From NCBI RefSeq assembly GCF_014192645.1, contig NZ_JACHYE010000001.1:812350-876349 (forward strand): a stretch of DNA of 64,000 nt, in the 5' to 3' direction. The stretch's first letter is position 1; every line of letters begins with the position of its first letter. The stretch comes from Herbaspirillum sp. Sphag64. Its GTDB lineage: Bacteria > Pseudomonadota > Gammaproteobacteria > Burkholderiales > Burkholderiaceae_D. Positions 1 to 64,000 of the stretch are shown piece by piece. The notes beneath the pieces are model-generated. The model had not been told where the DNA came from, ran no database searches, and saw only the letters and a program-made list of their open reading frames with translations. Both the position numbers and the translations under genes were made by a program.

Positions 1-9
1 ACGCTTGAT

Positions 10-1017
10 TTACTCGACGAACTTGTTGGTATAGATATCGTTCGGCTTGACTGGCGCTTGCAGATTGAAAGCCTTTTTCACAAAATCGACGGTGGATTGC
101 ATGCGGTCAGCGCGCATCCAGCCAAGCTTCTTGTTCTCGGCTTCAGGGTCATCGATGATTTGATTGGTCTCGGTGATTTGCTGCAGCAGAATATTTTTAT
201 CGATCAGCTTTTGCTGACTAGCAATGGCGTCGGCAGATTCTTTGGGATTACTGCGCTGATAGGCATAACCACGATAGGTCGCCTGCACAAAGCGCTTGAC
301 CAGATCGGGATTGCTGGCGACCAGCTGTTCGCTGGTGACGATGCCGTTGCCATAGAGATTGAGGTTGAAATCGCGGTAACGCAGTACGCCCAGCTTCTTG
401 CCATCCCGCTGTGCCAGCGCTTCCAGAATCGGCTTGTTGGCACCTTCCCAGCACTCCGCCAGATCAATCCGCCCTTCCAGAAACGAGGAATTGATAACCG
501 ATGGATCAAGGCGCAGCAACTTGATCTGATCGACCGGAAGCTTGTTGGCTTGCAACCAGCTCGGCACGATATTTTGCAGCGGCGAAGCGGCACCACCACC
601 GAGCGAGAGTCCCTTCAGATCGGCTGGCTTTTGCAGCTTGCGATCTGCCCGTTCGAGATAGCACAAGGCACCGGGCCAGCGGGTATTGATGGTTCCGACC
701 ATGACCGTCTTGCCACCCTGCGCCCGATTGAGCATGACGCTGATCGGATCGCCATAGCCAAACTCGAACAAGCCTTGATCAATCTCGTTGACGGTCCGCT
801 GACCACCGTAACCACGCACAGCTGTGACATCGAGTCCGGCTTCGGCATAGAAGCCCTTGGCAATCGCCACCAGAATGCCACCGGTACTACCTTGCGGTAG
901 CCAGGCCAGATTGAACTTCACCTTGTCGGCGGCCACCGCTGGTAACAGCGGTGCAGCACAACAGGAACCCAGTACGACAGAAAACAGAAACTTCTTGATG
1001 CATTTGCTGATGGTCAT
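10..1017 (-). CDS. ABC transporter substrate-binding protein, NMT1/THI5-like
   Basis: Predicted periplasmic binding protein of the NMT1/SsuA/ThiY type (335 aa), which would deliver a small organic substrate to an inner-membrane ABC permease. The N-terminus has a basic start and hydrophobic core ending near AVAA at about residue 30; a GSCC sequence near residue 20 could instead be a lipobox. The mature part begins with KVKFNLAWLPQG and contains the family-typical GFYAEAGLDV stretch. The ATG at 1017 is preceded by GGAGAG about 6 nt upstream, so a longer in-frame reading that overlaps the next gene is not used. It lies 64 nt downstream of the FAH-family gene and is probably its operon partner. 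ATPase and permease genes are not seen and may lie beyond position 1. Substrate unknown. Confidence 0.85.
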   Translation of the reverse strand: MTISKCIKKFLFSVVLGSCCAAPLLPAVAADKVKFNLAWLPQGSTGGILVAIAKGFYAEAGLDVTAVRGYGGQRTVNEIDQGLFEFGYGDPISVMLNRAQGGKTVMVGTINTRWPGALCYLERADRKLQKPADLKGLSLGGGAASPLQNIVPSWLQANKLPVDQIKLLRLDPSVINSSFLEGRIDLAECWEGANKPILEALAQRDGKKLGVLRYRDFNLNLYGNGIVTSEQLVASNPDLVKRFVQATYRGYAYQRSNPKESADAIASQQKLIDKNILLQQITETNQIIDDPEAENKKLGWMRADRMQSTVDFVKKAFNLQAPVKPNDIYTNKFVE

Positions 1018-1081
1018 TCCACTCTCCATTGCATGCTGCAGTAACCGCTTGATTTGGTCTGAACGGGGGCTGTTGCTGGCC

Positions 1082-2026
1082 TTAACTGGCCGCGGCAACC
1101 ACCTTGTTACGAATGCTGCCGATACCCTCGATGGAGGCAATCATCTCGTCCCCCGGCTGCAAATAAACGCCGCGCCCCATACCGACACCATCGGGCGTAC
1201 CGGTCGCGATCATGTCCCCCGGCTGCAAGGTCAGAATGCTTGAGAGATAAGCAATCTGTTCAGCGATGTTAAAGATCATGGCTTCGCCGGTACCGTTCTG
1301 CATCATGGCGCCGTTGACCTGTAGCTGCATGCGCAGCTTCTGTGGGTCAGCGATGCAATCGCGTGGTACCACCCATGGCCCCATCGGTCCGAAGGTGTCA
1401 AAGCTTTTGCCGCGGAACCAGTCATGCTTGAACGGATAGTCGGTGCGACGATTGAGGTCACGCGCGCTGATGTCATTGAAGACGGTATAACCGGCGATCA
1501 CGTCATAGGCGTCTGCCACTGAAACGTTCTTGCAGCGACGTCCGATAATCACCCCGAGCTCGACCTCCCAGTCCAGCTTCTCAGTGTTGGGTGGCATCAC
1601 CACGTCAGTGTCTGTGGCGGTGACACTGGTGTCGGCCTTCATGAAACAGTAAGGCGAACTCTCTGCACGCGGTGCCAGTTCGGTCCCCATCTCGGCGGCG
1701 TGATCGTAGAAGTTGGATGCCGTGGCGAAGATGCGCGCCGGTTTGAATGGCGCTGCCAGCGTGTAACTGGCCGCTGCCAATGGAGCAATCCTGCCAGCGG
1801 CCAGCAGTACCGGGATCTGCTCTGCCAGTTGTGCCAGTTGTGCCGATCGTGTGTCCCAGGCACCGATGAGCTCCGTCACACTGGAAGTACCGGCCAACCC
1901 GCTAATCAGCTCCGCAGCCGGCAATGCAGCCTGCAACGCCGCCAGATCGAACAGCTGCTCACCCACCACCAGTGCAGGACGCGCCTGTCCGCCCTGCTCA
2001 TATGTTGCTATCGCATACCAAGCCAA
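1082..2026 (-). CDS. Fumarylacetoacetate hydrolase (FAH) family protein
   Basis: A 314-aa protein with an FAH-type C-terminal domain, a fold used for C-C bond hydrolysis, isomerisation or decarboxylation in catabolism of aromatic or keto-acid compounds. Visible motifs are DWEVELGVIIG (metal-binding E-x-E), GYTVFNDISARD, KSFDTFGPMGPWVV and GTPDGVGMG near the C-terminus, all typical of the 2-hydroxyhepta-2,4-diene-1,7-dioate isomerase / ureidoglycolate lyase branch. The start is a TTG at 2026, chosen because GGAAG lies 7 nt upstream and the protein then begins LAWYAIATYE as in relatives. It is divergent from the 2-hydroxyacid dehydrogenase gene across a region with a GTATAC palindrome. The exact substrate cannot be told from sequence. 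Confidence 0.88.
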   Translation of the reverse strand: MAWYAIATYEQGGQARPALVVGEQLFDLAALQAALPAAELISGLAGTSSVTELIGAWDTRSAQLAQLAEQIPVLLAAGRIAPLAAASYTLAAPFKPARIFATASNFYDHAAEMGTELAPRAESSPYCFMKADTSVTATDTDVVMPPNTEKLDWEVELGVIIGRRCKNVSVADAYDVIAGYTVFNDISARDLNRRTDYPFKHDWFRGKSFDTFGPMGPWVVPRDCIADPQKLRMQLQVNGAMMQNGTGEAMIFNIAEQIAYLSSILTLQPGDMIATGTPDGVGMGRGVYLQPGDEMIASIEGIGSIRNKVVAAAS

Positions 2027-2086
2027 GATCGCTTCCTTTCGAGAAATTTACGCACTTCAGAAAATACAATATAAATACATTAAAAC

Positions 2087-2100
2087 GTATACGTATACAT
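2087..2100. promoter_or_regulatory. Putative GntR operator (GTATAC site 1)
   Basis: The stretch GTATACGTATAC (2087-2098) is a perfect 12-bp palindrome extending to GTATACAT at 2100. It sits in the 148-bp region between the divergent FAH and 2-hydroxyacid dehydrogenase genes. The same GTATACAT / ATGTATAC octamer recurs before the VOC gene and before the porin. Assignment to the GntR protein encoded at 3945 is inference. Confidence 0.55.
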
Positions 2101-2174
2101 TGCAATACAAATGTGTAAAAATTTTAGACAGATAAAACCATATGTATTCTTATATTTCACGTTAGGGACAAAAT

Positions 2175-3119
2175 ATGCCTCCAGCTCCAGAACTCCTGAT
2201 CCTGATTCCACTTGCCGAATCCCTGCTGGCACAACTGCGCGACAACCCGGCGCTGCCGACTTTGCGCTATGCCCCGCAAGGCCCGGACTGGAGCGATAGC
2301 AGCTTGCAGGCGATACGGTTTGTCCTGACCAATGGATCGACCGGCCTGAGCCGGCAGCAAATACAGGCGCTGCCGGCGCTGAAACTGGTTAGCGCCTTTG
2401 GTGCAGGGTATGAAGGGATTGATCTGCAGGCCGCTTACGACTATGACGTCGCGGTGACGCATGCGCCAGGAGCCAACAACGCCACCGTCGCCGATCACGC
2501 AATGGCATTGATGCTGGCCATCGCACGTGGTCTGCATGTCCTGGACGGCGCAGTAAAGGCTGGTCAATGGGAGCTGAGCCGCGCAGCACGCCCCAGCATT
2601 CATGGCAAGCGTCTGGGCATCATCGGATTGGGCAATATCGGCTTGCAGATCGCCAGACGTGCGACCGCATTCGATATGGAGGTGGCTTACCACACCCGTC
2701 ACGTGCGCCCGGAGCTTCCTTACGATTATTGTGCAACGCCGTTAGCACTGGCGACACGCAGCGACTATCTGATACTGGCCTGCCCCGGCGGCCCGGCCAC
2801 GCGCCACCTGGTCAACCGTGATTTGCTGACGGCACTCGGACCACAGGGTTTCCTGATCAATATCGCGCGTGGCAGTGTGGTCGATACTGCCGCACTGATT
2901 GAGGCACTGCAACACAAACGCATTGCAGGCGCGGCACTCGACGCTGTTGACGGCGAGCCGATACTCCCTGCCGCTTTCAGCACCCTGGACAACCTGCTCC
3001 TCACTCCCCACATCTCAGGGCGTTCTCCGGAAGCCTTGCAAGTGCAGCTCGGCATGTTTTGCGACAACCTGCTGGCATGCCAAAACGGACAGGCACTGCA
3101 GCATCTCATCACGCAATGA
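2175..3119 (+). CDS. D-isomer specific 2-hydroxyacid dehydrogenase
   Basis: NAD(P)-dependent dehydrogenase of 314 aa, interconverting a 2-oxo acid and a D-2-hydroxy acid (glyoxylate / hydroxypyruvate / hydroxyphenylpyruvate reductase branch). The Rossmann motif GLGNIG is at residues 151-156. The catalytic triad is visible as Arg232 (INIARGSVVD), Glu261 (DGEP) and His279 (TPHISG). The ATG follows AGGGA at good spacing. It is transcribed away from the FAH gene and shares the GTATAC-containing intergenic region, suggesting common control. Substrate not determinable from sequence. Confidence 0.9.
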   Translation: MPPAPELLILIPLAESLLAQLRDNPALPTLRYAPQGPDWSDSSLQAIRFVLTNGSTGLSRQQIQALPALKLVSAFGAGYEGIDLQAAYDYDVAVTHAPGANNATVADHAMALMLAIARGLHVLDGAVKAGQWELSRAARPSIHGKRLGIIGLGNIGLQIARRATAFDMEVAYHTRHVRPELPYDYCATPLALATRSDYLILACPGGPATRHLVNRDLLTALGPQGFLINIARGSVVDTAALIEALQHKRIAGAALDAVDGEPILPAAFSTLDNLLLTPHISGRSPEALQVQLGMFCDNLLACQNGQALQHLITQ

Positions 3120-3151
3120 GCCAGCACTGAGCAAGCACTGAACAGCTCCGT

Positions 3152-3181
3152 AAAAAAGCCCGACCAGAAAACTGGCCGGGC
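3152..3181 (-). terminator. Intrinsic terminator of the VOC gene
   Basis: Stem 3158-3167 pairs with 3172-3181 (ten pairs, one mismatch) around an AAAA loop. Read on the minus strand the stem is followed by six T, as expected for the end of the VOC gene. It may also slow transcription from the plus-strand dehydrogenase gene. Confidence 0.75.
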
Positions 3182-3226
3182 CTCCCCCCTCTGATAGATC
3201 AGATGAATTGCTTTGGATGATCGGTT

Positions 3227-3697
3227 TTAGATACCGCTACGATCGGCCTTCAGATCCGGATGACGCAAGGCCGGACCATCGCTGTGTGCGCCACCATCCT
3301 TTGAGGCACCACCCCAGCCATGGTCGGTCAGATCACAGATGACGCCATTCGGATCCTTGTATTTGACTTCATAAAAGATGTTGCCCTTGACCGGCACCTC
3401 ACCCATGTAATACGTGCCACCGGCTTGTTCGACCTCCTTGCGGGCATCGACGATGTTGTCGACCCAGACGCCAATATGGTGCAGGCCCACAAAGTCACGA
3501 CCACGGTCACCCGCAGCCTCGTCGGTCCTATAGTTCAGCAGCGCCAGCGACATGGTGCCGTCGCTCAGATACACGCCGCGTGCCAATGACGAATCGGTTT
3601 CACCGACTTTTTTGAAGCCGAATGCTTGCTGATAGTACTCAGCAGTCTTCCAGGGATCAGGAACCGAAATAGCGATATGACGCAGTTTGTTTGCCAT
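3227..3697 (-). CDS. VOC family (glyoxalase/dioxygenase-fold) protein
   Basis: A 156-aa protein of the vicinal oxygen chelate superfamily. It shows the N-terminal LRHIAISVPDPWKTAEYY half-module and a second half beginning LHHIGVWVDN and ending DPNGVICDLTDHGWGG. The histidines in RHIA and HHIG and the glutamate in FYEVKY sit where metal ligands are expected in this fold. A strong GAGGAGG ribosome binding site lies 7 nt before the ATG. It could be a dioxygenase, an isomerase or a glyoxalase-like enzyme; context (FAH protein, dehydrogenase, porin) points to catabolism of a small organic acid. Confidence 0.8.
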   Translation of the reverse strand: MANKLRHIAISVPDPWKTAEYYQQAFGFKKVGETDSSLARGVYLSDGTMSLALLNYRTDEAAGDRGRDFVGLHHIGVWVDNIVDARKEVEQAGGTYYMGEVPVKGNIFYEVKYKDPNGVICDLTDHGWGGASKDGGAHSDGPALRHPDLKADRSGI

Positions 3698-3791
3698 GGT
3701 GCAGCCTCCTCTTGTTTGATTGGTCAGCAGATAAGTAATCTTGTCGTACAGCGCAATACATAACGACGGATTCTACTCAACGAATTTTTAT

Positions 3792-3799
3792 ATGTATAC
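3792..3799. promoter_or_regulatory. Putative GntR operator (GTATAC site 2)
   Basis: ATGTATAC, the reverse complement of the octamer at 2093-2100, lies about 95 bp upstream of the VOC start and between VOC and the divergent GntR gene. A weaker half site, ATGTATTC, follows at 3812-3819. This position would allow autoregulation. Confidence 0.5.
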
Positions 3800-3944
3800 T
3801 TTAATTTTTAAATGTATTCACAAGAATATAATTAGATACTCTTAATACGAAGTCGTCGTTGATATAGATTTTTGCTATAGTGCTGGCGTTGTAAGATATA
3901 GCGACCTGTTGACACAGGAATCCCCCAAAAACGAGAACGCACGA

Positions 3945-4589
3945 ATGGAAACCATCTCTCTTCGCATCTACCGCACCCTGACCGAGGAAATCATCAGCGG
4001 CGCACTGCCACCAGGTGCGGCACTGGAAGAAATTGCCCTGGCAGAACGCTTCAAGGTATCGCGCACGCCGATCCGTCAGGCACTGCGTGAGCTGGCCGCA
4101 CGCGGCATGATTGAACTGAAGCCGCGCAAGGGCGGTATTGTTACCAGCATCGGCGTCGATGAGCTAGCTGACATGCTGGAAGCCATGTGTGAACTGGAAG
4201 CGCTGTGCTGCCGCATCTGTGCCGAACGCATGAGCGCGGTACAAAAGAAGCAGCTGGAGCTGGTTCATCTGCAGAGCCAGGAATGCGTCGCCAACGGTGA
4301 CGATGCCGGTTACCTGTTGCTGAACAAGAAATTCCACAATCTGATTTGCGCCGGTGCCCACAATCGCAGCCTGACGGAAACCATCGACAATCTGCGCGAC
4401 CGCCTGACGCTATTCCGTGCTGCACAGAACGGCGTCGACAAACGCTTGACGGTGTCGCATGAAGAACACGATGCCATCATCGCTGCGATTTTGGCCTCGG
4501 ATCCTGAAAAGGCTTATCTGGCCATGCGCAATCACACCACCCGTCTGAGCATTCACGTGCTGGAGACCATCAAGGAACATCAGGCCTGA
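3945..4589 (+). CDS. GntR family transcriptional regulator, FCD domain
   Basis: DNA-binding regulator of about 214 aa. The N-terminal winged helix contains the GntR signature (AERFKVSRTPIRQALRELAARGMIEL) and is followed by an all-helical FCD effector domain; histidines in the FHNLICAGAHN and MRNHTTRL segments fit the metal-binding positions of FCD proteins. The ATG at 3945 is preferred; an in-frame TTG at 3909 would add 12 residues but has no ribosome binding site. The gene is divergent from the VOC gene and sits among genes carrying GTATAC sites, so it is probably the local repressor responding to a pathway acid. Confidence 0.88.
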   Translation: METISLRIYRTLTEEIISGALPPGAALEEIALAERFKVSRTPIRQALRELAARGMIELKPRKGGIVTSIGVDELADMLEAMCELEALCCRICAERMSAVQKKQLELVHLQSQECVANGDDAGYLLLNKKFHNLICAGAHNRSLTETIDNLRDRLTLFRAAQNGVDKRLTVSHEEHDAIIAAILASDPEKAYLAMRNHTTRLSIHVLETIKEHQA

Positions 4590-4790
4590 TGCCCCTTCCC
4601 GGGTGTGACGCTACCGGCGTCGCACCTGCACGCAGCCCGCAGCATCATTGTTGTTATCACCTCAGCAGTCCCCTTGTATAGCCCCCCCCTGTAGTTCTTC
4701 CTCTTTAATTTTTAAGCCCCTCCCCTATCCGCAAGGAAATTTTTTCCGGATTATTCATTCATAAAACAACAAATAAATTCATTAGTAATT

Positions 4791-4803
4791 TATACGTATA
4801 CAT
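4791..4803. promoter_or_regulatory. Putative GntR operator (GTATAC site 3)
   Basis: TATACGTATACAT lies about 70 bp upstream of the porin start and contains the same GTATACAT octamer (4796-4803) as site 1, here within a TATACGTATA palindrome. The surrounding 4740-4850 is very A+T-rich, as expected of a promoter. Confidence 0.5.
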
Positions 4804-4871
4804 ATAAAACCATATTAATTACTATTTTCAAAAAAAAGAAAATTCACAACAACCAATGGAGGGGGCAAGCA

Positions 4872-5981
4872 ATGCAGTTCGCAACTAAAAAGGTAATGAA
4901 GGGCTTGTTCGCGGCAGGACTGGCAACCGGCGCCAGTTGTGCCACGGCGCAAACCGATTCGGTGACCGTGTACGGCTTTTTGAAAGCGGATGTCGAGAGT
5001 GTCTGGGCCAGCGGTCCCAAAGGCGGTGTCGGGACCGCTGAACGAGTGTCGAATGACTTGTCGGTACTGGGATTCAAAAGTGTTGAAAATCTCGGCGGCG
5101 GCATGCAGGCGTTTGCCCAGATCGAGTCCAACGTCTATGTGGATACCGGTGTTGGTTCGTTGGCGGACCGCAACGACAATGTCGGTTTGCGGGGCAGTTT
5201 CGGTGAAATTTTTGCCGGTCAGTATGAGCTTCCCTTCCGCTATGTCTCGGTCTATGAAATCGATCCATTCACCGCTGGCATCTTTGCCTCGAATTCAATC
5301 ATGGGCAATGGTTTTGCGGTCGGGGCCAATGCCCAGACACCAGCTTCGTTTGACCGCCGTCAGAAAAACCTGCTGCAATATTCGATTCCGGCTTTCCATG
5401 GCATCAACGCCAGCATCGCCTTTGCAGCGCGCGAAGAACAGACCGCCACCACCAATCCTGGTCTGGTTTCCAGCATCATTACCTACCGCAGCGGACCGCT
5501 CTATCTGGCCTACGGCTATGAAGTGCACAAGGATTATTTTATCGCTGGCAGCAAGGACACCGGCAACCGTATCGGCATCGCCTATTCAATCGGTAATACG
5601 CGGGTGCGCTTTGCCTGGGAGCGGCTGCGCTATGAACCAACGGCCACTACCAGTCTGAGCCGCGATGCATGGCAACTGGCGCTCACGCAGGATATTGGCC
5701 AAGGCCAGCTGCGTTTCTCGTATGTCCGCGCCAAAGAGGCAGAAGGCAATGCGACAGCTGGTATTGGAGGTATCGGCATCCCGGGAACACCGTCGGGAGC
5801 CCGGCAGGTAACACTTGGCTATGGTTACAACCTGTCCAAACGAACCGAGCTGTGGGGTGCGTTCACCAAACTCAATAATGAAAAAACGGCGACCTACAAC
5901 CTGTCGGCCAATGCGGTTCCCGGCCTGTCAGCCGGTCAAAGCCCCGGTGGCTTTGGCATTGGCGTCACTCACAAGTTCTAA
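4872..5981 (+). CDS. Gram-negative outer-membrane porin
   Basis: A 369-aa trimeric-porin-like protein of the betaproteobacterial OmpC/DcaP type that lets small solutes cross the outer membrane. It has a signal peptide (MQFATKKVMKGLFAAGLATG, cleavage after CATAQ), a first strand SVTVYGFLKAD, an inward loop region with LGFKSVENLGGGMQAFAQIES, and the C-terminal FGIGVTHKF ending in Phe needed for barrel assembly. GGAGGGG precedes the ATG. Its GTATAC operator links it to the adjacent catabolic genes, suggesting it admits their substrate. Confidence 0.92.
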   Translation: MQFATKKVMKGLFAAGLATGASCATAQTDSVTVYGFLKADVESVWASGPKGGVGTAERVSNDLSVLGFKSVENLGGGMQAFAQIESNVYVDTGVGSLADRNDNVGLRGSFGEIFAGQYELPFRYVSVYEIDPFTAGIFASNSIMGNGFAVGANAQTPASFDRRQKNLLQYSIPAFHGINASIAFAAREEQTATTNPGLVSSIITYRSGPLYLAYGYEVHKDYFIAGSKDTGNRIGIAYSIGNTRVRFAWERLRYEPTATTSLSRDAWQLALTQDIGQGQLRFSYVRAKEAEGNATAGIGGIGIPGTPSGARQVTLGYGYNLSKRTELWGAFTKLNNEKTATYNLSANAVPGLSAGQSPGGFGIGVTHKF

Positions 5982-6049
5982 GAACTCTTGGATTACCAGG
6001 CTGGGCGTTCCAAGTACAGGCAGGCCCTTCGGGGTCTGCACAGATCAGC

Positions 6050-6304
6050 TCAGAGCTGCGTTTGCAGTTCCGACAGGGCACGTTGATGAATGCCGTCGAG
6101 CGCACGCAGACGGCGCTCCATTTCGGCGTGATCAGTGACACCCTGCAGATAAGGTGCGTCATTCAGATCAAACAGCGCGCCATCGATTTTCTTATCGGTG
6201 TCGCTGACAAAGGCGCGCTCGATAAAGAACTGGAAAGCCTCCAGCAAACTCTGTAAATTATTAGAAAATCCGGCGGATTCATCGGTGGCCTGATAGGCAG
6301 ACAT
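6050..6304 (-). CDS. Hypothetical protein, 84 aa
   Basis: Not recognised. A small acidic, mostly helical soluble protein without signal peptide or membrane segment; it contains LQSLLEAFQFFIERAF and a C-terminal helix rich in Arg, Glu and Leu. The ATG at 6304 has AGGAGAA 6 nt upstream, which supports real translation. It is divergent from the LysR gene at 6408, about 100 bp away. Confidence 0.6.
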   Translation of the reverse strand: MSAYQATDESAGFSNNLQSLLEAFQFFIERAFVSDTDKKIDGALFDLNDAPYLQGVTDHAEMERRLRALDGIHQRALSELQTQL

Positions 6305-6407
6305 GGTTTTTTCTCCTACGTAATGAAGCATTGGTATAGAGAATAAGGATTCCAGTGGATTTTAAAAAGCAACATTTTCCGACAGCAGCATAAGAAAAAC
6401 TAACATC

Positions 6408-7319
6408 ATGAGTATTCCCCTTCCGCCTCTGAAAGCACTCAAGGTCTTCGAAGCAGCGGTCCGCACCAAGAGCCTGACGGTTGCCGCCAATGAACTCCAT
6501 ATCACCCATAGCGCCGTCAGTCAGCAAATCAAATTACTGGAGGAATACTTTGGTCAGCCATTGTTTATCCGTCGCCCACGTGGCGTGGAAGCAACTGAAG
6601 CGGCACTGTTGTTTTATGGTGAGGTACGTGCCAGTCTGGACCGGATTGCCATCGCTGCGGAGCAATTGACCTTTGCCGGCAAGAACCGCATTGTGCGCGT
6701 GATCACTGCGCCGTCAGTGGCGATGCGCTGGCTGATCCCAAGGCTGTCGCAATTCCAGATAGACAATCCGCGTATCGAGATCCGCGTGGCGACCACCGTG
6801 TCGGAGAATTTTGAAGATATGAAGGATCCGTTCGATGTGGTGCTATGGCGTAATCCACTGGAACGCAGCGGGTTTGACTGTGTGCGCTTTCTCGACGATG
6901 TCTCCGCACCACTGGCGTCGCCGCATTTTCTGGAACTGCATCCGATCAGCAAACCACAAGACTTGTTGCAAACATCACTGATTCATCTGGCCGCACGCGC
7001 AGACTCCTGGCAGCAATGGTTTCAGGCCGCAGGCGTGCCGGTGAGGAAAAAAATTCCTGGCACCAGTTATGAGCATTTTTTCCTGAGTCTGCAGGCAGCA
7101 TCGACCGATCTGGGTGTCGCCATCGGGACGCTGGCACTGGTTGACGATGATCTGGCGCATGACCGGCTGCGCCAGCTGTTCCCGGAATTCGTGATCCACG
7201 GTCAGGGTTTTCACATCCTGCACCGCCGGCTCGACAATACTGGCAGCAACGGCAATGCACTGAAAACCTTCATTGCCTGGCTGATGCAGATGGGACAAGC
7301 GTCAGCCTATCGTGGCTGA
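6408..7319 (+). CDS. LysR family transcriptional regulator, GcvA-like
   Basis: A 303-aa LysR-type regulator. The N-terminal helix-turn-helix (LPPLKALKVFEAAVRTKSLT, then NELHITHSAVSQQIKLLEEY) has the PLxALxxFEAAAR signature of the GcvA/AmpR branch. A periplasmic-binding-like effector domain follows from about residue 95. Divergent from the 84-aa hypothetical gene, which is its likeliest local target; effector unknown. Confidence 0.88.
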   Translation: MSIPLPPLKALKVFEAAVRTKSLTVAANELHITHSAVSQQIKLLEEYFGQPLFIRRPRGVEATEAALLFYGEVRASLDRIAIAAEQLTFAGKNRIVRVITAPSVAMRWLIPRLSQFQIDNPRIEIRVATTVSENFEDMKDPFDVVLWRNPLERSGFDCVRFLDDVSAPLASPHFLELHPISKPQDLLQTSLIHLAARADSWQQWFQAAGVPVRKKIPGTSYEHFFLSLQAASTDLGVAIGTLALVDDDLAHDRLRQLFPEFVIHGQGFHILHRRLDNTGSNGNALKTFIAWLMQMGQASAYRG

Positions 7320-7334
7320 CGCTGCTTTCTGTTC

Positions 7335-8306
7335 TTAATTCAACTTGAGTTGCGCCAGAATCTGCTCGATGTTGTAGCGCATCAGACGCAGGTAAGTCGG
7401 TGCCGGGCCGTTGGGAGGTGACAACGCATCGGCATACAACTCGCCACCGAGCGTGACGCCGGCTTCCTTGCTGATTTGTTTGATCAACTGCGGGCTGCTC
7501 ATGTTTTCCATGAACACGGCGCGAATCTTTTCCTTACGGATTTGCCGGATCAGCGCTGCGATATCCTTGGCGCTGGGTTCACTTTCTGTGGTCACGCCTT
7601 GCGCTGCCAGAAAGCTGAGCTTGTAGTGCGCGCCGAAGTAACCAAACGCATCATGCGAGGTAATCACTTTGCGCTTGGCTTCCGGGAACTGCAAAAATTG
7701 CTGCGTAGCCCAGCGGTCCAGCGTATTGAGCTGGGCAATGTAGGCGTCGCCGTTGCGCTGATAGGTCGCTGCGCCAGCCGGATCGAGCTTGCTCAATGCC
7801 GCCACGATGTTACGTGTGTAGATGATGACGTTGGCTGGATTGTGCCAGGCATGGGGATCGTCCTTACCATGCTCAGCATGCGCATCATGTCCCGCCTCAT
7901 CAGCACGGTCACGCACCGCAATGCCGTTGGAGGCGACCACTATCTCGCCGCGATAAGCTGCGGCTTGCACCAGACGCTCCATCCAGCCTTCAAAACCAAG
8001 GCCGTTGACTACCACCAGTCTGGCACGCGCGACCTGCTTGATATTATCTGGCGCTGGCTGGAATACATGTGCATCCTCGTCCGGCCCTACCAATGTCGAT
8101 ACCGTAATTCGGTCGCCACCAACATTGGCAACGATATCGCCCAGAATACTGAAACTGGCAACCACTGGCAGGCGTTGATCCGCTGCAGCAGCAGACTGCA
8201 GCACACCCAATTGCACCAGAACGATGGCGCACAACGACAGCATTTGACGTAACGATTTCACCAGACTACTCCTCATTAAAAACGGAAAGTTCGCGTACAG
8301 GCTCAT
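7335..8306 (-). CDS. znuA: Zinc/manganese ABC transporter substrate-binding protein (ZnuA-like)
   Basis: Periplasmic metal-binding protein of cluster A-I. The mature part starts LPVVASFSILGDIVANVGGD, and the short histidine-rich loop GHDAHAEHGKDDPHAWHNP precedes the HxWxxP-type metal ligand; further ligands appear in TSHDAFGYF and GGELYADAL. The start at 8306 overlaps the permease stop by 4 nt (ATGA), suggesting translational coupling. An internal ATG at 8276 gives a more usual signal peptide length, so the start is uncertain by 10 codons. The His loop and the divergent zrg-like operon favour zinc over manganese. Confidence 0.88.
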   Translation of the reverse strand: MSLYANFPFLMRSSLVKSLRQMLSLCAIVLVQLGVLQSAAAADQRLPVVASFSILGDIVANVGGDRITVSTLVGPDEDAHVFQPAPDNIKQVARARLVVVNGLGFEGWMERLVQAAAYRGEIVVASNGIAVRDRADEAGHDAHAEHGKDDPHAWHNPANVIIYTRNIVAALSKLDPAGAATYQRNGDAYIAQLNTLDRWATQQFLQFPEAKRKVITSHDAFGYFGAHYKLSFLAAQGVTTESEPSAKDIAALIRQIRKEKIRAVFMENMSSPQLIKQISKEAGVTLGGELYADALSPPNGPAPTYLRLMRYNIEQILAQLKLN

Positions 8307-9193
8307 GCACGCAAATGCGGACGACGCAGCAGTCGCGGAATCCAGCCACGCGGTGCAAACAGCAGCGACAGGAAATAGAAACCACCGGCGCAGACGATAA
8401 TCACCGGGCCGGAAGGTACCGAGGCGTAATACGAAAGCATCAGCCCGGTATAACCCGCCAGTGCCGCCTGCACCACGCTATTGACCAGTTGCGCCGGCAA
8501 ACTGTCATGCCAGAGCCGCGCCGATACCGCTGGCAACATCATCAAACCCACGGCCATGAGGGTTCCCATGGTCTGGAACGATGCCACCAGATTCATCACT
8601 ACCAGCATCAAAAACAACTGCTGATACAAGGCGCTGCGACCACCACTGGCAATCAGATAGGAAGGATCAAAACTTTCCAGCAGCAGACCACGATAAAAAC
8701 CCGCCATCAGCAATACGCTCAGCGATGCCACTGCTGCGACCAGCAGCAGCCCTTGGGTATCCACACCTAGCACATTGCCGAACAGGATATGCAGCAGATC
8801 AAGCTGGGTACCATGCCCTGAAATCAGGATCACGCCGAGTGCCAATGCCACCACATAGACGGCTGCCAGACTGGCATCTTCCTTGAGCTCGGTGTAGCGG
8901 CTGATGATGCCAGCCACTGCCACCACCACCACACCAGCCAGAAAACCACCGATACTCAACGCTGGCAACGACAGTCCGAAGAAAATGAAACCCGCCGCCA
9001 CCCCCGGTAATACTGCGTGACTGAGCGCCTCGCCAAACAGGCTCATGCGGCGCAAGGTCAGCAATACGCCCAGTGGTGCGCTCGACAAGGCCAAGGCCAG
9101 CGTTGCCACCAGCGCACGTCGCATGAACGCAAATTCCTGAAACGGGGCCAAGGCAGATTGATAAAACGAGACCAGTACATCGTGCAGCATCAT
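8303..9193 (-). CDS. znuB: Zinc/manganese ABC transporter permease (ZnuB-like)
   Basis: Integral membrane protein of 296 aa from the ABC-3 family, with about eight hydrophobic segments. Diagnostic sequence is RRMSLFGEALSHAVLPGVA, the cytoplasmic loop that contacts the ATPase. It overlaps both neighbours by 4 nt (ATGA), so the three genes form a tightly coupled znuC-znuB-znuA order. Confidence 0.9.
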   Translation of the reverse strand: MMLHDVLVSFYQSALAPFQEFAFMRRALVATLALALSSAPLGVLLTLRRMSLFGEALSHAVLPGVAAGFIFFGLSLPALSIGGFLAGVVVVAVAGIISRYTELKEDASLAAVYVVALALGVILISGHGTQLDLLHILFGNVLGVDTQGLLLVAAVASLSVLLMAGFYRGLLLESFDPSYLIASGGRSALYQQLFLMLVVMNLVASFQTMGTLMAVGLMMLPAVSARLWHDSLPAQLVNSVVQAALAGYTGLMLSYYASVPSGPVIIVCAGGFYFLSLLFAPRGWIPRLLRRPHLRA

Positions 9194-9966
9194 GTGTGCT
9201 CCCGGTGCGCGGCAATATGCTTGAGCGCTGCTTCATCAATCGCGCATAGCGGCGCATGTTCATCAACCGCTTCCGACATGGTGCGCGCACGATGCAGATT
9301 GTCATGATTCAAGACTTGCTCAGTCGCACCCCAGGCCACGACATTGCGTGCCAGCAGCAAGGTTTGCGGAAAACTGCGACGCACCTGATCGTAATCGTGC
9401 AGCACCGCAATCACGGTACGCTGCTCGGCATGCCAGGAGCGAATGATGTGCAGCAAGTCATCGGTGGTTTTGGTATCGACAGCGCTGAAGGGTTCATCGA
9501 GCAGAATCAGGCGCGCATCCTGCAGCAAAATACGCGCAAACAGCACGCGCTGGAACTGACCAACCGAGAGGCTGGCGACCGAGCGCGCAGAAAAGCCGGC
9601 CAGACCAACCGCTGCCAAGGCCTGTTCAGCACGTTCCACCATCGCCTTACTGATATTGCCAAACAAGCCGACGCGGCCCCAGTAACCGAGCAGCACACAA
9701 TCCCGCACCGAGATAGGAAAGCTGCGATCAATCTCGGCCTGCTGCGGCAGATAGGCAATACGCCCGGCCTCTGGATGCTGAATAACACGGCCACTATTGC
9801 AGGTAACTTGCCCCATGATGGTCTTGAGCAAAGTACTCTTACCGGCTCCATTGGGACCAACGATGGCCGTCATAGAACCGAGCGCGAACTCACCTGAAAC
9901 ATGGTGTAGTGCCGGGTGACGGCGATAGGTAACGGTCAGGTTTTCCAATGAAATGGCAGCCGACAT
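9190..9966 (-). CDS. znuC: Zinc/manganese ABC transporter ATP-binding protein (ZnuC-like)
   Basis: ABC ATPase of 258 aa. Walker A is GPNGAGKST, the signature is LSVGQFQRVLFAR, and Walker B is LILLDEPFSAVD followed by an H-loop in AVLHDYDQV. The start at 9966 (MSAAISLENLTVTYRR) is chosen because it aligns with the family and has GGAGGG about 9 nt upstream; a longer in-frame reading extends through a promoter-like region and is rejected. Two nucleotides separate it from the small membrane ORF upstream. Confidence 0.9.
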   Translation of the reverse strand: MSAAISLENLTVTYRRHPALHHVSGEFALGSMTAIVGPNGAGKSTLLKTIMGQVTCNSGRVIQHPEAGRIAYLPQQAEIDRSFPISVRDCVLLGYWGRVGLFGNISKAMVERAEQALAAVGLAGFSARSVASLSVGQFQRVLFARILLQDARLILLDEPFSAVDTKTTDDLLHIIRSWHAEQRTVIAVLHDYDQVRRSFPQTLLLARNVVAWGATEQVLNHDNLHRARTMSEAVDEHAPLCAIDEAALKHIAAHREHT

Positions 9967-9968
9967 GC

Positions 9969-10106
9969 TTAATTCCCTCCCAACGCCCAGGCCACACCGC
10001 ACCACAGCAGCAGGCATACAGGAACCACCAGCAAGACCCGTTGCCACCAGGGCAACGCAAAGACGCTGGTTTGTTGCGACCAGATGCGGCAAAAAGAAGA
10101 GAACAT
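9969..10106 (-). CDS. Small single-pass membrane protein, 45 aa
   Basis: An unlisted short reading frame from ATG 10106 to TAA 9969, ending 2 nt before the znuC start. The peptide begins MFSSFCRIWSQQTSVFALPW and then has a strongly hydrophobic segment (RVLLVVPVCLLLWCGVAWAL), so it would be a one-helix inner-membrane protein. It contains three tryptophans in PWW and LLW plus three cysteines. No good ribosome binding site precedes the ATG, which lowers confidence. Position suggests a small accessory subunit of the zinc importer. Confidence 0.5.
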   Translation of the reverse strand: MFSSFCRIWSQQTSVFALPWWQRVLLVVPVCLLLWCGVAWALGGN

Positions 10107-10180
10107 AAGCTTGAGAAGATCCGTCGACGAAACTACCGGGAGAAGCAATCGGGAACTGGTACAACCGGTTACAAATCTAG

Positions 10181-10227
10181 TTGCAACCGAGTTGCGGAAG
10201 TCGAATTATAATGCAACTCGGTTGCAA
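10181..10227. promoter_or_regulatory. Divergent zinc operator/promoter: perfect 15-bp inverted repeat
   Basis: TTGCAACCGAGTTGC (10181-10195) is exactly inverted as GCAACTCGGTTGCAA (10213-10227), with a 17-bp spacer containing TATAAT on both strands (10205-10212). Each arm is itself a small palindrome GCAAC-N3-GTTGC, so two protein dimers could bind. It lies between the znu operon (minus) and the DUF2796 operon (plus). A Zur-type zinc repressor is the obvious candidate, but the motif is not one I can match to a characterised Zur box. Confidence 0.65.
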
Positions 10228-10338
10228 GATGTGATCTACATTTATAGCAACTTGCTAAATATGACACACTGCACAAATACCCCATTTCCGATCAATAGTT
10301 GCCTGCGCCACCTACCTATTCCTTATAGAGAGTTCTCC

Positions 10339-10905
10339 ATGACCTTGCGAAAGATTGCCGTACTGGCTAGTTGCCTGATGCTGCTCGCCCCTGTTGCTTC
10401 TCCTGCCTTGGCGCATGAGGCCCATGTCCACGGTGTCGGCAAGCTCGACGTCGCGGTCGACGGCAATACCCTGTCGCTGCATCTGGATTCACCGCTGGTC
10501 AATCTGATCGGCTTTGAACATGCTGCTACCAGCGCTGCCGATCGTCAGGCTGCCAGCAACATGGCAAAAACCCTGCGCGATGCCGGCAAGGTATTTGTCA
10601 CCACGGCCGCCGCTGGCTGCACCGTCACTTCGGTGCAACTGGTCTCGGCTGCGATTGATCCTGCCTTGCTGGGCGAACCGGCGGCTACCGGCAAGTCAGC
10701 AACCCATGCAGATCATGATGGTCATGCTGATCTGGATGCCGACTTTATCTTCCACTGCAACGCGCCTGACCGTCTGCAAAATATCAACGTCAAACTGTTC
10801 GATGCCTTCAAGGGCTTTGTCAGCATTGATGTACAGCTGGTCACCGCCAAGCGTCAGGCTGCCGCCAAGCTGAGCACGACTTCATCGAATCTGGTTTTTC
10901 CCTGA
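10339..10905 (+). CDS. DUF2796 domain protein, ZrgA-like periplasmic zinc protein
   Basis: A 188-aa exported protein. The signal peptide (TLRKIAVLASCLMLLAPVA, cleavage near ALA) is followed by HEAHVHGVGKLDVAVDG, the DUF2796 hallmark, and a histidine/aspartate-rich loop (HADHDGHADLDADF) that should bind metal. It ends with FKGFVSIDVQLVT. First gene of a four-gene operon whose order matches my recollection of the Vibrio cholerae zrg zinc-uptake locus. Start chosen at 10339 because the signal peptide begins there; in-frame sequence upstream runs through the divergent operator. Confidence 0.85.
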   Translation: MTLRKIAVLASCLMLLAPVASPALAHEAHVHGVGKLDVAVDGNTLSLHLDSPLVNLIGFEHAATSAADRQAASNMAKTLRDAGKVFVTTAAAGCTVTSVQLVSAAIDPALLGEPAATGKSATHADHDGHADLDADFIFHCNAPDRLQNINVKLFDAFKGFVSIDVQLVTAKRQAAAKLSTTSSNLVFP

Positions 10906-10923
10906 TGTCACACTGAGGAAGTC

Positions 10924-11637
10924 ATGAGCCATGCCGCCATCGCCCTGCGCGATATCAGTTTTACCTGGCCCGGTCAGCGCACGCCCACTCTGGCGCTGGA
11001 CCGCTTTGAAGTGCAAGCGCAGGAGCAGGTATTTGTCAGTGGCCCCAGCGGTAGCGGCAAGAGCACCTTGCTGGCACTGATTGGCGGCATCAACAGTGCG
11101 CAGTCCGGCACGGTGACCATCCTGGAGCAATCACTGGCGTCACTGGCCGGTGCCCGGCGTGATCGCTTCCGAGTGGATCACATCGGCTTCATCTTTCAGC
11201 AATTCAATCTGATCCCTTATCTGTCGATCCTCGACAACGTGATGCTGCCCTGCCGCTTTTCGACGTATCGGCGCGAGCGCGCACTGACGCAAGGCAGCAA
11301 CGTGCTCAACGCAGCACAGTCACTGCTGCGCAGTCTGGATCTGGCACCGACACTGTGGAGCCGTGCCGTTACCCAGTTGTCGATTGGCCAGCAACAGCGG
11401 GTTGCCGCCGCACGGGCATTGATCGGACGCCCTGAAATCGTGGTTGCTGATGAACCCACATCGGCCCTCGACAGTGACCGTCAGCAAGGCTTTCTCGACC
11501 TGATCCAGCAAGAGTGCCGACAAACCGGTGCCAGTCTGGTATTTGTCAGCCACGACCAGCGGCTGGCGCAACGCTTTGACCGCCGCATTGCACTCAATGA
11601 CATCAATCGCTGCGCACAGTTGGAGGAATCAGCATGA
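10924..11637 (+). CDS. ABC transporter ATP-binding protein, MacB/LolD type
   Basis: ABC ATPase of 237 aa with Walker [11 protein letters not shown]-loop [13 protein letters not shown], signature [15 protein letters not shown] and Walker [13 protein letters not shown]. The sequence type belongs with FtsX-like permeases rather than classical importers. It overlaps the following permease gene by 4 nt and lies 18 nt after the DUF2796 gene, so the two products very probably form one complex. Confidence 0.92.
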
Positions 11638-12896
11638 GTTTCCTGTTCCGTCTGGCTGCCCGAAGCGCCTGGAATCGCCGCTTTACGCTGGGATTGATGC
11701 TGCTGGCTATCGCCCTATCGACCACCATGCTGTTGGGCATTGAACGCGTACGACATGAAGTGCGCGACGGCTTTTCGCAATCCGTATCAGGAACCGATCT
11801 GGTCGTCGGAGCCCGCACCAGCCCGGTACAGCTGATGCTGTACGCAATTTTCCGCATCGGTGGTGCGACCAACAACATGGGTTGGGACAGTGCACAGAAA
11901 CTGGCAAAGAATCCTGCTGTGGCATGGACCATCCCGCTATCGCTGGGTGATTCGCATCGTGGCTTCCCGGTACTGGCCACTAATGGTGACTACTTCCGGC
12001 ACTTTCATTATGGCGATGGGCAAGCACTGAAACTGGCTGAAGGCCACGAATTCAGCGATATCTTTGATACCGTGATCGGTGCCGAAGTCGCGCAGCGACT
12101 GCACTACAAACTGGGCGACCATATCGTGCTCAGCCATGGCATGGGTAGCATGCATCTGACCGACCACGCCGACAAACCCTTTGTCATCACCGGCATTCTG
12201 GCGCGCACCGGCACTCCGGTGGATCGCACCGTGCATATTGGGCTGGCCGCCATGGAGGCGATTCATCTCGACTGGCAGGGCGGCGCACCCATCCCCGGGC
12301 TATCGATCAGCGCTGCGCTGGTCAAGAAGTTCGATCTCACGCCCAAGACCGTCACCGCCGTGCTGGTGGGCCTAAAAAATCGCGCCGCCGTCTTCGGCGT
12401 GCAACGAGATATCGCCGATGACACCAGTGAACCACTGATGGCGGTCTTGCCGGGCGTAGCACTGGACGAACTATGGCAAGTGGTCGGCATCGGCGAAAAC
12501 GCCTTGCTGGTGGTATCGGGCATGGTCGTCATCGTCGGTCTGGCGGGATTGGTATCGGCGATTCTGGCCAGCCTCGGCGAGCGCCGCCGGGAGCTTGCCG
12601 TTTTACGCTCGGTGGGTGCGCGGCCGCTGGATATCTTCCTGCTGCTGGCGCTTGAAGGGTTGGCAGTAATGCTAGCGGGCGTGTTTCTGGGCGTGGTGCT
12701 GCTTGCACTGGCACTATGGGCGCTGGGGCCCTTCCTGAGTGCGCAATTTGGCGTAACATTACACCCAGCCCTGCCAGCGCCCGGCGAACTGAATCTATTG
12801 CTGTGGACGATACTGGCCGGCTTTGCTGCGAGCCTGCTACCCGGCTTGCGCGCCTATCGGCTGAGTCTGGCTGATGGATTGACACCGAGGACCTGA
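11634..12896 (+). CDS. ABC transporter permease, FtsX/MacB-like
   Basis: A 420-aa membrane protein with one N-terminal transmembrane helix (FTLGLMLLAIALSTTMLLGI), a large periplasmic domain (about residues 40-260) and three C-terminal helices, the FtsX/MacB layout. The cytoplasmic motif RRRELAVLRSVGARPLDIF between the last helices is typical. Such proteins usually use mechanotransmission rather than substrate channelling, so its part in zinc uptake may be indirect. Confidence 0.9.
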   Translation: MSFLFRLAARSAWNRRFTLGLMLLAIALSTTMLLGIERVRHEVRDGFSQSVSGTDLVVGARTSPVQLMLYAIFRIGGATNNMGWDSAQKLAKNPAVAWTIPLSLGDSHRGFPVLATNGDYFRHFHYGDGQALKLAEGHEFSDIFDTVIGAEVAQRLHYKLGDHIVLSHGMGSMHLTDHADKPFVITGILARTGTPVDRTVHIGLAAMEAIHLDWQGGAPIPGLSISAALVKKFDLTPKTVTAVLVGLKNRAAVFGVQRDIADDTSEPLMAVLPGVALDELWQVVGIGENALLVVSGMVVIVGLAGLVSAILASLGERRRELAVLRSVGARPLDIFLLLALEGLAVMLAGVFLGVVLLALALWALGPFLSAQFGVTLHPALPAPGELNLLLWTILAGFAASLLPGLRAYRLSLADGLTPRT

Positions 12897-12903
12897 ACAC
12901 ATC

Positions 12904-13596
12904 ATGAAAAGCATTACCTGGATCGGCATCATCATCGGGGCTGGCCTGCTGGTCGGCTACTCGCTGCGTTTGGCAGCGACCCCGGCGACACCTAACCCAC
13001 CTGCCGCGCCGGCAATATCGGCAACATCAGCAAACAGCGCCGACAATTCCCAGTACAAGGTGGGCGACCACCTGCAACCCGGCCCGGATCTGACGCAATC
13101 ACCCTACAAACCGTCTGGCAAAAGTGATGGCGGCTTCAAGGAAGTTGCCTGGGAGTCACTGATCCCCAAGGACTGGGATCCGATGGCGCCGTTCAAGGGC
13201 CTGAAGCTGGAAAAGTTGCAGGATGATGATCCCCGCGCCGTCGAAGCGCTGTGGAAAGCCAAGAAATACTGGAAGAACGCTCCCATCGATCCCAGCATGG
13301 ATGGCGCGGCGATCCGCATCCCCGGCTTTGTGGTCTCGCTGGAGCGCGAAGGTGAAGCCCTCAAGGAATTCCTGCTGGTACCCTACTTTGGCGCCTGTAT
13401 CCACGTACCACCGCCCCCTGCCAACCAGATCATCCATGTCCACAGTGCCAAGCCGATCAAGGATATTCGCACCATGGATGCAGTCTGGATCAATGGCGTA
13501 CTCAAGGTTGACCACTCCGACACCATGATGGGCAGCGCCGGTTATAGCATGACGTCAGTCAAGGTCGAACCCTACCTTGACAAATCGACTCAGTGA
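12904..13596 (+). CDS. DUF3299 domain protein
   Basis: A 230-aa exported or membrane-anchored protein. An N-terminal hydrophobic helix (TWIGIIIGAGLLVGYSL) is followed by an Ala/Pro-rich linker and then the DUF3299 domain with IPGFVVSLE, EFLLVPYFGACIHVPPPPANQ and a final VDHSDTMMGSAGYSM segment. The invariant Cys in GACIH and nearby histidines suggest metal binding. It is the last gene of the zrg-like operon, 7 nt after the permease gene. Confidence 0.85.
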   Translation: MKSITWIGIIIGAGLLVGYSLRLAATPATPNPPAAPAISATSANSADNSQYKVGDHLQPGPDLTQSPYKPSGKSDGGFKEVAWESLIPKDWDPMAPFKGLKLEKLQDDDPRAVEALWKAKKYWKNAPIDPSMDGAAIRIPGFVVSLEREGEALKEFLLVPYFGACIHVPPPPANQIIHVHSAKPIKDIRTMDAVWINGVLKVDHSDTMMGSAGYSMTSVKVEPYLDKSTQ

Positions 13597-13625
13597 GTGA
13601 AAAGTGCCTGTGCACAAATCATGAG

Positions 13626-13690
13626 TTATCCCCACATTTTGGGAGCAAGCTTGTGGATAAGCACTTGAGAACTACCTCAAACCCTTGATT
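13626..13690. promoter_or_regulatory. Compound DnaA-box / IHF-consensus element, copy 1
   Basis: Between convergent genes. TTATCCCCACA (13626-13636), then TGTGGATAA (13652-13660, a perfect DnaA box on the minus strand), then 17 bp later CAAACCCTTGATT (13678-13690), which read on the minus strand matches the IHF consensus WATCAANNNNTTR exactly. Function is inferred; only the motifs are seen. Confidence 0.5.
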
Positions 13691-13732
13691 AATAAGCGCT
13701 TTTCAAAAACTTGTCATTCTTATGCAAAGACG

Positions 13733-13766
13733 AAAAAAAACCTGCGACACAGACGCATCGCAGGTT
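13733..13766 (-). terminator. Intrinsic terminator of the DUF2026 gene
   Basis: Perfect 9-bp stem AACCTGCGA / TCGCAGGTT (13739-13747 with 13758-13766). On the minus strand it is followed by a run of eight T. The stretch 13597-14023 holds no gene; besides this terminator and the element above I see nothing in it. Confidence 0.75.
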
Positions 13767-14023
13767 GATATAAAGCAAGTCTAGAGGAGACAGGACGCAT
13801 CATACCGAGCTTGTATGACAAGCCGGTGACAGCAGCTCTCCCCTTTTTGCTTGGTATTGGTAGCGGCGCTATCGCAGCGCTACTGTCACGGCACCGTCAC
13901 AAAAGCACATTAAGCTGTGATCTGGTTACGCGATACATGCAACGGATATGCATGATCGCCAGGCGCACCGGGCAATGTCCGGTGCTCCACCATCTTTCCG
14001 CATTGCCCCACCACAACCCGAAC

Positions 14024-14668
14024 TTACCAGGCTCCGGTAATTTGCAAGCGACTGAGCTTGATACTGGTCCCCGGTCCTTCTGCTGCCTGCATCACCAGAT
14101 CGGTCTCCAGTTCCTTGGGCGGCTTGCGATACCAGTCGACACACACCTGCGAGAGATTGCTCAACGCCGTCTTTTGCATAAATTGCTGCAACAGGTCGCG
14201 GGTCAAAGCGAGATTCGGTTCTAGCCTGAAATCACCCGGCAGCTGCAAACCATCGGCAGCAGCGCTCATGCGCGCGAGTGGTTTCTGGAACATGTAGCGA
14301 GGCACCGGCAACCCATGTCCGACGGCAGCCAGCAGTTCCTGAAAAACTGGCGCCATGAAATCCACAGCAACGTCATTGCACTGTACCCAGCAATGAAAGG
14401 CGTCACTATTGCTCTCCACGCGCTCACCATCGAGCACGCCAAACGACAATGCAGCACTGTCATCCTGACTGATCAGATAGAAAGCAGCGCCGGCAACCGG
14501 GAAGGCATTGAGCTTGTAAAACTTCTTCAATATCTGCGCCGCGGTGACGCTAAAGAAGAAACTGGCAGCCGGGATATTGGCGTCGACACTGTCGAGCACG
14601 GAATGGATGACACGGAAGATACGCTGGTAGTCAGCCAAAGGCAGCAAAGGGCGAGAAGATGTTTTCAT
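14024..14668 (-). CDS. DUF2026 family protein
   Basis: A 214-aa soluble protein recognised as DUF2026-like from segments such as YQRIFRVIHSVLDS, KLNAFPVAGAAFYLIS, AFHCWVQCNDVAVDFMAP and PRYMFQKPL. The H-C-W-V pattern followed by a D recalls cysteine-protease or transglutaminase-like folds, as does the family's general layout; catalytic function is not established. No signal peptide. It ends at a clear terminator and stands alone. Confidence 0.75.
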   Translation of the reverse strand: MKTSSRPLLPLADYQRIFRVIHSVLDSVDANIPAASFFFSVTAAQILKKFYKLNAFPVAGAAFYLISQDDSAALSFGVLDGERVESNSDAFHCWVQCNDVAVDFMAPVFQELLAAVGHGLPVPRYMFQKPLARMSAAADGLQLPGDFRLEPNLALTRDLLQQFMQKTALSNLSQVCVDWYRKPPKELETDLVMQAAEGPGTSIKLSRLQITGAW

Positions 14669-14716
14669 GCGCGCATTTTCTCACATCCCCCGGTCGTTCA
14701 GACCAGTTGCTGCAAG

Positions 14717-14977
14717 TCATTGCGGTGTGGGATCGTGCAAGAAGCAGGTGCAGCCAACTTCATGGTATCTGCAGCAACGCTGCATCGCCCCCAGCCGCAG
14801 AGGTGCTACTTCGTCTACCAGCAAACGCGCCAGACGCTGGCGCGAATACTTGAGCTGCCGTGCATTGCGGTATGCATCAATCCGCACAAGCAAGCCCATT
14901 AGCAACAGCCACGAGCCAACGTAAGTTACCAGCATCAAAGCAAAATCGTTTTGTGCCGCATCAATGATGACTTCCAT
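14717..14977 (-). CDS. Hypothetical single-pass membrane protein, 86 aa
   Basis: Not recognised. One strong transmembrane segment (FALMLVTYVGSWLLLMGLLV, about residues 12-31) precedes a basic helical cytoplasmic part rich in Arg and Leu. The C-terminus has three cysteines and two histidines (RCCRYHEVGCTCFLH) that could bind a metal. Start at 14977 is chosen because AAGGAA lies 7 nt upstream. Confidence 0.5.
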   Translation of the reverse strand: MEVIIDAAQNDFALMLVTYVGSWLLLMGLLVRIDAYRNARQLKYSRQRLARLLVDEVAPLRLGAMQRCCRYHEVGCTCFLHDPTPQ

Positions 14978-15119
14978 GAAATTTTCCTTCTCCAAGTCAT
15001 GCTGTAACCGATGACTTCATGATAGAAAAGGATGCGGTATCTAACTATCGGAGAATTCCTGAAGCTGCTTTGACAATGTCGACGTCGGCAATTGCTAGCG
15101 ATGTAGAGCTTGCATCGAC

Positions 15120-15500
15120 TCAGCCATTGCCGCGACTCTGGGCCTGTGCATCGATATCGGTTATCGATTCACGACCACGCTGGGTGATGTCATAGGCTTT
15201 GGTGTCAGCCCTTTCCACAATGTGTCCTTTGCGGCTTAGAAACACTGCAACATCGGCATCGACACTGGCATTAGGATCAGCAGCAAGTGCCCGCAGTGTT
15301 TCAATACAGCGGTAGATGAACAGGGTCTGCTTACCCTTCTCTGTCAGGGACAACTGCCCGTCGCGACCATACTCCATCAACTTGATCCCGGTCAGGCGCT
15401 TGACATTGCGCGCCACGCAGGCACTAGGACGACCATGATGCTCACGGCGGCTGACTTGCCCCATGGCGTCAAACTCATCTCTTGTCAAATCATCGCTCAT
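15120..15500 (-). CDS. Hypothetical winged-helix-like protein, 126 aa
   Basis: No family recognised with certainty. The central part (VKRLTGIKLMEYGRDGQLSL, then TEKGKQTLFIYRCIETLRAL) resembles the recognition helix and wing of marR/PadR-like winged helices, and DITQRGRESI near the C-terminus repeats the TxxGR/K theme. GGAGGA precedes the ATG at 15500 by 6 nt. Expressed product is likely; a DNA-binding role is inference. Confidence 0.55.
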   Translation of the reverse strand: MSDDLTRDEFDAMGQVSRREHHGRPSACVARNVKRLTGIKLMEYGRDGQLSLTEKGKQTLFIYRCIETLRALAADPNASVDADVAVFLSRKGHIVERADTKAYDITQRGRESITDIDAQAQSRGNG

Positions 15501-15620
15501 GGGTTCCTCCGGTGATGTTAAAGCGCTTTCAAGGGCGCCCATGGTAAGCGTCCCAGCGCCGTCCGGCAATCGAAAAATCCTTTGCAAGGTCGGTGAAAAG
15601 CCAATTGCATCGCGAGCATC

Positions 15621-15710
15621 TTACCCACAAAGACTGTGAACAGCTCTGTGGATAAGCTGTGGGAGATGCGCGCAAACCTTTGCTAGTAGCCGCCCGGCAA
15701 CAAATTGATT
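15621..15710. promoter_or_regulatory. Compound DnaA-box / IHF-consensus element, copy 2
   Basis: TTACCCACA (15621-15629), 17 bp, TGTGGATAA (15647-15655), 42 bp, CAACAAATTGATT (15698-15710; exact IHF consensus on the minus strand). The insert between box and IHF match is 25 bp longer than in the other two copies. Lies in the 415-bp gap 15501-15915 that otherwise holds only the terminator at 15746. Confidence 0.5.
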
Positions 15711-15745
15711 AATTCTTGAGCAACACCGCAAGAATACACGGACAT

Positions 15746-15779
15746 AAAAAAAACCCGTCAGGCAAACGCTTGACGGGTT
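15746..15779 (-). terminator. Intrinsic terminator downstream of the proline-rich membrane protein gene
   Basis: Perfect 9-bp stem AACCCGTCA / TGACGGGTT (15752-15760 with 15771-15779), followed on the minus strand by seven T. Confidence 0.75.
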
Positions 15780-15915
15780 CAATCTCAAAAACTTCATCCA
15801 GGAGGTTTTGTGAGGAGACAGCTCCACTGTAACCCAAACCTTACATGCAGAAAAAGAAGATAAATTCACTCTCTTATACCGATATAAGCATAAAGAGGGA
15901 ATCACGCCATTGCAC

Positions 15916-16764
15916 TCAATTGAACAGTTCCTTGAGCATGAAGGCTCTCAAGCCGGCCGTATCCTCTTCGCGCGCGGACAGCGTCACGTCACGTCCCAAC
16001 TTATAGGAGCGCCACACAAAGTCACCCTTGTAACTAAGACGGATGACGCGAATCATGTCGTCCACGATGGCTCTTTCAACATCGCCGCCAGGGCCAGCAT
16101 CCACGGTAAAGGTCTGTGCCCGACCATGCCGCGGATCAGGGTTCCAGCCTCGGAACACATATTGAGCCACGCGCGGTCCCTTGCTGATGATTTCAAAGAT
16201 GCCGCCCTTGTTACCTTCGGCCCGACGTTCCTGGAACGCAATATTGGCGCGCGCGATATCGTTGGCCGACGGCTCAGCTTCGGCCGCACGCGCAGCAGCG
16301 TTTTCTGCAGCGGCTGACTGGTCAGCCGCACGACGCTCCGCATGACGCTGCTGAATCATGGTCGACATATCCATGTCGGCCGGGAAGTGCTGCATGGTCG
16401 AAGGTGGCGTCGGAGGGGTCGGTGTCAGCGCATGGGGCGACGGTGCGCGATTACTCTGTGAGCGCGCTACCTGAGGCACGCGCGGTCTGGGTTGTGGCTT
16501 GGCCACGGTTTTCGGTGGTTTAGGCGGTTTGGGAGGTGCTGGTGGCTCGGGCTTAGCAACTGGCACGGCCGGTTTAGGCTGAATCATGCTCACCTGCAAT
16601 GGCGGCGGCTCAGAGGAGGCTGGCGGGGTAATGTCGAGTACGCTGTTTTTGATCAGCAGGAACAGGCCAATATGCGCCAACACCGACAAAATGATGCCGA
16701 GGATGGTCCTGTTGCGTGCGCGATAACGTGCAGCTCTCGAAGAATAGTGCGTATAAATCGTCAT
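15916..16764 (-). CDS. Proline-rich membrane-anchored protein, TonB-like layout
   Basis: About 282 aa. One N-terminal transmembrane helix (TILGIILSVLAHIGLFLLI), then a long Pro/Lys/Ala region (PPAPPKPPKPPKTVAKPQPR) that would span the periplasm, an Ala/Glu/Arg helix (about 150-195) and a compact C-terminal domain beginning near GGIFEIISKGPRVAQYVFRG. This is the arrangement of TonB and TolA, but the C-terminal domain is not one I can assign, and no exbB/exbD lie nearby. Start uncertain: ATG 16764 is used, a TTG at 16776 would add four residues. Confidence 0.65.
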   Translation of the reverse strand: MTIYTHYSSRAARYRARNRTILGIILSVLAHIGLFLLIKNSVLDITPPASSEPPPLQVSMIQPKPAVPVAKPEPPAPPKPPKPPKTVAKPQPRPRVPQVARSQSNRAPSPHALTPTPPTPPSTMQHFPADMDMSTMIQQRHAERRAADQSAAAENAAARAAEAEPSANDIARANIAFQERRAEGNKGGIFEIISKGPRVAQYVFRGWNPDPRHGRAQTFTVDAGPGGDVERAIVDDMIRVIRLSYKGDFVWRSYKLGRDVTLSAREEDTAGLRAFMLKELFN

Positions 16765-16776
16765 TCCATGCAGCAA

Positions 16777-17137
16777 CAGAAGGTATCCATTTTTTTAGCG
16801 TTCATCATACCCGATGCCGCTCCCCCAGCCTGATTCGGCAAGCCGCAATGCTACTGGCTTGCCGTCAGGAGTGCAAATCCGGCATGGCAATGTGGCTCCA
16901 CAGATTTCAAAAAGCACTGTCAGTAGACATACTTATGCCCGATCATGCGCTGACTCACTCAGACATACCAGTGTGATTACGTTTTGTTACTGGCAGCACG
17001 CCAATGTGAAGATTGCCATTTGAGCCCCAGTTCAATCGCCGCTAAGATGATGCGCGAGCGACTGGCCACAAAGCACAGAGCACTTACCAATGAGCAATCA
17101 TCACACCCTAGCAACCAGAACAAGATAAAGACCACAT
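16777..17137. other. 361-bp gene-free region
   Basis: Divergent promoter region between the membrane-protein gene and glycerate kinase. It holds one perfect 8-bp inverted repeat, GGCAAGCC (16837-16844) with GGCTTGCC (16856-16863), without a T-run. No reading frame here looks real. Confidence 0.5.
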
Positions 17138-18289
17138 ATGACACCACTCTTCGCCCCCATTATCGTGATTGCACCAGACTCCTTCAAAGGCTCTCTAAGC
17201 GCCGAGGAAGTCGCCCGCGCCATGGGTGCCGGCGTACTGGCAGCGATCCCGCGGGCGCAGATCCGGCTCTGCCCGATTGCCGACGGCGGCGAAGGTACGC
17301 TCGACGCCCTCCTGCATGCCGGTGGTCAACGCCAGTTGCTGCAGGTACATGGTGCCGCTGGCAAGCTGCGAAACGCCGCTGCCGGCTTGCTCGACGATGG
17401 CAGTGCCGTGATCGAATCGGCCGAGATCGTTGGCCTGACCGATACCGACGGTACCGCAGTCGCCGTGGAGCAGCGCTCCACCCGCGGTATTGGCGAAGCC
17501 TTGCTGCAATTGCTGGAGCAAGGTGCCCGACGCTTCCTGATCGGCCTTGGCGGCAGCAGCACCAATGATGCAGGAATTGGCATGCTCAGTGCACTTGGCA
17601 TGCGCCTCTATGACAGCAACGAACAAGCACTAGAGGCACTGCCAGCCAATCTGGCACACCTGGCACGGGTCGATCTGAGCGGTCTCGATCCACGACTGGC
17701 CGAGCTGGACATTGTCGCCATGTCAGACGTCGACAATCCACTATGCGGGCCCCATGGTGCAACTGCGGTGTTTGGCCCCCAAAAAGGCGTGCAGCCCGAG
17801 CAGGTCGCGCCGCTCGATGCTCAGCTCGGCCGCTTTGCAGCCTTGCTGGAGCAGGCCAGCGGGCACCGTGCTGCCGACGCCCCCGGCGCAGGAGCAGCCG
17901 GCGGGCTCGGCTATGCCTTGCTGATGCTGGGCGCACAATTTCAGTCAGGCGCGCAAACCGTCGCCGATTACATTGGTCTGGATGAAGCGCTCACCGGTGC
18001 GCATTGGCTCATCACAGGTGAAGGCCGCAGCGATACACAGACCTTGCACGGTAAGGCTCCCTTCATCGCGGCACAACGAGCCCGTGCCGCAGGCGTCGCC
18101 AGCTCACTGCTGTCAGGTGGCATCGACAGCCAGGCATTGCCGGCCCTGCAGAACAGCTTTTCAGGTTGCTTTTCGATTGTGTTTGGCCCGCTATCACTGC
18201 AAGACGCCATTGCACATGCGGCACCACTGCTGCAACAAAGTGCCGAGCAAATGAGTCGTTTGTGGCTGCTGGGACGCCAACAGGGCTGA
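17138..18289 (+). CDS. Glycerate kinase
   Basis: A 383-aa enzyme of the glycerate kinase type I (GlxK/GarK) family, phosphorylating D-glycerate with ATP. Landmarks are IAPDSFKGSLSAEEVARAM at the N-terminus, ADGGEGTLDAL, FLIGLGGSSTNDAGIGML and the C-terminal TGEGRSDTQTLHGKAP with GGID. Length and motif order are normal. It stands alone here; it could act on glycerate from the hydroxypyruvate/glyoxylate reactions hinted at elsewhere in the window. Confidence 0.93.
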   Translation: MTPLFAPIIVIAPDSFKGSLSAEEVARAMGAGVLAAIPRAQIRLCPIADGGEGTLDALLHAGGQRQLLQVHGAAGKLRNAAAGLLDDGSAVIESAEIVGLTDTDGTAVAVEQRSTRGIGEALLQLLEQGARRFLIGLGGSSTNDAGIGMLSALGMRLYDSNEQALEALPANLAHLARVDLSGLDPRLAELDIVAMSDVDNPLCGPHGATAVFGPQKGVQPEQVAPLDAQLGRFAALLEQASGHRAADAPGAGAAGGLGYALLMLGAQFQSGAQTVADYIGLDEALTGAHWLITGEGRSDTQTLHGKAPFIAAQRARAAGVASSLLSGGIDSQALPALQNSFSGCFSIVFGPLSLQDAIAHAAPLLQQSAEQMSRLWLLGRQQG

Positions 18290-18320
18290 ACCTCGATAAA
18301 CGCGCCGGGCTATCGCAAAG

Positions 18321-18385
18321 TTACTCACAAAAAATGGGGGTAACTTTGTGGATAACCCTGAGGAGTTTGACCTAAGACTTTGATT
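18321..18385. promoter_or_regulatory. Compound DnaA-box / IHF-consensus element, copy 3
   Basis: TTACTCACA (18321-18329), 17 bp, TGTGGATAA (18347-18355), 17 bp, TAAGACTTTGATT (18373-18385; exact IHF consensus on the minus strand). CAAAGTTAC (18316-18324) and GTAACTTTG (18340-18348) also form a perfect 9-bp inverted repeat. Lies between convergent genes. Confidence 0.5.
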
Positions 18386-18451
18386 AATAATGATTATTCA
18401 CCACTGATAAAAGTGGATGCATTTCAGGATCAGGCTAACATCGGACGAACA

Positions 18452-19558
18452 TCAGGCACACTGCGGGAGCCCAAACTCCTGCGCAATCAATTCATAAGAG
18501 CGCTTGCGGGCAGCATGCTCGTGGATGATGGTGATGATCATCACCTCATCGGCGGCATATTCTTGTGCCAGTTCCTCGATCTGCTCGCGCACCCGGCGCG
18601 GCGAACCAATGACGGCACGACGCCCTGCTGGCAAGGTCGAGATGGGCAACTTATGTTCCTCAAAAAACCTGAGCGCCGTCTGTACCGAAGGAATAGTGTC
18701 GAGTCGCCGCCCACTATGCATATGAATCAGACGCATACCGTAACTGCTGGCCAGCAACCGTGCCTGCTCATCCGTTTCCGCACAGATCACCTGCACCGCA
18801 ACACCTTGATGCGCAGTTGCACCGGCAGTTGAAGGCTGAAATTGCTGGCGGTAGCGCTGCGCAATCTGTTCGCCGCCGGCATGAATGAAATCGGCAAACA
18901 TATACGGCAAGCCCCATTGCGCGGCCCACACACCGCTCTGCGCTGACGAGCCCAGCAACCAGGGTTGCAGTCCGGCGGGATCACCTGGCAATGCTGCCAG
19001 ACGCGCAAAGGGATGCTCGGCGGGCATGTCATCCCACAAATAAGCCAGCAGTTCCTGCATCTGCTGTGCAAAATCATCTTCCGGCGTATGACGACGATCC
19101 CGTTGCAGGGCCGCCGCGGTCAAGGCATCACTGCCGGGCGCACGGCCCACACCGAGGTCAATGCGGCCACCATATAGGCCATTGAGCATGCTGAAGGATT
19201 CCGCCACCTTCAACGCACTGTAATGCGGCAGCATCACACCGCCACTACCGACCCGCAGCCGCTTGGTGGCAGCCGCAATCGGGCCGATCAATACTTCAGG
19301 ACTGGCACATGCCAACGCGGTCGTACCGTGATGTTCGGCGACCCAATACCGGGCGTAACCAAGATGCTCGGCTAGCACGGCCAGATCCAGCGTATTGCGC
19401 AAGGCCTGCGCACTGCTGACACCCTCCGGTACCGGCGCCTGATCCAGAACACTGAGTGTGAAGGGACGTGACGACGAGGGCAAAGCCGAGTCATTGGGTT
19501 TAGCGGTCTGCACAGCTGGCGAAATGGGCGAAGAGTGGGAGTCAGGCGAAGCGGTCAT
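18452..19558 (-). CDS. LLM class flavin-dependent oxidoreductase
   Basis: A 368-aa luciferase-like monooxygenase. Recognisable segments are SVLDQAPVPEGVSS, LGYARYWVAEHHG, RLRVGSGGVMLPHYSALKVAE, RIDLGVGRAPGSD and GSSAQSGVWAAQWGLPYMFA, characteristic of the MsnO8-like subgroup that uses reduced FMN. The first 35 residues are Ser/Pro-rich and not conserved in such proteins, so the true start may be internal. No flavin reductase gene is adjacent. Confidence 0.85.
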   Translation of the reverse strand: MTASPDSHSSPISPAVQTAKPNDSALPSSSRPFTLSVLDQAPVPEGVSSAQALRNTLDLAVLAEHLGYARYWVAEHHGTTALACASPEVLIGPIAAATKRLRVGSGGVMLPHYSALKVAESFSMLNGLYGGRIDLGVGRAPGSDALTAAALQRDRRHTPEDDFAQQMQELLAYLWDDMPAEHPFARLAALPGDPAGLQPWLLGSSAQSGVWAAQWGLPYMFADFIHAGGEQIAQRYRQQFQPSTAGATAHQGVAVQVICAETDEQARLLASSYGMRLIHMHSGRRLDTIPSVQTALRFFEEHKLPISTLPAGRRAVIGSPRRVREQIEELAQEYAADEVMIITIIHEHAARKRSYELIAQEFGLPQCA

Positions 19559-19952
19559 ACACGATGCAAAGTCATTGCGTAAATCATTAACGCGTCTAGG
19601 ATAGTCGAAAACAGCAAACCCGTTTTTTCCGGCCCGGATTTCCCAGCGACCCTAAAAATGGAAAAAAGGCTACATGGCAGAAACAAAATTTAAGACTGAA
19701 GGTTGACGACACACAACGAAACAAATGCAAAATCAAAGTTACAATTTGGGAGTATTTATTTGAAATATATTTTGTCTTTTTTGCAACTTGAACAGGAAAA
19801 ACTTCTGCAGTTAAGTTGATTGTTTTTGAAAAATAGACCTGTTTCGCTTAACATTGCGGCACTTAAGTTGTCATCTGCACAAAATTTTCCTTTCTGATAA
19901 CCGTGCCGCAGTGAAACAGCAAGGGTTTTGTCATCCGCCCACGGAGTTAAGC
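19559..19952. promoter_or_regulatory. Promoter and leader region of the exopolysaccharide operon
   Basis: About 390 bp of A+T-rich DNA with no convincing gene, between the divergent oxidoreductase and EPS genes. Several poly-T and poly-A tracts occur between 19650 and 19850. I could not fix a single sigma-70 promoter; a partial -24/-12-like match near 19857 lacks the GC dinucleotide. Confidence 0.45.
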
Positions 19953-20867
19953 TTGCGCCGAATTACCTCATTTCTGTTGTCTCTCGCCGTTGTGCTGGCG
20001 GTTTTGTCTTACCCGGTTCAGGCTCAAGTTCCTACCGATCCGACGCAAAATCTGAATTTGATGACAGCACCCGCGGATACCTTGTCCACGCCGGGCCTGC
20101 CGTCCTCAGTTGTCACCGATACCCGGGTGGGTAATGGCGACGTGATCCGTGTGACCGTATTTGGACAACCGGACCTGTCGGCTGAAGTGGGCGTCAATGA
20201 CAAAGGTATTCTGACGCTCCCCCTCATTGGCGGCATCGATGTTAAAGGCCTCACCACCAGTGAAATCGCCGAACGCGTGACTCAGGCGCTGCGTCAGGGC
20301 CAATACGTGATCAAGCCGCAAGTGTCGGTCGATGTGGTGCAACTGCGTAGTCAGATGGTGTCGGTATTGGGCGAAGTCACCCGTCCCGGGCGCTATGTGA
20401 TTCCGGGCCATCTGAGCGTACTGGAATTACTTGCCACGGCCGGCGGACTGACCGAACAGGCAGACCAGACGGTCACGCTGATGCGCCGCAAGACCGACGG
20501 TGATGCCGGGCAGACCAGCGACAAGATCAGCGATGTACGCATCCCGATCCTGCTGGGCGATAACACCAATCAGCCCCAGACCCCGCTCGACGTTGAGCTG
20601 CGCGCCGGCGATGTAGTCTACGTCAATCGCAAGAAACTGTTCTACATTCATGGTGAAGTGAACAAACCAGGTAGCTATCCAATGGAAAAGGATATGAATG
20701 TCATGCGGGCCATCGCCATCGGTGGCGGCATGACACAACGGGCATCGCAGCGCCGCATTTTCATCAATCGCGCGGTGCCTGAACAAGGTATCCAGGAAAT
20801 CAAGGCCAAGCTGACCGATCCGGTACTACCCGGCGATGTGGTCTACATCAACGAAAGTCTCTTCTGA
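19953..20867 (+). CDS. Polysaccharide export protein (Wza/EpsE family)
   Basis: Outer-membrane/periplasmic export protein of about 304 aa. A signal peptide (RRITSFLLSLAVVLAVLSY, cleavage near VQAQ) is followed by the Poly_export domain (VGNGDVIRVTVFGQPDLSAE) and two SLBB-type beta-grasp repeats (VSVLGEVTRPGRYVIPG and FYIHGEVNKPGSYPMEKDMN). No lipobox Cys is present, unlike Wza. The start is taken as TTG 19953, with GGAG 7 nt upstream, because the signal peptide begins there; a longer in-frame extension is possible. First gene of the EPS operon. Confidence 0.85.
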   Translation: MRRITSFLLSLAVVLAVLSYPVQAQVPTDPTQNLNLMTAPADTLSTPGLPSSVVTDTRVGNGDVIRVTVFGQPDLSAEVGVNDKGILTLPLIGGIDVKGLTTSEIAERVTQALRQGQYVIKPQVSVDVVQLRSQMVSVLGEVTRPGRYVIPGHLSVLELLATAGGLTEQADQTVTLMRRKTDGDAGQTSDKISDVRIPILLGDNTNQPQTPLDVELRAGDVVYVNRKKLFYIHGEVNKPGSYPMEKDMNVMRAIAIGGGMTQRASQRRIFINRAVPEQGIQEIKAKLTDPVLPGDVVYINESLF

Positions 20868-22270
20868 TGCAACAAACTGGTCAACTCGTTGCGACACAAC
20901 TCCCCGACGGCGGTTTATCGTCGAAGCAAATTACGTCGATGCTGGCGGCGCGGCGTGGCACCATTTTTACCACACTGGCAATCACTGTTGCGCTGACGGT
21001 AGTCATCACGGTACTACTGCCTAAAACCTATACCGCGACGTCGGACGTCTTTCTGGATTACAAAAATAACGATCCGATCGCAGGACGGCTGTTCTCGCCC
21101 ATCCTCGACGAAAGCTACATGCAAACCCAGCTGGACATGATCAAGAGCCAGCCAGTTGCCGAAAAGGTACTCGACGCGGTCGGCCTGGAGCGGACCGCTG
21201 AATATCAGGAAGCGGTAAAGCGTTACGGTGAGGCACGTGCACATGCCCAGATGATCCGTCGCATCAACGATCAGACGCAGGTCATCACCCGTCGCTCCAG
21301 CCGTGTGATTGAAGTCGATTACGAAGCCGGTTCGCCCGACGAGGCACGCGATGTGGCCAATGCCATTGTGCGTGCCTACATGGAACTGAATCAGGAAATT
21401 TCCACCGTATCGGCCCGCTCGCGCCGTGAACAATACAATGCACAGCTCGAAGAGTTGCGCAGAGAGGCCGACGAGATTCAGGAAAAGCTGACCCAGTACC
21501 AGCAAAAAGTCGGCATCATCGATACCGCTGAGCGTACCGACGTCGAAACACGCCAGCTCGGTGAACTGATCACCACGCTGGTCGCGGTTCAGAACCAGCG
21601 CCAGGAAGCTACTGCGCGCAAGAACGCGACCGACACCATGGTGCGTAACGGTACGCCACCTGATCAATTGCCGGTGGTGGCACAGCGGATCAATATTTCC
21701 GATCTCAAGTCACGCTTGAGCGATGCCAATCGCCGCCTCGGAGAAATCGACGCCGTACTGGGCCCGCGCAATCCCAAGACGATCGCCCTGGTGCAGGAAG
21801 TGGAAGGTCTGAAGGAACGCATCAATCGCGAGTCCGTCAGTGCCGTTGACGCCGACCGGATCGACGAACTCCGCCTGTCCTCGCAAGAGCAAAGCCTGAA
21901 CCACCAGATTGATATACTGCGGGTCAAAATGCTGGAGCAGAAAGAACATCGCGACACCATCCTGTCCTATCAACGCCAGCTTGACAGCGTGCAACGGGTA
22001 TATGACTCGGCTGTAGCGAAGTACGACGATATCCTCATGGCCAGCAACATTCACACCTTCGACCTGACCGTACTGCGTGAGGCAGAAGCACCAGCCACCC
22101 ATACCAAGCCACTGATGTCGCACAATGTTGCCGCCAGCATCGTGATTGGACTGGTACTTGGACTGGCGATCGCGTTGGTCGCCGAACTGGGCCGTCGACG
22201 CGTACGCTGCGAAGACGATCTGGCGCGTAACCTGCCGTTGCCGCTGATCGGCCACATCGGTATCCGCTGA
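20867..22270 (+). CDS. Chain-length determinant protein (Wzz/EpsF family)
   Basis: A 467-aa polysaccharide co-polymerase. Two transmembrane helices, near residues 33-50 (IFTTLAITVALTVVITVLL) and 428-448 (AASIVIGLVLGLAIALVAEL), flank a large coiled-coil periplasmic domain with the helix RREQYNAQLEELRREADEIQ. The VLREAEAPATHTKP proline motif before the second helix is typical. Start overlaps the previous stop by 1 nt. Confidence 0.9.
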   Translation: MQQTGQLVATQLPDGGLSSKQITSMLAARRGTIFTTLAITVALTVVITVLLPKTYTATSDVFLDYKNNDPIAGRLFSPILDESYMQTQLDMIKSQPVAEKVLDAVGLERTAEYQEAVKRYGEARAHAQMIRRINDQTQVITRRSSRVIEVDYEAGSPDEARDVANAIVRAYMELNQEISTVSARSRREQYNAQLEELRREADEIQEKLTQYQQKVGIIDTAERTDVETRQLGELITTLVAVQNQRQEATARKNATDTMVRNGTPPDQLPVVAQRINISDLKSRLSDANRRLGEIDAVLGPRNPKTIALVQEVEGLKERINRESVSAVDADRIDELRLSSQEQSLNHQIDILRVKMLEQKEHRDTILSYQRQLDSVQRVYDSAVAKYDDILMASNIHTFDLTVLREAEAPATHTKPLMSHNVAASIVIGLVLGLAIALVAELGRRRVRCEDDLARNLPLPLIGHIGIR

Positions 22271-22274
22271 GACT

Positions 22275-23240
22275 ATGAGCATGGCAAACGAAACCCAATC
22301 CACCCGTCCCGTGCCATCGAACAACGCCGACCAGATGGGATCGCGCTTCATTGAAGCGGGATTGCTGACGGCAGCACAGGTTGAGCGCGTCGTTGAGTTA
22401 CAAAAAGTCGGCAACCTGCGTTTTGGCGAAGCCGCTGTCCGTCTGGGACTGCTGACCGAGCAAAATGTCCAGATGGTGCTGTCAGAACAGTTCAACTACG
22501 CAACCGCGCTGGTGCCTTCTGACAGTCTCGACAAATCGCTCGACATTGCACTATCGCCGTTTGGTATCGAAGCCGAGGCAATCCGTCAGATCCGTGCTGA
22601 ACTATCGATCCGCCTGAGTCAACAGGAAAAGATCTCGCTGGCGATCGTCAGTGCGGTCGAAGGCGAAGGCAAAAGTTATCTGGCAGCCAGTCTGGCACTG
22701 GCGTTCTCCCAGATGGGTAAGCGCACGCTACTGATCGACGCCAATATGCGCTCGCCCACACAGCACTTACTGTTTGGTCTGGAAAACAAGACCGGACTAT
22801 CCACCATTCTGGCAGGCCGTACCGCCGTATCGGCAGGCTCACTGGCCGAGGGATTTCCGCATCTGCGGGTACTCAATGCCGGTCCCCAGCCGCCAAATCC
22901 ACTCGAAATCCTGCTTCAGCCTGCGTTGAGCAAGCTGATGCAAGAGTTGGCAGATGACTTCGATGTATTCATCGTGGACACTCCAGCGGCGCAAGTCTCT
23001 TCGGATGCGCAAACCATCGCGCAACAGGCTGGCATGTGCCTGCTGGTGGCGCGTCAACACCACTCCGATCTGGCAGCCCTGCGTACTACAGAAGCACAGA
23101 TGAAGACTTCGGGTACCCAGATCATCGGCACCGTCTACAACGCATTCGCTGAAAAAGAACAGCTCGACCCGAATGCCGGCAAGCTCAAGAAATACTGGCA
23201 GCGTCTACGCAAATGGCTGAGCAATCCTCCCCGCTATTGA
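22275..23240 (+). CDS. CpsD/EpsG-type tyrosine kinase (BY-kinase-like ATPase)
   Basis: A 321-aa cytoplasmic ATPase that would cycle with the Wzz-type protein to control polymer length. Walker A is SAVEGEGKSYLAASLA, Walker A' is TLLIDANMRSP, and Walker B is FIVDTPAAQ. The usual C-terminal tyrosine cluster is absent: only KKYW and a terminal RY remain. The first 80 residues hold two MshEN-like helical repeats (GLLTAAQVERVVELQ and RFGEAAVRLGLLTEQNVQMV), a module that binds cyclic di-GMP in some proteins. Confidence 0.87.
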   Translation: MSMANETQSTRPVPSNNADQMGSRFIEAGLLTAAQVERVVELQKVGNLRFGEAAVRLGLLTEQNVQMVLSEQFNYATALVPSDSLDKSLDIALSPFGIEAEAIRQIRAELSIRLSQQEKISLAIVSAVEGEGKSYLAASLALAFSQMGKRTLLIDANMRSPTQHLLFGLENKTGLSTILAGRTAVSAGSLAEGFPHLRVLNAGPQPPNPLEILLQPALSKLMQELADDFDVFIVDTPAAQVSSDAQTIAQQAGMCLLVARQHHSDLAALRTTEAQMKTSGTQIIGTVYNAFAEKEQLDPNAGKLKKYWQRLRKWLSNPPRY

Positions 23241-24607
23241 ACAGCGGCAACGCTGACAAGGCAGACAGCGCCATCAGTACCGGCGGCACCGACAATTCCG
23301 ACAGTACACAACGGTCCGGGGGCGAAGGGAGCAGCAGGCGATTGCTGACGCATTCACTGGCGTCCCTGCTGGATCAGGTACTGCTCAGCGGCCTCAATTT
23401 CAGTATCGGCCTGACCTTGATCCGGATGGCCAGCAAGACTACCTACGGTTTGTATTCGCAACTGTTTGTAGCCGGTATTTTCACGGCCGCAGTCATTGAA
23501 GCCTTGATTACCGATCCGCTGACAACCATTGTCTCCGGTGAACCGGGCCCGCTGCGCGCGCGCCTTTATTCGCTGCTGCTGCGGTTTCAGTGGCAGCTCA
23601 GTATCACGCTGGCGTTGCTGTGCGGGGTCGCCAGCGCGATCCTGGCACGCTTTACCGGCATTGATGTCGATCCGCTCTGGCTGGGGTTGAGTTTCGCACT
23701 GTACGTCTTCAGCAATGCCCAACGTGAATACCATCGCAGCATCAGCTTCATTGAAGCCTTGCCCCTGCGCGTGCTGCGCACTGATCTGGTGTATGCGCTG
23801 GTGGTTGCCGGGGCTGGCGCGCTGTTGTTACTCACGCATACGCTAAGTGTACCGGCACTGTTTGCGGTCATGGGAGTCGCCAATATTGCTGGCATGTGGG
23901 GCACCACGCAACAGCATGATGCCGGTATCCGCACGCTGCGTGCCACCCAGCCGGCATTGTGGCGCAGCGAATATCGTGGTGCTGTCGGTGCGGTACTGCT
24001 GCGCGGGCGCTGGGCCTTGCCGGGCGCACTGGTCGCATGGGCCACCAACTACAGCTATCTGTACCTGGCGGCATTGAGTCTGGGGGTTGCTGCGACTGCT
24101 GATCTGAACGCTTCACGTTTGCTGCTGACACCGATCTCGCTATCAGTACTGGCCTGGTCCCGTGTGGCCCGGCCGTTAGTGACGCGTTTGCTGGCAGCGC
24201 GCGACTGGAAACATCTGGACCGACTGGCATGGGCTTCGGTCGCTGGCATCGAAGTGGTAACTCTCGGCTATGTGGTGGTGCTGTGGCTGATGCTACCCTG
24301 GCTGGAAGCCCACATACTGGGCAGCAAATATCATGGACTGGAGCCACTGGTACTGGCCTGGGGTGGCTACTTTGCGATCAACGCTGCGCGCTGGATCGGT
24401 TCCTCCTGGCTCACCAGTAACGATCAATACAAATTGCTGCTCATTAGTGGCGTCGCCTGTTTGCTGGTCATGCTGGTCGCCACCGCCATGTTGATCCCGC
24501 TGTTTGGCAGCTGGGGCGCCATCCTGGCGCTGATCGTGGTCGAAGTGTTTGATCTGGTGCTGATCTGGTTCATCTTTCTGCCCATGCTCAGAAGGAAACC
24601 CGTATGA
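23213..24607 (+). CDS. Polysaccharide flippase-like membrane protein
   Basis: A 464-aa protein with about twelve transmembrane segments after a hydrophilic 45-residue Ser/Gly/Asp-rich head. The Wzx-like opening (LASLLDQVLLSGLNFSIGLT, then YGLYSQLFVAG) and overall layout suit a lipid-linked repeat-unit flippase. It overlaps the kinase gene by 28 nt, so the true start may be a later Met, but no better one with a ribosome binding site is seen. Confidence 0.78.
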   Translation: MAEQSSPLLNSGNADKADSAISTGGTDNSDSTQRSGGEGSSRRLLTHSLASLLDQVLLSGLNFSIGLTLIRMASKTTYGLYSQLFVAGIFTAAVIEALITDPLTTIVSGEPGPLRARLYSLLLRFQWQLSITLALLCGVASAILARFTGIDVDPLWLGLSFALYVFSNAQREYHRSISFIEALPLRVLRTDLVYALVVAGAGALLLLTHTLSVPALFAVMGVANIAGMWGTTQQHDAGIRTLRATQPALWRSEYRGAVGAVLLRGRWALPGALVAWATNYSYLYLAALSLGVAATADLNASRLLLTPISLSVLAWSRVARPLVTRLLAARDWKHLDRLAWASVAGIEVVTLGYVVVLWLMLPWLEAHILGSKYHGLEPLVLAWGGYFAINAARWIGSSWLTSNDQYKLLLISGVACLLVMLVATAMLIPLFGSWGAILALIVVEVFDLVLIWFIFLPMLRRKPV

Positions 24608-25530
24608 GCCAGCCAATGGATATCAGCATCTGCATCTGCACCTTTCGCCGGCCGCTGCTACTGGATCAGTTACTGCACGCCTTGCGTCTGCAGGCGCGTG
24701 GCGAACTGCGCATCGAAGTCATCGTGGTCGATAACGACCCCCAGGCATCGGCTTTACCGGTACTCACACGCTGGCAGTCACAACTACCAGTGACCTTGCG
24801 TCATTACCATCAAGCCATCCCCAATATTGCCGAGACCCGCAACCTGGCTGTGCAGCAGGCGCAGGGGCAATGGGTGCTGTTCATTGATGACGACGAAGCG
24901 CCTGATGCCGACTGGATTCTCAAGATCGTCGCGGCGCAAGAACGCTATCAGGCCGATGTCGTCTTTGCGCCTGTACTGCCACGTTATCGCGCTGATACGC
25001 CGGACTGGATCCGTGCCGGTGATTTCTTCAACCGACCACGTTACCTGACAGGCACCGTGATCGGTATCAGCGATGCACGTACCGGAAATGTGCTGATCCG
25101 CCGCCAGTCATTGCTAGCCATCCCTGGGCCGTTTGATGCTGCCTTTGGCCGCAGCGGTGCCGAGGACACCATGCTGTTTCGCGACATGCTGGCCAATGGT
25201 GCACGCTTTGTCTGGTGCGATGAGGCCACCGTCAGCGAGGAAGTCCCCGCCGAACGTGCCAAGCTGAGTTGGTTGCTACGGCGCTCCTATCGCCTGGGAC
25301 AAACCTATATGCGCTCCGAGCTGGTGCGTCTTGCGACGCTGCCACGACTGCTGCGCGCCACCCAACTGGGGTTGCGCGCCCTGCTACAACTCGTCGTGGC
25401 GGCACTGCTGAGCCTGCTGCTGTTGCCCGTTTCCCGCATCAAGGCAATCCGCTGGCTGCGCACGACGCTGGCACAGTGCGGCAAATTAAGCGCACTGCTT
25501 GGTCACCGTTACCATGAATACGGTCACTGA
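24604..25530 (+). CDS. Glycosyltransferase family 2
   Basis: A 308-aa GT-A glycosyltransferase: DISICICTFRRPLLLDQLL at the N-terminus, EVIVVDNDPQASALPVL, and the DxD-type metal site FIDDDEAPDADW. A hydrophobic stretch near residues 255-280 (LLQLVVAALLSLLLLPVS) suggests membrane association. Start overlaps the preceding stop by 4 nt. Confidence 0.9.
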   Translation: MSQPMDISICICTFRRPLLLDQLLHALRLQARGELRIEVIVVDNDPQASALPVLTRWQSQLPVTLRHYHQAIPNIAETRNLAVQQAQGQWVLFIDDDEAPDADWILKIVAAQERYQADVVFAPVLPRYRADTPDWIRAGDFFNRPRYLTGTVIGISDARTGNVLIRRQSLLAIPGPFDAAFGRSGAEDTMLFRDMLANGARFVWCDEATVSEEVPAERAKLSWLLRRSYRLGQTYMRSELVRLATLPRLLRATQLGLRALLQLVVAALLSLLLLPVSRIKAIRWLRTTLAQCGKLSALLGHRYHEYGH

Positions 25531-26893
25531 CATGCGCCACTCAGCCAATCAGATCACCACCAGTCGTACCGACAGCTTGCTGGTCAGGCTGCTGGTGTTC
25601 ATCAGCATCCTGTTCGCCTTGTTGCCCTCCGGCTTGCGCTGGGGCGACCCGGACCCCAACGCCAATTATTCACAAGGATCGCTGGTCGTTCAGCTGCAGT
25701 TCGGCTCTGTATTCCTGCTCGGTGCCTGGCTGGCATGGCGCAACTTCGGCTGGAGTCTGAGCCATGCCCGACGCCTCAATCCGTTTCTGCTGGTACTGAT
25801 CGGCTACTGCTTCCTCAGTACGATCTGGTCGCCCTACCCGGTGGTGACCATCAAACACAGTATCCAGTTGATCGGTCTGGTAGTGGTCGGGATTGCCGTT
25901 GCACCACCAGTCGGTGGCAAGCAAGAGATGTTACGCACCTTGCTGGTGACGTTGATGCTGTTGCTGGTCATTTCAATGCCGGTCTCATTGCTCATTCCCA
26001 GTATCGGCGTGGACTACGAGCTTGGCGGAGCCTGGCAAGGCATTCTGCCGCAGAAAAACGCCATGGGTGCGATCTCTGGTCTGTGCGTCATGCTCTGGCT
26101 GAAAGAAGGCAATAATAATGCCATTCCGCGCGTGATTTGCCTGTTTGCCATCCTGTTTAGTGCGTTCATGCTGGTGATGGCCAAGAGCAGCACGGCGATC
26201 CTGGTGACGGTGATGGGCTCGGCGTTTTATCTGCTGCTGCGGCGACGGATTCTGGCGGGTGAATCGGACGGCATTCGTATGCTGCTGATCGCCTTCATCG
26301 CAGTGCTGACCTGCCTGCACTTCTTTTATGTGTTCGAGGCGCGTCTGCCAGATCCGGATGAAGTCATCGCACCGATCACAGCCTTGTTTCACAAGGGTAC
26401 CGACCTCACAGGCCGTACCGACATCTGGTATCTGGTTCTACAGGAAATCGCGCGCCACCCGCTGCAAGGGATCGGCTACGGTGCTTTCTGGATGGGCCAG
26501 GGCAGCCCTTCTCAATTCATTATCGATGCCTTGCACTGGGTCCCGCTGCAGGCGCATAACGGCTATCTCGATATCGTCAATGAACTGGGACTGATCGGTT
26601 TGTCCATAGTGATACTGATCTTCGCCTGGCATATCTGGCAACTGGCCCGACTGATCCGCGTGGATCGGGAAGAGGCGGCGATCCATTGGGCCATCTTCCT
26701 GCTCATCGCCATCAGTAACACCTCAGAGAGCGAACTGTTCCGTGGGCTCATGTTCCAGAACATGTTCTTCATCTATTCGTCGACACAGATCTCGGCACGG
26801 TTGAATCTGGCCCGCCTGGAGCGACTGCAAGCCCCCCCGGTAGCTGCCAATGCGGTCACAGATGCAGCCACCACAGACAAGGCACTGCCATGA
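25514..26893 (+). CDS. O-antigen ligase/polymerase-like membrane protein
   Basis: About 459 aa with some eleven transmembrane helices and the Wzy_C/WaaL-type segment GRTDIWYLVLQEIARHPLQG, then an exposed loop HNGYLDIVNELGLIGL. In an EPS locus with a flippase and Wzz protein this is the likely repeat-unit polymerase. Three starts are possible (TTG 25499, ATG 25514, ATG 25532), none with a clear ribosome binding site; coupling to the previous gene is likely. Confidence 0.8.
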   Translation: MNTVTDMRHSANQITTSRTDSLLVRLLVFISILFALLPSGLRWGDPDPNANYSQGSLVVQLQFGSVFLLGAWLAWRNFGWSLSHARRLNPFLLVLIGYCFLSTIWSPYPVVTIKHSIQLIGLVVVGIAVAPPVGGKQEMLRTLLVTLMLLLVISMPVSLLIPSIGVDYELGGAWQGILPQKNAMGAISGLCVMLWLKEGNNNAIPRVICLFAILFSAFMLVMAKSSTAILVTVMGSAFYLLLRRRILAGESDGIRMLLIAFIAVLTCLHFFYVFEARLPDPDEVIAPITALFHKGTDLTGRTDIWYLVLQEIARHPLQGIGYGAFWMGQGSPSQFIIDALHWVPLQAHNGYLDIVNELGLIGLSIVILIFAWHIWQLARLIRVDREEAAIHWAIFLLIAISNTSESELFRGLMFQNMFFIYSSTQISARLNLARLERLQAPPVAANAVTDAATTDKALP

Positions 26894-29310
26894 GACTAAC
26901 CAGATTTGTGCTCTCTCGTGCGCTGCTGGTGGCAGCCTGCTGGCAAGCTGTTGCCTGCGATCTGGCGGCACAACCAATGATTATGCAAAATGCGCCACGG
27001 CCAGCAGCAGACTTTACCCGTGACGATGGCGGCGTGCAGTACTTCAACTTTGCCATCGACGAAGACAAGCTCGCTGGCGCACCAGATCGCTCTTCCCTGA
27101 ATCAGCCGCTGGATGCCGCCGCCCGCCTGTTCGTCAAGGATGGACACTTCTACCGTGTCGGGCCTGATCATCGGCCGAACTCCGGCGACGACAGCCGGGT
27201 ACGTCTGTATGGCGTCAACCTGACCTTTGCCGCCAACTTTCCCTCGGCTGCCGATGCCGAGCGCCTCGCGCTGCGCTTGCGCAAGGCGGGAATCAATGCA
27301 GTTCGACTGCATCATCTGGACTCCAGTCCCGATACTCAGAACGATCCGCCACGCAGCGTTCTCACCCCGGGCCCCTACCCCAGCTTCAATCCAGTGGCAC
27401 TGGCGCGTCTGCGCAACCTGATCAATGCCCTGAGCCACCAAGGGATTTACGTCGACCTGAATCTGCATGTCGGCTATCGCTTCCGTCCGCTGGAAGACCG
27501 TCTGCCGCCACTTGATGGTAAAGCCGAGGCGACCGCACTGGGAGCGCCGGTCCATGTCTACACCGCGCGCATGGTGACACTGCAGGAAGACTATGCCCGG
27601 CAACTGATCCGCGCGCTTGGCCTGAAGGACAACCCGGCGCTGGCGATGGTGGAGATCAATAACGAATCGTCCCTGCTCGACGCCTGGCAGCATCAGCAAT
27701 GGAAGCAGGCGGTACCGCTTGCCTATGCACCAGAACTGAAGCGGCAATGGCAGCAATGGCTGGTCAAGCGCTACGGCTCGACCGCCAAGGCCTGCGCCAG
27801 CTGGAAGTTGTGCGACGATGATGCGAACGCCAATCCCGAAATTCCGCTGCTGTCGCCGTTGGATGGATCGCAGATCCATCATTGGAAAGAGCAGGTGCAG
27901 GGCAAGTTGCGTAGCCTCAGCGATCACCTGTTCGGGCCCGATGACCCGGGCGATCTGATTGGCGGCGGTAAAGCCTTGCGGGTGCGTGATTTTCTGCTGT
28001 TTCTGGCCGATACCGACCGCGCCTATTTCAAGCGGATGCGACAAGTGGTGCAGTCCGAGACCGATACGCTGGTACCTGTGACCGGCACCCAGATGAGTAG
28101 TGGCGGCGTACTCAACTACGATTCGCAGGCGGACATGGATTACGTCGACGAGCACTACTATGTCGATCATCCTGATTTCCCCGGTGTCGACTGGGACGAT
28201 AACGACTGGCGCATCCACAACAGTGCAATCAGTGGCGGCGAGCTCAAGGGCTTGCAGGCGCTCGCCTTGCTGCGCGATGTGCGGCGACCTTTCGTGGTGA
28301 GCGAATACAACCAGCCCTTCCCGAACCAGCAGGACAGCGAAATCCTCCCGCTCATGGCCACGCTGGCAGCGCAACAGGATTGGGATGGGTTGTTCCTGTT
28401 TGACTATCTCGATGGCAATACTTGGGCCGCCACCCCAGGCGAATTCGCGCTCAGCGGAGACTGGTCGAAATACGCTGCCATTGGCCAAAGTGCCATGCTG
28501 TTCCGTCAGGCATTGGTGGCACCGCTACCAGCACAATTACGCATTCCGCTGGCGGCGCAAACGCGTCAGGCCATTGCCATGCGTGGCTTCGGCGCGTATG
28601 AAACCCATCTCGCGGTGCACCTCGGCGTGACCCCGGAGCTGTCCACACAGGCGCGGCTAGGGATCGATCTCAGTGGCCAGAGCACCCTACCGATACAAAA
28701 GAATCCTGCCAAGACCGACGCGAAGCGCACGCTACGCTCGCCCAACGGCGAGTTTGAGTTCCAGCCACAACAACGGCTTATCTTCCTGCGCACGCCACAA
28801 GTCCGTGGTGTCTTCGGATTCTTGATGAACCGTCGCGTCGGGGACGATCAGCTGGCAGTCGAACTGCTGGGCAAAAACCGTGGTTTCAGCAGTATTGTGC
28901 TGACCGCGCTGGATCAGCGTCCCTTGTCACAGTCACGCCAGATCCTGATTTCTGCGGCCAGTATGGTGACCGGTACCCAACCAGGATCGAAGCCCCTGCG
29001 CCCCAAGAATCTGGTGCACTACAAGAATCAGTCGGACTGGTGGACACTGGAGCCGAATGCTGGCGCAGATAACAAACCTTCCGGTAGCCGCACCGCGCTG
29101 GGGCCGGTTTGGATGGAGCGCAATCAGGCCCGCATCAGCCTGCGCACACAAGCCCGGCACCTGACGGTCTATCCGCTCGATGGTCGCGGACAACGCCTGC
29201 CAGCCCTCGATGGTGCGCATGTCGTGCTGCGCAATGGCGTCGTCACTATCGAGATTCAAACAGATCTGGCGCACACCAGCCCGTGGTACGAGGCGGTGGC
29301 CGATGAGTAA
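26890..29310 (+). CDS. Secreted glycoside hydrolase, cellulase (GH5/clan A)-like
   Basis: An 806-aa exported enzyme. The signal peptide runs to about residue 27 (LVAACWQAVACDLAAQ; the Cys could make it a lipoprotein). The (beta/alpha)8-like domain shows RLYGVNLTF, GINAVRLHHLD, the acid/base site MVEINNESS near residue 257 and the nucleophile site FVVSEYNQPF near residue 471. A C-terminal beta-rich part follows from about 600. Co-located with polymerase and export genes, it probably trims or releases the polymer. Confidence 0.82.
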   Translation: MRLTRFVLSRALLVAACWQAVACDLAAQPMIMQNAPRPAADFTRDDGGVQYFNFAIDEDKLAGAPDRSSLNQPLDAAARLFVKDGHFYRVGPDHRPNSGDDSRVRLYGVNLTFAANFPSAADAERLALRLRKAGINAVRLHHLDSSPDTQNDPPRSVLTPGPYPSFNPVALARLRNLINALSHQGIYVDLNLHVGYRFRPLEDRLPPLDGKAEATALGAPVHVYTARMVTLQEDYARQLIRALGLKDNPALAMVEINNESSLLDAWQHQQWKQAVPLAYAPELKRQWQQWLVKRYGSTAKACASWKLCDDDANANPEIPLLSPLDGSQIHHWKEQVQGKLRSLSDHLFGPDDPGDLIGGGKALRVRDFLLFLADTDRAYFKRMRQVVQSETDTLVPVTGTQMSSGGVLNYDSQADMDYVDEHYYVDHPDFPGVDWDDNDWRIHNSAISGGELKGLQALALLRDVRRPFVVSEYNQPFPNQQDSEILPLMATLAAQQDWDGLFLFDYLDGNTWAATPGEFALSGDWSKYAAIGQSAMLFRQALVAPLPAQLRIPLAAQTRQAIAMRGFGAYETHLAVHLGVTPELSTQARLGIDLSGQSTLPIQKNPAKTDAKRTLRSPNGEFEFQPQQRLIFLRTPQVRGVFGFLMNRRVGDDQLAVELLGKNRGFSSIVLTALDQRPLSQSRQILISAASMVTGTQPGSKPLRPKNLVHYKNQSDWWTLEPNAGADNKPSGSRTALGPVWMERNQARISLRTQARHLTVYPLDGRGQRLPALDGAHVVLRNGVVTIEIQTDLAHTSPWYEAVADE

Positions 29311-30706
29311 TAAGTCACTTGCACGTTGGCAAAGACTGGGCCGCACGCTATTGCTGGCGCTGGCAGGATTCATGTTTGGCGCACTCTGGACCACGCCAGT
29401 GCACGCGAGTGCAGAATATTCGCTGCAGACCGGCGTCAGCTGGTATCGCTTCAGTAACCCGTTTCAGTATCCGGACGGCGTATCCAGCCCGCTCAACACT
29501 AATGGTTCCGCCTGGTCGGACGATTTGCGCGGCGCACTGTTTCTGCCACTGCCAACCGAGCGCAGCAGCCTGCAAGTGACCGGGATGGTCTCGCAGATGC
29601 GCTATAACGCGCCCTACAACAACTACACCGACCAACTCAGCACCAGCGGCTCCTACAATCTGGACAGACCGATCAAGCAGATAGAGGCAACCTATAACTG
29701 GGAGTTCAGTGATCTGCTGCGCGGTAGCGTCACACATCGGATTGATGACAGGCTGTTCAGCTATCTGGGAGGGGAAATTGTCCCCAACATTGATTCGGTA
29801 CCGCCCAATGTCTCCAATGTTGAGCCGGAATACCCGCACATCCGTGAAGACACGGTGGAAGTCGCCTATCGCGTCAACAATCACCTCGACCTGCCACTGA
29901 CCTGGGTCGAGCAAACCCTCAGCTATACGCTTCCGGGCCGGGCCGAGCTGCTCAACATGAACAGTAACGCGCTGCAGGCGGCAGTGCGCTATAACGCCAG
30001 TACCAACTCGAACTTCCAGTTTGGCGTGCGCCGCAACAAGGTCAATTTCCCTGGTCGTACCGCATCCGATATCAGCCAGTATGACTCCGGTTATACCGAT
30101 ACCGAATACTTTAGCGACATCGATTGGCTGGTGACCTCCGATACCTTGTTGAAGGTCCACTTTGGGCGGGTCTCACGGCAGTTCGACACGCTGACCGCCA
30201 ACAACAGTACTCTGCCGTCAACGGAAGTGGGAATGATCTGGAATTTTTCACCAAAGACCACCTTCATTACGCGACTCTGGCATCATCCGCAACCGAATGA
30301 CGAAGCGGATAACTTTCTCTATGTCATGAGTCGTGGTACGGAGACCATTGCCACCTGGCAGCCCACGCCGAAGACACGTCTGTCGGCGACGGCATCGGTG
30401 GAACTGGATAGCACGCAGGGCTTCCCGGGCAGCAATGCCGGCAATGTACTAACCAATGGTACCGACCGGACCAAGCGACTGAGTCTGCGCTACGACTACA
30501 ACATGACGCGCAATCTGAACCTGCGCATCGATGCCACACGCGAGGTGACCGACACTAATCCCGGTACCCCTGCGACCTATCACGGCAATATGCTGCGCAT
30601 CAGCCTGAGCTATTCCTTCGACAATCTTGGCGGCACCGTTGATCGTACCAATCCGCTTGGCTTCAATCGTGCGCATCAGCAAATCGAGACCATGCGCTCT
30701 GAGTAA
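29303..30706 (+). CDS. Outer-membrane beta-barrel protein, EpsL-like
   Basis: A 467-aa exported protein. After a signal peptide (LLLALAGFMFGALWTTPVHA) the sequence alternates in short amphipathic strands (YSLQTGVSWYRFSNPF, TERSSLQVTGMVSQMRYN) and ends with LRISLSYSFDNLGGTVD, as in EpsL-type outer-membrane proteins of EPS loci. The start overlaps the hydrolase stop by 8 nt. Role: probable outer-membrane passage for the polymer. Confidence 0.78.
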   Translation: MSNKSLARWQRLGRTLLLALAGFMFGALWTTPVHASAEYSLQTGVSWYRFSNPFQYPDGVSSPLNTNGSAWSDDLRGALFLPLPTERSSLQVTGMVSQMRYNAPYNNYTDQLSTSGSYNLDRPIKQIEATYNWEFSDLLRGSVTHRIDDRLFSYLGGEIVPNIDSVPPNVSNVEPEYPHIREDTVEVAYRVNNHLDLPLTWVEQTLSYTLPGRAELLNMNSNALQAAVRYNASTNSNFQFGVRRNKVNFPGRTASDISQYDSGYTDTEYFSDIDWLVTSDTLLKVHFGRVSRQFDTLTANNSTLPSTEVGMIWNFSPKTTFITRLWHHPQPNDEADNFLYVMSRGTETIATWQPTPKTRLSATASVELDSTQGFPGSNAGNVLTNGTDRTKRLSLRYDYNMTRNLNLRIDATREVTDTNPGTPATYHGNMLRISLSYSFDNLGGTVDRTNPLGFNRAHQQIETMRSE

Positions 30707-30773
30707 GCACAGCTTGGGCTATCATGATGATTCTGATCGTTGCCATATCGCCGCCGGCGTCGCCTGAAATCTC

Positions 30774-31547
30774 ATGACCGAATCCGTTTCCCGACTCTCC
30801 CTGCGTATCAGCAGACGCCTGTCACAGCACGCGTTCAAACAGAACCTGCGCCTGCAGGGATCCAACGGCGTGGTCTGCTTCACCTTTGACGATGCACCCG
30901 CGTCGGCCTGCCAGACCGGTGCCCGCATACTGGAACAGGCCGGCGCACGCGGCACCTTCTATATCGCCGGTGGCCTGACCGGCCACAGTGAGCAAGGTAA
31001 GCCATGCCATACCGAAGCCGATCTGCGCCGTCTGCTGACAGCGGGACATGAGCTGGGCTGTCATAGTTTTTCGCACGTGCGCTGCGATACCTTGACAGCA
31101 AAGGCACTGCAGGACGAGCTGGACAAAAATGCGGCGTTTCTGGCGCAACTGGGTGTGGATACCCGACGACTCAATTTTGCCTACCCTTTTGGCGCCTATG
31201 CCTATCAGGCCAAACGCATCGGTCGTGCACGCTTTCGCTCCAGCCGGGTGACCGGTGGCGGGCTGGAATCCGGACAGGTCGACCTCAACGCCCTCAAGAC
31301 CCATCGCCTTTACAATGTGCCGGTCGATACCGATAGTGTCGAAACGCTCATCAGCCGGGCGGCACAGGAACAGGGCTGGCTGATTATCAACACCCATGAT
31401 GTGGAAGACACCCCGAGTCGCTACGGCATCTCACCGGCGCGTCTGGAACAGGTCGTGGCAGCCGCCCTCGCAGCCGGCTGCAAGCTCATGACCATGAACG
31501 CGGCAATCGATTACTGGCAACAACAGGAAGATGCAGGCACCGATTAG
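30774..31547 (+). CDS. Polysaccharide deacetylase, NodB homology domain
   Basis: A 257-aa carbohydrate esterase family 4-like enzyme. Motif 1 is FTFDDAP (Asp39, Asp40) and motif 2 is HSFSH (His97, His101), which together give the metal-binding Asp-His-His triad; motif 3 is seen as LNFAYPFGAY. It has no clear signal peptide, so it may act in the cytoplasm on a precursor. Last plus-strand gene of the EPS operon, 67 nt after the barrel gene. Confidence 0.87.
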   Translation: MTESVSRLSLRISRRLSQHAFKQNLRLQGSNGVVCFTFDDAPASACQTGARILEQAGARGTFYIAGGLTGHSEQGKPCHTEADLRRLLTAGHELGCHSFSHVRCDTLTAKALQDELDKNAAFLAQLGVDTRRLNFAYPFGAYAYQAKRIGRARFRSSRVTGGGLESGQVDLNALKTHRLYNVPVDTDSVETLISRAAQEQGWLIINTHDVEDTPSRYGISPARLEQVVAAALAAGCKLMTMNAAIDYWQQQEDAGTD

Positions 31548-31554
31548 CCTTCCC

Positions 31555-32790
31555 TTACTGGGCAGTGATCGGCGCCCGTCCGCGCAGTCGTCTGACCAGA
31601 TTGCGCAGTCTGGTATTGGCTCGCAACCCGGCATATAGGTCCTGCCAGCGTTGATTGACGGCGACTGCCATCTTGCCGCGTCGGGTGACGCCATGTTGGC
31701 CGCCATAGAGCATCAGCGTGTGATCTGCCCATTGCTGCTTGAACGATTCATCACCGACGGTCAGATCGAATATCTTGAGCCCAGTCGCGATGCTGTGTTT
31801 AAGCACCGCATCGAGTAACTGGCGACCGACTGCATAACGGGTCCAGTCGCCATCCTGATAGGCTGGCATCAGCCAGTAAAAGCGCTTGCCATAGCGCAGC
31901 CCCCAATGCGTAGCCACCAATTGTTCGTCTACGTATAAGCCTGACAACACCACGCTACCGCCCGTGATGCCCTGTGCTGCCAACGTCTGATAAAAGTCCA
32001 GATAGCCGGGTTCGCGAAAGATATCCCGCGCCTGTGTTTCGCGCCAGCGGCGTGACTTCTGGCGCGCCATCGTCGCCACCACTTCGGCGCGCTGTGCACC
32101 GACAGCATCGATCTCGACGCGTACCTTGCCGATGGCTTCCAGATTGCGCAAGCGACGACGGGTATCGGCAAACATTTTGGCGCTACGGCTTTTCTGAAAT
32201 TCGGCATAGGTATCCGGCAACGTCGCAGCATGTGCCTGCTCGTTGGCCTCGATACCCGGCAGCAAACTGAATGGATTGCAGATATTTTCAATCGTGGCCG
32301 GCATACGTCGGCTACGAAACAGATCCACCTGCAACAGCGACAGTAAGGCCGTCCACAGGCTGCCAAATAGTGTTGTCGGAAAATCAGAGGCAATCAGGGG
32401 CGCACGATAGTCGGTAAGTTCACCACCGAGAAAATCCAGCCTGCGCAAGCCAACGATGCGGCGGATCCCCAATGGCAACAGCAGACGAATACGCCCATCG
32501 CCATCGCGCAGCACGACAATGCGCACCTGCCAGCCTTGCCGCTGCCCCAGATGCTGCTGCCAGCAAGCCAGCCATTCATAGGTCTGAAACGCGTATCCCT
32601 GACACTGTTGGCGGGCTTCCTGCCAGCAGGCTTGTGCTGCCTCACATGTGGTGTAAATGGCGATACTGGCATCCTCTCCGAGACTCGCACAGGCTGACGG
32701 CAACAGGTCACGCAGCGCGATGCGGGAAACAGACAGGTGCTTCATAGGATTGCTAATTACGCCACCAGCTGCACCGACTTCAATAGGCAT
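31555..32790 (-). CDS. GNAT/BioF2-like acyltransferase (CelD type)
   Basis: A 411-aa protein with the duplicated GNAT fold of the BioF2/CelD group. Segments include FQTYEWLACWQQHLG near residue 70, LDFLGGELTDYRAPLI, and a second half with SGLYVDEQLVATHWGLRYG and LKIFDLTVGDESFKQQW. Such proteins acylate polysaccharide or peptidoglycan precursors. The ATG at 32790 has GAAGGA 6 nt upstream and overlaps the previous gene by 11 nt, showing coupling with the priming transferase. Confidence 0.78.
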   Translation of the reverse strand: MPIEVGAAGGVISNPMKHLSVSRIALRDLLPSACASLGEDASIAIYTTCEAAQACWQEARQQCQGYAFQTYEWLACWQQHLGQRQGWQVRIVVLRDGDGRIRLLLPLGIRRIVGLRRLDFLGGELTDYRAPLIASDFPTTLFGSLWTALLSLLQVDLFRSRRMPATIENICNPFSLLPGIEANEQAHAATLPDTYAEFQKSRSAKMFADTRRRLRNLEAIGKVRVEIDAVGAQRAEVVATMARQKSRRWRETQARDIFREPGYLDFYQTLAAQGITGGSVVLSGLYVDEQLVATHWGLRYGKRFYWLMPAYQDGDWTRYAVGRQLLDAVLKHSIATGLKIFDLTVGDESFKQQWADHTLMLYGGQHGVTRRGKMAVAVNQRWQDLYAGLRANTRLRNLVRRLRGRAPITAQ

Positions 32791-34195
32791 GACGATCCTT
32801 CAATACGATCAGAACGGTGCGCAAAATGATGCGGAAGTCGAGCGCCAATGACCAGTGACGGATGTAGTAGAGATCAAACTCGATGCGCCGCTGCATCTTT
32901 TCCAGGGTATCGGTCTGACCGCGCAAGCCGTTGATCTGGGCCCAGCCGGTGATCCCGGGCTTGACCATGTGACGCAGCATGTAACCCTTGACCTGTTTGC
33001 GATACAGCTCATTATGCTCAACCGCATGCGGACGCGGACCAACGATACTCATGGAGCCTTGCAATACATTGAAAAACTGCGGCAACTCATCCAGTGAGGT
33101 GCGCCGGATCAGGCGGCCAAACCAGGTCACGCGCGGATCATCAACGGTCGCCTGCACGACCTCACCATCGATCGACGGCGGCTGTTGGCGCATTGAACGG
33201 AACTTCGAGACCATGATCTGCTGTCCTCCAACGCCATAACGCATCTGACGGAACAGGACCGGCCCTGGCGACGACAGTTTGACGCCGGCGGCAATGGCCA
33301 GCATCAGCGGACTCAGCAGCAGCAAGATCAACGCCGACAGGACAATGTCAACAAAGCGCTTGAGAAAGCGCGTCACGCCAAGAAAGGGGGTTTCATAGGC
33401 CACCAGCACCGGCGTACTGGCCAACTCGGCGTATTGGATATGACCAAGACCAAACAGGGTCGAATCCGGCACAAAATAGACCGATGCCACCGAATCATGC
33501 AAAGCGTCAACGACCGGTGCAATGTCGCTGGAGCGGGCTTGCAACAAGCCGACAAAGACCATATCGACCTTGTTGTTCTCGAACCACTCAATCGCATCGA
33601 TGAGACGTCCCAGCCGTGGCAGTTCCAGTCCCATACGGTCGCTCGTCTGGCGGTTGTCGAAGTAACCAAGTGGCGTAATACCGAAGATGGGCGAGGTCTG
33701 AAAAGACTCGGACAAACGTTGCGCATCTTCACTAAAGCCGACAAAGACCGCCGTACGACGCTGCCCTTTGGCAGTATTCATGCGCAACACCAACCAACGG
33801 CACAGCAATGACGTCAGCGTCAGCGTAAACGGTGTGCACAGCAGCCACAGCATCATCACCACACGGGAAAACTCGGCAGCCGACTTGGTCAGATAGAGTG
33901 CCAACACGACGACAAAAAAGATACCGCTCCAGAGCCGCACAATGGCTGGAAAGTCATGCAGTGTGATCGCCCGGTTATCGATCGTATAGCGACGCGCATC
34001 GCTAAACACAATGAAACTGGCGATACCTGCAACTGCCGCCACAAAATTAAAGGTGGTGAATTCCGCAAATTGATACAAAGCGACGCATAACTCCAGCGTC
34101 AGCAAAATGGTCAACGCATACACAGCCCCGACCAATGGCCCCAGCCAGGCGGTTTGATGATTGCGTTTATCAGAATAAAAGCCCACTGCTGCCAT
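32780..34195 (-). CDS. Undecaprenyl-phosphate sugar phosphotransferase (initiating enzyme)
   Basis: A 471-aa polyisoprenyl-phosphate hexose-1-phosphate transferase that starts repeat-unit assembly. It has four or five N-terminal membrane helices, a central nucleotide-binding-like domain (RTAVFVGFSEDAQRLSESFQ) and the conserved C-terminal bacterial sugar transferase domain with KRFVDIVLSALILLLLSPLM, KFRSM, RRTSLDELPQFFNVLQGSMS, VGPRP and KPGITGWAQINGLRG. Sugar specificity (glucose or galactose) is unknown. Confidence 0.92.
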   Translation of the reverse strand: MAAVGFYSDKRNHQTAWLGPLVGAVYALTILLTLELCVALYQFAEFTTFNFVAAVAGIASFIVFSDARRYTIDNRAITLHDFPAIVRLWSGIFFVVVLALYLTKSAAEFSRVVMMLWLLCTPFTLTLTSLLCRWLVLRMNTAKGQRRTAVFVGFSEDAQRLSESFQTSPIFGITPLGYFDNRQTSDRMGLELPRLGRLIDAIEWFENNKVDMVFVGLLQARSSDIAPVVDALHDSVASVYFVPDSTLFGLGHIQYAELASTPVLVAYETPFLGVTRFLKRFVDIVLSALILLLLSPLMLAIAAGVKLSSPGPVLFRQMRYGVGGQQIMVSKFRSMRQQPPSIDGEVVQATVDDPRVTWFGRLIRRTSLDELPQFFNVLQGSMSIVGPRPHAVEHNELYRKQVKGYMLRHMVKPGITGWAQINGLRGQTDTLEKMQRRIEFDLYYIRHWSLALDFRIILRTVLIVLKDRHAY

Positions 34196-34266
34196 CCTTC
34201 ACGTTGATCTGGTTGATCTTGTTACTGTTGTTACGACTGCGGCCTGTGCGATCACGACTGTCGCTT

Positions 34267-35034
34267 CTATCGTTTCTGTCGCTCACGGCGCCACATGCCA
34301 ATAAAACGCGAACCCTGAATGATATAGCGGCGCCATAGGCGGCGTGGCTCGGAGAGCAGCCGCCAGAGCCACTCCAGTCCCGACTTCTGCATCCACAGCG
34401 GGGCCCGCAGCTTGAAGCCCAGCGCAAACTCCATGGCAGCACCAACGCACATGACCACACCGGCGTCGATCTGCTCACGCAGCAGCAAGGCCCATCGCTC
34501 CTGCTTGGGCATGCCGAGACAGACAAAGACGATGCCAGGACGACTGGCATTGACGCGTCGCAAGGCTTCCAGGCCTTCTTCACCAAGCGGATCAAACTGC
34601 ATCGAAGGGCAATACAGCTCAACCGACAGGCCCGGATAAACGCGCTCAAACGCCGCCGTTAACATGGCTTCCTGTCCCGGCATGCCGCCGATCACAAAGA
34701 TTGGCAAGCCCTGCCCGGCACATGCTCGCGCCAGTAGCACAAACAGATCCGAACCCGTCACCCGTTCTGGCAACCGCACCGTGTTACCACGACTGGCCCA
34801 GACCAGAGGCATGCCATCGGCAAAGATGTAATCTGCCTGGCAATACAACTGCTGAAAGGCCGGGTCCGCATCAAGCCGCACCAGATGATCAACATTCGGT
34901 GTCACCACCACCGCTGGCGGCCCGCTGCGAGCTGCAGCATGGGCTAACAATTGCGCGCACGCCTGCGCCTGCGTGGTCGCACTGATATCGAGACCAAACA
35001 GTCTGGTGGTCGTAAAAACCTTGTTTTTGCTCAT
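34267..35034 (-). CDS. WecG/TagA/CpsF family glycosyltransferase
   Basis: A 255-aa GT26 enzyme. Motifs are VVTPNVDHLVRLDADP, YIFADGMPLVWASRG, RVTGSDLFVLLA, VFVCLGMPKQE and MCVGAAMEFALG. It transfers a sugar (ManNAc(A) or similar) onto a lipid-linked acceptor. The start at 35034 (MSKNKVFTTTRLFG) has GGGAG about 11 nt upstream; a longer in-frame reading into the promoter region is rejected. Next to the priming transferase, so probably the second assembly step. Confidence 0.9.
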   Translation of the reverse strand: MSKNKVFTTTRLFGLDISATTQAQACAQLLAHAAARSGPPAVVVTPNVDHLVRLDADPAFQQLYCQADYIFADGMPLVWASRGNTVRLPERVTGSDLFVLLARACAGQGLPIFVIGGMPGQEAMLTAAFERVYPGLSVELYCPSMQFDPLGEEGLEALRRVNASRPGIVFVCLGMPKQERWALLLREQIDAGVVMCVGAAMEFALGFKLRAPLWMQKSGLEWLWRLLSEPRRLWRRYIIQGSRFIGMWRRERQKR

Positions 35035-35253
35035 CCGATCGAGGCTCCCGATGTGACAAAAAATGGCGACATTCGGGCAAATGCAGTTAGAATTAATGCG
35101 GTAGCATTTTAACAATATTGCAGTTTATATCTCGAATATTTACCAATTTCCCGATTTTAAAAAATTGCAGTTGACTCGCGCTGATTTGTGCTGATTCGTG
35201 CTGCTACAGGATGCCCAGCGTAAGGTATCCCAACAAGAACACAAGGATGTGAC

Positions 35254-36189
35254 ATGCAAGACCAGCAGCATCAGCCATTACAGCCCGTCGCGGCACCACC
35301 GGCTGTGAACCCGCGCATTGTGCCGCTGGTGGTGATTTCGCCGGTGCGCGACGAGGCCAAGTATTTGCGACTGACCATGGACTCCATGGTGGCCCAGACC
35401 TGCCGTCCGGTTGAATGGATACTGGTTGACGACGGCTCTGAAGATGAAACCGCCGATATCGTGCGTGAGTATGCTGAGAAATATGCGTTCATTCGCCTCG
35501 TTCCCCGTCAGAACCGAGGCTTCCGCAAGCTGGGAGGTGGTGTCGTTGCGGCCTTCAATTTTGGTCTCGAACACGTCACCCACAAGGATTACCAATATAT
35601 CGCCAAACTCGATGGCGACATGTCATTTGGCCCTCTGTATCTGGAACGCATGCTGGCCAGGCTGGACGCTGATCCCAAGCTGGCTGCTGCCTCCGGCAAG
35701 GTCTATCGTCACGAGGACGGCCGCTACATTGAAGAGAGCCACATGGAGCAACAGGTGGCTGGCCAGTTCAAGCTCTACAAGCGGGTTGCCTTTGAGGATA
35801 TTGGCGGATTCGTACAGCATTTGTCGTGGGACGGGATTGACGTCCACACTGCCTGGATGAAGGGCTGGGAGACGTTCTGCTACTACGATGCGCATGCCTG
35901 GCTGTGGCATCACCGCATCATGGGATCGTCAGACAAGCACATCTACGAAGGACGGCTGCGCTGGGGGCGCGGTAACTGGTATATGGGTTACCACCCGTTA
36001 TATGCGATCGCCACCGGCATCAATCGCATGCGTGACAAGCCGGTCATCATCGGCGGCCTGCTGATGATTTTCAGCTACTTCTGGTCTGCACTGCGCGGCT
36101 TGCCACGCTATGACAATCCTGAATTCCGACGCTACCTGCGGCAATGGCAGATGACACGCCTGAAAAATTTCGTGCTACGCAAAAAATAA
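35254..36189 (+). CDS. Glycosyltransferase family 2
   Basis: A 311-aa GT-A transferase: VVISPVRDEAKYLRLTMDSM, EWILVDDGSEDETADIV, and the metal site KLDGDMSFGPLYLE, with a WDGIDVHTAWMKGW acceptor-loop region. AAGGA precedes the ATG. Divergent from the WecG gene; it probably adds a sugar to the EPS repeat unit. The 219-bp upstream region is A+T-rich with two short direct repeats (ATTGCAGTT). Confidence 0.9.
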   Translation: MQDQQHQPLQPVAAPPAVNPRIVPLVVISPVRDEAKYLRLTMDSMVAQTCRPVEWILVDDGSEDETADIVREYAEKYAFIRLVPRQNRGFRKLGGGVVAAFNFGLEHVTHKDYQYIAKLDGDMSFGPLYLERMLARLDADPKLAAASGKVYRHEDGRYIEESHMEQQVAGQFKLYKRVAFEDIGGFVQHLSWDGIDVHTAWMKGWETFCYYDAHAWLWHHRIMGSSDKHIYEGRLRWGRGNWYMGYHPLYAIATGINRMRDKPVIIGGLLMIFSYFWSALRGLPRYDNPEFRRYLRQWQMTRLKNFVLRKK

Positions 36190-36206
36190 ATCATTCCAAG
36201 GATCCT

Positions 36207-37931
36207 ATGGTCATGCTCGCGGCACTGCCGGTCGACACCCAGTTTGACATTTGTGTGATGGGAGCCGGCCCGGTCGGGCTGACGCTGGCGCTGGAGGCGG
36301 CCGCACAGGGGCTGCAGGTACTGGTACTGGAGGCCGGCACGCAACAACCCAGCCCGACCAGCATGGCAGACGTGCAGGCCGAGATTGCCGATCCAAAGAC
36401 GCATGCGCCATTAGCATTGGCCACCAACCGCGCCTTCGGCGGCAACGCATGGCTATGGGGTGGTCGTTGCGTGCCATTTGAGGCGATTGATTTTGAGGCA
36501 CGCGCCTACGTGCCGCATTCTGGCTGGCCACTCACGCTGGCCGAAATCACACCGTGGTATGCCAAGGCCGCAGAGTATCTTGATTGTGGTCATGCCCAGT
36601 TCCGCGATGAGGCGCCCAGCTGGAGTGAACTTCATGCGGGACCGGTTGCGCTGTCCCAGCTGGAGCGCTGGGCCCGCCAACCGAAGCTGGCACCGCGACT
36701 GGGTGAGCGCGCCTTGGGCCACCCTCATATTCACTTCCTGTTTGACGCGACGGTCACCGGGATATCACTGACACAAGACGGTGCCGCCGAGGGGCAGGTT
36801 ACGGCATTGCAGGTGCATCACCGGCCAGCCCAGCAACAGCAACCTCAACAGCCGCCATTGATGGTACAGGCGCGTCATTACGTACTGGCCGGTGGTGCCC
36901 TGGAAATTACCCGCCTGCTGCTACTCACGCAGCAACGTCATCCCGAATTACCCACCCTGTTCGGCGGCGCAGAAGGACCTCTGGGTCGCTATTACATGGG
37001 GCACATTTTCGGTAGCATTGCCAGTATCGTGCTGAAGCAGCCACAGGATTTTGATGATCTGGATTTCACCCGTGACAGCAGTGATACCTATGTACGCCGC
37101 CGCTTCACGCTATCGGAACTGGTGCAACGCGAGCAAGGTCTGCTTAACACCTCCTTCTTTGCCGATAACCCACCGTTCTACGATGCACGCCATCGCAACC
37201 CGACCTTGTCGCTGGTCTTTCTGGCACTGGCCATCCCGGCAATCGGACGGCGCATGCTGTCCGAGGCGATCCGTCTGATGCATCTGGGACCACCGCCCCA
37301 TCGCTATGGTGCGCATATCCTCAACGTGCTGCGGCGTCCCTGGGCGGCAGCCACTGATGTGCTGACCATCCTGCGTCTGCGTTATCTGTCATCGGTACGC
37401 AAGCCGGGCTTTGTGTTGCGCAATCAGGGCGGTACTTATGCGCTCAAATACCACGCCGAACAGATTCCCAATCCTGATAGCCGCGTGACCCTGGGTTCCG
37501 AACGCGATGCACTGGGCGTTCCGCGCCTGCGCATCGATTTCCGATACCTGCCGGAAGATGCACAATCGGTGCTCAAGACCCATACGGTATTGGATCAGGC
37601 CTTGCGTGCCAGCGGTAAAGGCACGGTTGATTATCACCGCGCCCCTGAACAACGTATGCAACATGTGATGGAGCAGGCGACCGATGGCTTCCACCAGATC
37701 GGTCTGACCCGCATGCATGCCGATCCAACGTTAGGTGTGGTTGATAGTCACTGTCGCGTACATGGCATCGGCAACCTCTACATCGCCTCCAGCAGCGTCT
37801 TCCCGACGGCAGGTGAGGCCAATCCGACCTTCCTTGCCGCCGCACTGGCAGCACGTTTAGCCGCGCATCTGGTCCAGCTTGGCGATGCCCCTGCAGACAA
37901 AACCGAGCTGCCGGTCAAAGCCACAGCGTAA
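36207..37931 (+). CDS. GMC family FAD-dependent oxidoreductase
   Basis: A 574-aa flavoprotein. The dinucleotide fold is CVMGAGPVGLTLALEAAAQG; the middle has NRAFGGNAWLWGGRCVPF, and the C-terminus has HQIGLTRMHADPTLGVVDSH and IASSSVFPTAGEANPTFLAA, the GMC active-site region. Such enzymes oxidise alcohols or sugars. The start at 36207 has AAGGA 6 nt upstream, rather than an upstream ATG lying inside the glycosyltransferase gene. Being 17 nt after that gene, it may modify a sugar of the polymer or its precursor. Confidence 0.87.
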   Translation: MVMLAALPVDTQFDICVMGAGPVGLTLALEAAAQGLQVLVLEAGTQQPSPTSMADVQAEIADPKTHAPLALATNRAFGGNAWLWGGRCVPFEAIDFEARAYVPHSGWPLTLAEITPWYAKAAEYLDCGHAQFRDEAPSWSELHAGPVALSQLERWARQPKLAPRLGERALGHPHIHFLFDATVTGISLTQDGAAEGQVTALQVHHRPAQQQQPQQPPLMVQARHYVLAGGALEITRLLLLTQQRHPELPTLFGGAEGPLGRYYMGHIFGSIASIVLKQPQDFDDLDFTRDSSDTYVRRRFTLSELVQREQGLLNTSFFADNPPFYDARHRNPTLSLVFLALAIPAIGRRMLSEAIRLMHLGPPPHRYGAHILNVLRRPWAAATDVLTILRLRYLSSVRKPGFVLRNQGGTYALKYHAEQIPNPDSRVTLGSERDALGVPRLRIDFRYLPEDAQSVLKTHTVLDQALRASGKGTVDYHRAPEQRMQHVMEQATDGFHQIGLTRMHADPTLGVVDSHCRVHGIGNLYIASSSVFPTAGEANPTFLAAALAARLAAHLVQLGDAPADKTELPVKATA

Positions 37932-37946
37932 GCTGCGTCTGCCAGC

Positions 37947-38489
37947 TCAGTGCGGGTTACCTATGTTGCGTAAGCACCGCGTCAGATAAACGGCTTGCGC
38001 GTCGTAACTGGCCATCTTGTCGCACAGGCGTTGGTCTATCCCGGCGTAATCATCAAAACCACGCTCACGCCAGTAGCCTTGCGACTGATTGACGGCCGTC
38101 AGTGCCAGACTGTCAAACCCGTGGGCCTGCGCCTGCCGCACCAACAAGTCGACCAACGCGATACCCAGCCCTGCACCGCGAGTGGCCTGAGTCAACGCCA
38201 GATCGTGCAGATACAGACAGTCTGACTTGGGATTACATCGGTGGAGCAAGGTATCAAGCGCTGGTGGCTGACCCAGTACCGCAGGGTGTGCAATGGCATA
38301 ACCATGCAATTGAAATTGATCACGGTCGTCGGCAACTACCCAGCACGTCGCTGGCGATAACACCAGCCGCTCCGCAAAGACTTCGGGTGACTCGGGATAG
38401 TCAGGATGCACAATTGCAGCAATGGCGTTCACCTGATGCAGGTCTTGCTGGTGCATGGCGCGCCAATGCAATGTGGCATGGGTAGTCAT
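37947..38489 (-). CDS. GNAT family N-acetyltransferase
   Basis: A 180-aa single-domain acetyltransferase. The acetyl-CoA binding region ATRGAGLGIALVDLLVRQAQ and the following GFDSLALTAVNQSQGYWRERGF strand are clear. It converges with the GMC gene at a distance of 15 nt. Substrate unknown. Confidence 0.85.
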   Translation of the reverse strand: MTTHATLHWRAMHQQDLHQVNAIAAIVHPDYPESPEVFAERLVLSPATCWVVADDRDQFQLHGYAIAHPAVLGQPPALDTLLHRCNPKSDCLYLHDLALTQATRGAGLGIALVDLLVRQAQAHGFDSLALTAVNQSQGYWRERGFDDYAGIDQRLCDKMASYDAQAVYLTRCLRNIGNPH

Positions 38490-38521
38490 TACGTTTTATG
38501 GATTGATCGTGTGATCCAGAC

Positions 38522-38548
38522 AAAAAGAGCCGCCTCAGGCAGCTCTTT
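38522..38548 (-). terminator. Terminator of the pheST-ihfA-merR operon
   Basis: AAAGAGC (38524-38530) pairs with GCTCTTT (38542-38548); the interior GCC-TCA-GGC extends the stem. On the minus strand five T follow. No tRNA-Pro, which I recall being common at this position in relatives, is present. Confidence 0.75.
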
Positions 38549-38587
38549 GATTACAGACAGCATCTACACTACTCAAAGACCGACAGG

Positions 38588-38989
38588 TTACGGCTTGAGC
38601 AAATGGAGAATATCGATCAGCTCGGCCCGCAAGGCTTCAATCTCGGCAGCACCGAGCGCAATTTCCGGCACTTGCTCCACCACGGCTTCGGCTGCAGCAT
38701 CATTGCCATGCGCATGGCCGTCAAGCTTGTTGCGTGCACCGCTGATAGTGAAGCCCTGTTCATAGAGCAGCTCACGGATACGACGGATCAGCAGCACCTC
38801 ATGATGCTGATAATAGCGTCGGTTGCCGCGTCGCTTGACTGGCTTGAGCTGGGTAAATTCCTGCTCCCAATAGCGCAACACGTGCGGCTTGACGCCACAC
38901 AGCTCACTGACCTCACCGATGGTGAAATAGCGTTTGGCAGGAATGGGCGGCAACACGATCACCGCCGCTTGTTTGACACGTTCGTTCAT
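38588..38989 (-). CDS. MerR family transcriptional regulator
   Basis: A 133-aa regulator with an N-terminal winged helix-turn-helix (YFTIGEVSELCGVKPHVLRY, then WEQEF) and an RRYYQHHEVLLIRRIRELLY stretch that leads into the dimerisation helix. It lacks the C-terminal cysteines of metal sensors. This gene following ihfA is the usual arrangement in Burkholderiales; it starts 10 nt after ihfA ends. Confidence 0.9.
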   Translation of the reverse strand: MNERVKQAAVIVLPPIPAKRYFTIGEVSELCGVKPHVLRYWEQEFTQLKPVKRRGNRRYYQHHEVLLIRRIRELLYEQGFTISGARNKLDGHAHGNDAAAEAVVEQVPEIALGAAEIEALRAELIDILHLLKP

Positions 38990-38999
38990 TGATTAATGA

Positions 39000-39413
39000 T
39001 TACACGGCGAGAGAAAATGGTTGCGCATCAACGCCTTCCACCATTTCCTTGAGTTTTTGACTGGCATGAAAAGTCACCACGCGCCGTGCGGTGATCGGAA
39101 TTTCTTCTCCGGTTTTGGGATTGCGGCCAGGACGTTGGGGTTTGTCACGCAACTGGAAATTACCGAAGCCGGACAATTTGACCGACTCGCCGCGTTCCAG
39201 CGCATTGCGGATTTCATCAAAGAAAGTTTCCACCATATCCTTGGCTTCACGCTTGTTCAGACCCACCTGCTCGAACAACAGCTCGGCAAGTTCAGCCTTG
39301 GTCAGCGTAGGGAGATTTTTTTCAGCCTGCGAACGCACTTGCGACTCGAGTACCGCACGCTCCAGATCAGCATCCAGTACCGATTGAAATTCGCTTGAAT
39401 TCACATTGTTCAT
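39000..39413 (-). CDS. ihfA: Integration host factor subunit alpha
   Basis: A DNA-bending protein of 137 aa that dimerises with IhfB and binds WATCAANNNNTTR. The core is [40 protein letters not shown], and [20 protein letters not shown], which contains the intercalating proline in RNPKTG. It has about 35 residues before the core, as I recall for other Burkholderiales IhfA proteins, but lacks a clear ribosome binding site at 39413, so the start is not certain. Long T tracts at 39430-39450 lie between it and pheT. Three exact IHF consensus sites occur elsewhere in this window. Confidence 0.93.
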
Positions 39414-39523
39414 GACGATAAATTTGCCAGTTTTTTTTTTGCGTTTTTTTCGGGGGTGAAAGACCAAACAAGACCTTGAGTTTGCCAGATTCTGCATCGG
39501 CAGAATCTGACGCCAAGACCTTG

Positions 39524-41950
39524 TCAAGCACGCAATTTCGCAGCAACTTTACTGGTTGCAGCAGCAATCACGGCGCTGATTGCAGCGTCGACTTTATCGT
39601 CCTGGAGTGTGTTCTGAGTATCTTGCAAGGTGAAGCGGAAAGCAAGGCTTTTTTCGTCGCTTTCCAGACCCTTGCCATGATATTCATCAAATAAAACAAT
39701 GGCTTGGACGATCTCACAAACGGCATTAGCCTGCTTCTCGGCAGCAAAGATATCGAACAATTCTTGCGCCTGCACTGACTGCTTTACGACCAATGCCAGG
39801 TCACGGGTAACGGCTGGGAATTTCGAAATTTCCGCGTAATGTGGTACCTCGCGGTGTTGCAGAGCAAGCGCATCCACTTCGAACACCACCGGCGCCAGCG
39901 GCAGGTCATATTTTTGCTGCAGGCGTGGATGCAATTCACCGATAAAACCGATGTTCTTGCCATCCAGTTCGATCTGCGCTGAACGTCCCGGATGCAACGC
40001 TGGATGATCGATGCGCACAAAGCGCAAAGTGCGTGGCGCAAACAAGGCTTCCAGATCTGCCTTAACGTCGAAAAAGTCAACATTGCGCGATTCCAGGCTC
40101 CATTGCTCATCGGCGACCGGACCATAGGCCAGTGCGGCAACACGCTTGGGTTGGTGGTAACCGGCGACTTCCAGCGGACCATCCTGCACTTGCGCATCGC
40201 GGTGGAACACAGCACCAACTTCAAACACGCGCACGCGGTTAGCCTTGCGGTTGATGTTGTAACGCACGTTGGCAACCAGACTACCGATCAGTGACGAGCG
40301 CATCACGTTCATCTGGCTGGCGATCGGGTTGAGCAACTTGATCGGGGCTTGATTGCCGGCAAAGTCAGCTTCCCAGGCAGTCTCGACAAAGCTGAAATTA
40401 ACCACTTCCTGATAATCCAGGTCGGCCAGCTGGTGACGCACGGCAAACAATGAACGCACGTTTTCCGGCGCAATGCGCATGGCACTGGCAGCCACTGGCG
40501 GCAAGGCTGGAATGTTTTCAAAACCGTAGACGCGGGCAACCTCTTCAATCAGATCTTCCTCGATCTCGATATCGAAACGATAAGACGGTGGCGTCACGGA
40601 GAACAAACCCGGTTCCTGCGTAAATTGCAGACCAAGGCGAGTAAATACGTTAGCGACCAGTGCGTCATCCACGGCTACACCGATCACCTTGGCCGCACGC
40701 GCGGTGCGCAGCTTGACTGGTTCACGCTTGGGCAGATTGACGATCTGGTCATCAACTGGACCGATCTTGGTATCAGGCGTACCGCAGATTTCAATCAGCA
40801 AGGCAGTGATGCGCTCGATATGCTCGACCACGGTCGCGAAATCCACGCCACGCTCAAAGCGGTGCGCCGCATCGGTCGAGAAATTATAGCGACGGGCACG
40901 GCCCTGAATCGCCTGCGGGAACCAGAATGCGGCTTCCAGATAGATGTTGGTGGTATCGAGCGAGACCGATGTGGCGTCACCGCCCATGATACCGGCCAGC
41001 GATTCGAGTTCCTTGTCGTCAGCGATCACGCCAACCCATTCATCGACTTCAACGGTATTCCCGTTGAGCAGCTTGATCTGTTCGCCCTTCTTGCCCCAGC
41101 GCACATCCAGACTGCCGTGAATCTTGTCCAGATCAAACACATGCGACGGACGTCCCAGCTCCAGCATGACGTAATTGGAAATATCTACCAGTGCCGAAAT
41201 CGGACGCTGACCACTGCGCTCCAGACGCTGCTTCATCCATTGTGGCGTGGCTGCCTTGGCGTTGAGTCCGCGAATGACGCGACCAGCAAAGCGACCGCAC
41301 AGGTCTGGCGCCGAAATTTTGACAGGCAGTTTTTCGTCAAGGTTGACCGCGACGGTCTGGAAAGTTGGTTGCTTCAACGGCGTATCGGTCAGTGCCGACA
41401 CTTCACGCGCCACACCCAGCACCGACAGACAGTCAGCCTTGTTGGGTGTGAGCTTGATAGTGAACTTGAGATCGTTGAGCAGGAAGTAATCGCGGAAGTT
41501 TTGTCCCACTGGTGCATCATCGGGCAATTCCAGCAAGCCGCCGTGATCTTCCGACAGCTTCAATTCACGTGCCGAGCACAACATGCCTTGCGATTCAACA
41601 CCGCGCAACTGTCCAACCTTGATCTCAAACGGCTTGCCATCCGCACCAGGCGGCAGCACCGCACCAGCCATGGCGCAAGGCACCTTCATGCCGACGCGCA
41701 CGTTCGGCGCACCGCACACGATATTGAGGATGGTGCCGGTCTTGACATCGACCTGACAGACATTGAGGCGATCCGCATTGGGATGCTTGACCACTTCCAG
41801 CACTTCACCGACGACGACGTTGGAGAATGGCGGCGCGACCGCTTCCACTTCTTCCACTTCCAGGCCCGACATTGTCAGCAGATGCGACAACTCATCCGAA
41901 GTCATCTTCGGATTGACCATGGTACGTAACCAGTTTTCAGAGAATTGCAT
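39524..41950 (-). CDS. pheT: Phenylalanine-tRNA ligase beta subunit
   Basis: An 808-aa subunit of the alpha2-beta2 synthetase. Domains in order: EMAP/tRNA-binding domain (about 40-150, ending with [19 protein letters not shown]), B3/B4 editing domain (about 210-380), B5 domain (about 400-475), catalytic-like core, and the FDX-ACB anticodon-binding domain at the C-terminus ([20 protein letters not shown]). Standard length, downstream of pheS. Confidence 0.97.
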
Positions 41951-42053
41951 GATTCCAACCTTCAGCTAGGGTGAGGACGCGGCGAGCGTTCTGCACAGTT
42001 AACTTGTCAGCCGCTGCAGCACACGATGGCGCCTGCAGCGGGCATTACATTGT

Positions 42054-43070
42054 TCAATTGAATTGTTTCAGGAAGCGCAAATCGCCTTCGTAAAACAGAC
42101 GCAGATCGTTGATGCCATAACGCAGCATGGTCAGACGTTCAAGACCGGAGCCAAACGCAAAACCGATGTACTGCTCAGGATCCAGACCCATGTTGCGCAC
42201 CACCGTCGGATGCACCTGACCAGCACCGGAGACTTCCAGCCAGCGGCCTTTGAGCGGGCCACTACCAAAGGCGATATCGATTTCTGCCGATGGTTCGGTG
42301 AACGGGAAATACGAAGGACGGAAACGCACCTGCAAATCATCGGTTTCAAAGAAAGCCTTGACGAAATTGAGGTACACGCCCTTGAGGTCGGCGAAACTGA
42401 TGTCTTCGGCGATCCACAAACCTTCGACCTGATGGAACATCGGCGAGTGCGTGGCATCGCTGTCGACGCGATAGGTACGACCGGGAGCGATGACCTTGAT
42501 TGGCGGCTTGTTCATCCGTGCATAGCGCACCTGCATCGGGCTGGTATGAGTACGCAGCAGCAGTGGCTTGCCCTGAGTATCGTTACCTTCGATGTAGAAA
42601 GTATCCTGCATGGAACGGGCTGGATGATTTTCCGGGCTGTTGAGTGCCGAGAAATTGGTCCAGTCGGTTTCGATCTCAGGACCGTCGGCGACATCAAAGC
42701 CGATCGAGCGAAAGATCTCTTCGACGCGCTGCCACGAGCGCATCACAGGGTGAACACCACCCTTGCCACGACCGCGACCGGGCAACGTGACATCAATCGC
42801 TTCGGCATTCAGACGCGCCTGCATCTGGGCATTGGCCAATGCATCACGGCGCGCAGTCAGCGCGTTCTCGATCTGCTCCTTGGCGGCATTGATGACGGCA
42901 CCTTGCGCCTTGCGCTCGTCCGGTGCCAGTTTGCCCAGGCCTTTCATCTGCTCAGTGATCTGACCAGTCTTGCCAAGATATTTGGCCTTGGCGTTTTCCA
43001 GTGCGGCGGCGTCAGCAGCGCCAGCGAAGTCGGCCTGAGCCTGTGCAACGAGTTGGTCTAGGGGATTCAT
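42054..43070 (-). CDS. pheS: Phenylalanine-tRNA ligase alpha subunit
   Basis: The 338-aa catalytic subunit. It has an N-terminal coiled coil (residues 1-90) and class II motifs: [48 protein letters not shown], and the final [22 protein letters not shown] lies rather far (13 nt) from the ATG. A structured 190-nt leader separates it from rplT. Confidence 0.97.
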
Positions 43071-43097
43071 GCGGTAAGTCTCGCTCCAATCAGAAAT

Positions 43098-43214
43098 CTA
43101 AGAACCCGCTTCGGGTTCTGACGACGAAGTCGAAAAGAAGAAAACAGTGAAGATCAAAAACAAGACGGGGCACAGGTATTTCAACCTCTGCCCCGCAGGA
43201 TTTGCTGCCACCAT
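43098..43214 (-). CDS. Possible Phe-rich leader peptide of pheST, 38 codons
   Basis: A short frame from ATG 43214 to TAG 43098, directly before pheS. Its middle reads LFLIFTVFFFSTSSS: five Phe codons within ten, recalling the PheM leader of enteric bacteria (which also ends FST). A hairpin, AGAACCC (43101-43107) with GGGTTCT (43113-43119), lies just before the stop codon. Against it: no good ribosome binding site, and part of the Phe content comes from the U-rich tail of the rplT terminator. Confidence 0.35.
   Translation of the reverse strand: MVAANPAGQRLKYLCPVLFLIFTVFFFSTSSSEPEAGS
43155..43194 (-). terminator. Hairpin with U-rich tail after rplT
   Basis: GGGGCA-C-AGGT (43167-43177) pairs with ACCT-C-TGCCCC (43184-43194). 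On the minus strand a U-rich tract (TTGTTTTTG) follows. It probably ends or attenuates the rpmI-rplT message ahead of pheST. Confidence 0.6.
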
Positions 43215-43260
43215 CAGTACGCACTCAGCGCACCAGTAGTGGCTGCAGCAACAACGCGAA

Positions 43261-43620
43261 TTACTTGGCGATGTTTGCCTTGACCTGATTGACAATCGCA
43301 GCGAACGCTGGCTTGTCAGTCACAGCCATATCGGCCAGAACCTTACGGTCCAGTTCGATCGAGGCACGCTTCAGGCCGTTCATGAACACGCTGTAGGTAA
43401 CGCCATGCTCACGAGCAGCAGCGTTGATACGAGCGATCCACAGTGCGCGGAATACGCGCTTCTTGTTGCGACGGTCACGGTAAGCGTATTGACCAGCGCG
43501 CATGACTGCTTGCTTGGCAATACGGTAGACGGTGCTGCGGCGACCACGATAACCCTTAGCTTGGGCTAAGACTTTTTTATGACGGGCACGTGCTGTTACC
43601 CCACGTTTAACTCTAGGCAT
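43261..43620 (-). CDS. rplT: 50S ribosomal protein L20
   Basis: A 119-aa ribosomal protein with the normal start [20 protein letters not shown] and [19 protein letters not shown]. In E. coli and relatives L20 represses translation of its own operon by binding the leader. It follows rpmI by 20 nt. Confidence 0.98.
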
Positions 43621-43640
43621 AGTAGCTCCTTAGTGTGAGG

Positions 43641-43838
43641 TTAAGCGAACGGCAGCATTGCACGAACTGATGTCAGGTTAGTCTCATGGACTCCCACTGC
43701 ACCGCGCAATTGACGTTTGTTCTTGGTGGTTTTCTTGGTCAGGATGTGACGTTTGAACGCTTGACCGCGTTTAACAGTACCGCCTGGACGGACGCGGAAG
43801 CGCTTTTTGGCGCTGCTTTTCGTCTTCATTTTTGGCAT
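43641..43838 (-). CDS. rpmI: 50S ribosomal protein L35
   Basis: A 65-aa ribosomal protein, [20 protein letters not shown] at the start and [15 protein letters not shown] at the end. The ATG at 43838 is chosen on the protein family; an in-frame extension upstream passes through the regulatory hairpin. The AAGGA ribosome binding site is 11 nt upstream and lies in the 3' arm of a hairpin. Confidence 0.97.
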
Positions 43839-43846
43839 AACACTAT

Positions 43847-43862
43847 CTGTCCTTGTGGACAG
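43847..43862 (-). promoter_or_regulatory. Hairpin covering the rpmI ribosome binding site
   Basis: CTGTCC-ACAA-GGACAG on the minus strand is a perfect 6-bp hairpin whose loop end and 3' arm contain AAGGA, the rpmI Shine-Dalgarno. The 226-nt infC-rpmI spacer also holds GGCCTG-N10-CAGGCC near 43990-44015 and no gene. This suits translational autoregulation by L20, which is known for this operon in E. coli; binding here is inference. Confidence 0.5.
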
Positions 43863-44064
43863 CTCCATTTTTTGATGATTGCAGGTGGTAGCAAAACGCT
43901 ACTCTTTGATGCCTGCTCTCACTTATTGGCAACAGCTTGCGCTGCTGCTTTTGCAACAAGTCCCAACTGCAGACTTGCCGGCAAAAACATCGGCCTGACG
44001 TTACCGCCAGGCCGGTATTCACAGGCACCAGACAAGGCCGGCACACTGTGTGAAAAAGTAGGAA

Positions 44065-44586
44065 TTACTTCTTCTTTTTCGGTGCCAGAACCATGATCAT
44101 CTGGCGACCTTCCATCTTTGGAAACTGCTCCACCTGACCAAATGGCTCGAGGTCGGCTTTCAAGCGCTCCAGCACGCGCATCCCAATTTCCTGGTGGGCC
44201 ATCTCACGACCGCGGAAACGCAGTGTGATCTTGGTTTTATCCCCTTCTTCCAGGAACTTGGTCAAATTGCGCAACTTAATGTTGTAATCGCCGTCATCGG
44301 TACCAGGACGGAATTTAACTTCCTTAACCTGAATGACCTTTTGCTTCAGCTTGGCTTCATGAGCTTTTTTCTGCTCCTGATACTTAAACTTGCCATAATC
44401 CATCAAGCGCGCTACCGGAGGTTGCGCAGTTGGTGCGATTTCCACCAGATCCACGTTCGCCTCTTCCGCCAGACGGAATGCCTCTGCCAAACTGACGATG
44501 CCTAGCGGCTCGTTATTGACCCCGGATAAACGCAGTTCAGGTGCTGTAATTTCACCATTAATGCGATGCGACTTATCAGTAGCTAT
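44065..44586 (-). CDS. infC: Translation initiation factor IF-3, AUA start
   Basis: A 173-aa factor that binds the 30S subunit and rejects non-canonical start codons. The N-terminal domain starts [20 protein letters not shown], and the C-terminal domain has [20 protein letters not shown] and ends MVLAPKKKK. The only start giving a full-length protein is ATA at 44586, with AAAGGA 7 nt upstream; an in-frame TAA lies five codons before it. Use of a non-AUG start is the known basis of infC autoregulation (AUU in E. coli). Confidence 0.95.
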
Positions 44587-44635
44587 TGCAGTTTCCTTTT
44601 AACGTCCAATAAATTAAGCCGTGCTCTTGCGCTGG

Positions 44636-44655
44636 AAGATGCCTCCAGGCATCTT
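44636..44655 (-). other. Stem-loop between thrS and infC
   Basis: AAGATGCCT-CC-AGGCATCTT is a perfect 9-bp hairpin immediately after the thrS stop codon, without a U-run. It is more likely an mRNA processing or stability element than a terminator. Confidence 0.5.
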
Positions 44656-46562
44656 TAGGCTTTGGTGTCGACCTCAGTTTTGAGGCGCTCCACCAACACG
44701 TCGATAGGCATCACACCCAGGTCGACATTGCCCCGCGCACGCACGGCCACTGTATTTGTATCACGCTCTTTATCACCGACTACGAGAATGTAAGGCGGCT
44801 TCTGTAGAGAATGCTGCCGTATTTTATAGGTAATCTTCTCGTTACGCAAATCGGTCTCTACTCTAAACCCTTGTTTTTTCAGCGTTTGCGCAACGTTTTT
44901 GACATATTCAGATTGCGCATCGGAAATATTCAGGATCACCACCTGAGTCGGCGCCAGCCACAATGGCATCGCACCAGCGTGGTTTTCGATCAAAATCGCG
45001 ATAAAACGCTCGAGCGAACCAACGATAGCCCGGTGCAACATCACTGGTACCTTGCGATCATTGTCTTCTGTGACATATTCCGCACCCAGACGTGCTGGCA
45101 TCGAGAAGTCGACCTGCATGGTGCCACATTGCCAGGAGCGGCCAATCGAATCCTTCAGATGATATTCGATCTTCGGACCATAAAAGGCACCTTCGCCCGG
45201 CAACTCTTCCCATTCGCTACCGGAGGCACGAATCGCTTCCCGCAGGGCATTTTCAGCCTTATCCCAGACCGCTTCTTCGCCGATACGCTTTTCCGGACGC
45301 AGCGCCAACTTGACGGCCACGTCAGTAAAGCCAAAGTGGGTATACACCTCGCGCACCACTTTGTTAAAAGCGGCGACCTCTTCCTGCACCTGATCTTCCG
45401 TACAGAAAATGTGACCATCATCCTGGGTAAAGCCGCGCACCCGCATCATGCCGTGCAACGCGCCAGAAGGCTCATTGCGGTGGCACTGACCAAATTCACC
45501 ATAACGCAATGGCAAATCGCGATAGCTATGCAGACCGGAGTTGAAAATCTGAATATGACCCGGGCAATTCATCGGCTTCAGGGCATAAGCGCGATTTTCA
45601 GACTCGGTGGTGAACATGTTTTCACGATAATTCTCCCAGTGACCGGTCTTCTCCCACAACGAACGATCCAGAATCTGCGGCGCCTTGACTTCCTGATACC
45701 CATTGTCTTGATACACGCGGCGCATGTACTGCTCCACCTGCTGCCAGATCGACCAACCCTTGGGATGCCAGAAAATCAGGCCAGGTGCTTCGTCCTGAAA
45801 ATGGAAGAAATCCAGCGCACGGCCAAGCTTGCGGTGATCGCGCTTTTCCGCCTCTTCCAACATGAGCAGGTAATTTTCCTGATCTTCCTTCTTGGCCCAG
45901 GCAGTGCCGTAGACACGCTGCAACATCTCGTTCTTGGAGTCGCCGCGCCAGTAGGCACCAGCCAGCTTCATCAGCTTGAACACCTTCAGCTTGCCAGTGG
46001 ACGGTACGTGTGGACCGCGACACAGATCGGTGAAACCACCCTCTGTATAGAGAGACACATCCTGATCCTGCGGAATCGATTCAATGATTTCCGCCTTATA
46101 GGCTTCACCGATGGATTTGAAATAAGCAACCGCCTCATCACGCGGCAAGACCTTGCGTGTGACCGGCTCATCCTTCTTGGCCAGCTCTGCCATCTTCTTT
46201 TCGATCGCCGCCAGATCCTCAGGCGTGAAAGGACGCTTGTAGGAAAAGTCATAGTAAAAACCATTATCGATCACCGGACCGATGGTGACCTGCGCATCCG
46301 GGAACAACTCCTTGACGGCATAGGCCAGCAAGTGGGCGGTCGAGTGACGGATCACTTCCAGACCATCCGCATCCTTGTCGGTCACAATGGCCAGATCGGC
46401 ATCGCGCTCGATCAGAAAAGACGTATCGACCAGCTTGCCATCAACCTTGCCGGCCAAGGCTGCTTTGGCCAAGCCCGCGCCAATATTGGCCGCAACCTGC
46501 GCCACTGTGACAGGCGCATCGAACTGGCGTTGCGAACCATCGGGAAGACGAACTGAAACCAT
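44655..46562 (-). CDS. thrS: Threonine-tRNA ligase
   Basis: A 635-aa class II synthetase. In order: TGS domain ([20 protein letters not shown], residues 1-60), editing domain with [18 protein letters not shown] and [10 protein letters not shown], catalytic core with the zinc ligand region [12 protein letters not shown] and [11 protein letters not shown]-like motif 2 ([20 protein letters not shown]), and the C-terminal anticodon-binding domain ([20 protein letters not shown]). AGGGAG precedes the ATG. Its leader contains a Thr-rich peptide and a terminator. Confidence 0.98.
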
Positions 46563-46651
46563 TTTTAACTCCCTGCCGTCAGGACTAGGCCGAACGGATC
46601 AAATAAATAAAATGAAATACGAGATGAAATACAAGACGGAAAATGCGGACG

Positions 46652-46674
46652 AAAAAAAACGCGGACTAGCCGCG
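46652..46674 (-). terminator. Leader terminator (attenuator) upstream of thrS
   Basis: On the minus strand CGCGG-CTAGT-CCGCG followed by eight T, 90 nt upstream of the thrS start and therefore inside its leader. AAGCGCGG in the 5' arm (forward 46670-46677) is exactly complementary to CCGCGCTT inside the leader peptide frame (forward 46718-46725), so an alternative pairing that removes the terminator exists. Confidence 0.7.
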
Positions 46675-46702
46675 CTTTTTCAAAAGACGAAAAAGAACCC
46701 GA

Positions 46703-46744
46703 CTAGCGTCGCGTAACAAGCGCGGTGGTAGTTCGCGGTGTCAT
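46703..46744 (-). CDS. Threonine-rich leader peptide of thrS, 13 aa
   Basis: ATG 46744 to TAG 46703 encodes MTPRTTTALVTRR: five Thr in thirteen residues, with codons ACA, ACT, ACC, ACC, ACG. GAAAGG lies about 10 nt upstream. The stop is 28 nt before the terminator stem. This is the standard design of ribosome-mediated attenuation in which Thr-tRNA shortage stalls the ribosome. In E. coli thrS is controlled differently (ThrRS binds its own mRNA), so the mechanism here would be distinct. Confidence 0.7.
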   Translation of the reverse strand: MTPRTTTALVTRR

Positions 46745-46855
46745 AACCAGGATGCCTTTCTCGCTCTTACAGATGTGAGGGTAATGCTTGAATCGCGTTA
46801 AATTGACGCCATTGCGCCAAATAGAGCCAGAATTATATCAAATTAATGTGAGGTT

Positions 46856-47207
46856 GCCGATACCAGAGCAGATTCGCGATGCCCGATCCTATCTGGAAAG
46901 TGGCATCGCCGAATTGCGGAACGCCCAAACCTATCTGGAAAGTGGCGGGCCGGCAGATCGAATCTACTCTGGTATCGGCACCGGGAGGGGCTGCCGAAGT
47001 GCCTGCGCGATCATACAGATAAGAGAGAAGACTCCGATGCCCAGACCTATCTGGAAAGTGGCACCGTCACAAGGTGAATCAACTCTATTATCTGCACGAA
47101 CAGGCAGTAACAGGCTTTGACACGGATAAGAGAGAAGATTCCCGGCACCCAGTCCTATCTGGAAAGTGGCACCGACGAAAGGTGAATCTGCTCTGCTATC
47201 CGCGCAT
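46856..47207. repeat. Cluster of imperfect ~85-bp repeats with a 17-bp core
   Basis: CCTATCTGGAAAGTGGC occurs exactly four times, at 46888, 46930, 47046 and 47154. Around it a longer unit (47015-47100 and 47122-47207, with a partial copy at 46921-46981) contains GATAAGAGAGAAGA before and GAATCTRCTCT after the core. An inverted copy of the distal part, ATACCAGAGCAGATTC, lies at 46860-46875. The units read open on both strands but no start signals support a gene; I take them as a dispersed non-coding repeat upstream of thrS. Confidence 0.7.
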
Positions 47208-47539
47208 CAGCGAATAAGACAAAGAACATACGACAACGGCGCCAATAACAACAGGCAGCACGCTAAGCGTTCAAAGGGGAAGATTTACAGATGAATTACT
47301 AAAACAGAGATGGCCTGTGATGACCAGAAATGCAGAAGAAATGCGGAGTAACTGTTAACCTTCACTTGGCAGCCAACTTGACCGTGTTATTTATTTTTTT
47401 TATTAACACTATTGACTGCCGACTTTTTGCTTCCCAAAAATCAATACCGAAATATAGCACAAGAATTCGCGCTGTGCAAAATATTTGCATAAAAATTCTC
47501 ACACAGCGCGATTATTCCATTTCGCCAACTTTCCCGCAC
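47208..47539. other. 332-bp A+T-rich gene-free region
   Basis: Lies between the repeat cluster and the end of the dehydrogenase gene. It contains a T8 tract near 47393-47400 and no convincing reading frame, RNA gene or terminator. Confidence 0.5.
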
Positions 47540-50500
47540 CTACACCAGTGCTGCCGCCAACACCCGCGCCACATGCAAGGCCTCACGCGCAGCACCATCC
47601 TGTATCTGATGACGGCAACTGGTGCCATCCGCCACCACAATGGTATCGGCAGATGCCTGACGTACCGCTGGCAACAGGGATAGTTCAGCCATTGCCATGG
47701 AGGTATCGTAATGCTCCTTCTCATAGCCGAAGCTGCCTGCCATGCCACAACAGGACGACGCCACCAGATCCACCTGCGCCAGAGGAATCCATTGCAACAC
47801 TTGCGGTACCGGGCGTAAAGCGTCGAAGGCCTTTTGATGGCAATGACCGTGCAATAGTATCTTCTTGCCCGATAACGGTTTGAGCTTCAATGCAAGGCGG
47901 CCGGCCTGATGCTCCTGCAACAGGAATTCTTCAAACAGGAAGGACGACTGCGCCAGCTGCTGCGCCTCATCACCATAACCATACTGCAGGAACTCATCGC
48001 GCAAGGTCAGCAGGCATGATGGCTCCAGCCCTACCACGGCTACCCCGCGCTGTACGTAAGGCAACAAGATATCAAGTGTACGGCGCGCCTCAGCCTTTGC
48101 CTCTTCAACCAACCCTGCGGCCAGATACGTGCGGCCGCAACACAGAGGGCGCTCACCATTGACCGTATTGAAATGCACGGTATAACCGGCAGATTCCAGC
48201 ACCTGTTGCGCGGCCCGGGCGTTTTCCGGCTCAAAATGATTGTTGAAGGTATCGACAAACAGCAATACCTCTTTACCGTCAACACCAGAGGGCGAGGTCA
48301 GCGCATTACCGAGAAACGGCTTCCGAAACCGCGGCAAGGAACGCTGCGGTGCCAGCCCCAACCAGTTCTTTGCCAGAGTCGACAGCAAAGGAATCCGCTG
48401 CGCCAATGCCAGTATGCCGCCAATCTTTGCTGCTTGCCCTGCATACGCTGGCAACTGCGCCACCAGCCGCTCACGCAAACTCACACCATGACGTCCAACC
48501 CATGCTGAGCGCGCCTCAATCTTAAGCTTGGCCATATCCACTCCGGTAGGACAATCGCGCTTGCACCCCTTGCACGAGATGCACAGATCCAGCACCTCCT
48601 TGACCACCGGACTGGCCAGCCCATCTTCATCAATCTGCCCCGACAGCGCCAGCCGTAAGGTATTGGCACGCCCACGCGTGACATGCTGTTCATCGCGGGT
48701 GACACGATAGCTGGGACACATCGTCCCAGCATCAAACTTGCGGCAATGACCGTTGTTGTTGCACATCTCGACTAGCTTGGCGAGCCCTCCACTGCGATCG
48801 CCGCCACTACCGGGTGCACTCTCCTGACCGCTCAACGGATGGCGTTTGACGTTCCATGCCGACCAGTCCAGCGCTGGCGTATACGGCAATTCACGATAAC
48901 CAGGCGGGAAGCGGAAGTTACTGACATCATCCATCTTCGGTGGCCGCACGATCTTGTCCGGATTGAGACGATTATCGGGATCAAACAATTGCTTGATCTC
49001 AGCAAAGGCAGCATTGAGTCGCGGACCATATTGCCAGGCCACCCATTCGCCGCGACACAAACCATCACCATGTTCACCGGAATACGCGCCCTTGTACTTG
49101 CGCACCAGTACCGCTGCGGCTTCGGCAATCTCACGCATATGCTTCGCACCATCGCGTCGCATATCCAGAATCGGACGCACATGCAAGGTACCGACACTGG
49201 CATGCGCATACCAGGTGCCTTCCGTACCGTATTTGTGAAACACCTCTGTCAAGGCACTGGTGTATTCGGCCAGATGCTCCAGTGGCACAGCGCAATCTTC
49301 GATAAAAGACACCGGCTTGCCATCCCCCTTCATGCTCATCATGATATTGAGCCCGGCCTTGCGTACTTCCCACAAGGCTTTTTGCTGGCTTGCCCCCGGC
49401 ATCTCGACCACGCTACCCGGCAACCCTAAATCACTCATCAACTCACCAAGAAGCCTGAGTTTTTCCAGTAACGGCTGCTGGGCTTCGCCAGCAAACTCGA
49501 CCAGCAGAATTGCCTGCGGCTGCCCGCTCAAGGCTTGCTCGATCACCGGCCTGAAAGCGGGATTGCTCATCGATAGATCAATCATCGTGCGGTCCACCAG
49601 CTCCACCGCAGTAGGCCCGAGCCTGACGATATGCTGGGTCATATCCATGGCTTGATAAAAGCTCGGGAAGTTCACCACGCCCAGCACCTTGTGCTCCGGT
49701 AGCGGCGCCAATGCCAGTGTGATCTGACGGGTATGCGCCAGGGTTCCCTCCGAACCGATCAGGATATGCGCCAGATTGGCGACACCATCATCGGTGTAAG
49801 CACGCGGATTTTGACAATCGAAAATATCAATGTTGTACCCCGCCACGCGACGCAAGACCTTGGGAATGTTATCGACGATGTCGGCCCGCTCACGTCGCGC
49901 AATCCCCTGCAAGCCTTGCACAATGCCAGCCACACGCGGATGACCAAGATCCATCTCCGGCAGACGCTCGAATCGCGCCTCAACACCATCGGCCAGAATT
50001 GCATCAATGGCCAATACGTTGTGCACCATGTTGCCGTATTCAATCGAGCGAGAACCACAGGAGTTATTCCCCGCCATGCCGCCGATGGTGCATTGTGCCG
50101 CCGTCGATACATCGACTGGAAACCACAAGCCATGCGGTTTCAGCCAGGCGTTCAGATGATCAAGCACCATCCCCGGCTCCACCGTCACGGTGCGCGCCAC
50201 AGCATCGAAATCAATGATCTGGTTCAGATACTTGCTGTGGTCAATCACCAGCGCCTCGGCAACCGTTTGCCCGCACTGACTGGTACCGGCACCTCGCGCC
50301 AGCAAGGGCAAGCCGTGCTGACGGGCGATATCCAATGTCAGGCGCAGATCAGCCTGATCACGCGGCACCACCACACCAAGCGGCATGATCTGGTAGATCG
50401 ATGCATCGGTCGCATAGCGACCACGGTCAGCCAGACCGAACAGCACGTCGCCACGCAGTTCCTGTTGCAGTTGTTTGACGAAAGTCGGCGCGATGGCAGC

Positions 50501-50545
50501 GCCCCGAGTGCCCGAAGGCACCAGATGAATTGGCTTGATCAACAT
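47540..50545 (-). CDS. FAD/Fe-S oxidoreductase, YdiJ type (D-2-hydroxyacid dehydrogenase)
   Basis: A 1001-aa fusion protein. It has an FAD-binding PCMH domain (about 45-270; ARGAGTSQCGQTVAEALVID, GNNSCGSRSIEYGNM), an FAD-oxidase C-terminal domain (SGEHGDGLCRGEWVAWQYGP), Cys motifs near 595 (CNNNGHCRKFD, MCPSY) and 660 (CISCKGCKRDCP) for iron-sulfur clusters, and CCG-type domains near 800 and 935 (CCGMAGSFGYE). Such enzymes oxidise D-lactate or D-2-hydroxyglutarate-like acids and pass electrons to the membrane. AGGAAA precedes the ATG. First in a row with an MFS gene and an aminotransferase gene upstream. Confidence 0.9.
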   Translation of the reverse strand: MLIKPIHLVPSGTRGAAIAPTFVKQLQQELRGDVLFGLADRGRYATDASIYQIMPLGVVVPRDQADLRLTLDIARQHGLPLLARGAGTSQCGQTVAEALVIDHSKYLNQIIDFDAVARTVTVEPGMVLDHLNAWLKPHGLWFPVDVSTAAQCTIGGMAGNNSCGSRSIEYGNMVHNVLAIDAILADGVEARFERLPEMDLGHPRVAGIVQGLQGIARRERADIVDNIPKVLRRVAGYNIDIFDCQNPRAYTDDGVANLAHILIGSEGTLAHTRQITLALAPLPEHKVLGVVNFPSFYQAMDMTQHIVRLGPTAVELVDRTMIDLSMSNPAFRPVIEQALSGQPQAILLVEFAGEAQQPLLEKLRLLGELMSDLGLPGSVVEMPGASQQKALWEVRKAGLNIMMSMKGDGKPVSFIEDCAVPLEHLAEYTSALTEVFHKYGTEGTWYAHASVGTLHVRPILDMRRDGAKHMREIAEAAAVLVRKYKGAYSGEHGDGLCRGEWVAWQYGPRLNAAFAEIKQLFDPDNRLNPDKIVRPPKMDDVSNFRFPPGYRELPYTPALDWSAWNVKRHPLSGQESAPGSGGDRSGGLAKLVEMCNNNGHCRKFDAGTMCPSYRVTRDEQHVTRGRANTLRLALSGQIDEDGLASPVVKEVLDLCISCKGCKRDCPTGVDMAKLKIEARSAWVGRHGVSLRERLVAQLPAYAGQAAKIGGILALAQRIPLLSTLAKNWLGLAPQRSLPRFRKPFLGNALTSPSGVDGKEVLLFVDTFNNHFEPENARAAQQVLESAGYTVHFNTVNGERPLCCGRTYLAAGLVEEAKAEARRTLDILLPYVQRGVAVVGLEPSCLLTLRDEFLQYGYGDEAQQLAQSSFLFEEFLLQEHQAGRLALKLKPLSGKKILLHGHCHQKAFDALRPVPQVLQWIPLAQVDLVASSCCGMAGSFGYEKEHYDTSMAMAELSLLPAVRQASADTIVVADGTSCRHQIQDGAAREALHVARVLAAALV

Positions 50546-50579
50546 GGATTTTCCTGTTCAGATTCAGAAGGCAAGGCTG

Positions 50580-51863
50580 TTATACGCCTACTTTCATCGG
50601 CTTGTGCCGTGCCGATGGCAACTGGGTTTCAAACTTCTGGTCTGGCTGCAGACGGTAAGCCAGCACCATACCCAAAGCCATCAACAGCATGCTGCCCAGG
50701 AACGGCAATTCCCAATTACCGGTACGATCAATCACGAAGCCTGACAACACCGGCGAGATAATCGCCGCTAGCGCGGAACCACTATTCATCATGCCGCTCG
50801 CAGTACCGGCATACTCCGGTGCAATATCCATCGGTAAGGCCCACATTGGACCGATCGTCATTTCCGCAAAAAAGAAACCCGCACTCAAGGCCAGCGTGCA
50901 GATCGTCAGATCATGCACAAACAACAACGGCAACAAGGACAGCAAGGTCAGGAACATGCAAACCGACACCATGATGCTGCGCGCCTTGCGCAAGTTACCG
51001 GTACGCCGCAAAATACGGTCACTGATCAGGCCGCCCAGCGTGTCACCAATCACACCCGCAAGAAAAACACTGGAAGCAAACAGCGCCGACTTCTGAATCG
51101 CCAGGTTGTAGCTATGCAGAAAATATTGCGGAATCCAGCTCAGGAACAACCACAAGGTCCAGCCATAACAAAAGTACACAATCGTGACCGGCAACATGCG
51201 CTTGAATAATGGCCCCCAAGGCACCTGCGGTTTGCTCTTGCGGGTGGCTGGCAAGTCTGCCAGTTCGGCTTCGGTAATGCGCGGATGCGCAGCCGGATCC
51301 TCCGTAAATACCAGCGCCCAGACGATCACCCATACCAGACTGAAAATGCCGCAGATATAAAACGCCTGACGCCAGCCATAGACACTCATGACCAGCACAA
51401 TCGCTGCGGGGGCAACCGCATTGCCAACCCGTGAAAATGCATGCGTAATACCTTGCGCAAAACCGCGCCTGTCCTTCGATACCCAGCGCGACATCGCCGT
51501 CGTCGCCGCCGGGAAAGTAGCTCCCTCTCCAAGACCGAGCAGTAGCCGCGCCAATAACAAGGACACCAGACCGCCCGCCAGACCGGTCAATATCGTCGCC
51601 ACCGCCCATAGCAAACCACACCAGATGAGCGTGCGGCGCGCACCAAATTTGTCACTGACCCAGCCACCGATGATTTGAAACACCAGATAAGGATAGGCAA
51701 ACGCAGAAAACACCAGACCGATCTCGGTCCTCGACAAACCAAACTCAGCAGCAAAACCGGCTGCCGCGGTACTGACATTGACACGGTCCAGATAGGTAAT
51801 GAAATACATCAGGCACAGCATCAACAACACGATGCTGGTCGCTCGCAAACGTAGGGCTCTCAT
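50580..51863 (-). CDS. MFS transporter, anion:cation symporter family
   Basis: A 427-aa twelve-helix transporter. It shows YFITYLDRVNVSTAAAGF in helix 1, GGWVSDKFGARRTLIW (the MFS loop 2-3 signature), LLLARLLLGLGEGATFPAAT and SRWVSKDRRGFAQGI, as in hexuronate, glucarate and phthalate carriers. Start at 51863 has GGAGA 8 nt upstream. Substrate is probably an organic acid used by the neighbouring enzymes. Confidence 0.9.
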   Translation of the reverse strand: MRALRLRATSIVLLMLCLMYFITYLDRVNVSTAAAGFAAEFGLSRTEIGLVFSAFAYPYLVFQIIGGWVSDKFGARRTLIWCGLLWAVATILTGLAGGLVSLLLARLLLGLGEGATFPAATTAMSRWVSKDRRGFAQGITHAFSRVGNAVAPAAIVLVMSVYGWRQAFYICGIFSLVWVIVWALVFTEDPAAHPRITEAELADLPATRKSKPQVPWGPLFKRMLPVTIVYFCYGWTLWLFLSWIPQYFLHSYNLAIQKSALFASSVFLAGVIGDTLGGLISDRILRRTGNLRKARSIMVSVCMFLTLLSLLPLLFVHDLTICTLALSAGFFFAEMTIGPMWALPMDIAPEYAGTASGMMNSGSALAAIISPVLSGFVIDRTGNWELPFLGSMLLMALGMVLAYRLQPDQKFETQLPSARHKPMKVGV

Positions 51864-52074
51864 TGCTTGTCTCCATGATGGGTGAAGCGGCATGGTCCGA
51901 CGCGTTCTATGCGCGTTTTTAGCACTTGCTGCGTGTGTACTTTGCAGGTGCTGCTGGTGCATGGTCGATGCCGCACTTTCGGTCCGGGCAGCTCAGCCCG
52001 GCCGACTCAAAAGCGTTATCAATAGCGCGGTACGGCAGCTTCGGCGCTGCCGTACCGGCATGCAGGTTTCCGCT

Positions 52075-53295
52075 CTAGGCGATCTTGCGCAACTGCTGCT
52101 CATGCTGCTGCGCCATCAGTTGTTGCATGGCCGCTGCCACACCACTACCAGCCAGCTTCACACCCGCCTGCTGCAGGCCCATTTCGCAACCGGCCAGCGT
52201 TGCCATCAAGGTCAATTCATTGGCTTCGCCAAGATGACCAATCCGGAACATGCGGCCCTTCATCTTGCCCAGACCGGTGCCGAGCGACATGTTGAAATTC
52301 TCGTAAATGGTTTTACGGATCGCATCGGCATCAAAGCCGGCCGGCGTCATCACACCCGTCAGCACCGGCGAATAGACCGCCGGATCAGCACACTGAATCT
52401 GCAATCCCCAGGCATTGACCGCTGCACGGCACGCAGCAGCAAGGCGCTGATGACGCGCAAAAACATTGTCCAAACCCTCGCCCAGAATCATGTCTAAGGC
52501 TTCCGACAGGCCATACAACAAGTTGGTATTGGGCGTGTAAGGCCAGTAGCCGCTGGCATTCATTTCAATGATTTCAGTCCAGCCCCAGAAGGCTTTCGGC
52601 AACCGCGAATGCTTGCTGGCTTCCAGTGCCTTTTTCGATACCGCGTTGAAGCTGATACCGGGTGGCAGCATCAAGCCCTTCTGCGAACCCGACACCGTCA
52701 CATCAACACCCCACTCATCGTGGCGATAGTCCGCCGAGGCCAGACCAGAAATGGTATCCACCAACAGCAACGCAGGATGCCCCGCTGCATCAATGGCGCG
52801 GCGCACCGCAGCGATGTCCGAAGTGACGCCGGTCGAGGTCTCGTTATGCACCACGCAGACCGCCTTGATCTGATGGCCGCTGTCTTGCCGCAAACGCTGC
52901 TCAATCGCCTCAGGCTGCACCCCCCGCCGCCAGCCCTCGATACCGGGCAAGCCGAGAAACTCCGGCTGCAAACCAAGTGCTTCAGCCATTTTTTTCCAAA
53001 GAGTGGCGAAATGACCAGTCTCAACCATCAAGACGTGATCACCAGCACTCAGGGTATTGGTCAGGGCCGCTTCCCATGCGCCGGTGCCGGAGGCTGGATA
53101 AATCACAACTGGTTGCTCGGTCTTGAAAATCTTCTTGATACCCGCCAGCACCTGCAAACCCAAGGCGCCGAACTCCGGGCCACGATGGTCGATGGTGGGA
53201 TAACTCATGGCACGCAGGATCCGGTCAGGAACCGGGCTTGGGCCAGGGATTTGCAGGAAGTGACGACCGGCGGGATGAAAATCTAACTTCAACAT
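52075..53295 (-). CDS. Serine-glyoxylate / alanine-glyoxylate type aminotransferase
   Basis: A 406-aa PLP enzyme of class V. Features include the N-terminal GRHFLQIPGPSPVPDRILRA, SGTGAWEAALTNTLSAGD, VVHNETSTGV, LLLVDTISGLASADYRHDEW, the PLP lysine in VSGSQKGLMLPPG, and the C-terminal FRIGHLGEANELTL. It transfers amino groups among serine or alanine and glyoxylate or hydroxypyruvate. AAAGGAGGAG precedes the ATG. An ATTTTGTATT palindrome lies about 60 bp upstream. Confidence 0.9.
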   Translation of the reverse strand: MLKLDFHPAGRHFLQIPGPSPVPDRILRAMSYPTIDHRGPEFGALGLQVLAGIKKIFKTEQPVVIYPASGTGAWEAALTNTLSAGDHVLMVETGHFATLWKKMAEALGLQPEFLGLPGIEGWRRGVQPEAIEQRLRQDSGHQIKAVCVVHNETSTGVTSDIAAVRRAIDAAGHPALLLVDTISGLASADYRHDEWGVDVTVSGSQKGLMLPPGISFNAVSKKALEASKHSRLPKAFWGWTEIIEMNASGYWPYTPNTNLLYGLSEALDMILGEGLDNVFARHQRLAAACRAAVNAWGLQIQCADPAVYSPVLTGVMTPAGFDADAIRKTIYENFNMSLGTGLGKMKGRMFRIGHLGEANELTLMATLAGCEMGLQQAGVKLAGSGVAAAMQQLMAQQHEQQLRKIA

Positions 53296-53355
53296 GAACT
53301 CCTCCTTTGAGAATCGAATTGGTTACCGAACTGACTGCAGCGAATATGCACTTAC

Positions 53356-53378
53356 ATTTTGTATTTTGAATACAAAAT
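53356..53378. promoter_or_regulatory. Putative GntR operator upstream of the aminotransferase gene
   Basis: ATTTTGTATT-TTG-AATACAAAAT is a perfect 10-bp inverted repeat in the promoter region of the minus-strand operon. A shorter form of the same sequence occurs at the start of the divergent GntR gene. Confidence 0.6.
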
Positions 53379-53603
53379 ACTTTATCAGCCAATTTATGGT
53401 CGGTAAACAGATTTCTCTGCTGCGCAGCGGAAGAAATGCACTAAGCTCTATCAAAAATCGCTTACATGAATAATTAAACCCATTAAATACAATAGGTTAA
53501 AGAATTTTCTCGATGCAGAAAAAGCAATGACGAAGACCTGTAACATGGTCATTTTTCCAGCCATGGCGGTCGTGTTAAAATACCCACGAGTAGGCAATTA
53601 AGG

Positions 53604-53619
53604 ATTTTGAATGCAAAAT
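53604..53619. promoter_or_regulatory. Putative autoregulatory operator over the GntR start codon
   Basis: ATTTTG-AATG-CAAAAT is a perfect 6-bp inverted repeat whose centre contains the start codon ATG at 53611. It shares the ATTTTG/CAAAAT ends with the site at 53356. The intergenic region 53296-53610 otherwise holds no gene. Confidence 0.5.
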
Positions 53620-54324
53620 ATGGAAGCCAAACAAGAAGCGGCCCAGGAAATCAGTGCCCCATCCGGCCTGACCAAGCTTACCCGCCAACACCTGCACGAC
53701 AGCGTGGTCGAGCATCTGCGTCATTTGATCGTGGAGGCGATTCTGCCGGCTGGCACCAAGCTCAATGAACGAGAGCTATGCGAGACGCTCGGCATTTCCC
53801 GCACACCCTTGCGCGAAGCATTGAAGGTATTGGCTGCAGAGGGCTTGATCGAGCTCGCCCCCAATCGCGGCGCCTCGGTCTCTAAGATGTCCGAAACCGA
53901 GATCTGGGAAACCTTTGAACTGATGAGCGCGCTGGAAGCGCTATCCGGAGAACTGGCCTGCGAACGCATCAGCGCGGTTGAACTGGCAGAAATCAAGGCC
54001 CTGCATTACGCCATGCTCTCCTGCAAGGCGCAAAATGATCTATCGGGTTACTACAGCCGCAATCAAGAGATTCATAACCGCATCAACGCCGCCGCCCGCA
54101 ATGCGGTGTTGAGTCAGACCTACCTGAGTCTGAACCGGCGCTTGCAGGCCCTGCGCTTTAAATCGAACTTTCATCAAGATAAATGGGATCGGGCCGCCGA
54201 CGACCATGAAAACATGATCAAGGCACTGGAAGCGCGCGATGGCAAGGCACTTGCCGCGGTATTGCGCAAGCACTTGCTGGACAAACGCGACGCCGTATTG
54301 AGCGTGCTGGCCGAGATAGCCTGA
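53611..54324 (+). CDS. GntR family transcriptional regulator, FCD domain
   Basis: A 237-aa regulator. Winged helix: HLIVEAILPAGTKLNERELC, then ETLGISRTPLREALKVLAAE. The helical FCD effector domain follows from about residue 90, with HNRINAAARNAVL and a C-terminal DDHENMIKALEARDGK segment carrying candidate metal ligands. An alternative start at ATG 53620 would place the operator wholly upstream of the gene. Divergent from the aminotransferase-MFS-dehydrogenase operon, which it probably controls. Confidence 0.9.
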   Translation: MQNMEAKQEAAQEISAPSGLTKLTRQHLHDSVVEHLRHLIVEAILPAGTKLNERELCETLGISRTPLREALKVLAAEGLIELAPNRGASVSKMSETEIWETFELMSALEALSGELACERISAVELAEIKALHYAMLSCKAQNDLSGYYSRNQEIHNRINAAARNAVLSQTYLSLNRRLQALRFKSNFHQDKWDRAADDHENMIKALEARDGKALAAVLRKHLLDKRDAVLSVLAEIA

Positions 54325-54695
54325 AAAGCAAAAACGCAAGCCTGATGAACTACATTTCCGTTTTTGTTTGATGCTACGCCAGGCCTGTCGCCTCGCTCCA
54401 CCAGCCTAAACCACTAAATAGAGCACCAACTGCCTCCGCTGTTTGAGTGGGTTGCAGTCGCCCACAGCCTTGCCTGCAGCACCAGGAAGCACAACATTCA
54501 GCGCGAAATAAATGTTTTATTTGCAAAAACTAGAAAAACAAAACAACAAATTGCTCGATTTAAAACATATAAATTGATTTTTTGTGTTATTTGGTGATAT
54601 TGTTATTTAACGGTGAATTTAATAGCCATCCGGCTAATTGACTTCTGGACGCCCCGCCGTTGGGCGCACACGACTTAGCACTAGATGGAGGATAT
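54325..54695. other. 371-bp gene-free region with a weak terminator
   Basis: CAAAAACG (54329-54336) and CGTTTTTG (54359-54366) form an 8-bp stem with a long loop and may end the GntR transcript. The rest is A+T-rich promoter-like DNA before the next small gene. Confidence 0.4.
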
Positions 54696-54914
54696 ATGGC
54701 CCGCGCTGACACTATGGACCTCATGCTCAATATTTTTGAAACCAGGGCGAGCGCGCTGGACGCAGCAGGAAATGACGAAGGATTACACGAAGCCAGCACC
54801 CGCCTCGCCACCTGGATCGAAAGTACCGAGGGCAAGCTAAGCCAGCGCGAGCTCATCGCATTGATTCACATCGGCGCGATCGTCTTCCGGGAAGGCGTGC
54901 GGCAGTGGGATTGA
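54696..54914 (+). CDS. Hypothetical protein, 72 aa
   Basis: Not recognised. A small acidic, wholly helical cytoplasmic protein (DTMDLMLNIFETRASALDAA and GKLSQRELIALIHIGAIVFR). GGAGG lies 6 nt before the ATG at 54696, so it is probably expressed. It stands alone between the GntR gene and a divergent orphan gene. Confidence 0.55.
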   Translation: MARADTMDLMLNIFETRASALDAAGNDEGLHEASTRLATWIESTEGKLSQRELIALIHIGAIVFREGVRQWD

Positions 54915-55058
54915 TCCGATAGCAATCTCCAAGAAAAACAATCCGCGCCTGCCACATTCTTTCTTTATTAATTTCTGCAATAAAGAGAAGGGGTTCTCCA
55001 GCCTTTGTTGCGACCAATGCATCCTTCAGGAGCGCATGACAATACTGTTCACCTAAAC

Positions 55059-55086
55059 AAAAAGCCCGCATTTCAGCGAGCTTTTC
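55059..55086. terminator. Bidirectional terminator-like hairpin
   Basis: AAAAGC-C-CGC pairs with GCG-A-GCTTTT around ATTTCA. T-runs follow on both strands, so it could end both the 72-aa gene and the 135-aa minus-strand gene. Confidence 0.5.
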
Positions 55087-55127
55087 TGTGTTCCTATGAG
55101 CTATTCATTGCCCAAATATTTAACTCT

Positions 55128-55535
55128 TCAGGCAGGATAAATACTAAAACCAACAGGAGAAATTCTGGCAATCGTCTTATGGCCTTCCGCTACTGGTGCC
55201 ATTACAGAAAACGGGTCCCTGAGGCTATACATGACAAGCATATATTGATTAGAAGTATAAGTAACAGAGCCGCTGAATTGGATCAGATACTCTCCAGAGT
55301 CATCCGTAGACACTACTAAGTCATTTAGTGTGCTATTGGTTTTGTCATAATTCAGATACCCGTCCGAAAACGACCAATCTGTAATAGTGCTAGTGATATC
55401 GACACTTTTCAGATTTCCTTGCAACTGTTTGGGGACCGCAAAAGATCCCTGAGTATTCAGTGCTGTTGTGTACTGTGGGTAATCTGGATCAACGTAATCA
55501 AAATGACCGCCAGTAAAATTATATGTTTGCGCCAT
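55128..55535 (-). CDS. Hypothetical beta-rich protein, 135 aa
   Basis: Not recognised. Thr/Ser/Tyr/Asp-rich with alternating strands (NLKSVDITSTITDWSFSDGY, GEYLIQFSGSVTYTSNQYML), no Cys, and no signal peptide. The composition is A+T-richer than the surrounding genes and no ribosome binding site precedes the ATG. It may be foreign DNA left near tRNA-Val, or a fragment. Confidence 0.45.
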   Translation of the reverse strand: MAQTYNFTGGHFDYVDPDYPQYTTALNTQGSFAVPKQLQGNLKSVDITSTITDWSFSDGYLNYDKTNSTLNDLVVSTDDSGEYLIQFSGSVTYTSNQYMLVMYSLRDPFSVMAPVAEGHKTIARISPVGFSIYPA

Positions 55536-56119
55536 GACAGTAGTTAATTGAGGTTAAGGATATTAACTCTCCCACACAATTTATTAGTCTGCAAGTTGAT
55601 ACAAAGTGCCTATCCAATAGCTGCCTCCGAGTAGGTTTTTATTGCCCGCGCTCGTGGGCTTTTTTGAGCCTCTGATTGCTTGATCGGGGCCAAAGAAACT
55701 TGGTTCGTTTAGGTATATGGCACCAGGCTAATTCCGGGTATTGAATCACACATAAACGGCCATATTACCAATTTGCGATTAGTACCTCGCGAGGTCAGCG
55801 TCAGTTCACCCGCGATTGTCACCAAACACATTCGGATTTGCCTGCATCTTGCCGCGAAAGTAGGACGCGATACCTAGCACTGGTGCCATGTTTCGTAGAG
55901 CAATTGAAGTTGGGACGAAACAGTTCAGTAACGACATTGATGTGTTCGAGCTTGAGAAGCGCATCCATAAACTTGCCAGCGATGATCGAAGGGTACGCGA
56001 TAAAAGGGCGTAAACGTGAAAAAGCCCCCGCTAACTACTCGGAGGCATTCGCCGGTGACTCGCACCATTGTGTTTCACTTTTGTCTTCTGCCAACATTGC
56101 CCGGATATCCGGAAAATAT
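55536..56119. other. 584-bp region without a supported gene
   Basis: Holds a terminator-like stem GCCC-N8-GGGC with six T (55644-55665, plus strand) and a second imperfect one near 56020-56045 (AAAAAGCCCCCG and CGGAGGC). Short frames here (for example 55838-56125) have no start signals or recognisable product. It adjoins the 3' end of tRNA-Val, a usual integration spot. Confidence 0.45.
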
Positions 56120-56196
56120 TGGTAGGCACGATTGGACTCGAACCAACGACCCCTACCATGTCAAGGTAGTGCTCTAACCAGCTGAGCTACGCGCCT
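56120..56196 (-). tRNA. tRNA-Val (anticodon GAC)
   Basis: A 77-nt cloverleaf on the minus strand: acceptor AGGCGCG paired with CGTGCCT (one G-U), D-arm GCTCAGCTGGTTAGAGC, anticodon stem CTACC/GGTAG around TTGACAT (anticodon GAC), T-arm GTTGGTTCGAGTCCAAT and encoded ACCA end. Confidence 0.95.
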
Positions 56197-56322
56197 AACG
56201 AAGAAGCGAGATTATAGGGGCAATTTTTCTTTTTGGCTAGCTTTCTGAAAAATATTTTAAAAATAATTTCAAAAGCCTTTTCCAGCCCGCCCCCAGCTAT
56301 CTCACACTCACTCCTGCAACCC

Positions 56323-58572
56323 TTACTGCCTGCGGGCTTCCAGCACACCCTTGACGTCGCGGATCACCGTCAAGGCCTTTTGCAATTGTGCGGTAGAGGC
56401 AATTTCCGCTGTAAAGCCCATGCGCGCCTGCCCCTTCACACTCTGCGTACTCACCCCAATGACATTAATCTTCTCACGCAAGAAAATTTCTGAAATGTCG
56501 CGCAACAAACCCTGGCGGTCACCCGCCAGGACAAAAATATCGACCGGATAGACCGTATCCTTCTCCGGCGTACCCCAATCAGTCTGAATCACACGCTCTG
56601 GCGCCTTGGCGCTCATCTCGACAAAGTTCTTGCAGGTCAACCGATGAATCGATACCCCCTTGCCTCGCGTCACAAACCCGACAATGCCATCCGGCGGCGC
56701 TGGCTTGCAGCAACGCGCCAACTGCGTCATCAAGCCATCGGTACCCACCACCAGCACGCCAGACTTAGCACCCTGCACGATACTCGACGCCCGGCTCTTG
56801 CGCGTGATCGATGCCTCATCCGCTTCCTGCTGCTTGTCTTCCTCGCCCTCGTGCAGCGCATTCTCGATCTGCCGCGGACTAAATTCATCCTTGCCCAGCG
56901 ACAGACATAGATCATCGACTTTGCCAAAACCCAGCTTATGCGCCAGCTCCTCCAGATTGACGGCCGTCTTGCCTTCGCGCTGCAGGGTCTTTTCCAGAAT
57001 GGCGCGGCCATGGGCCAGCGTTTCCTGCTGCTCAATGGCGTTGAACCAGGCGCGCACCTTTGAGCGCGTACGTGCACTGACGGCGTAACCCGGACTGAGC
57101 CAGTCACGTGACGGACCGACGCCAGGACCACTCTTAACAGCGATCACCTCCACCGTCTGGCCATTCTTCAACGGCGTATTCAGCGGCACCATCACGCCAT
57201 CCACTCGCGCCCCGCGACAACGGTGACCAAGGTCACTGTGCAGGTGATAAGCGAAGTCAATCGGCGTTGCACCACTGGGCAGCTCCAGCACGCGCGCCTG
57301 CGGCGTCAGCACATAAATACGTTCATCGAGGGTAGTCGACTTGAGCTTTTCCACCCAGTCGCGACGCACGTCTTCCTGCTCCACGACGGCATCAGCCACC
57401 TCACTCTTCCAGGCCAGTAACTGCCGCAGCCAGGCAATCTTTTCATCGTACTTCTGCGCAGCAAAATTGGAGCTGCCACTTTCCTTGTAACGCCAGTGCG
57501 CCGCCACACCATACTCAGCGAAACGATGCATCTCACGGGTACGGATCTGCACCTCCAGAGGGCGACCATCTTCGGCCACCACCACCGTATGCAATGATTG
57601 ATAACCATTGGGCTTGGGCCGGGAAATGTAGTCGTCAAACTCCTTCGGAATCGGCACCCAGATGTTATGGATAATGCCCAGCACGGTATAGCATTGCTTC
57701 ACATCGTCCACGATGACGCGGAACGCCCGTACATCGTAGAGCTCGGAGAATTCCAGATCCTTGCCGCGCATCTTGTTCCAGATGCTGTAAATATGCTTGG
57801 GACGGCCCGACACCTCAGCCGTGATGCCGGCACTCTTGAGCTCGGCATGCAAGCGGTCAATCGCCCGTGCCACAAACTCGGCACGCTCGATACGCTTCTC
57901 TTCCAGCATCTTGGCGATGCGCTTATAGGTCACCGGCTCCAGAAAGCGGAACGACAAATCCTCCAGCTCCCACTTCAGCTGCCAGATCCCCAGACGATTC
58001 GCCAGGGGCGCATACAGATCAAAGGTTTCACGCGCATATTGCGCAGTGGTCTGGTTCTCCAGCTTCTGCTCGGCAAAATAGCGCAACGATGCCACCCGCG
58101 ACGCCAGCCGCACCAGCACCACCCGCATATCTGACGCCATCGCCAGTAACATCTTGCGCAGGGTTTCCACCTGCGCCGCGGCGTGCTGCGCAGCATTTTT
58201 GCCGCGCATGACTTCTTGCGGATACGCAAAGGTCATCCCGTGGAAGCGCATCAACTGGCGCACTCCCGCCACCAGATCGGCAATATCCTTACCGAAACAA
58301 TCCTCGATGGTGCCAGCGATGTCCAGATTGATCACATACAGCTCAAACAACAAACCGGCGATACGGGTCTCCGCGTCGACGTTCAGCGACGCCAGCACCG
58401 TCACCACCTCTTCAGCAAACGCTAATGCGTCCTGCCCGGTAGCGATGGACTTATTACGATAGATAGGGGCGACAAACGCCCGTGCCTCGATCACCCGGGC
58501 ACTGTCTTCCGGACTTAATCCAGCGATGAGGGAATCAACAACCTCTTGCGATGCGGCGACTACGGAAACCAT
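56323..58572 (-). CDS. relA: (p)ppGpp synthetase, RelA type
   Basis: A 749-aa RSH protein controlling the stringent response. The N-terminal hydrolase-like domain lacks the catalytic HD: the expected position reads LLFELYVINLD, so hydrolysis is unlikely. The synthetase domain has DVRAFRVIVDDVKQCYTVLG and PIPKEFDDYISRPKPNGYQS, where EFDD is the EXDD pattern of monofunctional RelA. TGS (IYVLTPQARVLELPSGATPI) and C-terminal ACT domains follow. AAGGA precedes the ATG. SpoT must be elsewhere. Confidence 0.95.
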   Translation of the reverse strand: MVSVVAASQEVVDSLIAGLSPEDSARVIEARAFVAPIYRNKSIATGQDALAFAEEVVTVLASLNVDAETRIAGLLFELYVINLDIAGTIEDCFGKDIADLVAGVRQLMRFHGMTFAYPQEVMRGKNAAQHAAAQVETLRKMLLAMASDMRVVLVRLASRVASLRYFAEQKLENQTTAQYARETFDLYAPLANRLGIWQLKWELEDLSFRFLEPVTYKRIAKMLEEKRIERAEFVARAIDRLHAELKSAGITAEVSGRPKHIYSIWNKMRGKDLEFSELYDVRAFRVIVDDVKQCYTVLGIIHNIWVPIPKEFDDYISRPKPNGYQSLHTVVVAEDGRPLEVQIRTREMHRFAEYGVAAHWRYKESGSSNFAAQKYDEKIAWLRQLLAWKSEVADAVVEQEDVRRDWVEKLKSTTLDERIYVLTPQARVLELPSGATPIDFAYHLHSDLGHRCRGARVDGVMVPLNTPLKNGQTVEVIAVKSGPGVGPSRDWLSPGYAVSARTRSKVRAWFNAIEQQETLAHGRAILEKTLQREGKTAVNLEELAHKLGFGKVDDLCLSLGKDEFSPRQIENALHEGEEDKQQEADEASITRKSRASSIVQGAKSGVLVVGTDGLMTQLARCCKPAPPDGIVGFVTRGKGVSIHRLTCKNFVEMSAKAPERVIQTDWGTPEKDTVYPVDIFVLAGDRQGLLRDISEIFLREKINVIGVSTQSVKGQARMGFTAEIASTAQLQKALTVIRDVKGVLEARRQ

Positions 58573-58584
58573 GAATCCTTGTTT

Positions 58585-58935
58585 TTACTTTTGTGCAGCG
58601 ACGATAATAATTTCGACCAGCAATTCTGGACGGGCCAATTTGGCTTCCACGGTAGCACGCGGTGGCGCATGACCAGCAGGCACCCAGGCATCCCAAGCAG
58701 CATTCATGCCTTCGAAGTCCTTGATGTCGGCCAGATAAATCTGGGTCGACAAAATATGCTCTTTGCTGCTGCCAGCCTCAGCCAGCAAACGGTCGATATG
58801 GCCCAGCACCTCGCGGGTCTGACCTTCAATCAATTCGGAAGTCTCTTCCGCAATCTGCCCGGCCAGATAGACCGTACCGTTGTGAATTGCCACCTCAGAA
58901 AGGCGTTTACCGACGTGAAGACGTTGCACTGACAT
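58585..58935 (-). CDS. RidA/YjgF/UK114 family protein
   Basis: A 116-aa trimeric enamine/imine deaminase-family protein. Landmarks are NGTVYLAGQIAE, GQTREVLGHIDRLLAEAGS, ILSTQIYLADIKDFEGMNAA and W, and the final PPRATVEAKLARPELLVEI, in which the Arg contacting the substrate carboxylate (RATVE) is present. Lies 12 nt upstream of relA in the direction of transcription and may be cotranscribed. Confidence 0.92.
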   Translation of the reverse strand: MSVQRLHVGKRLSEVAIHNGTVYLAGQIAEETSELIEGQTREVLGHIDRLLAEAGSSKEHILSTQIYLADIKDFEGMNAAWDAWVPAGHAPPRATVEAKLARPELLVEIIIVAAQK

Positions 58936-58969
58936 GATGTTTCCCTGTTGAAAATATTGGTTGATGCGC

Positions 58970-59845
58970 TCAGACCGCAGCGCCTAGCAAAAAGTCCCTG
59001 GCCAGCTTGATCTGTTCGGCCTGCACGAAAGTCGGTGCATGCCCTACCCCCGGCACCTCCACCAGCGTCGCACGCGGGCCACGCTGTGTCATTGCCTGCG
59101 CCACCTCCGGCAACAGCAGATCAGACGCTGATCCACGCACCAGTAAGGTCGGACAGGTAATGGCGTCATAGGCGGCCCACAAAGCCGCCTCACCCATACT
59201 GGCAGCCTCCGGCGTCATGGTCTTGAACGGTTCGGCCAGAGCCAAATCGTAATGACGGCGCCACTTGCCCTGCTCATCCTGACGCAATACATCCGACGCC
59301 AGCTTGTGCCATTGCTCATCCGTATGCGGACCAAAACTGGCCGAAATGGTGCGGATATAGAGCGCCGCCTCATCAAAACTGTCGAAGCGTATATCCTGCC
59401 CGATGTACTCGCCGATGCGCGCCAATGCCGACGCATTGATCGACGGCCCGATATCGTTCAACACCAGACGGCGAATCGGATTCTCTGGCAACGATGCCAG
59501 CGCCATCCCGATCAATCCGCCCATGGAAGTCCCGAACCAGTCGACCGTCTCCGCATCCAGGCGTGCCAGCAGGCACACCATGTCGCTTACGTATTGCGGC
59601 ACCACGTAATACTGCGGATTACGCAACTTGCCGGAGCGGCCACGGCCGACCACATCAGGGCAAATCACGCGATAGGTCTCGGCAAACTCCCGCGCCATGA
59701 TGTCAAAATCATCACTCACCCGGGTCACGCCGTGCACGCACACGAGCACATTCGGATTATGCGGATCACCCCACTCCTTGTAAGCCATGGTGTGCAAACC
59801 GGCGGGAGAGATGCATTGCACTGTTTTCAGAGCAGCCTGAGTCAT
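58970..59845 (-). CDS. Alpha/beta hydrolase
   Basis: A hydrolase of about 291 aa. The oxyanion region is VLVCVHGVTR, the nucleophile elbow GTSMGG (Ser in WFGTSMGGLIGM), a cap domain follows, and the acid and His are in VRGSASDLLLP and VPGVGHAP. The start at 59845 (MTQAALKTVQCIS) is taken; an ATG at 59881 would add 12 residues, and neither has a strong ribosome binding site. Substrate unknown. Confidence 0.85.
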   Translation of the reverse strand: MTQAALKTVQCISPAGLHTMAYKEWGDPHNPNVLVCVHGVTRVSDDFDIMAREFAETYRVICPDVVGRGRSGKLRNPQYYVVPQYVSDMVCLLARLDAETVDWFGTSMGGLIGMALASLPENPIRRLVLNDIGPSINASALARIGEYIGQDIRFDSFDEAALYIRTISASFGPHTDEQWHKLASDVLRQDEQGKWRRHYDLALAEPFKTMTPEAASMGEAALWAAYDAITCPTLLVRGSASDLLLPEVAQAMTQRGPRATLVEVPGVGHAPTFVQAEQIKLARDFLLGAAV

Positions 59846-60039
59846 ATTGACAGCCTGGGTCAAAATAGAAAGTAGCGACATTTTACTCTGTGCAAGCCCG
59901 CTTTTAGCTTGCTGCCAAAGGAGAAATCAGACAGAGAAATGGGGCTACCAAACGACGGGAATGCGCCAGCAGCCCCAAAAATGTCAGCAGAAATGCCAGA
60001 CTGCGTCGAGATTTGACTGGAACTTAGCGAAGTCGCTGC

Positions 60040-60045
60040 TATAAT
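60040..60045 (+). promoter_or_regulatory. Likely -10 box of the tRNA-Leu promoter
   Basis: TATAAT 50 nt before the tRNA. A TTGACT occurs upstream, but at 21 bp spacing, longer than ideal. Confidence 0.4.
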
Positions 60046-60094
60046 GCCTTCCTTTTTCGGGGGTCACCTCCCCGGAATGCTGCACCAGCAAGCT

Positions 60095-60187
60095 GCCTGA
60101 GTGGTGAAATTGGTAGACACAGCGGACTTAAAATCCGCCGCTTACCCGAGAGGGGGCGTACCGGTTCGATTCCGGTCTCAGGCACCA
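60095..60187 (+). tRNA. tRNA-Leu (anticodon UAA)
   Basis: A 93-nt class II tRNA: acceptor GCCTGAG/CTCAGGC, D-arm GTGGTGAAATTGGTAGACAC, anticodon stem GCGGA/TCCGC around CTTAAAA (anticodon TAA), long variable arm CGCTTACCCGAGAGGGGGCG, T-arm CCGGTTCGATTCCGG and encoded ACCA. An integrase gene starts 188 nt downstream on the same strand. Confidence 0.96.
60163..60187 (+). other. Probable attachment site (3' end of tRNA-Leu)
   Basis: Integrases of this type usually recombine at the T-arm and 3' end of a tRNA. The gene is intact here, so this would be the integrase-proximal att copy; the distal copy should lie beyond position 64000. Inferred from position only. Confidence 0.4.
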
Positions 60188-60218
60188 GAAGCACGTTTTA
60201 AGACGTCCAAAGATATTC

Positions 60219-60257
60219 AAAAACCCGCCTCAAGCTCAACGCTGACGCGGGTTTTTT
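60219..60257 (+). terminator. Terminator of tRNA-Leu
   Basis: AAAACCCGC (60220-60228) pairs perfectly with GCGGGTTTT (60247-60255), followed by a T-run. Confidence 0.8.
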
Positions 60258-60374
60258 GTTTCAGGAGTGTTTTTAACGTCCATTGACAGCCAGATTCTTT
60301 GACAGTACCTTTGACAGTACCCCGATCAGTTTTAACAGTATACGGGCCTCACCTCAGAGATAGGCGCTGTCACC

Positions 60375-61613
60375 ATGCCAAAACTAGCCACTCCACTGAC
60401 TGATATACAAGTCAAGAACTCGAAACCAAAGGCCAGCCCCTACCGGCTGACGGACGGTGGTGGTCTTTACTTGCTGGTCAATCCTGATGGCGCTAAGTAT
60501 TGGCGTATGGACTACCGTCACGCTGGAAAAAGGCTGACGCTGGCATTTGGCAAATACAGTCAGAGTGGGCCTGTTTCGCTTGCTGATGCCAGGAAGAAGC
60601 GCACAGAGGCAAAGAAGTTACTCGACAATGGGATCGACCCCGGCCAGTTCAAGCGGGAAGAGAAGCAAGCCAAGGCCAACGAAGCAGTAAACACCTTTGA
60701 GCGAGTAGCCCGGGCGTGGCTGAGCAAGTCTGCAGCCAAGCGCGCAGAAAGCACGCACAAGAAAAGCGTCACCCTGCTGGAGCAAGACATTTTCCCGGCG
60801 ATAGGCCAGATGCCGATATCTGCCATCAAACCCACCGACGTTCTGGAAGCACTACGCAAGATCGAGCGGCGCGGCGCACTGGAAACGACCAGCAAAGCCC
60901 GGCGATTGTGCAGCCAAGTTTTTAAATATGCGGTGGCCGAGGGTTTGATTGAGCGCGATGCTACGGCTGATATCGGCGGCGCGCTGGCGACCGCAGAAAA
61001 GAAGCACTATGCAGCCATCACCGACCCCAAGCAGGCCGGAGAGTTGATGCGCGCAATCGCTGGGTACCAAGGCAATATCTACTCAGTCGCTGCGCTCAAG
61101 CTCTCCCCTTTGGTGTTCGTTCGCCCAGGTGAGCTGCGCGCCGCGGAGTGGTCGGAAATTGATCTGGATGCCGCCGAGTGGCGCATACCTGCCAGCAAAA
61201 TGAAAATGAAGACTGACCACCTGGTGCCGCTGTCCACGCAAGCCGTGGAGATATTGCGTACCGTTCAGGCGGTCAGCGGTCGGGGTAAGTACGTTTTCCC
61301 TAGCATCCGCACAGGTGAGCGCTGCATGAGTGAAAACACCGTAGCAGCAGCACTACGCAGAATGGGATACGACAGCGAAACCATGACAGCGCACGGCTTC
61401 CGGGCAATGGCGCGCACCATCATGGATGAGGTGCTGGGTGAGCGGGTGGACCTGATCGAGCACCAACTGGCCCATGCGGTGAAAGACCCGAACGGGCGTG
61501 CATACAACCGCACGGCACACCTTCCAGCACGACGCCAAATGATGCAACGCTGGGCTGACTTCCTCGACAGTCTCAAGTCTGGCGCAGAAGTCATACCGTT
61601 TAAGGCAGCATAG
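60375..61613 (+). CDS. Tyrosine-type integrase, P4-like
   Basis: A 412-aa site-specific recombinase. The N-terminal arm-binding domain (DUF4102: LTDIQVKNSKPKASPYRLTD, GGGLYLLVNPDGAKYWRMDY) is followed by a core-binding domain (VARAWLSKSAAKRAESTHKK) and the catalytic domain, with Arg near 246 (VRPGELRAAEW), HGFR near 339-342, HQLAH, and the Tyr nucleophile near 375 (GRAYNRTAHLPARRQMMQRW). Directly downstream of tRNA-Leu; it should catalyse excision and integration of the element. Confidence 0.93.
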   Translation: MPKLATPLTDIQVKNSKPKASPYRLTDGGGLYLLVNPDGAKYWRMDYRHAGKRLTLAFGKYSQSGPVSLADARKKRTEAKKLLDNGIDPGQFKREEKQAKANEAVNTFERVARAWLSKSAAKRAESTHKKSVTLLEQDIFPAIGQMPISAIKPTDVLEALRKIERRGALETTSKARRLCSQVFKYAVAEGLIERDATADIGGALATAEKKHYAAITDPKQAGELMRAIAGYQGNIYSVAALKLSPLVFVRPGELRAAEWSEIDLDAAEWRIPASKMKMKTDHLVPLSTQAVEILRTVQAVSGRGKYVFPSIRTGERCMSENTVAAALRRMGYDSETMTAHGFRAMARTIMDEVLGERVDLIEHQLAHAVKDPNGRAYNRTAHLPARRQMMQRWADFLDSLKSGAEVIPFKAA

Positions 61614-61721
61614 CGCCTACAGTTTTGCCATGCCTACCGCGACGGCGGGAAAACAGACTTTTGCCCCTTTGGTCTGCTGGCATGGCTTCCGAGTTAAAGG
61701 GGTAAGGGGTTAGACATAAAA

Positions 61722-62471
61722 ATGAAATCAACTTTTTCACTTATCAATGCTGAGCATGATGCAAAGTTCATTAGCTACAGGGAATTGATGGAGAGACTCG
61801 CAGACGCAAGCGGGGATAGCTATTCACAGATAGCAAGAGCGCTGAAGCTCAGAAAAACGCATGAAAGAAACGCAATTTGGCGCGGCGGTAAAGAAGGTGT
61901 GTTCATCAAGGATGAGCAAGGCTATTATCTCGCTAATCTTCTGGATGCAACGATAGAGGAAAATACTTTACAAGCGGTATATGATGGCTGGGGGAATGAA
62001 ATCTCATCGCCGGAAAGCTCTGGATGGTGGCGAGATGCTCTAGCATTTGATTTGGAAGTTATTGAGGGATTCTTAACCCCTAATTTATTAGAACCCCAAA
62101 TTCGCTCCGGCTTACAGACTCAAAACAGCCTACCCAAAACAGATGCTGAGATAACGGAAAGATTAAAACGTACTGAGCAAACTTTGGCCGAGGCTATGAG
62201 CCAATCGGAGTCATTAAAAATACAGCTTGGGGAAGCACAAAAAACAATCGATGATTTGCGCCGAATCATCGGTGATCAAAGTGCCATCGCACCTCACAAT
62301 ACGCACTTAATGAAAATCGCTATCCAAGCACAACGCGACTACTGGGGAAATCCAGAGTCCCCTCCAAAACAGGAGGTTCTGATTGGAGAATTAATGGAAA
62401 AATACAGTCTATCAGAGCCTGAGGCGCGGGCCGTCGAGCGGGTAGCGTGTCCAATAAATCGTAAAAAATAA
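61722..62471 (+). CDS. Hypothetical coiled-coil protein, 249 aa
   Basis: Not recognised. The N-terminal third (SYRELMERLADASGDSYSQI, ARALKLRKTHERNAIWRG) looks helix-turn-helix-like. A coiled coil at about residues 142-185 (TERLKRTEQTLAEAMSQSES) separates it from a helical C-terminal part (LIGELMEKYSLSEPEARAVE). A+T-richer than the neighbouring chromosome, as expected of island cargo. Possibly a regulator of the element or a host-interaction gene. Confidence 0.6.
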   Translation: MKSTFSLINAEHDAKFISYRELMERLADASGDSYSQIARALKLRKTHERNAIWRGGKEGVFIKDEQGYYLANLLDATIEENTLQAVYDGWGNEISSPESSGWWRDALAFDLEVIEGFLTPNLLEPQIRSGLQTQNSLPKTDAEITERLKRTEQTLAEAMSQSESLKIQLGEAQKTIDDLRRIIGDQSAIAPHNTHLMKIAIQAQRDYWGNPESPPKQEVLIGELMEKYSLSEPEARAVERVACPINRKK

Positions 62472-62474
62472 ATT

Positions 62475-62578
62475 TTACCCTCAGGGTAAGTTTCCAGTGC
62501 TAGCACAGCTTTCCGCCCACCCTAAGGGTGGATATTGCCATTTACCCTAAGGGCAATATCGCTTGCCCTTAGGGTTAT
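62475..62578. repeat. Four CCCTNAGGG palindromes upstream of alpA
   Basis: TTACCCTCAGGGTAA (62475-62489), CACCCTAAGGGTG (62518-62530), TTACCCTAAGGGCAA (62542-62556) and GCCCTTAGGG (62565-62574) share one core. GATATTGCC (62531-62539) and GGCAATATC (62552-62560) form a further perfect 9-bp inverted repeat around the third. Likely binding sites of the element's own regulator. Confidence 0.6.
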
Positions 62579-62630
62579 GAGCAGTCCTAACCTTGCAGCC
62601 ATGTCTAACAACCACCCAAGAGGTGCAAAC

Positions 62631-62825
62631 ATGGCTGCAATCGTTCTCCGACTTCCACAAGTCAAGGCCAAAGCTGGTCTATCCCGCAGTGCAATCTACT
62701 CCTTAGAAAAAACCGGCGACTTCCCCGCCCGTATCCCGCTGGGTGCTCGCTCAGTCGGATGGCTGGAATCTGAGGTGCAGGCGTGGATTGAAAGCCGCGT
62801 AGCAGCCCGTAAAGGGGCGAAATAA
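62631..62825 (+). CDS. AlpA family transcriptional regulator / excisionase
   Basis: A 64-aa MerR-like helix-turn-helix protein: AAIVLRLPQVKAKAGLSRSA, IYSLEKTGDFPARIPLGARS and VGWLESEVQAWIESRV. AlpA-type proteins activate the integrase or act as excisionase in P4-like elements. The start at 62631 has AGAGGTG 7 nt upstream; an ATG at 62601 lacks such a site. Confidence 0.88.
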   Translation: MAAIVLRLPQVKAKAGLSRSAIYSLEKTGDFPARIPLGARSVGWLESEVQAWIESRVAARKGAK

Positions 62826-63106
62826 TGGCCTCCCGACTCGAATCACTAGCCGCAATCCTCAAGGCCATACCAGGCAATGACAGTGCAGCCCAGCGCACCC
62901 GGATGCTGACAGCAATGGAGCGCCTGGGCCACATCACCACCTTTGAGGCTTCGCGCTATCTCGATTGCTACGACCCGCGCCCTCGTATCCATGAGCTACG
63001 CGGACAAGGCAAGCGGATCAAGACCATCATGCGCCAAGAGCAAACAGAGAGCGGTGTGCATCACTCCGTTGGCGTGTACATCCTGGAGGGCCGCATTGAT
63101 GCATAA
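62825..63106 (+). CDS. Winged-helix domain protein, 93 aa
   Basis: A small basic protein with a winged-helix-like part (RTRMLTAMERLGHITTFEAS, then RYLDCYDPRPRIHELRGQGK) of the kind found beside primase genes in phage-like islands. Start overlaps the alpA stop by 1 nt, so the two are translated together. Likely DNA-binding. Confidence 0.7.
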   Translation: MASRLESLAAILKAIPGNDSAAQRTRMLTAMERLGHITTFEASRYLDCYDPRPRIHELRGQGKRIKTIMRQEQTESGVHHSVGVYILEGRIDA

Positions 63107-63200
63107 CGCAAACCGTTTGACGCCCTCCCCTGCTTGGCCTGATAATCGATTCGTCCCCGAGAAAGAGGGGAACGGGTTTGGCGACCTGATCAACACAACG

Positions 63201-63235
63201 CGCACGGGCCGCGCAATGCGGCTTTTTTACGTGCG
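63201..63235 (+). terminator. Intrinsic terminator within the island
   Basis: GCCGC-GCAAT-GCGGC (63208-63222) followed by six T, nested inside a CGCACG/CGTGCG inverted repeat. It separates the alpA pair from the leader of the primase genes. Confidence 0.7.
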
Positions 63236-63385
63236 TTCGCTGTCGCATGTCCCTATGGGTGGCGGTAGTGGGGATACCTTCGGGTATGCCGGTTTTCCGT
63301 TGTGTACCGGTTCGCCAACCCCGCTATTTGCCGCCCACCCGTTTGGCGACGGGAGCGGCTCCAACATCACACAACGGAGTCAGCC
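63236..63385 (+). promoter_or_regulatory. Structured leader before the primase genes
   Basis: A 150-nt stretch without its own start signals. It contains TCGCCAA (63315-63321) and TTGGCGA (63343-63349), and a twice-repeated CCGGTT. P4 and relatives control replication genes with a short leader-derived RNA at this position; whether this is one is inference. Frames are open in two registers but show no recognisable product. Confidence 0.35.
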
Positions 63386-63766
63386 ATGACATGCACCAAC
63401 ACGCCTAAACAGAAGCAAACCCCTCAATTCACCAAGCCGACCGGCCCAACCACCACGCACGCTGTCATTACTGAGCTTTGGGAACGCGCCCAAGGAAGCA
63501 TGAGCCAGGATGATCTGCAATGGTTTTCCTTCGCAGGTGACCAAGCAAGCTGCGTCATGCTCAATCTGAGGCAGGTTATCAACGGCATTGCCGGTCTTAT
63601 CGATGCAGACAACGCTCAAGTCAGCGCGGGAAACTTCCAGCACAAGAGCGATATCGTGCCTCTCCTGTATTTCATCGAACAATCACTCAGCACGATTGAT
63701 GCAATGTCAGAGATTGGGCGAGAGGCTGATTACTTTCTGAGAGCCGGTGCGAAGGGAGGCGCATGA
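63386..63766 (+). CDS. Hypothetical island protein, 126 aa
   Basis: Not recognised. A Thr/Pro/Gln-rich head of about 25 residues precedes a helical part (SMSQDDLQWFSFAGDQASCV, MLNLRQVINGIAGLIDADNA) and an acidic tail. GGAG lies 7 nt before the ATG. Its stop overlaps the next start (ATGA), so it is coupled to the primase gene. Confidence 0.65.
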   Translation: MTCTNTPKQKQTPQFTKPTGPTTTHAVITELWERAQGSMSQDDLQWFSFAGDQASCVMLNLRQVINGIAGLIDADNAQVSAGNFQHKSDIVPLLYFIEQSLSTIDAMSEIGREADYFLRAGAKGGA

Positions 63767-64000
63767 TCGCAACCCTATCAAGCATAGAGGCGCAATTTGG
63801 TGAGGCGATGGCCGCGTATGGCCTAGCGCCGCCTGAGATTGTGGCTGACGGCCAGCGGCACCGGTTTGACGGGCCAGAGGACAAGCGCGGCAAGAAATCA
63901 GCCTGGTACGTGCTCTACTCCGATGGCGTCCCGGCTGGTGCCTATGGCGATTGGAAGCTGGGCATCTCCGAGAAGTGGAGCGGCAGGCCCGATCAAACCC
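63763..64000 (+). CDS. Phage/plasmid-type DNA primase, N-terminal part (runs off the window)
   Basis: 79 codons are visible, open to the end of the window. The pattern AMAAYGLAPPEIVADGQRHR followed by FDGPEDKRGKKSAWYVLYSD and GVPAGAYGDWK is the N-terminal zinc-finger-like/primase segment that I recognise from P4-like and ICE primases. AAGGGAGG precedes the ATG. Confirms a replicating satellite-like element. Confidence 0.75.
   Translation, partial: MIATLSSIEAQFGEAMAAYGLAPPEIVADGQRHRFDGPEDKRGKKSAWYVLYSDGVPAGAYGDWKLGISEKWSGRPDQT

Follow-up and report, generated by a model that had tools for sequence, protein, structure and literature searches.

Introduction

In E. coli, the threonyl-tRNA synthetase gene thrS is controlled by ThrRS, which binds its own mRNA, and thrS of Gram-positive bacteria is controlled by T-boxes. 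These systems act on the same gene as the locus described here, but in them the protein or the tRNA is sensed directly and there is no leader peptide. Reading of Thr codons by the ribosome is known from the leader of the E. coli thr operon, where it sets a terminator against an antiterminator; that leader also senses Ile, and it differs from the thrS leader in that it regulates threonine biosynthesis genes. E. coli pheST has an attenuator with the leader PheM. It is like the proposed thrS system in being ribosome-mediated attenuation of a synthetase gene, with a leader rich in cognate codons and with mutually exclusive antiterminator and terminator. It differs in that phenylalanine and pheST stand there in the place of threonine and thrS, whereas in the present leader the antiterminator contains the stop codon, with pheST itself found downstream in the same gene row; sequence kinship is not claimed. 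Vitreschak et al. reportedly published a study of attenuation in proteobacteria in 2004.

A gammaproteobacterial pheST attenuator has been mentioned (PMC1262725). In Streptomyces lividans TK24, thrL was predicted upstream of thrS as a peptide of 18 residues with two Thr, on a leaderless transcript with one hairpin and no U-run, and its authors consider termination unclear (PMC8079986). It shares with the thrS leader a Thr-containing peptide before thrS; the peptides are unrelated, and the prediction described there concerns one genome. Leader peptides precede hisS* and hisZ in bacilli (PMC2965389), where, as would be the case for thrS, a peptide replaces another sensing system; these leaders differ in concerning histidine and Firmicutes, and the main text of that paper contains neither "thrS" nor "infC". 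The principle of attenuation is textbook knowledge, and we did not find an account of it for thrS of Burkholderiales in the open-licence literature. A leader attenuator of thrS described in proteobacteria was likewise not found in that literature, which leaves most subscription papers outside; the search returned only the Streptomyces thrL.

Here we analyse a stretch of 64,000 nt of Herbaspirillum sp. Sphag64 (the window), together with related genomes. We regard it as highly likely that thrS is preceded in this bacterium by a ribosome-mediated transcription attenuator that senses charged tRNA-Thr, a reading drawn from sequence comparison and folding models.

Results

In the window, thrS is followed by infC, rpmI, rplT, pheS, pheT, an ihfA-like gene and a merR-like gene. 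The gene and the elements directly upstream of it are:

44655..46562, minus strand: thrS, threonyl-tRNA synthetase, the predicted regulated gene (gene calls)
46755..46762, minus strand: Shine-Dalgarno GAGAAAGG of the leader (sequence and relatives)
46703..46744, minus strand: leader peptide frame MTPRTTTALVTRR (sequence reading and relatives)
46652..46681, minus strand: intrinsic terminator, a stem-loop with 8 U (core by mechanical scan; rule; relatives)

The leader begins with ATG at 46744 and has 13 codons (ATG ACA CCG CGA ACT ACC ACC GCG CTT GTT ACG CGA CGC), five of which encode Thr (codons 2, 5, 6, 7, and 11), and it ends at the stop codon TAG (46705..46703). The terminator is composed of GAAAAAGCGCGG-CUAGU-CCGCG-U8, and 89 nt lie between the end of its U-run and the thrS ATG (46562). 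The preliminary description of this DNA had reported the 13-codon frame with its five Thr codons and ribosome binding site, a terminator stem with eight U about 90 nt before thrS, and the exact complementarity of CCGCGCTT within the leader frame to AAGCGCGG in the terminator, and in the window all of these are as it stated. Two terminator-like sites were found by mechanical scan in 46200-46900, compared to 1.0 expected in shuffles, and the folding energy of the window sequence was no better than that of shuffles (z = 0.30 for 266 nt; z = -0.67 for 121 nt). Since single-sequence folding alone cannot tell, it is conservation in relatives that raises the leader above chance. The Rfam 15 models gave three weak matches in 44000-52500 at E values up to 5, all below the gathering score and none in the leader; in the same interval there was no T-box match up to E = 5 and no match to the thr leader family.

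The gene thrS was found in 112 of 116 family genomes at the set cut-off, and 108 upstream regions were placed (G010, G044, L081, and L103 were left out). The leader start was matched in 87 of the 108, and a slightly looser rule recovered leader and terminator together in 89. A hairpin with a U-run was present in 216 of the 217 leaders that satisfy the rule, the exception by the rule used being L119. Judged by eye, the 19 family upstreams that fail the leader-plus-terminator rule comprise six with divergent frames (L016, L097, L098, L102, L104, and L106), one truncated region (L101), and twelve without a recognisable leader (L032, L046, L052, L056, L057, L072, L079, L093, L095, L099, L100, and L111). 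Several of these twelve belong to genomes of 1.9–2.6 Mb, and several keep a similar terminator before thrS. They are possible losses of the sensor and could be used as natural controls.

Beyond the family, we searched genome-wide, with one genome per species, for a strict DNA pattern of the ribosome binding site and first codons, which fixes the first four codons and the AC of the fifth, so that counts there are built in. At least 118 loci were obtained (the pattern set), and their species overlap with those of the family set. Among the matches listed, thrS starts 139–321 nt downstream of the match start in 115 of 118 loci; in L161, L168, and L170 the stretch ends with no usable thrS match, and L161 shows a ThrRS-like start near its end. 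We take the 80 named ones among the matches listed to be Burkholderiales, save five vaguely named MAGs (L120 is labelled Alphaproteobacteria), and the named loci presumably represent Comamonadaceae, Oxalobacteraceae, Burkholderia, Paraburkholderia, Cupriavidus, Roseateles, and others. A relaxed pattern, for which the pattern match alone was counted, occurred in 56 of 399 genomes of the order, including matches in G186 and G277 that are unlike the rest and may be due to chance. In a class sample of 274 genomes, it occurred in three of the order and in one of the 271 others, where the match differs. The backwards control pattern matched 2 of the 399 genomes of the order and 2 of the 274 in the class sample. 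The order set had thrS in 245 of 250 genomes; 30 loci were read among the matches listed, and 13 of them satisfy the leader-plus-terminator rule, some being family members already counted. By the relaxed-pattern and downstream-thrS counts, the element in this form is restricted to a single order and, where testable, belongs to a single gene.

The Thr codons of the leader are conserved at positions that the search rules leave free. Because the family rule requires [AG]C at codon 2 and AC at codon 5, counts at these two positions are built in; the rule leaves codons 6–8 free. Thr occupies codon 6 in 66 of 89 family leaders, codon 7 in 66, and codon 8 in 26, and at codons 9–12 it is found in only 2–7 (n = 75–89). 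The corresponding numbers in the pattern set are 93, 54, and 23 of 114, followed by 12–19 of 113–114 at codons 9–11. Codon 6 of the pattern set is written as ACA (28), ACG (29), ACC (18), or ACT (18); sensing at the codon level predicts just this, a Thr that stays constant while its third base changes. Most leaders have ACA at codon 2 and ACT at codon 5, and among the Thr codons of four window genes these are the two rarer ones (11 and 15 of 116). Codon 4 is CGA in all 89 family leaders, with the third base free in the rule, and CGA provides just 6 of the 153 Arg codons in the four genes; the invariance of so rare a codon implies that the beginning of the frame is also under constraint at the RNA level. 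At the start of the peptide, MTPRT is nearly constant among the leaders found, being also part of the search rules, and the second half of the peptide is variable in sequence, with leaders of 10 to 24 residues.

A promoter scan points to a possible start of transcription upstream of the leader:

46832..46860, minus strand: promoter-like site TCGGCA - 17 - TATAAT with extended -10 (consensus matches 10/12)

Its -10 element TATAAT lies at 46837..46832. One promoter-like site was found compared to 0.6 expected by chance, so the site is weak on its own. From this predicted promoter, transcription would begin near 46825, and termination would release a leader of roughly 170 nt. In Cupriavidus metallidurans, we take Rmet_R0015 to be an RNA gene upstream of thrS. 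If so, the thrS start given under this tag in a start-site table for that species (PMC9045368), the closest experimental hint, would fit a start ahead of the leader. Just upstream of thrS, at 46850..46985, there is an inverted repeat in which TGCCGATACCAGAGCAGATTCG is followed some 90 nt later by a near-complement, and which overlaps the -35 of the promoter-like site; two partial copies occur within 200 nt and one on another contig.

The leader transcript contains two pairs of strands that would form an antiterminator:

46700..46707, minus strand: region 2 GCUAGUCG, which overlaps the stop codon and supplies the 5' strand of the antiterminator core (pairing tests, relatives)
46665..46672, minus strand: region 3 CGGCUAGU, which comprises the end of the terminator 5' arm and the loop and pairs with region 2 (pairing tests, relatives)
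46689..46695, minus strand: CUUUUUC, 5' strand of the antiterminator U/A helix (alignment and folds)
46675..46681, minus strand: GAAAAAG, 3' strand of the U/A helix and also foot of the terminator 5' arm (alignment and folds)

All folds and pairings were computed on distinct sequences only (194, 189, 188, 77, or 81). In 77 aligned family sequences, the consensus antiterminator hairpin of 18 pairs has 88.3% of its cells paired, compared to 41–55% when slid by 1–3 columns and a mean of 86.7% when the 3' letters are shuffled, with 0 of 500 shuffles reaching the real value. Double-sided cells number 45 versus a mean of 24.4 in shuffles; 40 are in the U/A helix and only 5 in the core, most pairs of which hardly vary, so that within the family the core reflects persistence more than covariation. 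Comparison across lineages is the stronger test. Over 189 distinct pairs, the duplex of regions 2 and 3 from the same leader has -14.39 kcal/mol versus -12.96 kcal/mol when partners are swapped, a value that none of 2000 permutations equalled. Against dinucleotide shuffles of itself, region 2 pairs better in 174 of 188 sequences and ranks within the best tenth in 105 of 188. These controls leave the shared ancestry of the species in place. The Rhodoferax leader L116 pairs GUCCGCGU with GCGCGGAC, and Burkholderia-type leaders (L141, L143, and L158) pair UCGAGG with CCUCGA in a terminator of other sequence. Like the leader, its Thr codons, and the terminator, this complementarity is read from the sequences themselves, and an antiterminator that excludes the terminator is kept with them in relatives.

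The preliminary description had chosen a different competing structure, CCGCGCTT:AAGCGCGG. This pairing reaches at least 7 pairs in 1 of 89 family leaders, that of the window only, and we set it aside as a conserved antiterminator. In the window it is a strong competitor, being the MFE structure of the 121 nt and holding region 3 at 0.85 without a ribosome; a ribosome stalled at Thr codons 5–7 would cover CCGCGCTT, which would make the pairing ill suited to attenuation. The broader part of that description, a Thr-rich leader and terminator acting as a ribosome-mediated attenuator of thrS, is borne out as far as comparison of relatives can tell. The conserved Thr codons, conserved stop position, and competing stems that it had proposed to look for are all found in the family, and the sequences give no sign of the two outcomes it had named as fatal, namely Thr codons unconserved in relatives or a transcription start downstream of 46744.

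The dependence of termination on ribosome position is predicted by folding. The ribosome was represented by a mask that ends 11 nt beyond the first base of the A-site codon, with all sequence before that point hidden. In the window, the terminator probability was 0.90 without a ribosome, 0.00–0.01 with the ribosome at codons 2–10, 0.75 at codon 11, and 0.80 at the stop. Across 81 distinct family sequences, it was 0.90 without a ribosome, 0.27 at codon 6, and 0.86 at the stop, and this picture did not change for hidden lengths of 8–17 nt. All 194 sequences gave 0.92, 0.58, and 0.89, versus 0.84, 0.84, and 0.85 in the spacer-shuffled control, and the difference between stop and stalled positions exceeded 0.3 in 77 of 194 real versus 38 of 582 shuffled sequences. 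The conserved Thr codons are predicted to fall within the zone where a stalled ribosome favours readthrough, and the stop where termination is favoured, an arrangement that follows classical attenuation; the Thr at codon 11 of the window falls outside the readthrough zone. The pattern set barely switches under equilibrium folding (0.94, 0.80, and 0.91; 104 distinct sequences). Before region 4 is made, its region 3 is held at 0.71 with the ribosome at codon 6 and at 0.63 at the stop, or at 0.46 at the stop with a larger mask. The weak switch in the pattern set suggests that the mechanism there must be kinetic, if real, or that the simple mask is wrong. Overall, region 3 is held more at codons 5–6 than at the stop in 115 of 194 sequences and less in 22; in the window, before region 4 exists, the untranslated leader also holds region 3 (0.85).

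Default termination in the family is predicted to depend on the 15–25 nt ahead of the leader start, and it drops to 0.77 when 60 nt of upstream sequence are visible. When the window leader and L008 are folded without a ribosome, their Shine-Dalgarno stretch is predicted to pair with CUUUUUC, which would explain default termination and part of the strong conservation of the initiation region among relatives. A pairing of codons 3–6 with the post-stop region (region 2) was rejected as a universal default, with -7.83 versus -8.09 in shuffles for the family (78 sequences); it scored -10.50 versus -8.46 in the pattern set (102 sequences) and -8.19 versus -7.96 in the order set (8 sequences), and beat shuffles in only 109 of 188 overall. 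The leader around 46770..46727 may also have a conserved fold that places the start codon in the loop of a hairpin (CGGU-UAUGAC-ACCG) and leaves the Shine-Dalgarno within an internal loop; because its pairs hardly vary, no conclusion is drawn from it.

Downstream of thrS, a further terminator-like element is present, and a tRNA gene lies far upstream:

44014..43991, coding strand: terminator-like hairpin with T-run between infC and rpmI (sequence)
56120..56196, same strand as thrS: tRNA-Val(GAC), about 9.4 kb upstream with other genes between

Judging from its sequence, the hairpin may limit or regulate readthrough into rpmI-rplT-pheST. In C. metallidurans, infC and rpmI are given start sites of their own in the table (PMC9045368). 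Judged by eye, infC of the window seems to start at a non-standard ATA (44586) after AAAAGGAAAC, with the frame ATA GCT ACT GAT AAG in frame with the IF3 match. A tRNA was predicted in 61 of 108 family upstreams (up to 500 nt), with 68 of 70 predictions being Val-GAC, and in 30 of 115 pattern upstreams. In many relatives, a tRNA-Val(GAC) gene stands shortly upstream of the leader (e.g. L017, L054, L061, L097, L104, L112, L141, L143, and L151).

Discussion

The leader and terminator very probably turn thrS up when threonine-loaded tRNA runs short. In the proposed mechanism, RNA polymerase would start upstream and a ribosome would follow on the 13-codon leader. When charged tRNA-Thr is scarce, the ribosome would stall at Thr codon 2, 5, 6, or 7, covering the Shine-Dalgarno and first codons and leaving the region of the stop codon free. 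The free GCUAGUCG and CUUUUUC could then pair with CGGCUAGU and GAAAAAG, the terminator would not form, and thrS would be transcribed. When charged tRNA-Thr is plentiful, the ribosome would reach the stop inside region 2 and cover this region, and the terminator would form. In an untranslated leader, the upstream part would occupy the antiterminator strands and give the terminator by default, the strands being Shine-Dalgarno and CUUUUUC in the window and codons 3–6 and the post-stop region in the wider set. The steps that we infer are ribosome stalling, a response to threonine, and any influence on infC and the genes after it.

The conserved initiation region, with its possible start-codon hairpin, could also mean that the leader senses translation initiation or the general supply of ribosomes through occupancy of the Shine-Dalgarno, with the Thr codons incidental. 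Predicted folding lends itself to such a sensor, as hiding the transcript to 15 nt before the start lowers the family terminator probability from 0.90 to 0.61, and hiding it up to the start lowers it to 0.41; IF3 and ribosomal proteins are encoded downstream. However, codons 6 and 7 keep Thr while their third base varies, which a sensor of this kind does not need, and thrS comes first downstream in 115 of the 118 pattern loci among the matches listed, the other three being cut. We consider this explanation improbable. The same kept codons stay unexplained if the terminator is controlled by a protein bound to the leader RNA, either ThrRS, as on its own mRNA in E. coli, or another one, while the Thr codons of the peptide go unread, which we think very improbable. 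The terminator loops, CUGGU in 34 and CUAGU in 26 of 89 family leaders, speak for it in that we take them to resemble the Thr anticodon loop. But the loop is CUAGC or CUGGC in 16 of 89, and many other loops occur in the pattern set. A variety of loops is expected if they are shaped by pairing with region 2, and a Thr-anticodon-like loop read by ThrRS was set aside because the loops vary among relatives.

A product with a function of its own, either a small protein or nascent-chain arrest peptide or, after termination, a trans-acting small RNA, would fit the near-constant MTPRT and the release of the terminated leader expected from the predicted start. The constant beginning can, however, be explained by the RNA-level constraint seen at CGA and is itself in the search rules; the second half of the peptide varies over lengths of 10 to 24 residues, and the element stands beside thrS in 115 of 118 pattern loci among the matches listed, with the rest cut. 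To this reading we give hardly any credence, and attenuation by a ribosome reading the Thr codons remains our preferred explanation.

A farther-reaching version of the attenuation model is that, in much of Burkholderiales, one Thr-charging switch sets the whole thrS-infC-rpmI-rplT-pheST-ihfA row, with the Shine-Dalgarno as a strand of the switch, and that the transcript of many species begins with tRNA-Val(GAC). We hold this to be rather unlikely; if true, threonine supply would adjust an initiation factor, two ribosomal proteins, and PheRS.

Beside control by ThrRS and by T-boxes, conserved attenuation through a leader peptide would give thrS another mode of regulation, widespread in one order. 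The thrS leader would be a testable sensor of Thr-tRNA charging and would explain a conserved stretch that is blank in Rfam. The terminator and antiterminator pairs that change together among the Oxalobacteraceae, Rhodoferax, and Burkholderia types would offer a natural series for the evolution of attenuators.
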